Shown here piece by piece: positions 1-27,336 of a stretch of DNA of 27,336 bases. Within the stretch, counting starts at the first letter, position 1, and each line of letters starts with the position of its first letter. The DNA comes from a virus. The notes beneath the pieces are model-generated. The model was not told the origin of the DNA, did not search any database, and saw nothing but the letters and a program-made list of their open reading frames with translations. Made by a program: the position numbers and the translations under genes. The stretch is from positions 1 to 27,336 of IMG/VR virus record IMGVR_UViG_3300024518_001076; one strand, written 5' to 3'.

Positions 1-259
1 CTAACACCAAAAAGGTGAGCATTGTTATAGGTCGCCAGTTTCTTTGCATCCAGCTTTCGCCTGTGGCCTCTGCTGTGATTACCTTGGTCTTACTATCAAG
101 TATTTTTGTCTCATACTCAATAACCTTAGCTAAAAGCGCGTTTTCAATTGACTTTATAGTCGCTTTTAAGTTTAACTTTTCTTCGCTGCTGGTGTGTACG
201 TTATCAATCAATTCTGCAGCTGGCTTAAATATACCGCCAATAAAACTAAGCACATCCAT
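1..259 (-). CDS. Phage holin, 3-TM family (N-terminal part, cut by window edge)
   Basis: Holin-type membrane protein expected to permeabilise the inner membrane at lysis. The gene begins at ATG 259-257 and runs off the left edge, so only the first 86 residues are visible. They show a short hydrophobic N-terminus, a charged helical region (residues about 20-65), and then ESWMQRNWRPITMLTFLVL (residues 68-86), where a membrane segment begins. The QRNWRPITML signature is typical of the GTA_holin_3TM (PF11351) family, in which a soluble helical N-terminus precedes transmembrane helices. The start codon overlaps the stop of the preceding gene (TAATG), indicating translational coupling at the end of the lysis cassette. 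Family assignment rests on the motif; the rest of the protein cannot be seen. Confidence 0.8.
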   Translation of the reverse strand, partial: MDVLSFIGGIFKPAAELIDNVHTSSEEKLNLKATIKSIENALLAKVIEYETKILDSKTKVITAEATGESWMQRNWRPITMLTFLVL

Positions 260-495
260 TATCTAACCCTCTTTATAATCAGTTTACCGTGCCGAATAAA
301 CGAAACCTCAGTAACGCCAACGCCAGATAAATACCGCTTTAATTCTTTTGCGTCCGACATACCAATGGCACCGTAAAGCCCTTTAATAAAAACCTTATCA
401 TTATCATAAATAAGTGTGCAAACGCCCGTAAACGTAGTTTTAGTTTCTTTAAACCGATACAACTCTATTCGGTCTTGTATCCGTTCTGACCCCAT
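259..495 (-). CDS. Small hypothetical protein in lysis region
   Basis: A 78-residue, mostly soluble protein with no signal peptide or membrane segment. The C-terminal half reads as alternating strands and a helix, with SDAKELKRYLSGVGVTEVSF followed by a basic tail. It starts with ATG 2 nt after the stop of the DUF5675 gene and its stop overlaps the start of the holin (TAATG), so it is translated as part of the lysis operon. Small proteins of this kind often sit beside phage lysis genes, but I do not recognise a named family. No function can be assigned. Confidence 0.6.
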   Translation of the reverse strand: MGSERIQDRIELYRFKETKTTFTGVCTLIYDNDKVFIKGLYGAIGMSDAKELKRYLSGVGVTEVSFIRHGKLIIKRVR

Positions 496-497
496 AT

Positions 498-842
498 TTA
501 AGCATCCCGTATTTCTACCACGTAATTAGTCCGCTCATCACCACACCACCATTTAAGCGTGTTTAAATCTGTCTTGCTCATCAGAATACAGCCTTCACTA
601 TGGCTTGGTTTTGAGCCTTCATGTATTTCAATATCAGTTCGTCCATCAACGCTTAATATTCTAAACCATTGGAACCTTCCATGGGTATCGCGCATGAACT
701 TATAGAATCCCGCCGGTATACAAGAAACGCCCACCTCGTTGTCTTTCCACGGTCTTTCAAGTGTTTTAATCTCACCCCCATCTGGTAGGGTTAATATACC
801 ATTGGTACGGTCTGAAGGTGATTTAAGGCGCTGTAGTATCAT
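498..842 (-). CDS. DUF5675 family protein, possible cell-wall enzyme
   Basis: A 114-residue protein that I assign to the DUF5675 family from its core: GILTLPDGGEIKTLERPW, then IPAGFYKF, then IEIHEGSKPSHSEGCILMS. The last stretch places a His, a Ser-His and a Gly-Cys in the arrangement seen around the catalytic cysteine of L,D-transpeptidases (SHGC-like), so a peptidoglycan-related activity is conceivable. That is inference; the family has no function I can cite. I chose ATG 842 because it forms an ATGA overlap with the stop of the upstream coiled-coil gene. A longer reading from ATG 905 would add 21 residues that are only an out-of-frame copy of that gene's membrane segment. It lies among holin-like genes and is the only endolysin-position candidate visible. 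Confidence 0.7.
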   Translation of the reverse strand: MILQRLKSPSDRTNGILTLPDGGEIKTLERPWKDNEVGVSCIPAGFYKFMRDTHGRFQWFRILSVDGRTDIEIHEGSKPSHSEGCILMSKTDLNTLKWWCGDERTNYVVEIRDA

Positions 843-1180
843 GGTATTAGTATTGTTTTTATTAAAGCGACTGCCACCGCGCCAAATAGACCAACCGAGA
901 CCCATTTCAAATGCCTAACCTGACCTTTAAAGTCAATCATTAAAGCTTGGTTTGTTTTGACATCTGACATTTCAGTGTTTAGCTTGTCGATTTTGCCCGA
1001 CATCAAGTTGCTATTGATTACAACGTTATTTATCTCGACTTGTTGTACCTGTATCTGGGTTTGTGTCTTAGATAATTCTTTTAGGTTGTCGTTAATATTT
1101 TTGTTAAATTCTGACTGGCTAGCCATAAACAAACTAATCTTTTCGTCTAGCCTCGCAAGTTGCTCTACTGTTGCGCTCAC
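839..1180 (-). CDS. Coiled-coil protein with C-terminal membrane anchor (XhlA-like)
   Basis: A 113-residue protein starting with GTG, which forms a GTGA overlap with the stop of the upstream membrane protein. Residues about 5-80 are a long polar helix with heptad-like spacing (LDEKISLFMASQSEFNKNIN and onward). Residues 93-112 (VSVGLFGAVAVALIKTILIP) form one C-terminal transmembrane helix. This layout, a cytoplasmic coiled coil plus a single anchor, resembles XhlA-type haemolysin/holin-associated proteins encoded in phage lysis cassettes. The position among lysis genes supports a role there, possibly as a holin partner. It could equally be an unrelated membrane-tethered coiled-coil protein. 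Confidence 0.65.
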   Translation of the reverse strand: MSATVEQLARLDEKISLFMASQSEFNKNINDNLKELSKTQTQIQVQQVEINNVVINSNLMSGKIDKLNTEMSDVKTNQALMIDFKGQVRHLKWVSVGLFGAVAVALIKTILIP

Positions 1181-1578
1181 TTAAACACCCCCACGCTATT
1201 AATATAGCTTTTGTGCTGTTTATAATTATTAATAAGCAAACAACAGACATAAAAAACAACACTCAAGCCCCCGGTAATCATTAACGCAAATTCAAATAAT
1301 TCAACAATAACACCAATATTTAAAGGTTGGTGCCAAAGAGTATATTTTAACGTGTTGTAAAAACCAACATGAACAAGAAAGTGCAATACGCTGGTAAATA
1401 AACTAGCCGTAGCATACCATAATAATAGTTGTGATTTTATTTTTTTAGAAAGGTTGGCGGCTATTATAGATACTATTCCATAACTTGCGCTATATCCGAG
1501 ATAATACCAATCAGCATTTAAATTATTGCATCCATAAATTAACACAAACGCTAATAAAACAACCGCCAACTTAATCAC
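1177..1578 (-). CDS. Multi-spanning membrane protein, holin candidate
   Basis: A 133-residue hydrophobic protein with about four predicted membrane segments: residues about 3-16, 32-44 (ASYGIVSIIAANL), 50-72 and 88-116. Its tail is basic and cytosolic-looking. It begins with GTG that overlaps the stop of the upstream lysine-rich peptide gene (GTGA) and ends in another GTGA overlap with the coiled-coil anchor gene. The N-terminus resembles a signal peptide ending near GC, but the residues before the Cys do not fit a good lipobox. Location beside the DUF5675 gene and the 3-TM holin suggests a lysis or membrane role such as a second holin or antiholin. No family is recognised. Confidence 0.6.
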   Translation of the reverse strand: MIKLAVVLLAFVLIYGCNNLNADWYYLGYSASYGIVSIIAANLSKKIKSQLLLWYATASLFTSVLHFLVHVGFYNTLKYTLWHQPLNIGVIVELFEFALMITGGLSVVFYVCCLLINNYKQHKSYINSVGVFK

Positions 1579-1664
1579 TTTTTAGGTTTCTTTTTAGATT
1601 TAGGCTTAACCGGTGTTTTTTTGTAAGCCGGTGATGGCTTACCCTTGTCTTTACTTCTTGGCAT
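1575..1664 (-). CDS. 29-residue lysine/proline-rich peptide
   Basis: A tiny ORF of 29 residues beginning MPRSKDKGKPSPAYKK and ending in a dense KPK/KKK tract. More than 40% of residues are Lys and there are no acidic residues beyond one Asp. It has a good ribosome-binding site (AAGGGG, 8 nt before the ATG), starts 5 nt after the upstream stop, and its own stop overlaps the GTG start of the next gene. This fits a genuinely translated, coupled ORF. The composition suggests nucleic-acid or polyanion binding, for example to packaged DNA, but this is inference from composition alone. Confidence 0.55.
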   Translation of the reverse strand: MPRSKDKGKPSPAYKKTPVKPKSKKKPKK

Positions 1665-1669
1665 TTTAT

Positions 1670-1990
1670 TTACCCCTTAAATTCTTCTTCGACTGTGCCG
1701 TCAACTAGTATCTCCGCTACTCTTGGCGCTAACAATATGCCAACAGATACCAAGTAATTCAGAGCATCAGTATTTGATGGCATATCCAAATCGACATAAG
1801 TCGTCATCTCAAGTTCCTCTTTGATGTCAATAACAATGTCATCAGTAGACTTACGGATTAATGTGCGCTCTGGCTGTGTTAACCGATTACGAAATGCGCG
1901 TTTTGAGATGTGGCGTATTGCCGGTGGGGTTACCTGCAATGTGCCTGCGCTTTCTATTTTATGCTTTCCGCTGTCTGAGATTATATTCAT
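1670..1990 (-). CDS. Hypothetical tail-region protein
   Basis: A 106-residue soluble protein. The middle carries ISKRAFRNRLTQPERTLIRK and the C-terminal half carries DALNYLVSVGILLAPRVAEI. I associate this pairing with small proteins encoded next to tail-fibre genes in other phages, although I cannot name a database family. The stop of the preceding gene overlaps its ATG (ATGA). The position directly downstream of the fibre genes suggests a fibre accessory or assembly role, which is inference. Confidence 0.6.
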   Translation of the reverse strand: MNIISDSGKHKIESAGTLQVTPPAIRHISKRAFRNRLTQPERTLIRKSTDDIVIDIKEELEMTTYVDLDMPSNTDALNYLVSVGILLAPRVAEILVDGTVEEEFKG

Positions 1991-2415
1991 AGTATTGGCC
2001 TAACTAGATATTCAAGGGTTACTGATGTATCTGTTGTTGATTGTATTTCTAATACTAACGATGTATTGCAGATAAATCCCGGTTCAGTTGTTGAGCTTGA
2101 AAATGAGTTACTAGCGGCTCCATAAAGGACTAATGCGGTGGAGGCAACGGATGCTATGGAGTCATTCCATATTACCACGCCGTCAACCGTCATTTTTACT
2201 GTGTAGGCTTCTGAAATCATATCGTCAAATAGAAGCCCGCTAATTAAAAACTTTCCCGTTAAGCTAAGTGCTGTTGTTAGCCCCGCCGTAGCGTCTATTC
2301 CTGCTATCTGCTTATATCCAGTGTTTGAAATGAGCTTTGAATTAGGCCAGGTTAAATCTGGGGCGAGCGTTGGTATACCCGAACTTCCACCCAATAAAGA
2401 CGTTTTAATCGTCAT
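1987..2415 (-). CDS. Small beta-rich virion-associated protein (putative)
   Basis: A 142-residue protein rich in Ser/Thr/Val/Leu with alternating polar and hydrophobic residues, and almost no charged residues in its centre. It reads as an all-beta, jelly-roll-like domain, for example YTVKMTVDGVVIWNDSIASV and SLVLEIQSTTDTSVTLEYLV. It starts with ATG one nt after the stop of the head-binding tail fibre gene and is therefore co-translated with it. A role as a fibre tip, fibre-bound receptor-binding domain or capsid decoration is plausible from fold type and position. No family recognised. Confidence 0.55.
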   Translation of the reverse strand: MTIKTSLLGGSSGIPTLAPDLTWPNSKLISNTGYKQIAGIDATAGLTTALSLTGKFLISGLLFDDMISEAYTVKMTVDGVVIWNDSIASVASTALVLYGAASNSFSSSTTEPGFICNTSLVLEIQSTTDTSVTLEYLVRPIL

Positions 2416-2416
2416 G

Positions 2417-3334
2417 TTATAGCTCCCAATCGCTTATTCCGTCGGATTTTAATGTAATTGACTCGCTAGATGCAGAGTCCATAGTAATACTGGTATCTGT
2501 GCCGCCTGAATAGCTTATTGTATCACTTCCTGAGCGAGATATAACAGGCTTAAAAGTTTTATAAGCGTCTGGCAAATCTATTTGAATAGTTTGATTAACT
2601 GATATGCTGCTAGCTGCCGGCAATGTGTACGCACCACCGTCTTGAATCTCGTTAATGCGTAAAGCTGTTAACACGCCGCCACCAGTTTGTGGTATGACTG
2701 TTACGCTATTCGCTGAGAAGGTGCCCAGTGATGATTCTAACGCCATTACCTCTGGCAACTTAGCCCCATTTAAAGCAGGTAGCCAGTTTGTACCGGTATC
2801 AGTTGTAGGCTCATTTGATAGGTTGGCATCAACCATTGAGCGCCACAAATAACCCTCATTTGATTGTACGATATCACCAGTTGAATAAGGCTTCTGACTG
2901 TTGTAAACATCAATGAATCTGACTTCCATCCAGAATGAATTTGCATTAGGCGTTAGCGTTGGGTCATTACCTTGATTGGTGTCTTGCAGCGATATGTAGA
3001 ACACACCTAAGGCGGTTTTGGCGATATCATCTTTGTCATATACAACTGTCTCGTCATATACTTCAAAGTCACCTAAAGCGCCTTCACCGCCTACAGGGTC
3101 ACGTTCCCACACTTGCTGACTGTTAGCATCTTGCAATACTACTCTAGCTTTGCCAGTGTAAAAGGTGTTTGGCACTCGACCTAAAGCGCCAAGCTCAACA
3201 GGGTTAGTGTTTGCTATGGTTTCTAAGTCGTCTTTATACGTAGTCAATAAGCTGTTAGTGCCTGACTTGTAAAAGTAAAGTTTTCCGTAAGGTGGGTATG
3301 AAAACCCTGGTACTGGATTTATAAAACGTGGGAT
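2417..3334 (-). CDS. Head-binding tail fibre/spike protein with apparent ATC start
   Basis: Tail fibre-type protein. The N-terminus resembles the head-binding domains of podovirus fibres and spikes: PRFINPVP, then GKLYFYKSGTN, NTNPVELGALGRVPNTFYTG and QVWERDPVGG. This would attach the fibre to the gp10/gp4-like tail hub. Later, about residues 150-190, a YSTGDIVQSNEGYLWRS segment resembles a CBM5/12-like carbohydrate-binding module, and the C-terminus is beta-rich. The conserved N-terminus extends 29 codons upstream of the first conventional start (TTG at 3247), and no ATG, GTG or TTG is in frame before the stop at 3355-3353. A perfect Shine-Dalgarno AAGGAGGT lies 5 nt before an ATC codon at 3334-3332, exactly where homologues would have the Met of MPRF. 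I therefore call the start at ATC 3334 (305 residues); a base error turning ATG into ATC is the main alternative. Confidence 0.75.
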   Translation of the reverse strand: MPRFINPVPGFSYPPYGKLYFYKSGTNSLLTTYKDDLETIANTNPVELGALGRVPNTFYTGKARVVLQDANSQQVWERDPVGGEGALGDFEVYDETVVYDKDDIAKTALGVFYISLQDTNQGNDPTLTPNANSFWMEVRFIDVYNSQKPYSTGDIVQSNEGYLWRSMVDANLSNEPTTDTGTNWLPALNGAKLPEVMALESSLGTFSANSVTVIPQTGGGVLTALRINEIQDGGAYTLPAASSISVNQTIQIDLPDAYKTFKPVISRSGSDTISYSGGTDTSITMDSASSESITLKSDGISDWEL

Positions 3335-3339
3335 GGGGC

Positions 3340-3347
3340 ACCTCCTT
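3340..3347 (-). promoter_or_regulatory. Perfect Shine-Dalgarno fixing the ATC start of the tail fibre gene
   Basis: AAGGAGGT reads on the minus strand at 3347-3340 and is followed after GCCCC by the ATC codon at 3334. It is among the strongest ribosome-binding sites in the window. It would be oddly placed, about 90 nt upstream, if translation began at TTG 3247. A small hairpin (TTGCTTTC / GAAAAGCAA, with one bulged base, plus-strand 3346-3366) abuts its 5' side and could modulate access. Confidence 0.7.
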
Positions 3348-3469
3348 GCTTTTCATTAGAAAGCAATCTAAAATTATTTTTTAACATATTTAAGGCTGGC
3401 ATAATGGATTCCAAAAAAATTGAAATAAAAGAAAGCAGACAAATATTAAGTTGCGCGGTTTTTATTGTA

Positions 3470-5176
3470 TCATTCATTATCTTCTACCTCATCTTTAGAT
3501 GATATAGCTGCGCCAGATGGAACTGTAGCCATAAACTTAGCCATCTCTCGCTTAAATTGAGCTGCCTTTACCGCATCTTTGACTGTATCACTCGCTATAT
3601 TTTCCAGCGTGGTTAGGTCTATATTTGGATCTAAAAGCAAGTCAGACAGGTCAGATAAGCTCCTTTTACTTTTAGGAACAATTTCCAAGTAAGCTTTAGT
3701 TATTTTCTTCGCGTCATTGCCAGCTAATTGCATTGTTTTTAAGAAATTGGCATTGCCTCTCGCCAGCTTGTTTGCGATTATCTTTGATGCGGTTCCTACC
3801 GTAACGGCTGTGACAGCAACGGGAAGTGCCGCTCCGCTCATGCCAAGAGAGGCGGCAACTCCACCAGTACCCGCACCACTAACCATTGCAGAGAATACGC
3901 TAGGGCTGTTTTCAAATTTAATGCCCATTCCTCCAACCAAAGAGGCAAAATTCTGCTTGAAATCTCCATCAGTTACTTTTCTTATTGCTGCGATATCATC
4001 CTTAGATAGAAACTTTCTGGTTGTTTTATTATTTATTAACCTGTTAAGTTCGTTTCTAATTCCTTTGTCTATTCCAGCTTTTCTGCTAGCGCCAATTGTA
4101 ATGGCCTCCTCTAGCATTTCAGCCCTCTTAGCCCTGCCGTAAAGCTTACCAGCAGCATTTAATTTTTTGGATATGTCTGATGCTTGTATGTTCCCAGTCC
4201 TGGCCATATCGTTCACGTTAATATCAGCAATAAAAGAGTCAACCTCGTCTAAAACTAGCAATGCCTGTCTTGTTATATTCTTATCCATTGGGTTTACAGC
4301 GTTTTGAGCTATTTTTCTTAGGTCTGTAATCTCATTGATTGGAATTGGAACGCCCCTATTAATATCTTTTTTTATGGCGTTGATCGATCTAAATACTGGG
4401 TCTGAAACACCTTCTCTAATGCCTTCTTTTTTAGCCAGCACATCAAGTGCATTCTCAAGTCGCCCTAGTGATGTTTTTTTAACTACAGCACCGGAATCAT
4501 TAACCTCTTTATATAGTACGCTGGCCGCCTTCCTGACTTGCGCGTTTTCTGGGGCTGACTCAACCAAAGTTTTTTTGATTAAATTATTACTAGGAGGTTT
4601 AACTTTTGAAAGCCTCCCAGCCCCTTTAAAGCCTAGAATTTCAAGCGCCGCCGTTGGTAACGTGTGCGCCATCGTAGCAAGTAAAGGCCCAGCCGATTCA
4701 AAGATAGTGCCCTCTGTTGCTTCTAAAGTGCTATCACCTAAAAACTTCTCAGTGTTAGATATGGCCTCACCTACTGGCGCAAGTGTTTCACCAATTGCTT
4801 GCTGTTGACTAACGCCTGCATCAGTTGACGGTCTAAATGTCAACGAGTCTCTGACAGATTCAACCGCTCTAGCACCTGCGCCTTGTTCGGCAAATGGGTT
4901 CGCTGATTGAACTATCCCTGCAAGCCCCGCCAAAGGTTCTGCTATCATACTAGAGCCAAAGCTTGCTGCATTCTCTATGCCGCCAATAATAGATTTCTCT
5001 AAATCCGACGCGCCTGACATAATGCCGGCTTCTTCTGTAGGTTCTTTAGGTGTCACGCCAGCCTTAGATTGACCCTGACCAATCACCCTTTTAACGGTAG
5101 CCTGTATAACCTGCGGGTCTGTCCCATCTGGAAACTCTAACACCCTACCATCTGATAGCTCTGCTCTAATACTCAT
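3470..5176 (-). CDS. Ejection (DNA transfer) protein, P22 gp16-position
   Basis: A 568-residue protein in the last position of the ejection module, where P22 has gp16. The N-terminus (MSIRAELSDGRVLEFPDGTD, then PQVIQATVKRVIGQ) is a short domain often found at the start of podovirus internal virion proteins. The middle is helical and charged, and residues about 425-475 are Gly/Ala/Val-rich and hydrophobic (for example GMSGAALPVAVTAVTVGTAS), suiting membrane insertion during injection. The start overlaps the upstream stop (ATGA). Such proteins are packaged in the head and pass into the host envelope ahead of the DNA. The assignment rests on position, N-terminal motif and composition, not on strong similarity to P22 gp16. 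Confidence 0.65.
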   Translation of the reverse strand: MSIRAELSDGRVLEFPDGTDPQVIQATVKRVIGQGQSKAGVTPKEPTEEAGIMSGASDLEKSIIGGIENAASFGSSMIAEPLAGLAGIVQSANPFAEQGAGARAVESVRDSLTFRPSTDAGVSQQQAIGETLAPVGEAISNTEKFLGDSTLEATEGTIFESAGPLLATMAHTLPTAALEILGFKGAGRLSKVKPPSNNLIKKTLVESAPENAQVRKAASVLYKEVNDSGAVVKKTSLGRLENALDVLAKKEGIREGVSDPVFRSINAIKKDINRGVPIPINEITDLRKIAQNAVNPMDKNITRQALLVLDEVDSFIADINVNDMARTGNIQASDISKKLNAAGKLYGRAKRAEMLEEAITIGASRKAGIDKGIRNELNRLINNKTTRKFLSKDDIAAIRKVTDGDFKQNFASLVGGMGIKFENSPSVFSAMVSGAGTGGVAASLGMSGAALPVAVTAVTVGTASKIIANKLARGNANFLKTMQLAGNDAKKITKAYLEIVPKSKRSLSDLSDLLLDPNIDLTTLENIASDTVKDAVKAAQFKREMAKFMATVPSGAAISSKDEVEDNE

Positions 5177-6180
5177 GGTATTTGGTTTCCATTGACATCA
5201 AATTTAATGACGTTTGCACTAGGCTGGTTAATTTCAAATGTTTTAGGTATGCGCCTCATGATTGATGTTGAGAATTTATCGGGCAGGCTATCCCCATAAG
5301 TATCAAGATAATCAGTTATTTGAGTCCGAGAGGATTCAATTGCAGAGTTTGACAGCCCCTGTGCTGTGTCAACAAATTGCTGTATCTGCTTACCACCTAG
5401 TATTTCACCGCTTGCAAGCTTGTTATACATATTTCTTATGCCTTCTGGGACGCCAGCAGAGTTTTGAGCCGTTGAAAACTCACCCTCTCTAACAACTGAC
5501 GTAGGGTCTAGCGCCTTCATAAATTTAAAAACAAGAGCAATTGACGCAGGGCCACTAGGCATTTTTTGTAACTTAGATAGGTCGTTAGCAGTATTGTGTA
5601 TTAATGTTGTGTCTTTAAGAAACCCAGTAATGTCCTTGTTGATAGACTGCTTATCTTTCAGTGACAGCGCCTCCCCGCTTTTTTTCTTAGCTGCAATTGC
5701 ATCTAATCTACTTGCTGCAGTTGGGTCTATAGAATAAGTGCCAGTGTTTGGATTAAAGACCATACCACCTTCTGCTTTTTGTTTATCCGACTGTTTTTTT
5801 GTTTCTGGTGCTTTGTAACTATCATCAAATAAAGACCTGTAATTACCAATCATACCTAAAGCACCATCAACGTCACCAGCGCGTAAGGCGTTATAGACTT
5901 CCATTGTTTCGCGTGGGTTTCCTCCGCTCATTGATGAATCTTGTGCCCTTCCGCTAAGAAAGTCCATCGCCCCCTGCGTATCGCCATTTCTGATTAATAA
6001 TTCCGCTGTCTTGGCATCATCTGTCATTGCTTGTCTACGCTGGGCATCCTCCACACCCATAATCTTCATGGCGTTTATTTTGCGCCCCTCAATGCCGTCA
6101 AATAAGCTGCTAGTTGCTGCGATTGCGCCTTTTACACCAGCCCCCCTATTAGCGGGGTTGTAAAAATCATACTGTGCCAT
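5173..6180 (-). CDS. Internal virion / ejection protein
   Basis: A 335-residue, mainly helical protein. Residues about 215-262 contain ALVFKFMKALDPTSVVREGE, then FSTAQNSAGVPEGIRNMYNK, a motif block I recognise from phage DNA-injection proteins. The N-terminus is Gly/Ala-rich and the centre is lysine-rich. It lies between the repeat-rich ejection protein and the gp16-position protein, 9 nt after the former and overlapping the latter by ATGA, so the three are probably made together in fixed ratio. Role: packaged protein helping DNA cross the periplasm. No enzyme motif seen. Confidence 0.65.
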   Translation of the reverse strand: MAQYDFYNPANRGAGVKGAIAATSSLFDGIEGRKINAMKIMGVEDAQRRQAMTDDAKTAELLIRNGDTQGAMDFLSGRAQDSSMSGGNPRETMEVYNALRAGDVDGALGMIGNYRSLFDDSYKAPETKKQSDKQKAEGGMVFNPNTGTYSIDPTAASRLDAIAAKKKSGEALSLKDKQSINKDITGFLKDTTLIHNTANDLSKLQKMPSGPASIALVFKFMKALDPTSVVREGEFSTAQNSAGVPEGIRNMYNKLASGEILGGKQIQQFVDTAQGLSNSAIESSRTQITDYLDTYGDSLPDKFSTSIMRRIPKTFEINQPSANVIKFDVNGNQIP

Positions 6181-6189
6181 AATTACCTC

Positions 6190-8493
6190 TTATCCGAAAA
6201 ATCCAGTTAATGCGCCCATAACAGTATTCGATGCGCCCGCTGGAGCACCGAAAGCGCCAGTTATCCCGCCAGCCACTTGACCTATACCGCCCCGTATACC
6301 TGCTGCCCCACCAGTTAACCCGCCAGCCTGTGCCTGACCAATACCCACGTCACCTGATGCCAATTGTGAAGCATTTCCTGTGGACAAATTAGATAATATT
6401 TTTGCTAACTCCTGCTGTTGCGCGGCTGACATATTACCTGTGTTTTGCATGAAGTTGGCGATGTTCACGCCACCCTGGCCAAACACATCAGATAAGCCAG
6501 CGCCTTGTCGGTTACTTAAATCCGCTAGTGAGCGCGTTGATTGATTTATCTGATTAGCTAAATCTCTACCTGCTTGCGTTCTAGCTCCACCAAGAGCATT
6601 GCCAGCGTTTTGATACATATTAGCAGCGTTAGCGCCTGCGTTTTGCATCATGCCAGCACCTTGACCAGCTAATTGACCAGCAAAGTTGGCCTGATTTAGT
6701 CCAGTCTGAGCCTGTAATCCAGCACCTTGACCAGCTAAAGCACTTAATATGTTAGCTTGATTCGATCCACCTTGAGACTGCAAGCCTGCCTGTTGGTTAG
6801 CAATACTGCTTGCTAGGTTGGCCTGATTCTGACCTGCTCCTATTTGAGCTTGAGCGCCCGCACCACCTAAAGACGATAGAATGTTAGCTGAGTTTTGACC
6901 AGCTTGATTAGCGAGATTGGCTTGATTCTGACCAGTTGACAACATAGCGTTCGCCATGTTTTGCCCTCTATTTGCAGCTATACCCGCGCCCTGCTGTGCA
7001 GCATTAGCCGTTAACCCAGCGTTAAACTGACCGCCTTGCTGCTGATAACCAGCGCCTTGACCAAACAAGTTAGATAAATTATTGGCTTGATTACCCGCCA
7101 AGCTTGCTTGAGACTGAGCCGCCCCAAGTCTATTACTGGCGTTCTGCAAGCTTGCTTGTGTTTGCATCTGTGCGTTTTGAGCCGCCAAATTACCTTGCTG
7201 CTGTCCAGCTTGGGACAGGAATTGCCCTTGCTGCCCTGCTGCCTGTAATCCTTGCCCTGTGGATTGGAAAGCCCTATTAAATTGGTTGTCTAGGTCTTGA
7301 GCGGCTATACCAGCGCTTCTATCCTGTAATTCTCTTAGAATGTTTCCACTTACCACATTACCTGTTGCGCTTCCTTGGTTGGTAACGTTACGCATCATTT
7401 CATCTTGCAGGTATTTAGTTCCGGGGTTATTCATCATTGCGTTGTTAAACGCTTCTTGACCCTGTGCGCCTGATAAAGCTAACTGCTGTTGCTGTGACTG
7501 CAGCCCGCCGCCAGCGTAAGCGCCTACGCCCTGAGCCGCTTGATTGAATTGGTCTTGACCTATGTTTTGATCGACATTTGAAGCGCTACCGCTAAAGTCC
7601 CCACCTAAAGCGCCCATGCCTTGATTAATCATATCTTGTGAGGCAAACATGCCTTGACGCAATGAGTCTAATGCGCCTCTTGTCCCTTGGCTTGATTGTT
7701 GGCCTGCTAGGTTGTTGCCAGTATTTAATATATTCAAGCCCTGCTGTGAACCTTGATTTAACTGGTTTAACGCGCCAAATTGACCTTGATTTAGTGCGTT
7801 AGCGCCCTGCTGTGCGCCACCCATGATAGCGCCAACACCTTGATTTGCTGTGTTTTGTAGCGTGTTAAGTCCCTGACCTAACCCTTGATTCAGCTGGTTA
7901 GCTCCAAACTGCCCAGCATTACCCAGTGTATTAGACGCTCGATTAACACCTTGCTGAATGTAATTGCCAGCCCCTTGCTGTGCGTTCTGTAAGGTATTTA
8001 AAGCACCTTGTCCACCCATGCTAATTTGATTCTGCCCAAAGGCATTGGCATTTTGTAATGCGCCCAAACCTTGTTGCGTTGCGCCCTGTAAAGCATTCAA
8101 CCCACCAGTTAACCCGCCAGCATAAGCTTGTTCAGCACCCGCTAGGCCGTAGTTTTGACTTCCACCTGTTGGCGCTGGTTGGTATGGGGTTTGTTGCTGA
8201 CCCCCCGCCAGTAGTGACTGGACCTGTGATGTTGTTGCGCCTGACACGTCACTGACAAGCCTTTCGCCTTGATATTCCTGCGCTGGCGCTCCATAAAAAG
8301 AGCCGCCTCCGCGAACATTGTGCTTCACCATCCCATCAGCCTGCTGCTGGGTTATTGAATTTCCATTGGCATCTCGCAATCCCTGTGGCGCTGGCATTGC
8401 CTGTATGGCTTGCTGTGCGCCTGCGCTCATTTGGCTAGGCTGCCGCATCATGTTTGTTTGTAGGTTTCTTAATGCGCTAACTGGTGCTTTCAT
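6190..8493 (-). CDS. Repeat-rich ejection protein, P22 gp20-position
   Basis: A 767-residue protein of strongly biased composition (Gly, Ala, Gln, Asn), located where P22 encodes gp20. Residues about 131-261 are an array of roughly 11-residue units such as GALNTLQNAQQ and QGANALNQGQF. Residues 513-666 form a very regular array with 11- and then 22-residue units, each opening with QAN or a variant (QANLASSIANQ, QANILSALAGQ, QANFAGQLAGQ) and with no insertions in register. The C-terminus (about 723-767) is Gly-rich and hydrophobic. Eleven-residue periodicity is the hallmark of extended amphipathic helices that lie on membranes or form conduits. This fits a packaged protein that builds a trans-envelope channel. 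The start overlaps the upstream stop (ATGA). Function is inferred from position and repeat type. Confidence 0.65.
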   Translation of the reverse strand: MKAPVSALRNLQTNMMRQPSQMSAGAQQAIQAMPAPQGLRDANGNSITQQQADGMVKHNVRGGGSFYGAPAQEYQGERLVSDVSGATTSQVQSLLAGGQQQTPYQPAPTGGSQNYGLAGAEQAYAGGLTGGLNALQGATQQGLGALQNANAFGQNQISMGGQGALNTLQNAQQGAGNYIQQGVNRASNTLGNAGQFGANQLNQGLGQGLNTLQNTANQGVGAIMGGAQQGANALNQGQFGALNQLNQGSQQGLNILNTGNNLAGQQSSQGTRGALDSLRQGMFASQDMINQGMGALGGDFSGSASNVDQNIGQDQFNQAAQGVGAYAGGGLQSQQQQLALSGAQGQEAFNNAMMNNPGTKYLQDEMMRNVTNQGSATGNVVSGNILRELQDRSAGIAAQDLDNQFNRAFQSTGQGLQAAGQQGQFLSQAGQQQGNLAAQNAQMQTQASLQNASNRLGAAQSQASLAGNQANNLSNLFGQGAGYQQQGGQFNAGLTANAAQQGAGIAANRGQNMANAMLSTGQNQANLANQAGQNSANILSSLGGAGAQAQIGAGQNQANLASSIANQQAGLQSQGGSNQANILSALAGQGAGLQAQTGLNQANFAGQLAGQGAGMMQNAGANAANMYQNAGNALGGARTQAGRDLANQINQSTRSLADLSNRQGAGLSDVFGQGGVNIANFMQNTGNMSAAQQQELAKILSNLSTGNASQLASGDVGIGQAQAGGLTGGAAGIRGGIGQVAGGITGAFGAPAGASNTVMGALTGFFG

Positions 8494-9074
8494 AATATTT
8501 TCCGTCCAAACAAGTTAAAATCTGGCAGTGTAAAGTTTAAATTTGGGTATTGCTCTGCATTATTTGTCATTCCTGGGCCTATAACATTGGGATTTTGCGG
8601 TAACCCTGCTGGTGCTTGTGGATACATGGATGTTATCGTTTGAATCTGCTCATCAGTCATTCCAGCCAAAGGGCTTAACGCCTGTTGGCTTGTTTGATAG
8701 TCGGGTAATTGCTGCTGGAACATACTCGCATCATAATCCAATTGAGTGGGTTGAAACTGTGAATAATCAACCTGTCCACCCATTAACGCATTGTGAGCCT
8801 GTGGCATTCCTGCAAGTATTTGATTCTGCGCTGCAACATTGCCTTGCTGGAAAGTCTGGGCTTGTTGTGGCATGAATTGGCCGAACACATCTAAGGCGCT
8901 TTGGTAGCCTTTCTGTGAGTTGGCTTCTGCTGATGGAAATAAATTAAATATATCCTCTCTAGCTTGTTTATTGCCTTCTTCAATCCTTTTTTGCCCAGAC
9001 TCTATACCTCTCTGTGTGGCCTTAGCAGCTTTCTTTTCTGCTCCCCCAAAGAATGTATCCTTAATGATGCTCAT
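8490..9074 (-). CDS. Ejection protein, P22 gp7-position
   Basis: A 194-residue Gln/Pro-rich protein following the gp14-like gene and preceding the large repeat-rich ejection protein, the position of P22 gp7. It begins MSIIKDTFFGGAEKKAAKAT, a FFGGAEKKA-type opening common to podovirus DNA-transfer proteins, followed by a charged helix and a low-complexity Q-rich body with no membrane segment. Both ends are joined by ATGA overlaps to neighbours. P22 gp7 is packaged and injected with the DNA; the same role is inferred here. Confidence 0.65.
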   Translation of the reverse strand: MSIIKDTFFGGAEKKAAKATQRGIESGQKRIEEGNKQAREDIFNLFPSAEANSQKGYQSALDVFGQFMPQQAQTFQQGNVAAQNQILAGMPQAHNALMGGQVDYSQFQPTQLDYDASMFQQQLPDYQTSQQALSPLAGMTDEQIQTITSMYPQAPAGLPQNPNVIGPGMTNNAEQYPNLNFTLPDFNLFGRKIL

Positions 9075-9511
9075 ATATCTTTCCTCTCAATGCCGAATAA
9101 CCATAAATCATACAGCTGGCCGTTTTTAGTGAAGCACTTTTTATAAGTGCCTTCATGCTCAAATCCTAGCCTTTTGGTGTATCGCTTAATATGCGGATAA
9201 ATACTAGGCACTTGGCTGATAATTTTCTTGTACATACTTGGCGCGTTTTCTGCAACCCATTTTAGCGTCGCTTTTCCGCACTCAATAGACTTGTTTCGCT
9301 GTTCTTTTATGATGTATGGATGAATGTCTAGGGTGGTTCTGTTGTAGGCTGATACGTGCATATACCCGCACTCACCAAGACTCAACCAGCAGTCAGTGTC
9401 TACGTCTATATTGGCGCATTCTGGCGCTGTATCATCCTCTGTAACGTCACTAAGCATACTCATAACTACGCGCTTTATGTCTTTATGGTCGTGACTTCTA
9501 CTAACCATCAT
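9071..9511 (-). CDS. P22 gp14-like head assembly protein (DUF2824, GNAT-like)
   Basis: A 146-residue protein resembling DUF2824, the family of P22 gp14, which has an acetyltransferase-like (GNAT) shape. The visible signature is the C-terminal block IKRYTKRLGFEHEGTYKKCF followed by NGQLYDLWLFGIER, matching the last strands of a GNAT domain (GFE-x-EG-turn). The middle carries HPYIIKEQRNKSIECGKATL. In P22, gp14 acts late in head/tail assembly. The gene lies between the short virion protein and the gp7-like gene, as expected from P22 order. I use ATG 9511, whose ATGA overlaps the upstream stop, rather than TTG 9523. An acetyltransferase activity cannot be claimed. Confidence 0.7.
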   Translation of the reverse strand: MMVSRSHDHKDIKRVVMSMLSDVTEDDTAPECANIDVDTDCWLSLGECGYMHVSAYNRTTLDIHPYIIKEQRNKSIECGKATLKWVAENAPSMYKKIISQVPSIYPHIKRYTKRLGFEHEGTYKKCFTKNGQLYDLWLFGIERKDI

Positions 9512-9768
9512 ACCAACACCCAACCTTGTTTTGTTTCACCAGCAATAGACTGGTCACGTTTAACGTATAATATCGCACCGGCCGCGCCCGCATCATTCAT
9601 ATAAACAGCTCCTTGAATAGCATCGATAACACCCTCTGGGTTACCTGTTCCGATTATCATCTCTCGCTGAGTAACTAAGCTAGTCCACGTCCGGAATGAT
9701 TGCTCCATTGAACCATCATCATTAAGGATAGGCCTGTTTGCATCTGGTGGTGATACTCTAACGGCCAC
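9508..9768 (-). CDS. Short conserved virion protein in tail module
   Basis: An 86-residue protein of a type common in podovirus tail clusters. It has FRTWTSLVTQREMIIGTGNP, then EGVIDAIQGAVYMNDAGAAG, AILYVKR and a terminal GWVLV. The pattern (W-x3-V, GTG-x-PEG, Y-M, GW) looks like a small beta-structured structural domain often found alone or at the end of fibre proteins. It overlaps the gp10-like gene by 11 nt at its start and the gp14-like gene at its end. It occupies the slot where P22 encodes the tail needle gp26 but is far too short and lacks a coiled coil. A fibre tip or hub cap is possible. Confidence 0.6.
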   Translation of the reverse strand: MAVRVSPPDANRPILNDDGSMEQSFRTWTSLVTQREMIIGTGNPEGVIDAIQGAVYMNDAGAAGAILYVKRDQSIAGETKQGWVLV

Positions 9769-11242
9769 GTTGCGCCCCTGCTTTGATGTTAACTCTTAGC
9801 TTTAAAGCCCTAAACTTACAAGGGTCTGAGAACTCAAACAATAAAACGCCTAATCTTGGAAACCTGCCAAGCCTCGCCCAAACTTGTCTTACATTATACT
9901 CCCCAATCTTACCCATTGCTCGAGGTATTGGGTCATTAAATGATTTGCCATCAACGCAAGTACTTAATCTTACCTCTGGCTCTGGCTGGTCATCATTACC
10001 AACACCTGATTCGGTTGTTAGCTCTACGCTGTTAAGTGAAAATGAATCACCTTGATTAGTTAGTGGCTGTAATGAAAACGCCCTCAGTATTGGGTTGTCA
10101 TACTCTTTATAATTATCAAGCTTCAATTCACCTATTCGACCATCTTGTGAGTCACCACATAACACTCGACCATAAGCCGTCACCAGTGAATTAACTCTAT
10201 GTCTAACATTCTGCGTCAAGCCCTTAGTGTCAACGATTTGACTTTGTCTTTCGCTCCACGTACCAGTTAACACTTCATAAACAAAAGTAACTGATGGTAG
10301 TGAGAACTCAACAAAATAAGCGCCAGCTTGAGCGTATGAAAATGCAAAGCTTTCCACTATCTCATCTCTGGTAAATTCTTGCAGTTTGGCGTCAATAGCT
10401 GTTGTACTAACCTTTTGAGGTGTAGCCCCGTTAAGCGTCCATATAGCTGCGCTTTCGTTTACTGCGCCACCGATAAACATAAAGCCATCATTAATATTAA
10501 CTAGGCTGAAAGGTGCAGAGCACCCCTTAGATACAAATAAGCCGTTACGCTGAAAAGGAAACCCCGGCAACCCTAAGTTGTCAAAGCCTTCGATTGTCTC
10601 TGAGCCTGTTATAGTGAGCTTATTCTTAACTACTATAGGCGCGACTATTGCGTCTGGGTCTGCTGCCGCTGATGCAAAATCTAACGCACTCCAAGTTAAC
10701 CCGTCATTGGCTGATGATTTAATTATTTTCTTTTCATCTGTAGTGACTACAAAGAATGAATCAACATATACGACATGCTGAGGCTTGCCGTTTGTAGTGT
10801 TGAAATCTACGTCTGTTATTTGCTGAAATACTGTGCCTGCTGACTCATTAACAATGTATCCATTGCCACCAGGTATTAACACAAGTAATTGAGTGCCATT
10901 ATCTGCAAACGAGCATCGAGCTTCGCCGGGTATAACGCCTAAAGCTACAGCGGTAAAAACCTCTAACCCTTCATCGTTAACGGTTCTGTCTATTCTGTAA
11001 AGCGTATCACCGTTAAGGAAGTAAGGCTTCCCGTCTTTAACGTGTGAGCCTCTATTGATTTGGTCAATTACACCTGTCGTTAGAATCTCAGACAATCCAG
11101 CCGACCCCTTTATCATGGCATCAGATAACGCCACAGCTTGAGGTTTATCAATGTAACAGTTCAAACACTGTTGATTAGACAAAGGCAGGCTGTCAGATAC
11201 GTAATAACCGTTGCCTAGTGAAACCGGTACAGGCTGACCCAT
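9758..11242 (-). CDS. P22 gp10-like packaged-DNA stabilisation / tail hub protein
   Basis: A 494-residue protein matching the gp10 family (Phage_stabilise, PF11134) in length, position and N-terminal features: GNGYYVSDSLPLSNQQCLNC then YIDKP, followed by GSAGLSEI. The body is beta-rich with repeated blade-like segments, for example QHVVYVDSFFVVTTDEKKII and GLFVSKGCSAPFSLVNINDG. In P22, gp10 binds below the gp4 ring, closes the channel after packaging and carries the needle and tailspikes. The start overlaps the stop of the upstream fibre-like gene (TAATG). Assignment is confident by family pattern and synteny. Confidence 0.85.
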   Translation of the reverse strand: MGQPVPVSLGNGYYVSDSLPLSNQQCLNCYIDKPQAVALSDAMIKGSAGLSEILTTGVIDQINRGSHVKDGKPYFLNGDTLYRIDRTVNDEGLEVFTAVALGVIPGEARCSFADNGTQLLVLIPGGNGYIVNESAGTVFQQITDVDFNTTNGKPQHVVYVDSFFVVTTDEKKIIKSSANDGLTWSALDFASAAADPDAIVAPIVVKNKLTITGSETIEGFDNLGLPGFPFQRNGLFVSKGCSAPFSLVNINDGFMFIGGAVNESAAIWTLNGATPQKVSTTAIDAKLQEFTRDEIVESFAFSYAQAGAYFVEFSLPSVTFVYEVLTGTWSERQSQIVDTKGLTQNVRHRVNSLVTAYGRVLCGDSQDGRIGELKLDNYKEYDNPILRAFSLQPLTNQGDSFSLNSVELTTESGVGNDDQPEPEVRLSTCVDGKSFNDPIPRAMGKIGEYNVRQVWARLGRFPRLGVLLFEFSDPCKFRALKLRVNIKAGAQRGR

Positions 11243-12879
11243 TACCTAGCCTCTACTATGTAATAGCTGTCTGCCTCTGCGGTAATATTGTTTGTAGTGG
11301 CAACGTTTGCAACTTGCAACTTAATGTAATCGTTTTGATCTAGCGTTGTATTGATATTTATGTTGAAAAAAGCAACATCCCTGCCACCTTGAAAACTGTT
11401 AACCTCCCTCGTCTGGTCTAGCACTGTCACAAAAGACGATGCCGAATCATCCCATTTAGTAACCCGTAGGGATATATCATCACCCGGCGTTCCATCAATC
11501 AAGAAATCGGCTATGACCTTAAACTCTCTTGGCGTATTGCCTAAATGCCTTAATTGCCCGCCTGCTGGGTTATCAAAGTGCTGTAAATCTTGAGATGTCC
11601 ATAAGCCCGCTTCTACATCAACAAATACGCCAGCCGTTGTTATGGTGCTAACCGCTTCTGTTGTCACCTCTATATGCCCGCCCTCGAAGGTGTTAGGCAT
11701 ACCATTATTACCCGACCATGCAGCCACTAAATCCGAATTGCTCATATTTGGGGTTATGTTTGCATCTTGGGAGTTAAACACCCCATTTCTTGTAATTATT
11801 GCGCTTTCAATAGAAACCGTTGACGGGTTAATAAAATTAGCCGGGGCAAAGTCAAAAAATGATACCGTAGCATTTAGGTCAATGTTTTGGTTAGACCTAA
11901 ACCTCGATGCCATAGTGAAGCCAGCACCAGCTTTAAAAAGCGAGTAAGCACCGTCTGTTAAGCCTCTAACTATTGATGTATCAATGAAATAACCACCAAC
12001 CCAAGCCCCTGCAAGCGTTAGCTCTGGCTTGCCACCAAACCGCCCAGTACCTACTTCTAAGCCCTGCCTGTAACCTGTAATCGTGCCTAGTGATGTGCAA
12101 TCGTTGTAATTAATACGCGCAAACTCAAAAGCATCAAAGCCCGTGGCCGACGTTAAGTTATAGACCTGCGAGGCTGCGCCAGTTACTTCAACCGCATAGT
12201 CAGAACCAATCAAGTTGCCCGACCCGCCAACCGGTGATGTGAACATTGTATAGCCAGTCTCGGAAGATATAAGCTTAGATATGTCAAAGCTGTAACCCGC
12301 CAAATTTAAGCCGCCCGAAGGAACATCTATTGATTGGCTACCCATATCAATAATACCATCAATAAAATACTGCTTGGTACTATCAAGCACACCAGCCAAG
12401 TCTGAGGCTTGCGTAACTACTACCCTGTTTTGCAAGTCCTCAATATTACCCGCTGTAATTTCAACTGAATTAGCTGTTTGCGTAATGCTAACGTTAGAGC
12501 CTGCCTTTATGCGCTTAAATGCAACCTGCGCTGCTGTTGAGTCAACAATAACATTAGCGCCATCAGATGCGCTTCCGGCGTTAGCTAAATTCGTTTTGAG
12601 TGCCACGCTACCGTATGGGTCAAGCGTTGCTGTTATCCCCTGTGAAGGCGCTAGGGCACGAATAAAATTAAGCTCACCAGAAGGTTGATTGAGTATCTGT
12701 ACCGCTGTGGGTGAACCTACGCTTTTAATCTGACCCGTTACGCCAAGACTAGACGACATTGAAGCAAATGAAATGCTGTTTAATGTACCGTTACGCACTA
12801 GCGCGAAGTTATCAGAGTCAACCGCACTCGTTACCGCTACAGCGTTTGTTATATCTTGCGCGACTGATTGACAAGTCAT
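11242..12879 (-). CDS. Fibre-like structural protein inserted between gp4-like and gp10-like genes
   Basis: A 545-residue protein without recognised enzyme motifs. The N-terminal about 150 residues have the short DSDNFALVRNG / GSNVSITQTANSVEITAG beta segments usual in fibre shafts. The central part is Gly/Ser/Asn-rich, compatible with a beta-helix (YFIDGIIDMGSQSIDVPSGG). The last about 120 residues (from near GGQLRHLGNTPREFKVIADF to YYIVEAR) look like a jelly-roll/TNF-like trimeric tip. P22 has no gene between gp4 and gp10, so this is an insertion into a normally contiguous pair. Likely a collar fibre, spike or capsid decoration. It starts 4 nt after the gp4-like stop and ends in a TAATG overlap with gp10. 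Confidence 0.6.
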   Translation of the reverse strand: MTCQSVAQDITNAVAVTSAVDSDNFALVRNGTLNSISFASMSSSLGVTGQIKSVGSPTAVQILNQPSGELNFIRALAPSQGITATLDPYGSVALKTNLANAGSASDGANVIVDSTAAQVAFKRIKAGSNVSITQTANSVEITAGNIEDLQNRVVVTQASDLAGVLDSTKQYFIDGIIDMGSQSIDVPSGGLNLAGYSFDISKLISSETGYTMFTSPVGGSGNLIGSDYAVEVTGAASQVYNLTSATGFDAFEFARINYNDCTSLGTITGYRQGLEVGTGRFGGKPELTLAGAWVGGYFIDTSIVRGLTDGAYSLFKAGAGFTMASRFRSNQNIDLNATVSFFDFAPANFINPSTVSIESAIITRNGVFNSQDANITPNMSNSDLVAAWSGNNGMPNTFEGGHIEVTTEAVSTITTAGVFVDVEAGLWTSQDLQHFDNPAGGQLRHLGNTPREFKVIADFLIDGTPGDDISLRVTKWDDSASSFVTVLDQTREVNSFQGGRDVAFFNININTTLDQNDYIKLQVANVATTNNITAEADSYYIVEAR

Positions 12880-12883
12880 TTAA

Positions 12884-13330
12884 TTACTCTCCGCATGATG
12901 CTGGATTATCTTCGCAGCAACCATCATAAAAATTATAATCTGAAAAGGTGTTATTTCTACCACTGCCTATTGGCATATTTGAAGTATAACTACTGCCTAG
13001 GATTGGGCTACCAAGCTTAATCATAACGTTTAAGCCGTTAGCCGCTCTGACTGATAGGTCTGGTGTAATAACTACGTCATAGGTTGCGGCAAGCTGAATC
13101 GCTACGTTGGTTTTCATTCCCATTATAGCGCCAGCAGGGACAGTTACCGTATCAGCCGGATTGGTTAGCTCGGTATATCCAAGCTTAACGCCATCAGCAT
13201 CTTGCATTGCCATCCAGTCATTTAAATATCTTAACGCTGTTTGGAAATCTACCGCTGGTATTGATTGCTCTGCTGAGTTAATCAATAACTCTTGCAGTAT
13301 ATCATTTACTAGACTTTCTGCCGTTGCCAT
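12884..13330 (-). CDS. P22 gp4-like tail accessory / head completion protein
   Basis: A 148-residue protein of the gp4 type (P22_Tail-4), the first ring assembled under the portal. It shows the usual helix-rich opening (SLVNDILQELLINSAEQSIP), FQTALRYLNDWMAMQDADGV and the later AGAIMGMKTNVAIQLAATYD helix typical of gp6/gp15/gp4-like connectors. The C-terminus is a short Asn/Asp/Cys-rich tail (CCEDNPASCGE) that is unusual for the family. Its start lies inside the 3' end of the 48-residue ORF upstream (29 nt overlap). P22 gp4 also has a reported cell-wall activity; nothing here shows whether this one does. Confidence 0.75.
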   Translation of the reverse strand: MATAESLVNDILQELLINSAEQSIPAVDFQTALRYLNDWMAMQDADGVKLGYTELTNPADTVTVPAGAIMGMKTNVAIQLAATYDVVITPDLSVRAANGLNVMIKLGSPILGSSYTSNMPIGSGRNNTFSDYNFYDGCCEDNPASCGE

Positions 13331-13448
13331 TCGTTTTACTCTTTTGTGTTGGTTTCTTCCAGCCTAAAGACAAAGCCCATTCCAGCGAATTTTGATTAAC
13401 TTTAACCTCTGTTCCATCTGGCTTTACTAATGCGATTAAATCTGACAT
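13302..13448 (-). CDS. 48-residue hypothetical protein downstream of coat gene
   Basis: A small ORF starting ATG 13448 with a strong ribosome-binding site (GAGGGG, 5 nt before the ATG). It reads MSDLIALVKPDGTEVKVNQN, then SLEWALSLGWKK and a basic Ser/Lys/Asn tail. The DGTEV...N(S)LEWALSLGW core suggests a small folded beta-alpha unit. I have the impression that similar short proteins follow coat genes in other phages, but cannot name a family. It is the first gene after the coat terminator and nested promoter. It overlaps the gp4-like gene by 29 nt in another frame. Function unknown; a head-tail role is suggested only by position. Confidence 0.65.
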   Translation of the reverse strand: MSDLIALVKPDGTEVKVNQNSLEWALSLGWKKPTQKSKTNGNGRKSSK

Positions 13449-13479
13449 GTGAACCCCTCAAGGTTTTTGTATATTTTAC

Positions 13480-13508
13480 ATTATATAGCACGAACAAAAA
13501 AGCCCCAA
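13480..13508 (-). promoter_or_regulatory. Candidate sigma70 promoter nested in the coat terminator
   Basis: On the minus strand TTGGGG (13508-13503) and a perfect TATAAT (13485-13480) are separated by exactly 17 nt. The -35 element lies inside the terminator hairpin, so readthrough and re-initiation would compete. It is placed to drive the tail module starting at 13448. The -35 box matches consensus at only 3 of 6 positions, so activity is uncertain. Confidence 0.5.
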
Positions 13509-13519
13509 TTACGGGGCTT
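13496..13519 (-). terminator. Rho-independent terminator after the coat gene
   Basis: On the minus strand AAGCCCC-GTAATT-type sequence forms a GC-rich stem: AGCCCC at 13501-13506 pairs with GGGGCT at 13513-13518, with a 6-nt AT-rich loop. It is followed directly by a run of six T. It lies 18 nt beyond the coat stop codon. It should end or attenuate transcription so that coat and scaffold are made in excess over the tail genes. Confidence 0.9.
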
Positions 13520-13537
13520 GATTAGCTTGCTTCAATA

Positions 13538-14806
13538 CTAAGGTGTACCGAACGATTTTCCAGCGAAGAACGGGTTAAGAGCCGCATAAGCTGGACGGAA
13601 ATCAATACGTACAATCTGCTTGTTCGCATCACCATCAGCGTACTTAGAGATACGGAATTGTAAACCGTCCTCAGTAGTGGCGATAGTATCAGTGCTGTAA
13701 AGCTTCTTGATTGGTACAGAGCCAATTGAGAAAGCTTGTTTATGCCAGAACAAGTTAGGTTGAATAATAGTGCTAGCAGCACCGCCAAGAGTTACAACGT
13801 CGCCAGAAGTTAAGGCAGAGTCAACAGTATTGAATGCGCCTGCTGCTTCATAGATGCCTGGGCCAGTAATAACCAAAGTACCCGCACCAGAACCGTTAAG
13901 CGTAACGGCTTCGGTAACAGTACCGCTAAACAAGATGGCTGCGCCAGTTTCGTCAAGGATTGGCTGACGAGTTGAAAGGTTAAGACGGTTACGACCTGTG
14001 ACAGTGATGGTTTCACCAGCTGCGACCACTAAATTAGCTTGGAAACCAGCAACAGCAATTGATTGCGTCATAGTGTCCTTGGCTGATAAATAAGTGGCTG
14101 TAGGCGTAGCTGACAATGTACCTGCTCTATCTGCACCAGCGCCAGTTGTATAGCTAGGTAAGGTGGTGGCAGTCATTACCTTCATACCAGCGAACATATC
14201 AGTGATAACGGCTTTTTGGTTAGCTGACATAGAGCCAGTTTCGCCACCTAAGCTACGTTGATTACTTGCAAGTTTACGTTGGGTATAAGGGTTAGCGAAA
14301 TAACACCAGCTGTCATCCATAGGGATACCAGACGATTGCATTAACGCACCAGCTTCGGCGACTTCATCCCAAGTAGTGATACCTGTTCCAACTGTACCAG
14401 CAGCAAGTCCGGTGTTTTTCATGCAGAAGTTAGCGAAGTCAAGCTCAAGGTCAGTTTTGATACGTGTAGCCATTGGGGCTAATAGCGCGTCAAGTTGATC
14501 CATTTTCAAGGCTTCATCAGCTTCGTTAAAGTCAACGTCTACAGTGAAGTAGTCCTGCACTGTACCAGAGGCTTTACCAGTGATGATATCTGAACGACCA
14601 ACACCAGTTATGTCACCAGCAGAGGTGCGCTTAGATACATAATCAGTAGGACGTTTAAAGTCTACTGTATCGCCAGTATCAGCTCCAAATTTACCATTTA
14701 AAAGCTGAGTGTTTACGTTCTTAGAAATTACACGTCCAGACTCGAACTTGTCCAAAAATACTTTAGCGAGTTTACGTGTAAAGTTACTGTCAAAATTATT
14801 AGCCAT
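13538..14806 (-). CDS. Major capsid (coat) protein, P22 type
   Basis: A 422-residue coat protein, about the size of P22 gp5 (430). Features of the P22 coat family include the helix-rich start, the TGDTVDFKRPTDYVSKR region, DALLAPMATRIKTDLELDFA resembling the spine helix, SWCYFANPYTQRKLASNQRS, and a beta-rich inserted region (about 245-350) comparable to the P22 I-domain. The C-terminus has LQFRISKYADGDANKQIVRI. It follows the scaffold gene by 11 nt, with a strong AAAGGAG ribosome-binding site 7 nt before ATG, as expected for the most abundant protein, and is followed by a strong terminator. Confidence 0.88.
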   Translation of the reverse strand: MANNFDSNFTRKLAKVFLDKFESGRVISKNVNTQLLNGKFGADTGDTVDFKRPTDYVSKRTSAGDITGVGRSDIITGKASGTVQDYFTVDVDFNEADEALKMDQLDALLAPMATRIKTDLELDFANFCMKNTGLAAGTVGTGITTWDEVAEAGALMQSSGIPMDDSWCYFANPYTQRKLASNQRSLGGETGSMSANQKAVITDMFAGMKVMTATTLPSYTTGAGADRAGTLSATPTATYLSAKDTMTQSIAVAGFQANLVVAAGETITVTGRNRLNLSTRQPILDETGAAILFSGTVTEAVTLNGSGAGTLVITGPGIYEAAGAFNTVDSALTSGDVVTLGGAASTIIQPNLFWHKQAFSIGSVPIKKLYSTDTIATTEDGLQFRISKYADGDANKQIVRIDFRPAYAALNPFFAGKSFGTP

Positions 14807-14817
14807 GAGTGGCTCCT

Positions 14818-15639
14818 TTATTCAAATTTAGCGTTGCCGATATAATTATATTTACCAGCGTCTTTGTCTCCACCGCCTCCGTTAACTTTCGTTGCTGGTG
14901 GTGGCGCGTTGGTTTTTCTAGGCTTTAAAGCTGCAAGCTTAGGTTTGATTGCCCTTTCGATATATAAAGCCGCCTGTATTGGGGGCATAGATAATATCTT
15001 TTCAGCATCATTGTAATTAGCTGCTAGGTGCTTGGTGATTAACGCGCCTTGCTCATCATCTAAAATGTGCATGGCTACATCTTCACTAAGTCCGTAGCTG
15101 GTAACTAACTGCCCTGCTTGCTGCAACTCTTGAGTGTCGATTCCAAACGCCTTAGCTCTTTCTGTGTAGATTTGAGCTTTCTTGTTTATTTCTTCACCTT
15201 GCTTGCGTTGCTGCTCTGCCTGTTGTTGCTGCGCGTATTGGTTCTGGACGTTTTGCCCATACTCATAACGCGCATTGTTTTTGATAGATTCTTCATAAGC
15301 TGCAATCTTGGTGTCATAGTCATCATCAAACGGGTCAGGTCGCTCCATTACTTGCGGGGCTTGCTGTCTATTCTGTGCTTCGTACTCGTCAAGTTTGCGC
15401 TTATACTCTGCCGCCTCTCGCTTGGCTTGTTCAGCCTCGAAATGCTTTTGAGATATTCGCTTGTTAATTGCATCCTGATTAACTTGCTTTTCACTATCAA
15501 TGGGATTTTCTTCGTGTTCCTCATCACTATCAGTTGCTAAATCTGATGGCTCATTGGCCTCTGTAATTTCCTCGCTTTCAACTTCCTCGACATATTCGTC
15601 ATTGTCAAAAGTCGGTTCGTCACTTTGTAGCTCACTCAT
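14818..15639 (-). CDS. Scaffolding protein
   Basis: A 273-residue, highly charged protein directly upstream of the coat gene, the P22 gp8 position. The first 60 residues are very acidic (DNDEYVEEVESEEITEANEP). Residues about 60-165 are a long Gln/Glu/Lys-rich helical or coiled-coil region, and the C-terminus is basic (KPKLAALKPRKTNAPP) followed by a Gly-rich stretch. A helical body plus basic C-terminus that docks on coat is how P22-type scaffolds work. The protein would direct procapsid assembly and leave before packaging. Its promoter region is shared with the plus-strand cassette. Confidence 0.8.
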   Translation of the reverse strand: MSELQSDEPTFDNDEYVEEVESEEITEANEPSDLATDSDEEHEENPIDSEKQVNQDAINKRISQKHFEAEQAKREAAEYKRKLDEYEAQNRQQAPQVMERPDPFDDDYDTKIAAYEESIKNNARYEYGQNVQNQYAQQQQAEQQRKQGEEINKKAQIYTERAKAFGIDTQELQQAGQLVTSYGLSEDVAMHILDDEQGALITKHLAANYNDAEKILSMPPIQAALYIERAIKPKLAALKPRKTNAPPPATKVNGGGGDKDAGKYNYIGNAKFE

Positions 15640-15667
15640 GTTATTGCCCTTAAAAGGTATTTATAGC

Positions 15668-15682
15668 CGCGATACTGTCGCG
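15668..15682. repeat. Short perfect inverted repeat upstream of scaffold gene
   Basis: CGCGA-TACTG-TCGCG: five-base arms around a 5-nt spacer, in the leader between the candidate minus-strand promoter and the scaffold start. No T-run follows on either strand, so it is not an intrinsic terminator. It could be a protein-binding site or an RNA hairpin in the leader. Confidence 0.4.
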
Positions 15683-15694
15683 TACAGTTGGTTT

Positions 15695-15722
15695 ATTTTA
15701 ACACTTCATAACCCATATTCAA
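15695..15722 (-). promoter_or_regulatory. Candidate sigma70 promoter for scaffold and coat genes
   Basis: On the minus strand TTGAAT (15722-15717) and TAAAAT (15700-15695) are spaced by 16 nt, with 4/6 and 5/6 matches to consensus. The predicted start is about 50 nt upstream of the scaffold ATG. A fresh promoter is needed here because the plus-strand cassette interrupts the minus-strand operon after the portal gene, although readthrough from upstream remains possible. Confidence 0.5.
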
Positions 15723-15730
15723 AATAATAC

Positions 15731-15759
15731 TTGGCTTAGTGCAAATGATGATGTATGGT
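15731..15759 (+). promoter_or_regulatory. Weak candidate promoter for the plus-strand micro-ORF cassette
   Basis: TTGGCT (15731-15736) and TATGGT (15754-15759) with a 17-nt spacer, each matching consensus at 4 of 6 positions. One copy of a direct repeat lies in the spacer and another just downstream of the -10 box, the arrangement of an operator-controlled promoter. Strength and use are unproven. Confidence 0.35.
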
Positions 15760-15779
15760 AATGCAAATGATGCAAATAA
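15740..15779 (+). repeat. Direct repeats TGCAAATGATG in the divergent promoter region
   Basis: TGCAAATGATG occurs at 15740-15750 and again at 15762-15772, 22 bp apart (two helical turns). A third, shorter copy TGCAAATAA begins inside the second (15771-15779). They lie between the two divergent genes and overlap the weak plus-strand promoter, so they may be operator half-sites for one of the helix-turn-helix proteins encoded just downstream. Confidence 0.5.
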
Positions 15780-15791
15780 CAGGGGGTTACA

Positions 15792-15983
15792 ATGAATCCA
15801 GTTACAAGAAAAATACGCGACAAGGGATATAATCTAAACGAGTTTTGCGCTCATATGGGATATTCTCTTAGGTGGTACAGACAACACGCCAATAAAAACA
15901 ATAGGCAGGGAAAGAAAATCAGCGCGTTTGTGCATGATATGGATAAAAACAACTTTATTAATGATATGGAGATATTAAAATGA
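15792..15983 (+). CDS. Small helix-turn-helix-like protein, first gene of plus-strand cassette
   Basis: A 63-residue basic protein on the strand opposite to every surrounding structural gene. A strong ribosome-binding site (AGGGGG, 6 nt before the ATG) supports the start. The stretch GYNLNEFCAHMGYSLRWYRQ (residues about 12-31) reads as a helix-turn-helix with an aromatic recognition helix, followed by basic residues (NKNNRQGKK). A DNA-binding regulator of the cassette is the simplest interpretation. The stop overlaps the next ORF's start (ATGA). No named family recognised. Confidence 0.6.
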   Translation: MNPVTRKIRDKGYNLNEFCAHMGYSLRWYRQHANKNNRQGKKISAFVHDMDKNNFINDMEILK

Positions 15984-16048
15984 TAAAGGTTAGAACGGAC
16001 TCATTAATGGTTTACAACAAAAAAGGTAAAAGTAATGAAAAGGACTGA
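15980..16048 (+). CDS. 22-residue micro-ORF in plus-strand cassette
   Basis: A tiny ORF (MIKVRTDSLMVYNKKGKSNE plus two residues) whose ATG overlaps the preceding stop as ATGA and whose 3' end overlaps the next gene's start by 14 nt. It has no strong ribosome-binding site of its own and would depend on coupling. It may be a real peptide or only a translational bridge to the next gene. Evidence is the tight overlap arrangement alone. Confidence 0.35.
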   Translation: MIKVRTDSLMVYNKKGKSNEKD

Positions 16049-16244
16049 AGCCCCAAGCAAGATACCTAATTGGCTAGCTGTGCTGCCAAAGAATGCGAAC
16101 ATAACCACCAGGGAATTTGCTATTGCTTTAGGCGTTAGTGGAAGAACTTTGGCGCGGAGGGATACGCCGAAACCTGATTGGTTATCAGGCAGAACTTACA
16201 GAAGGAAAGCTCCGTCACGCCCATACCTTACTGGAAGGCTATGA
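16035..16244 (+). CDS. Small helix-turn-helix protein in plus-strand cassette
   Basis: A 69-residue, strongly basic protein with ribosome-binding site AAGG 8 nt before the ATG. Residues about 23-42 (ANITTREFAIALGVSGRTLA) form a clear helix-turn-helix: T-x-REFA, then ALGVSGRTL. This is followed by RRDTPKPDWLSGRTYRRK, like the wing of an excisionase/MerR-type or AlpA-type small DNA-binding protein. It could repress the cassette, act as an excisionase-like protein, or play the autorepressor role that Aca proteins have beside anti-CRISPR genes. The last idea is only an analogy. The stop overlaps the next ORF (ATGA). Confidence 0.65.
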   Translation: MKRTEAPSKIPNWLAVLPKNANITTREFAIALGVSGRTLARRDTPKPDWLSGRTYRRKAPSRPYLTGRL

Positions 16245-16303
16245 CCGTAAGAAATTACATTAGAAAGCTGATTGCTAGTGAACAACAAAAAGGTGATGAA
16301 TGA
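16241..16303 (+). CDS. 20-residue micro-ORF in plus-strand cassette
   Basis: A tiny ORF (MTVRNYIRKLIASEQQKGDE) joined upstream by an ATGA overlap and downstream by a TGATG overlap to the membrane-peptide ORF. Its 3' end contains the AAAAGGTGA ribosome-binding site of that ORF. It may encode a short amphipathic peptide or simply keep ribosomes coupled to the next start. Confidence 0.35.
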   Translation: MTVRNYIRKLIASEQQKGDE

Positions 16304-16416
16304 TGTACCTACTATTCGCTGCTGTCGGCTTCCTTGCCGCTGGCTTTACTGGTGTCGCTATTGGTGTAATAGTGGCTGTTGTGGTTGAGTTTATTTATAG
16401 GGTGTTTTGGGGTTAG
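16303..16416 (+). CDS. 37-residue single-pass membrane peptide in plus-strand cassette
   Basis: Reads MYLLFAAVGFLAAGFTGVAI, then GVIVAVVVEFIYRVFWG: one or two tightly packed hydrophobic helices with small-residue (Gly/Ala) faces and an aromatic end. The AAAAGGTGA ribosome-binding site lies a few nt upstream of the ATG, which overlaps the preceding stop. The ORF ends 4 nt before the convergent portal gene. A membrane-acting micro-protein, for example for superinfection exclusion or membrane depolarisation, is plausible, but no family is recognised. Confidence 0.55.
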   Translation: MYLLFAAVGFLAAGFTGVAIGVIVAVVVEFIYRVFWG

Positions 16417-16433
16417 CCCGCTAGCTAGGCGGG
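16417..16433. other. Hairpin between converging cassette and portal gene
   Basis: CCCGC (16417-16421) and GCGGG (16429-16433) flank a 7-nt loop, right after the plus-strand cassette's stop and covering the portal stop codon. There is no T-run on either strand, so intrinsic termination would be weak. It may nevertheless slow convergent transcription. Confidence 0.35.
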
Positions 16434-18646
16434 GTATCCGTTTCTTCCTCAAGATTATCTGATACGTTAGCATATGCCTTTGCTGTGCTTTCGTTCATTA
16501 TAGCCTCTGCGCCCATAGCCTCCTTTAATGCCTTTAATGTATCTGCTGCTAGCTTTTGAGACTCATCAAGTTGCTTTTGCATTGCCAGCATCTGCGTAAA
16601 CTGCTGGTTTTGTGCCTGCAAATCAATTTTTTCTTGGCTCTGTTGGATTTGTGCCGCATCGACATTGTATTTATCCTCTTTTTCGCGCATGAATTTCTGG
16701 ACATCTAGCTGCTGTTCTTGCTCTGCCAATGCAAGCCTTCTATTTTCCAACTCCATCTCGGCAACCTTCAACTGTTGATTAAATTGCGCCTCTTGCTGCT
16801 TGGTTTGTGCGCCCGTCTGTGCTGCTTGAGCTTTCCCCATCTCAGCTTCTGCAATTAATAAATTAGGGTCAGGCTGTGGCGGTTGGTTCTGCGCCTCTTG
16901 TGCTGCTTGCTGTTCTTCTGGTGTCATCTGGTCGAAAGGTATAACGCCATTCTGTAATTGCATAGCTCTTGCGCGTTCAGCTACTACATCCATGCCCGGC
17001 TCACTAGAGTTCTTAAGCATCACGTCACGGCTAATCTCTATAAGAGTTGGGTCAATAGCAGCATAAGCTAACATCTTGTCTGTCATAGCATCTTGGCGGT
17101 TTTTGAATGCCGCACCATAACTACAACTTACATCGTACTCGCCTACAGATAAATCGTTAACAGTGATTGCTTCGCCTGTTTGGTTGTCAATAACAACTTG
17201 GTTAAGCGTAACAATCTCGCTTTCTCCATCCTCTGCCAATATACGCTGTTGTCTTGTTGCGTCATATACTTTTGGAATAGCATTAACCAAGCACTTGCCA
17301 ACTGCCGTAAGAGTGGTTTGTATTGAGCGATAATATTTAACCGTTGAACTGTTAGACTTTTCAATCTGCTTATCAAGCGCAACACCAGATTGTAGGTTAG
17401 CATTATCCGCAAGTTGAGGGCTAAATGCCCCTGTTGCTAGGTCAATGGATTGGGCAGACATAAGGCTTAACTGTGATAGCCCAGGATTAACAGGCGCACC
17501 ACCTAAAAATTGTGGTGTCATACCTGGTAGGTTAGGGTCTATATTAAAGTCCTGCCAAGGATTGGCGTTAGTGTTGAGGGTTGATAGTGTTTTCTCATGC
17601 CCCTTACGCATTTCAGGCGTACCCCAAAACTTGGGTCGAGGTGATAATACAACTTCTTCCACTTCACGACTAAACGCCATGTTGTGTACGCGTTGCTGGT
17701 CTAACGCTTTAGCTATTGCGCCCCTGACTACGGCCTTGCCGTCAATTACTTTATGGTTAGCATAGCAACCAAACACCGGCAGACTATCAAATACTGTTTC
17801 TTCTTCTGGGCTTAACCAATCGTTACCGTCCATAATACGCTGATAGATTTTATGGGTTAGCCGCTTGCGTCTGCGAACCTCTACTATTCCATCCATTGCC
17901 AGCTCGTCAACAATCATATCAAAGTCTTCATCTGCTTTGAGTATTGCGCCGTCTGACATTTCAACTATCTCAATGGTTTCAGGTTTTTTGTAATAGCATC
18001 GGCTTATAGTAATAACGTCTGGCTTATCGTAATAGACATCAGCTTTAATATCTCTATTAACGCTCATCATCTTACCGTCTGGAAACTTGCTTTCGTATTC
18101 TTCCTTGCTTATATCGTCATCAATAAAAACGAATCGAGCATCTGAGTTATCAGCCATTACGCTAGCTTGGTCAAACCAGACACGATTTACAAAGTCTGGG
18201 ACGTAACGAATAAATAGGTCTTGGTCAAAGCTGTCACCGTCGATGTAGTCTTGCTCAATATAAACCCCAGACATACCACTAGTAACCATCATGCGACCCA
18301 TTGACGCATATGTTAGCTCTGCGCTGCTGATGTTCTCTATGTTGCGTATAATGCCTTCTAGGACTTCTGCCACATCTTTAGATGATTCACCGCTTGACGG
18401 GCTTATCTTGATAGCAAACTCGTTATCTTCTATCTCACCGCATATTGAATCAAGTATAGGATTACAACGGTCGTCAGTATAGCGAGGCTTGCCGTTCATC
18501 TTAGAGATAATATCCGGCTCCCACTGCCCGTCCTCTTTCTCTACAAAGTAAATCTGCTCACGAGCTTTGTCGCGCTCATCTTCGTTAGTGCCTTGCGACT
18601 TCTTGCGCTCGTCTGCTACTGTCTGAAAATCGTTGTAATCAATCAT
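16421..18646 (-). CDS. Portal protein, P22 type
   Basis: A 741-residue portal, close to P22 gp1 (725). It fits the P22_portal family (PF16510): an N-terminal YNDFQTVADERKKSQGTNED opening, then NPILDSICGEIEDNEFAIKI, later NHKVIDGKAVVRGAIAKALD and the QRVHNMAFSREVEEVVLSPR crown/stem region. The C-terminal about 170 residues are Gln/Ala/Glu-rich and helical (VAEMELENRRLALAEQEQQL), comparable to the P22 barrel. Twelve copies form the DNA entry/exit ring that binds TerL during packaging and the gp4-like ring afterwards. It begins 3 nt after the terL stop. Uniquely, its end meets the plus-strand cassette rather than the scaffold gene. Confidence 0.88.
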   Translation of the reverse strand: MIDYNDFQTVADERKKSQGTNEDERDKAREQIYFVEKEDGQWEPDIISKMNGKPRYTDDRCNPILDSICGEIEDNEFAIKISPSSGESSKDVAEVLEGIIRNIENISSAELTYASMGRMMVTSGMSGVYIEQDYIDGDSFDQDLFIRYVPDFVNRVWFDQASVMADNSDARFVFIDDDISKEEYESKFPDGKMMSVNRDIKADVYYDKPDVITISRCYYKKPETIEIVEMSDGAILKADEDFDMIVDELAMDGIVEVRRRKRLTHKIYQRIMDGNDWLSPEEETVFDSLPVFGCYANHKVIDGKAVVRGAIAKALDQQRVHNMAFSREVEEVVLSPRPKFWGTPEMRKGHEKTLSTLNTNANPWQDFNIDPNLPGMTPQFLGGAPVNPGLSQLSLMSAQSIDLATGAFSPQLADNANLQSGVALDKQIEKSNSSTVKYYRSIQTTLTAVGKCLVNAIPKVYDATRQQRILAEDGESEIVTLNQVVIDNQTGEAITVNDLSVGEYDVSCSYGAAFKNRQDAMTDKMLAYAAIDPTLIEISRDVMLKNSSEPGMDVVAERARAMQLQNGVIPFDQMTPEEQQAAQEAQNQPPQPDPNLLIAEAEMGKAQAAQTGAQTKQQEAQFNQQLKVAEMELENRRLALAEQEQQLDVQKFMREKEDKYNVDAAQIQQSQEKIDLQAQNQQFTQMLAMQKQLDESQKLAADTLKALKEAMGAEAIMNESTAKAYANVSDNLEEETDTPPS

Positions 18647-18649
18647 TGT

Positions 18650-20092
18650 CTAACCCCAAAAGCTGTCAAATTCTAGCGGCTTAGTATCTGCCGCTAGGTC
18701 TGGTATTTCTTCACCCATTGCCAAGCAATCAGCCATGTTAGGTGATGCTATTTTTAATTTATTCTTCATATCTTCTTTGCTCATTAGCTGTATTTTGCCA
18801 GCGCCATTGGGCTTTCTGGGTATTCTACAGACTTCTGCTCGTAATTTCTGCAATACAGGTATTTCACTACTAATGCTGATTAGCGTATCTGGATCAACAT
18901 ACTCTTTCTTAACGACTGCCCTGTATGTGTTAAAGAATCTTTCGGCCAACTTCATGTAATATTGAGCGCGCTTGTTGTAGAACATATCAGCGTTGGTCTT
19001 AGGCTTATCATTACTACCTAATGAGCCTAACCCATCATAAACGGCCTTCTTATTCTCTACAGCGTTAGAGCCTCGATACATTCTAAGTTCGCACTTAATA
19101 CCATCAAACGAATCGCCAATCTGCCTACGTAACAAAGCACCCATACCGTCACCATCCCAAACGAATAAATCAGCATTAGCTTGTATTGCTATCGCTGTGG
19201 CCTTGTCACATGCCTCATTACCGTCTGCTGCTTGAATCTCACCTATGTCGTTATACAAAATACCTTTGCGTACTGCGTAACCCGTTTCATCTGCGCCTTC
19301 ATCAGCGGGATCAAGTGTTGCTACCGTTGCGCCTGTTGGTGTTATACCTAACTTGATATGTGCGTCAATAGCAGCGTCAAACCATTCAGGTTTAATAATA
19401 GCATCTTCAACTGAGTCGTTGAATTTACCTTCCCATATCCAATCGTATTTGCTGCGAGTAAGATTCTCATAATCCCATTGACGCAATCGTTCTTGCTCTT
19501 CATTCCACCAAGGGTTGTCGCGCCAGTTAACCACTAAGATTAGGTGTAAATTATCCTCGTATCTACCATGCTTTTCTAGCTCTGATAGGTATGGAACAAT
19601 AAACCTCTGACTGAACGGGTCTGCTGATGATTGAGGGTTAGCTGTGAATATACATTTAGCCCCAGGATTACGCAGAATTGTAGGCAGTAACTTATCAATT
19701 GAGTCTTGGCTAGCCCTGTGCGCTTCCTCAAACCATGAATATTTATAATCTTGTGCTGATTGAATGGAATCAGGGTTTCTGTTAGCTCCACTGTAGCGAG
19801 TCTTTGCGCCCTCTGGGCTTATTACTGAATTTGCTTGGATGTTCCAGTTGTCTAGCTTTAATCGTTTCTGTATTGAGCCTTCAAACACCCTATGCACTGA
19901 ATCAAGAACCGAGTCTTGAAACTCACGCAAACAATAAACGTCTGCTGCTTCTGTTGCCATCTTAAATGTAAGGTAATCACCTATACCGATTGACTTGCCA
20001 GAGCCCCTACCGCCAACTATAACAATTATTTGCTGCTTGGCTGTGAATAGAGACTCTAAAGCTCGATTAATCTTTAGTAGTGGCATTGACAA
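18650..20092 (-). CDS. Terminase large subunit (Terminase_3, Sf6/P22-like)
   Basis: A 480-residue packaging ATPase and nuclease. Walker A GGRGSGKS lies at residues 27-34, Walker B with catalytic Glu in SWFEEA (119-124), and the coupling motif FTANP at 149-153. The C-terminal RNase-H-fold nuclease shows the first Asp in VATLDPADEGADETG (D261), acidic residues in DLFVWDGDGMG (about 309-317) and a late Asp in NMADCLAMG. The sequence style is that of Terminase_3 (PF04466), as in Sf6 gp2. TerL cuts concatemers and pumps DNA into the procapsid. It overlaps the terS gene by 26 nt, a usual coupling. Confidence 0.93.
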   Translation of the reverse strand: MSMPLLKINRALESLFTAKQQIIVIVGGRGSGKSIGIGDYLTFKMATEAADVYCLREFQDSVLDSVHRVFEGSIQKRLKLDNWNIQANSVISPEGAKTRYSGANRNPDSIQSAQDYKYSWFEEAHRASQDSIDKLLPTILRNPGAKCIFTANPQSSADPFSQRFIVPYLSELEKHGRYEDNLHLILVVNWRDNPWWNEEQERLRQWDYENLTRSKYDWIWEGKFNDSVEDAIIKPEWFDAAIDAHIKLGITPTGATVATLDPADEGADETGYAVRKGILYNDIGEIQAADGNEACDKATAIAIQANADLFVWDGDGMGALLRRQIGDSFDGIKCELRMYRGSNAVENKKAVYDGLGSLGSNDKPKTNADMFYNKRAQYYMKLAERFFNTYRAVVKKEYVDPDTLISISSEIPVLQKLRAEVCRIPRKPNGAGKIQLMSKEDMKNKLKIASPNMADCLAMGEEIPDLAADTKPLEFDSFWG

Positions 20093-20438
20093 ACTCTACA
20101 GTCCATTTAGCCTCAACAGCACCACCGTTAGCGCCTGTAATTTCACTCTTAACCTTAGTACCTTCCTTCCTGTCAAGCACCTTATGAGCTGTGCTAACGT
20201 CATCGTCATTAAGTGCTGAATTAATGACCTTCTTAGCCTTTAAGGACGTGTTGTTTTTAAGTATCTCTTTACGCTCCATAAACAAAGGGTTGTCATCACA
20301 ATAATTATACAAAGTGCTTTTACTTATATTGGCATTACAACAAGCCTCTAAGTCAGTACACCCCCAACTAAAGGCATCCTCTAGTTTTTGGATAACTTCC
20401 GGGGTCATTACTGTTGGCCTGCCGCCCTTATCTTTCAT
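20067..20438 (-). CDS. Terminase small subunit
   Basis: A 123-residue protein directly upstream of and overlapping terL. It starts with a basic GGRPTVMTPEVIQKLEDAFS followed by a helix-turn-helix (TDLEACCNANISKSTLYNYC, residues about 29-48), a helical oligomerisation region (SLKAKKVINSALNDDDVSTA) and a C-terminal tail that should contact TerL. This layout is standard for small terminases that recognise the pac/cos region. The packaging site cannot be pinpointed by eye. Confidence 0.85.
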   Translation of the reverse strand: MKDKGGRPTVMTPEVIQKLEDAFSWGCTDLEACCNANISKSTLYNYCDDNPLFMERKEILKNNTSLKAKKVINSALNDDDVSTAHKVLDRKEGTKVKSEITGANGGAVEAKWTVEFVNATTKD

Positions 20439-20440
20439 AC

Positions 20441-20776
20441 CTAAACAATCTCACACACGGGTAAAATATCTACCACCGAATCAAATACAGGTGCCTCTAG
20501 CTGCCCTACCGCATACGCAACTCTTAGGTAGTGCGTGTACTCGCCTTTAGTGCCGGATACTTGTAATGTGTTCTCTAGTATTTCAAGCTGTAAAGTAGTG
20601 CCTATTACGGATATACCAGAAATCAAACTGGCTGAATAAACCTCAGTACAAGTGCCCGCTAGCTTTACTCTGTACTCTGCCTCTGCAAATAAGTTAGCAT
20701 CGACAGGAGTAATACCATCAGCCGCCAATACTGGTAAGCTAATTAACTGGTAAGCGTTTTCATACAAAACAGACAT
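20441..20776 (-). CDS. Hypothetical beta-rich protein upstream of terminase
   Basis: A 111-residue protein with an alternating strand pattern (AEYRVKLAGTCTEVYSASLI, then TTLQLEILENTLQVSGTKGE and YTHYLRVAYAVG), resembling a small immunoglobulin-like or baseplate-adaptor-type domain. It has no signal peptide. It ends 2 nt before the terS start and follows two other small proteins and the esterase-type protein, all perhaps parts of one virion appendage. The family is not recognised and the role is inference. Confidence 0.55.
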   Translation of the reverse strand: MSVLYENAYQLISLPVLAADGITPVDANLFAEAEYRVKLAGTCTEVYSASLISGISVIGTTLQLEILENTLQVSGTKGEYTHYLRVAYAVGQLEAPVFDSVVDILPVCEIV

Positions 20777-20785
20777 GCTATGCCC

Positions 20786-21127
20786 CTAAGCTGGGAATGT
20801 TACAGCTAAAGCGCTGATTGAGGATGGCTGGCCAAATGTATAATCTAAGCTTGTTAAGTTTAAATCTGCCCCTGTTAAGCCTACTGTTAGAGTGTAAGTG
20901 CCTGTCCCGTCTGATAATGTTGCGCTATCTGCTGTACCTGTTTCCGCTGCGTTTACATTTGCGATTGCGTTAGCTGTTGCAACTCCACCAGTGTATGAGG
21001 CGAATCCTGCTAACGTATGAACCGCTAGTGCTGTCGCGCCATCCAATATGGTTAATGTTGCTGTGGCATAATCAGTGCCCCAATCTGTAGCCCTTGCCAC
21101 CCTTGCCGCTGTGTTACCTGTTGCCAT
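20786..21127 (-). CDS. Hypothetical phage protein, likely structural
   Basis: A 113-residue Ala/Thr-rich protein. The TATLTILDGATALAVHTLAG and TADSATLSDGTGTYTLTVGL segments recall a group of short phage proteins that describe a small beta-sandwich and lie among virion genes. It starts at an ATG that shares its last base with the preceding stop codon. No catalytic motif. Co-transcribed with the 585-residue esterase-type gene. Confidence 0.5.
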   Translation of the reverse strand: MATGNTAARVARATDWGTDYATATLTILDGATALAVHTLAGFASYTGGVATANAIANVNAAETGTADSATLSDGTGTYTLTVGLTGADLNLTSLDYTFGQPSSISALAVTFPA

Positions 21128-21432
21128 TACTTTCTCACTCCGATAAATGTTGATTGCTTTATTATACCTGTAAAGGTAGCTGAATATCTAGCCTGCCTGA
21201 ATAATGGCTCTGGAATTGTGAATTGTATTGACCCGATTGGGTAGGACGTTACCGCCCCGCCTAATGCTGATACTAATGGCGCGTCTATAGTAAAAGCCAA
21301 TACACCCGTAGGAAAAGTTGATTGTGGCGAGCCAGATATGGAAAATGAAGGGGCTGAAACATCAAACGAAGCAGCACCGCTTACCCCACTCACGCCCCAA
21401 CTATTAACCGCACCCCAACTATTAACCGCCAT
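21127..21432 (-). CDS. Hypothetical protein with N-terminal NSWG repeat
   Basis: A 101-residue protein opening MAVNSWGAVNSWGVSGVSG, encoded by a tandem 18-bp repeat. Short beta segments follow (FDVSAPSFSISG, VLAFTIDAP, SIQFTIPEP), so it looks like two or three copies of one strand-turn unit, as in phage proteins of unknown function. The C-terminus is basic. Its start overlaps the esterase gene's stop (single-base overlap). Function unknown; the neighbourhood suggests a virion protein. Confidence 0.5.
   Translation of the reverse strand: MAVNSWGAVNSWGVSGVSGAASFDVSAPSFSISGSPQSTFPTGVLAFTIDAPLVSALGGAVTSYPIGSIQFTIPEPLFRQARYSATFTGIIKQSTFIGVRK
21395..21430 (-). repeat. Two tandem 18-bp repeats at the start of a gene
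   Basis: On the plus strand CCCCAACTATTAACCGCA (21395-21412) is followed immediately by the same sequence with one final change (21413-21430). They encode the duplicated AVNSWG at the N-terminus of the 101-residue protein. This looks like a recent slip-strand duplication. Confidence 0.85.
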
Positions 21433-23189
21433 TAGCTGGTTACACCTGTAATAACAGCACCATCAATATGTGTTGCTTCGTTGTCTACTATCAAACCTAT
21501 AACGTTAGTGGTAGCCGCTACAGCAAGCCCTGTTACAGTTGCAGAATTTGACACATAAGCAATGCTTGCATCATGTATTGTTGCGCCTGTTGTTTCGTTG
21601 ATTAGTAGTGTTCGATAAGTACCATCAGGTATTGCGTTAGGGCTTCCTGATATTGTTATGCTTGATGTTAGACCAGCAAAGCTAGTGTAAACCCTTAGCC
21701 CGACCTCAGTTAAAATTGGTGTTGTTTGAAAGTGCAGTCCGTCCTCATTCGATAAATCTATATCATCAAGTGGCTGGGTTATTTCAGCGTTTGCGTTTTC
21801 TGCTGCTACCTCAATCTGTGCAGCTCTTAGTGGTATTTGGCCTGTTGTTGTACCATTGCCATCATATGCGCCATCTTTAGTTAAATTACCGAATGGAACT
21901 ATCCAAGTTTTAACCCCGAAATCAGCAAAAACATCATCTACAAATTGATTCAGCAGGGCTTTAAATGCTGCCTTAGTCATCAAAGCAGCAATGTTAGTCT
22001 CACCGCCTTGCATGAACACCAATCTACAACCGCCAGTTAACACTATACGTTCTGCCATTGCTTCATAAAGATTCAGGCCATCCACTCTTGTAGTGTCGGT
22101 TTTCTGCCATCTATCTATACCTGTACTCCCAATTGAATTTGGAACAACGCATAGTGATTTTGATTCATTTAGAACGTACTGGTTAGCGAAATGCACCATC
22201 CATGACCCAGCGGCACTAGCATAGCTGCTTATTGCTCTTACCTGCCCTACATTGCTATCCCAAGGGTCAATTAAGAGCTTAAATACGTCATCGTTACCCA
22301 ATAAAGTACAGTCATTAGACCCGCTAGGCGTGTGGATTTGTAGTGGAGACCCAAAGCCCGACATATTAGATTGCCCAGCCCCATTAAATACATCAAGAAC
22401 CCCAACCCCGTTTGCAGTCGCCGTCAATCCAGTGTTTTCCACAGACCTAACAACTAAATCATGCTTTCCGCTTGTTAGTGGCACAGTAAAAGAATAATTA
22501 TTTAGCGTTGTTGCGCCGCCTGCCGTAAATGCGCCGCCGTTAAGTTGATACTCAACGTTTGCAGTTGTACACGTTCCAGTGACGGTTATTGTTCTTCCAG
22601 AACCTAAATCCTGCCAAACTTGTCTACCCGCAATATCTAGCGTTATACTCGCTGCATCTGCGGTTACACTTGTGAATGTATCAACGTTATGGCTATTGAT
22701 TGAGCCGAACCTGAACCCGTGCTGGGTTGCTGTATTGTTGTGTGCGCTTGTAAATGTTATCCGCTCCACACCATCTATTGATACGGCTATATCGTTACTA
22801 GATAAATCAACCTCTATATCATAGTAGGTTGATGCTAAATAACCCGCTATTTGGTAGGTGGCTTCAACTGTGTATGTATCGGAGATTCTACTATAGAGTT
22901 GAACTAATCCTGTGGAATTTATACCTGCTATCCAATAATCCGTTAACGCAGAGTATCTAAATACAACCCCAAATAACGAACTTGCAGAGCCTCCAGCACT
23001 GCACAAAGCAGTTAATGTTATGTCAGATTCGTTAAATTCTTTAACTGCAACTGAGGCATTAGCGCCGCCACCTAAAACAGAAGTTATGGCTTTGTTGCTT
23101 GATATTATGAATGTGCCATTTACCGCACTCCACCCAGCGGGCAAAGGATCGCCATTAGTGCCAGTAAAATCCTCTACAATAGTAGCCAT
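21432..23189 (-). CDS. SGNH / sialate-O-acetylesterase-type protein, putative virion esterase
   Basis: A 585-residue modular protein. Residues about 1-180 look like a laminin-G/concanavalin-like beta-sandwich (SLFGVVFRYSALTDYWIAGI, DIEVDLSSNDIAVSIDGVER). Residues about 185-265 form an Ig-like linker. From about 266 there is an SGNH hydrolase of the SASA/CE6 type: block I GAGQSNM with catalytic Ser274, block III-like MQGGETN (394-399), and block V DGLHF giving Asp483 and His486. A further small beta domain follows (about 510-585). The expected reaction is removal of O-acetyl groups from surface or exopolysaccharide. Multi-domain build and phage context point to a fibre- or spike-borne esterase. 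Its location before the terminase rather than with the tail genes is odd. Confidence 0.75.
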   Translation of the reverse strand: MATIVEDFTGTNGDPLPAGWSAVNGTFIISSNKAITSVLGGGANASVAVKEFNESDITLTALCSAGGSASSLFGVVFRYSALTDYWIAGINSTGLVQLYSRISDTYTVEATYQIAGYLASTYYDIEVDLSSNDIAVSIDGVERITFTSAHNNTATQHGFRFGSINSHNVDTFTSVTADAASITLDIAGRQVWQDLGSGRTITVTGTCTTANVEYQLNGGAFTAGGATTLNNYSFTVPLTSGKHDLVVRSVENTGLTATANGVGVLDVFNGAGQSNMSGFGSPLQIHTPSGSNDCTLLGNDDVFKLLIDPWDSNVGQVRAISSYASAAGSWMVHFANQYVLNESKSLCVVPNSIGSTGIDRWQKTDTTRVDGLNLYEAMAERIVLTGGCRLVFMQGGETNIAALMTKAAFKALLNQFVDDVFADFGVKTWIVPFGNLTKDGAYDGNGTTTGQIPLRAAQIEVAAENANAEITQPLDDIDLSNEDGLHFQTTPILTEVGLRVYTSFAGLTSSITISGSPNAIPDGTYRTLLINETTGATIHDASIAYVSNSATVTGLAVAATTNVIGLIVDNEATHIDGAVITGVTS

Positions 23190-23207
23190 ATCTAAACGCC
23201 CTCAAAT

Positions 23208-23510
23208 CTAAAAGTTTTCATGCTGCCTCTTAATCTTTCTATTCACTGTTTTGAGTGTGCCATCTGAAAGTCTACGCTCCCACTTGCATCGTTTAAAGCC
23301 TCTTGAACTCATGTAAGTGTCTAAGGCTTTCATGGGCATATTTGGTAAAATACCATTGCCATTTAACATCCTAGCCTCGTCAATTCCTGACGTTAAAAAT
23401 GAAAATGATAGCAATATCTTGGACGTTTCCAAATCCTCGACAACAACTGCTCTGTGTGTTATCTGCTCGGTAATTTTGTATTTACCGATAACCTCAGTAG
23501 TCAGTATCAA
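23208..23510 (-). CDS. Hypothetical protein heading the putative late operon
   Basis: A 100-residue protein starting at TTG 23510, with AGGTGA about 8-9 nt upstream supporting that start. The N-terminal half is strand-rich (GKYKITEQITHRAVVVEDLE, then KILLSFSFLTSG). The C-terminal half is basic (FKRCKWERRLSDGTLKTVNR, KIKRQHENF), suggesting nucleic-acid contact. It lies just downstream of a candidate promoter and is followed by the esterase-type gene. No family recognised. Confidence 0.5.
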   Translation of the reverse strand: MILTTEVIGKYKITEQITHRAVVVEDLETSKILLSFSFLTSGIDEARMLNGNGILPNMPMKALDTYMSSRGFKRCKWERRLSDGTLKTVNRKIKRQHENF

Positions 23511-23536
23511 TTTTTTATCTCACCTTAATTCCGTTA

Positions 23537-23565
23537 ATTATATCATTCATCCAATAAACCCCCAA
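23537..23565 (-). promoter_or_regulatory. Candidate sigma70 promoter before the structural operon
   Basis: On the minus strand TTGGGG (23565-23560) and a perfect TATAAT (23542-23537) are spaced by 17 nt, identical in both boxes and spacing to the candidate nested in the coat terminator. It lies at the boundary between the small early genes and the structural genes. Its -35 half falls within the tiny membrane-peptide ORF. Confidence 0.45.
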
Positions 23566-23617
23566 CCACTAAAAATATAATGCAGGGTATGGCTATCGCC
23601 CAAAGTATTGGTGTCAT
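23543..23617 (-). CDS. 24-residue membrane micro-peptide
   Basis: The ORF reads MTPILWAIAIPCIIFLVVGG plus LLDE, a single hydrophobic helix ending in acidic residues. Its ATG overlaps the stop of the 57-residue gene upstream (ATGA), so coupled translation is likely. Phages often encode such single-helix peptides, but at this length chance cannot be excluded. No function assigned. Confidence 0.35.
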   Translation of the reverse strand: MTPILWAIAIPCIIFLVVGGLLDE

Positions 23618-23787
23618 GATTTACCCTTATACAAATTCCCTTGAGGCTTATATATCTTCCCTTTGCTATCAACTAAACAGCCATAGTCGCACCAGCGTTT
23701 AATCTGAATATAGCTAGTTCCAGTCGCCTTATCGGCTTCACGGTATGAGCCGTATTGCTCTTTAATTACATCTTCAAGCTTTTGCAT
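23614..23787 (-). CDS. 57-residue small DNA-binding-like protein
   Basis: A short ORF beginning MQKLEDVIKEQYGSYREADK, followed by ATGTSYIQIKRWCDYGCLVD and a basic tail (YKPQGNLYKGKS). Residues about 13-35 read as a helix-turn-helix (READKATGTSYIQIKRW) like those of small Cro- or excisionase-type phage regulators. The start shares one base with the preceding stop (TAATG). It lies just before the candidate promoter of the structural operon, so a regulator of the early/late switch is possible but unproven. Confidence 0.55.
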   Translation of the reverse strand: MQKLEDVIKEQYGSYREADKATGTSYIQIKRWCDYGCLVDSKGKIYKPQGNLYKGKS

Positions 23788-24059
23788 TAGTAATACTCTC
23801 CGTTTTGGCAGGCTTGTACACCTGCTAGGAAGCCGCCTTTAAATATATCTCTATCTTCGTTTGAACTAGGCAACTGAAAACATTTCCAAGCCTCAAAAAT
23901 AACATCATCCATATCAGGCTTTACTCGCCATTCAAGGTGCGCATCTTCAAGAGGGGTATGCTCTGAGAAACGAGTGCAAACCCACTCACCGCAAAGCTTG
24001 CACTCAACTTCTTTACCTTCTGCTATTGCTAGCAGTACATCGTAGTGTATGTGTTTCAT
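23787..24059 (-). CDS. Hypothetical early protein with Cys pair
   Basis: A 90-residue protein starting at ATG with ribosome-binding site GGGG 7 nt upstream. It contains ECKLCGEWVCTRF (residues about 19-31) with a C-x2-C and a third Cys nearby. It continues with LEWRVKPD, a phrase seen in small phage proteins that adapt to a host or replication context, and a helical C-terminus with FKGGFLAGVQACQ. It may bind metal. No family named. Confidence 0.5.
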   Translation of the reverse strand: MKHIHYDVLLAIAEGKEVECKLCGEWVCTRFSEHTPLEDAHLEWRVKPDMDDVIFEAWKCFQLPSSNEDRDIFKGGFLAGVQACQNGEYY

Positions 24060-24063
24060 CTTA

Positions 24064-24324
24064 TTACCCCATTGCTTCTGATTCAGCTTCTAGTTGACAA
24101 TCGCTACAGTACAATTCTTCACTATCAAGAAACGCTTCCATAACATCGCTAAACGGGTTTAATTCATCCGCTGCAACCGCTTTCATGGCTTTGTACACCC
24201 CAGCCTGACCTAGCCATCCGTTCATGCTGTCGCGGTGTATCATTTGCCCGCTTATCACTTCGTGTGCCTGTGCTTCTGCTAGTGTTGTAAATTCTGATAG
24301 TTGTTTCATTGGCTGGGTATCCAT
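24064..24324 (-). CDS. Hypothetical early protein
   Basis: An 86-residue acidic protein when read from ATG 24324; a TTG at 24342 would add six residues, and neither start has a clear ribosome-binding site. It carries MNGWLGQAGVYKAMKAVAAD and a C-terminal ELYCSDCQLEAESEAMG with a C-x2-C pair. A perfect TATAAT lies at 24347-24342 on the minus strand, so the transcript might start just upstream and give a very short leader, but no -35 box is visible. Function unknown. Confidence 0.45.
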   Translation of the reverse strand: MDTQPMKQLSEFTTLAEAQAHEVISGQMIHRDSMNGWLGQAGVYKAMKAVAADELNPFSDVMEAFLDSEELYCSDCQLEAESEAMG

Positions 24325-24356
24325 AAAAAGATAATGCGGCAATTATAACGCATTGG

Positions 24357-24608
24357 TTACAATCTATCTATAAGGCATTGATTGCTCAATTCAACCGTTT
24401 TCATCTTAGTGTTTTGGGCTTTACTTCTTGCTGTTCCTTTGCTGATAAATTTGTATGTTTCGCCAGTTCTGCATAACTTGAACCTCTCGCCTTTTGTTAA
24501 ACTTCCTAGATAATAATGGTCACCTGTTGCGCCCTTTAAGCCTATGTCGTCAATTCTTGATTCATCACTTGGCCAGTCTTTAGTTTGTGGGTATTTAGAT
24601 GTCTGCAT
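24357..24608 (-). CDS. Small basic hypothetical protein
   Basis: An 83-residue basic protein whose start overlaps the 3' end of the DUF3268 gene by 14 nt. It reads as an N-terminal loop followed by a compact strand-rich part (GDHYYLGSLTKGERFKLCRT, GETYKFISKG) and a polar tail. Its place in the nin-like cluster suggests a DNA-metabolism accessory, but there is no recognisable motif. Confidence 0.5.
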   Translation of the reverse strand: MQTSKYPQTKDWPSDESRIDDIGLKGATGDHYYLGSLTKGERFKLCRTGETYKFISKGTARSKAQNTKMKTVELSNQCLIDRL

Positions 24609-24987
24609 TGTCTTTTATGTCCAGTATTATTCGGTAAACGTTACGGGCTTCTTCAATTGTTCGTATATTTGCTGTGTGATATTTCCACCCGATTTTATCA
24701 GTAATCATCTGGTATATTTTGGTTCTGCTTGTTTTGCTTCCACTCCATAGCGGATCAAGCAATGCGTGAATGTGCTTTCTAGCGTTTTTAATTTCTGGTG
24801 TTGCTATACACCCCAAAGGCTTTGTTCTGTCAGATGTTTTATGATGGCATCCGACAAAGTTACCGCAATCGTCACATTTCCAAAAAGGCAAATCATTAAG
24901 GTCTTTTCTATGTGGGTATATTTCAGCGCCATTTGTTAGCCTAGCCTCTACCCTTTCTTTGTCGCAACCTAAACATCTAATTAGCAT
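24595..24987 (-). CDS. DUF3268 zinc-finger protein
   Basis: A 130-residue protein matching the zinc-finger-containing DUF3268 family. It has two cysteine pairs (C5-x2-C8 and C38-x2-C41), then NFVGCHHKTSDRTKPLG with Cys47/His48, and TPEIKNARKHIHALLDPLW. The pattern YVGCH...PLG...RKxxHxxxDPLW is the family's signature. Its role is not known to me. It is followed by a helical C-terminus. It lies in a cluster with RusA-, NinB- and HNH-like genes, so a DNA-binding accessory in recombination or replication is likely. Confidence 0.82.
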   Translation of the reverse strand: MLIRCLGCDKERVEARLTNGAEIYPHRKDLNDLPFWKCDDCGNFVGCHHKTSDRTKPLGCIATPEIKNARKHIHALLDPLWSGSKTSRTKIYQMITDKIGWKYHTANIRTIEEARNVYRIILDIKDNADI

Positions 24988-24989
24988 TA

Positions 24990-25322
24990 CTAAACCTCTA
25001 TTGGCTCGATGGCGAATTTAATATACTCCTCGCCTTTTTTGACATCGTTATTAACCGCTACCATCATCAGCTTCACTTTGTTGTCGTTAAAGTCGTATTT
25101 CTTTTGCAGGCAATCTAAGAAAGGCTTTATACCATTATCAATATCGCTTAACTTGCTGCTATGCCCGAACTCAAGACGCAAACAAAGTAAGCCTTCTGGG
25201 ATTGTAATCTTAGGTAATATACGCAACACATCACGCTCAAATCTTTTGTACAATGGCGTTTTAAATCTCTTGCCCTGCCATGCATCATTTACAGATAGCG
25301 GTTTAATATCTACCTTATCCAT
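24990..25322 (-). CDS. RusA-like Holliday junction resolvase
   Basis: A 110-residue protein matching the RusA family in length and motif. SDIDNGIKPFLDCLQKKYDF (residues 59-78) contains the D-x-DN motif (D60, D62), and a further Asp lies at D80, about 20 residues on, corresponding to the RusA acidic triad (D70, D72, D91 in E. coli). RusA dimers cut four-way junctions, here to debranch concatemers before packaging. The opening VDIKPLSVNDAWQGKRFKT is also RusA-like. Its start is 1 nt after the upstream stop. Confidence 0.85.
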   Translation of the reverse strand: MDKVDIKPLSVNDAWQGKRFKTPLYKRFERDVLRILPKITIPEGLLCLRLEFGHSSKLSDIDNGIKPFLDCLQKKYDFNDNKVKLMMVAVNNDVKKGEEYIKFAIEPIEV

Positions 25323-25323
25323 A

Positions 25324-25722
25324 TTATCCCCTAACTATTGCGTCGATTATGTCTTGGCTGAATGGTATTTCATAGCCGTCTGACTTCATGTTATCTATCA
25401 TGTTTTGAAACAAAATTTCGTCACGGTCAAACCTATCTCTAAATGCTGCAGGCCTTAGAGTTTTATTAAATTCATGATCAGACATAACATTATGAAGCTC
25501 GTAGGGGATTGGCAGGATAGCCAGCTCGCCTACTGGCTTTGATATAAGTCCGACTTTGCGCTTTGCTCTTGCACCTAAGAAATGATCAAGCTCGAATTTT
25601 GATACGCTATCGAGACAATTACCAAACAAGTCATACGTCCAGCTTGTTTCCCTCGCAAAATCTGCCACTATCCCGCGCCATTTTAATTCTAATGCTGTTG
25701 GGTTCTTTCCTTTGCTAATCAT
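25324..25722 (-). CDS. HNH-like protein in NinG position
   Basis: A 132-residue protein starting at ATG 25722, 11 nt after the NinB-like stop with a GGGG ribosome-binding site; the longer reading from TTG 25758 would overlap ninB and has no better site. FELDHFLGARAKRKVGLISK (43-62) followed by LAILPIPYELHNVMSD resembles the beta-beta-alpha core of an HNH nuclease (D-H pair, then a later H-N). The zinc-binding cysteines of NinG are absent. Its position between NinB- and RusA-like genes is where lambdoid phages carry NinG/Rap or related nucleases. Nuclease function is inference from a limited motif. Confidence 0.5.
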   Translation of the reverse strand: MISKGKNPTALELKWRGIVADFARETSWTYDLFGNCLDSVSKFELDHFLGARAKRKVGLISKPVGELAILPIPYELHNVMSDHEFNKTLRPAAFRDRFDRDEILFQNMIDNMKSDGYEIPFSQDIIDAIVRG

Positions 25723-25733
25723 ACCTATACCCC

Positions 25734-26168
25734 TTATTGCTCTGGACTGGTTAAACAAAAACCTTGCCCTGTGTAGTTAACATAAATAGCGTCCAAGTAT
25801 TTCGACTTTTGCTTTGTCGTCATAATCCTGGTTACTGGAAAATCTAAAGGCTCCATCATCATCTGCAATTTAGCCTCATAAGTTAGCGGCTTTATAATTC
25901 TGTCATAAGCCTCTGCCCAATCGTCATGCTCCTTGGCTATCGCAACGCCGAAATGCAGCTTGCAATACCCTCTATATTCTTCTGCTGTCATGTCTCCCTG
26001 TTCTGCCAGTTCAAACATCCATTTGCGCTGTAATTTGTTTTGCTCGATAGACCTAGGTGCGCCTTTTGTTATTGATACAGTGAAAGGGCAATCAGTGCTT
26101 TCTATTCGCTTTATTATCTGCGCCCTGTCTGCATCGTTTCTTATTGCGCGCTTATCCGTCATAACCAT
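25734..26168 (-). CDS. NinB/Orf-like recombination mediator
   Basis: A 144-residue protein related to NinB (lambda Orf), which loads recombinases on single-strand-binding-protein-coated DNA. The signature is FTVSITKGAPRSIEQNKLQR (29-48), equivalent to the family's V-x-I...RSLDQNRKLW, followed by an extended helix and PLDFPVTRIMTTKQKSKYLD (108-127). Length agrees with NinB (about 146). It lies in a nin-like cluster with RusA- and HNH-like genes. Two start ATGs (26168 and 26162) are close together within the preceding gene's 3' end. Confidence 0.72.
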   Translation of the reverse strand: MVMTDKRAIRNDADRAQIIKRIESTDCPFTVSITKGAPRSIEQNKLQRKWMFELAEQGDMTAEEYRGYCKLHFGVAIAKEHDDWAEAYDRIIKPLTYEAKLQMMMEPLDFPVTRIMTTKQKSKYLDAIYVNYTGQGFCLTSPEQ

Positions 26169-26400
26169 AATTCCTAGCTATCTTAGCTAAGTCACCCATG
26201 CATTCTGCCTCTGCAAATTCTTCTATTAAGTCTTTACGGCTTAACTCAAACTCTTGAGTTGCCTTATCTACACCTCTTTTCTCACCCGACACCATTAACT
26301 TATGAAGCGTGCAGTTAGCTTTCTCAAGCTCTGCAATGCGTTTATTAGCTGCATCTAGCTGCATTTGCAAACTATGTACACATGGTGTTATTTTAATCAT
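26152..26400 (-). CDS. Coiled-coil hypothetical protein
   Basis: An 82-residue helical protein. Residues 8-40 (SLQMQLDAANKRIAELEKAN, CTLHKLMVSGEKRG) form a coiled coil, and the C-terminus ends EFAEAECMGDLAKIARNYG. Such Ea22- or DUF-type early phage proteins with one coiled coil are common but of unknown role. The start uses the repeated GGAGCAAGGCGAATG element and overlaps the upstream stop (ATGA); the 3' end overlaps ninB. Confidence 0.5.
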   Translation of the reverse strand: MIKITPCVHSLQMQLDAANKRIAELEKANCTLHKLMVSGEKRGVDKATQEFELSRKDLIEEFAEAECMGDLAKIARNYGYDG

Positions 26401-26642
26401 TCGCCTTGCTCCGGTAATTCCTCGTAACGTTCAACCCAATATTCAGCATCAGCAGACCTAGCATCAGCAGCAGCATTAGCAGCATAAGCAGAATTAGCAG
26501 TAGCAGTAGCACTAGCAGCATAAGAAGCAATAGTAGCAGCATAAGCAGAATTAGCAGCATCACGATTATCGTCTAATTCTTCTTGTGTGACTGAATCAGG
26601 GTCAGCTAGCCATTTCTTTACTAACTCAATGTGTTTGTTCAT
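26397..26642 (-). CDS. Alanine-repeat protein, tandem paralogue 1
   Basis: An 81-residue protein with a fixed N-terminus (MNKHIELVKKWLADPDSVTQ, EELDDN), an expandable Ala/Tyr/Ser/Thr tract (residues 28-63, units such as SAYAA and NAA), and a fixed C-terminus ending RYEELPEQGE. Related proteins with variable alanine tracts occur in many phages; no function is established that I can cite. The DNA of the tract is a GCA/AGC/TGC-rich low-complexity repeat likely to change length by slippage. It lies head-to-tail with its paralogue at 26639-26830. Confidence 0.65.
   Translation of the reverse strand: MNKHIELVKKWLADPDSVTQEELDDNRDAANSAYAATIASYAASATATANSAYAANAAADARSADAEYWVERYEELPEQGE
26398..26412 (-). 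repeat. Repeated start module GGAGCAAGGCGAATG (copy 1)
   Basis: Fifteen bases combining a ribosome-binding site (GGAG), the codons for the upstream gene's final QGE and the ATGA start/stop overlap of the next gene. Copies 2 and 3 are at 26640-26654 and 27111-27125. Confidence 0.8.
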
Positions 26643-26830
26643 TCGCCTTGCTCCGGTAATTCCTCATAAAGTTTAACCCAATATTCAGCATCAGCAGACC
26701 TAGCATCAGCAGCAGCATTAGCAGCATAAACAGCACTAGCAGCATAAGCAGCATTAGCCCTTAACTCTTCTTGTGTAACTGTCGTAGAGTCAGCTAACCA
26801 TTTTTTAACTAATTCAATGTGTTTATTCAT
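26639..26830 (-). CDS. Alanine-repeat protein, tandem paralogue 2
   Basis: A 63-residue paralogue of the downstream gene, with the same N-terminus (MNKHIELVKKWLAD) and C-terminus (RSADAEYWVKLYEELPEQGE) but a shorter Ala/Tyr tract (residues about 26-44). I prefer ATG 26830, because it matches the paralogue's first residue and has AAGG 9 nt upstream, over ATG 26836, which adds MK. Its tract differs from the paralogue's by loss of about 16-18 residues, while flanks are nearly identical. This implies a recent duplication followed by tract length change. Confidence 0.65.
   Translation of the reverse strand: MNKHIELVKKWLADSTTVTQEELRANAAYAASAVYAANAAADARSADAEYWVKLYEELPEQGE
26640..26654 (-). repeat. 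Repeated start module GGAGCAAGGCGAATG (copy 2)
   Basis: Identical to copy 1; it forms the stop of paralogue 2 and the start of paralogue 1. Confidence 0.8.
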
Positions 26831-27113
26831 TTTCATCTACCTTTGCTGATATGTGCTTCCATTTTTTAAGCCACTCATAAAAGTCGTCTACACTTCCAGA
26901 GTTGGTTTTATAAAAAGCGTAATTGAATTGATTTAGGTTGATAGGTACATTTAGCTCTTTCTTAAGCTCTGCAATGCGTTCATCTCTAAAAGCCAACTCG
27001 GCTGCTATATCAGATTTACGGTGCAGCTTTTCACCAGTCATTGCATGAACATGGTCTTCGTATGTATCCAGTTCCACTATATCTCTGTTGCCAACGTCAT
27101 ATAATCTAGTCAT
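26823..27113 (-). CDS. Hypothetical early protein
   Basis: A 96-residue soluble protein. The N-terminal third is strand-rich (TRLYDVGNRDIVELDTYEDH), the middle is a helix (KSDIAAELAFRDERIAELKK), and the C-terminus has FYEWLKKWKHISAKVDENE. The start lies on copy 3 of the repeated start module. It ends in a 4- to 14-nt overlap with the alanine-repeat gene. No family recognised. Confidence 0.5.
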   Translation of the reverse strand: MTRLYDVGNRDIVELDTYEDHVHAMTGEKLHRKSDIAAELAFRDERIAELKKELNVPINLNQFNYAFYKTNSGSVDDFYEWLKKWKHISAKVDENE

Positions 27114-27125
27114 TCGCCTTGCTCC
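27111..27125 (-). repeat. Repeated start module GGAGCAAGGCGAATG (copy 3)
   Basis: Identical to copies 1 and 2 but located after the stop of the helix-turn-helix gene at 27125-27334 and providing the start of the gene at 26823-27113. Confidence 0.8.
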
Positions 27126-27334
27126 TACGCTTGATTTTTACTATGACGATAACGCAAGCCTACTAAGCTTATTTCACGTCTATGTAGCATTGACGCTATT
27201 GCACCGGCGGGACGGTCAAAGTGCTTAGCTAGGTCTTTTAATCTATAACCAAGGTATAAAACCAAGTCGATTAACTCAACCATGCGCTTATCCCACCATT
27301 CTTTTTTTGTTTGTATGCTTGGATTTGGATTCAT
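27125..27334 (-). CDS. Small helix-turn-helix protein
   Basis: A 69-residue basic protein whose ATG (27334-27332) is only two bases from the right edge, so its upstream region is not visible. Residues about 13-52 (WWDKRMVELIDLVLYLGYRL, then KDLAKHFDRPAGAIASMLHR) form a helix-turn-helix of the GcrA/Myb-like or sigma-region-4 type (LGYRLKDLAKHFDRPAGAIA). It is probably a transcriptional regulator of early genes. A longer gene starting beyond the edge cannot be excluded. Confidence 0.55.
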   Translation of the reverse strand: MNPNPSIQTKKEWWDKRMVELIDLVLYLGYRLKDLAKHFDRPAGAIASMLHRREISLVGLRYRHSKNQA

Positions 27335-27336
27335 TT

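What the first reader, a model, noticed from the sequence alone, without database searches (positions are those of the whole stretch)
26398..27125. Three identical 15-bp translation-start modules
GGAGCAAGGCGAATG occurs at the start of three successive early genes (26400, 26642, 27113) that are otherwise unrelated except for the two paralogues. It carries the ribosome-binding site and the start codon, and in two copies the end of the preceding gene. Such a module could serve as a recombination joint for exchanging small genes without disturbing coupling, or as a common site for a translational repressor.
Basis: partly seen in the sequence, partly recalled or inferred. Interest (0 to 1): 0.5.

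Follow-up and report, generated by a model that had tools for sequence, protein, structure and literature searches.

The report
Repeated gene-joint sequence in uncultured phages
A 16-letter DNA sequence that ends one small gene and starts the next recurs at the borders of many unrelated small genes in a group of uncultured phages, and different phages carry different genes on either side of it, as if it were a common plug at which small genes are swapped.

Summary
GGAGCAAGGCGAATG occurs three times, exactly, on the minus strand, and all three copies run on to ATGA. Two copies end tandem paralogues, so duplication explains part of the count.

Relatives settle what it is. One relative (G015) has eight copies at up to one mismatch, all on one strand. 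In 35 stretches, most picked by eye, 59 of 67 sites both end an upstream reading frame (tail EQGE or near) and start ATGA. The loci I did not pick look far less regular. The same upstream gene plus joint is followed by different genes in different phages. The window and G015 share gene D at 97.8% up to the joint and differ after it. L195/L197 are an empty/occupied pair with the break inside the joint.

Alignment ends hit joints about 18 times more often than uniform chance. Against other gene borders the excess is significant only while repeat-rich families are counted.

Best reading: a recombination joint that preserves stop/RBS/start coupling. A translational-control role is not excluded. 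Closest known: start-associated sequences of cluster K mycobacteriophages, T4 PeSLs, lambdoid boundary sequences.

The parts
27111..27125 (-). Joint copy 3: its first base is the last base of the TAG stop of gene D; carries RBS and start codon of gene C
26640..26654 (-). Joint copy 2: encodes tail EQGE* of the 65-aa paralogue, RBS and ATG of the 81-aa paralogue (ATGA overlap)
26398..26412 (-). Joint copy 1: encodes tail EQGE* of the 81-aa paralogue, RBS and ATG of the 82-aa gene (ATGA overlap)
27125..27334 (-). Gene D, 69 aa, no PHROG hit at 0.001 or Pfam hit at 0.01; 97.8% DNA identity with G015 up to the joint. Its far border lies at the window's end and cannot be judged
26823..27113 (-). 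Gene C, 96 aa (phrog_34533, unknown function); in G015 an Ala-rich gene follows gene D instead
26639..26836 (-). Gene B, 65 aa, Ala-rich paralogue (start perhaps at 26830); its own start lacks the joint
26397..26642 (-). Gene A, 81 aa, Ala-rich paralogue; family MNKHIELVKKWL...
26152..26400 (-). 82-aa gene (weak phrog_1138, E 1.5e-4, unknown function)
25734..26168 (-). NinB/Orf homologous recombination mediator (phrog_7283, E 8.9e-26)
25324..25758 (-). 144-aa ORF of unknown function (start perhaps at 25722), used as a probe for relatives
24990..25322 (-). RusA-like Holliday junction resolvase (phrog_34, E 2.2e-5; phrog_11573 of unknown function, E 7.6e-37)

Best explanation
The module is a portable gene joint. 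One 16-bp sequence, often inside the longer CTAAAGGAGCAAGGCGAATGA, carries the last codons and stop of the upstream gene (KEQGE*), the Shine-Dalgarno sequence and the overlapping start of the downstream gene. Many small genes in this phage group are flanked by the same joint, so recombination between any two copies can add, drop or swap a gene and still leaves a working stop/RBS/start junction. Shown: the joint is shared by unrelated neighbours, neighbours are reshuffled at it, and in specific pairs the match breaks inside it or within a few bases. Inferred: that short homology at the joint, probably used by phage annealing or Orf-type functions, produces the exchanges.
For: Copies: 8 in G015 and 6 in G008, one strand only in each of 40 records, reversed control pattern 0 in all 40. 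Anatomy: 67 sites (at most 1 mismatch) in 35 stretches of 34 contigs, most picked by eye: 67 read ATGA, 64 start an ORF of 35 codons or more, 59 end an upstream frame of 30 codons or more at that TGA. Proteins beside 64 sites fall into 66 families, one of them chained by single linkage. Same upstream gene, different followers: gene D to gene C (window) or to an Ala-rich gene (G015); 'aatgccatttaaacacccg...' to three different genes in L047, L062, L092. Window/G015: 97.8% over 230 bp, ending 3 bp past the 16-mer; other matches mostly 72-83%, apart from 47 and 52 bp at 95.7% and 88.5%. L195/L197: flanking blocks 96.2% and 95.7% identical; L197 holds an extra gene of 126-127 codons between two joint variants, L195 is the empty site, and the two alignments overlap by 9 bp in L195. 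31 of 191 alignment ends near joints lie within 5 bp of one (random mean 1.75, largest 7 of 1000); without repeat families 21 of 221 against 1.16 expected. Relatives sought through another gene: 4 of 4 loci carry it, but two are near-identical and two were already known through the joint, so L203 is the one independent new case, with three sites. TAAAGGAGCAAGGCGAATGA: 20 stretches (19 contigs) of IMG/VR; a spacer permutation and a second altered spacer 0 each. Recombination genes: NinB/Orf and RusA-like in the window, exonuclease and SSB in G015, RecE-like and Sak4-like proteins in L163.
Against: Gene borders in general attract breaks. Without the repeat-rich families, joint borders are broken in 10 of 27 cases and other borders in 55 of 208 (p = 0.26), and one-sided homology is 9 of 12 pairs against 96 of 187 (p = 0.14). 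The carriers were picked by eye: among the 119 loci of the capped scan, the 37 picked have 48 of 48 exact sites followed by A, the 82 not picked 36 of 82, with 25 of 82 at a full gene junction; many single hits are therefore probably chance. The probe used for independent relatives was built partly from joint carriers. In L195 and L197 the gene after the joint is a short remnant (24 codons in L195). 15-16 bp is short for known recombination systems (recalled). Of four bacterial-genome hits of the 19-mer, two lie at gene junctions, so it can arise independently. All carriers are metagenomic fragments.
Confidence: 0.67

Rival explanations
1. A translational control site: the fixed sequence is the target of a phage or host protein or small RNA that governs a set of small early genes and is conserved by selection; gene exchange at it is ordinary border recombination.
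For: One strand only, at start codons, with conservation beyond the Shine-Dalgarno bases, as in the start-associated sequences of cluster K phages, whose role is presumed translational but unproven (passages of PMC3203893, and PMC11373665). With repeat families removed, joints are not significantly favoured over other borders as breakpoints.
Against: Spacer alleles differ (GCGA, AGTG, AGTA; C or A at position 5) at otherwise similar joints, which a strict binding site would not easily allow. No opposite-strand copy at up to one mismatch in 40 records. Predicted openness of the Shine-Dalgarno bases is slightly higher, not lower, than at other sites (mean 0.58, n = 58, against 0.50, n = 138). 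The CTAAA before the ribosome-binding site is also shared by many unrelated upstream genes.
Confidence: 0.24
2. No special element: two copies come from a tandem duplication and the third is a chance match of a good ribosome-binding site with an ATGA overlap.
For: Copies 1 and 2 sit at the ends of tandem paralogues. Exact 19-mer hits in four bacterial genomes, two at gene junctions, and the many irregular single hits in viral contigs show that chance or convergence yields it.
Against: Up to 8 copies in one relative at borders of unrelated genes, three sites in L203, found through another gene, and no hits for two altered spacers. In a scan of 164 loci for starts sharing a 12-mer, 12 loci had three or more such starts and 11 of them had this joint, from 6 distinct contigs; most of these loci had been fetched through the joint.
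Confidence: 0.05

Closest known systems
Start-associated sequences (SAS) of cluster K mycobacteriophages
   Same: Short non-palindromic repeat, many copies per genome, with the Shine-Dalgarno core next to start codons of unrelated genes in the non-structural half, nearly all in one orientation; at some sites it also holds the upstream stop codon (passages of PMC3203893)
   Different: Different sequence (13-bp GGGATAGGAGCCC) that does not include the start codon; mostly genes with more than 50 bp of intergenic space, whereas here genes overlap by ATGA and the repeat encodes the upstream tail. The passages I saw propose a role in translation initiation, not exchange
Short conserved boundary sequences of lambdoid phages (HK620 and nin-region work, recalled)
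   Same: Short homologies at gene borders proposed to mediate mosaic exchange; [quoted passage not shown]
   Different: As recalled, those are particular to single borders; here one sequence is reused at many borders, several times per genome. Original papers not read
PeSL cassettes of T4-type phages (Arbiol 2010, Comeau 2014)
   Same: A repeated short element that mediates shuffling of genes (cited so in passages of PMC4503421)
   Different: PeSLs are early promoter plus stem-loop units; here the repeat is a stop/RBS/start unit in an overlap of genes. Original papers not held

Membership tests
Cluster K start-associated sequence | 13-bp consensus GGGATAGGAGCCC with at most 2 deviations | tested here: not met
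   0 matches in the window at up to 2 mismatches; consensus. Relatives were not searched for it
Cluster K start-associated sequence | Multiple copies next to start codons, one orientation | tested here: met
   64 of 67 sites in the picked set start an ORF of 35 codons or more; one strand in each of 40 records
Cluster K start-associated sequence | Mostly before genes more than 50 bp from their upstream neighbour | tested here: not met
   59 of 67 sites have an upstream frame ending at the TGA of ATGA
T4 PeSL | Early promoter and stem-loop in the repeat | tested here: not met
   In 26100-27336 the consensus scan found 0 promoter-like sites and one terminator-like site at 26191-26173, not at a joint; a phage-specific promoter would not be seen
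Recombination boundary sequence | Exchange breakpoints at the repeat, with different neighbours in relatives | tested here: met
Recombination boundary sequence | Breaks preferred over other gene borders | tested here: inconclusive
   19 of 42 against 50 of 302 (p = 1e-4); without repeat families 10 of 27 against 55 of 208 (p = 0.26)
Recombination boundary sequence | Recombination depends on the homology | not testable with these tools
   needs a cross of marked phages

The most novel reading that the evidence does not exclude
A standard, reusable gene connector kept by selection: phages with different replication genes draw small genes from a common pool in which the genes carry the same stop/RBS/start plug, and phage annealing proteins recombine at the plug, so operons grow and shrink gene by gene while staying translationally coupled.
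Probability: 0.38. Interest if true: 0.75.

Novelty: new variant of a known kind. Interest (0 to 1): 0.56.

Why it matters
How phage genomes become mosaics, by short homologies at gene borders or by illegitimate joining plus selection, is still argued (passages of PMC3029335 and PMC3945230). A phage group with one recognisable joint used many times makes that testable: breakpoints, cassette gain and loss, and the effect of altering the joint can be measured. It would also give a simple rule by which unrelated accessory genes stay translationally coupled after exchange.

Tried and rejected
Tandem duplication as the whole explanation: it accounts for copies 1 and 2 at most. Chance: unlikely for the group, given copy number in relatives and two altered-spacer patterns with 0 hits (the second is not an exact permutation, having one A in place of a G). 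But a check of the whole capped hit list shows that most loci I did not pick are irregular: of their 82 sites, 36 read ATGA, 48 start an ORF of 35 codons or more and 25 are full junctions; over all 119 loci the figures are 84, 94 and 69 of 130.

I looked only at the ORFs on either side, not further around, and assign no host. The large terminase is, in the 15 rows listed of 1337 records, 42.6-44.8% identical to that of phages of Escherichia, Pseudomonas, Salmonella, Klebsiella and Aeromonas. The 81-aa gene had no match among phage records.

Joint against flank conservation in orthologous junctions: only 7 junction pairs, 82 of 84 against 663 of 700 positions, uninformative and biased by selection. 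Pair counts: at joints 6 two-sided and 81 one-sided homologies, at other borders 91 and 100, mixed pairs 0 and 43; not significant without repeat families. Masking of the ribosome-binding site by structure: no sign. Named phages fetched as comparators (Vibrio 1.029.O, Pseudoalteromonas XCL1123, Aeromonas PhAER-1; stretches only) did not show this joint as a shared start (only the best cluster of each of the top 45 loci was printed).

Rows dropped: of the 40 records, two (G014, G024) were not fetched; nine loci (L162, L167, L169, L177, L184, L186, L187, L188, L191) were left out as near-identical to kept ones or without sites. L164 and L165, 98.5% identical over 2.3 kb, were both kept, and L179 and L180 are two parts of one contig, so the 35 stretches are not fully independent. 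One search used 24 of the stretches. On checking I lowered the main confidence from 0.70 to 0.67 and the novel case from 0.40 to 0.38 because.

Full report
Observation. The 15-mer is present three times, exactly, on the minus strand, and the match runs on to ATGA; apart from alanine-repeat DNA it supplies the only 15-mers found three times in the window. The window is a 27.3-kb virus record with a large terminase, a NinB/Orf recombination mediator and a RusA-like resolvase. The order on the minus strand is gene D, joint, gene C, gene B, joint, gene A, joint, 82-aa gene, NinB, 144-aa ORF, RusA-like gene. Genes B and A are tandem Ala-rich paralogues that both end in EELPEQGE*, so one copy could have come with the duplication. 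Gene B itself starts without a joint.

Distribution. Many are single, irregular hits, but a connected group carries several copies. In 40 records picked by eye, 16 had two or more copies at up to one mismatch, always on one strand, with 8 in G015 and 6 in G008; the reversed control pattern was absent from all 40. The longer TAAAGGAGCAAGGCGAATGA hit 20 stretches of 19 contigs; one spacer permutation and one other altered spacer hit none. A second spacer allele, CCAAAGGAGCAAGAGTGATGA, hit 10 stretches, 6 of them in contigs that also carry the first form; these 6 are three near-identical pairs. A scan of 164 loci for start codons of non-paralogous ORFs preceded by a shared 12-mer gave 12 loci with three or more such starts; 11 have this joint (6 distinct contigs) and the twelfth, L103, a different repeat. 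Most of these loci had been fetched through the joint, so this is no unbiased sample.

Anatomy. Over 35 stretches of 34 contigs (the window, 30 of the picked records, L181, L182 and L203), 67 sites with at most one mismatch all read ATGA; 64 start an ORF of 35 codons or more; in 59 an upstream frame of at least 30 codons ends at the TGA, so unrelated proteins share the C-terminal tail EQGE or a near variant, often LKEQGE. The three sites without such a downstream ORF are L195:11135 (24 codons), L196:8747 and L199:8657. The regularity owes something to my choice: over all 119 loci, 84 of 130 exact sites read ATGA and 69 of 130 are full junctions; in the 82 loci not picked the figures are 36 and 25 of 82.

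Exchange. The same upstream gene with the joint is followed by different genes: gene D by gene C in the window and by an Ala-rich gene in G015; one gene ending LHTFTECKEQGE or a near variant by three different genes in L047, L062 and L092. Window and G015 share gene D at 97.8% over 230 bp, and the match ends 3 bp past the 16-mer; their other matches lie mostly at 72-83%, apart from two short ones (47 bp at 95.7%, 52 bp at 88.5%). The window ends just beyond gene D, so its other border is not seen. L203, found through the 144-aa ORF, is 96.5% identical to the window over 753 bp of that ORF and the RusA-like gene but has a different gene set just upstream, with three joints. That search returned four loci, all with joints; two are near-identical and two were already known through the joint, and the probe itself was built partly from joint carriers. 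In L183, L190, L195 and L197, which share long blocks at 89-99%, the same place between two shared genes holds different small genes. L197 has a gene of 126-127 codons between GGAGCAAGAGTGATG and GGAGCAAGGGGATGA; L195 has the two flanks meeting at one GGAGCAAGGCGAATGA. This is the clearest occupied/empty pair and places the break within the joint; which state is older is not known, and the gene after the joint is a short remnant in both.

Counts and their limits. In 24 stretches, 31 of 191 distinct alignment ends within 4 kb of a joint lie within 5 bp of one, against 1.75 by random placement (largest 7 of 1000). Borders with a joint carry a break in 19 of 42 cases, other borders in 50 of 302 (p = 1e-4), and other borders with an ATGA overlap in 9 of 52. 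Each alignment gives ends in two contigs, so these are not independent. The Ala-rich and QEI(I/L)DNAP families, several copies per phage, inflate the figures. With them removed, 21 of 221 ends lie at joints against 1.16 expected, but joint borders are no longer significantly ahead of other borders (10 of 27 against 55 of 208, p = 0.26), and one-sided homology is 9 of 12 pairs against 96 of 187 (p = 0.14). So exchange at the joint is shown by cases; that the joint causes it is an inference.

Carriers. G015 has a DnaB-like helicase, an exonuclease and SSB; L163 a RecE-like exonuclease, a Sak4-like annealing protein and a helicase; L190 a DNA polymerase and a primase-helicase 34-37% identical to those of Vibrio and other phages in the rows listed. 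The joint is thus found in phages with different replication genes, with the caution that all are fragments. No host was identified.

Mechanism. A joint that contains the end of one gene, the ribosome-binding site and the start of the next is neutral to exchange: any crossover between two copies gives a correct junction. Phage annealing and mediator proteins are plausible agents; Rad52-like phage recombinases act on short and diverged sequences (passages of PMC3945230), but 15-16 bp is shorter than usual (recalled). A second role as a common translational control site is possible and is what has been proposed for the start-associated sequences of cluster K phages, whose role remains unproven (passages seen).

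Known or new. It is not a cluster K start-associated sequence: that consensus has no match in the window at up to 2 mismatches, and here there is no intergenic space. It does not look like a PeSL: no promoter-like site was found in 26100-27336, and the one terminator-like site is not at a joint. It matches the older idea of short boundary sequences (passages of PMC3029335), in the special form of one sequence reused at many borders. My literature searches listed no paper that I recognised as describing it; they did not search for the sequence itself, and the library lacks most subscription journals.

Noticed in passing
L103 (IMGVR_UViG_3300046660_000282), sites at 8063, 9340, 10933 and 11527 counted on the reverse complement: Another start-linked repeat, GGAGCTAAGCAGATG three times and GGAACTAAGCAGATG once, before four ORFs of 64-112 aa with different starts; possibly an independent case of the same kind.
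   Followed up: no
window 26397-26836 and L161 (G015): Ala-rich genes with a fixed N-terminus MNKHIELVKKWL, a variable A/Y/D/N-rich middle and a fixed tail; G015 has three genes starting MNKHIELVKKWL at joints, and in L164 the same N-terminus appears to lead into a different C-terminus.
   Followed up: partly
window 25734-26168 and L161:1441-1854 (minus): Window and G015 carry different NinB/Orf-type genes just before the 144-aa ORF (phrog_7283, E 8.9e-26, against a weak phrog_72 match, E 7e-4), perhaps a replacement by an analogue.
   Followed up: no
window 24595-24987 (minus): 130-aa protein with a DUF3268 zinc-finger domain (Pfam E 1.1e-15) beside the RusA-like gene.
   Followed up: no
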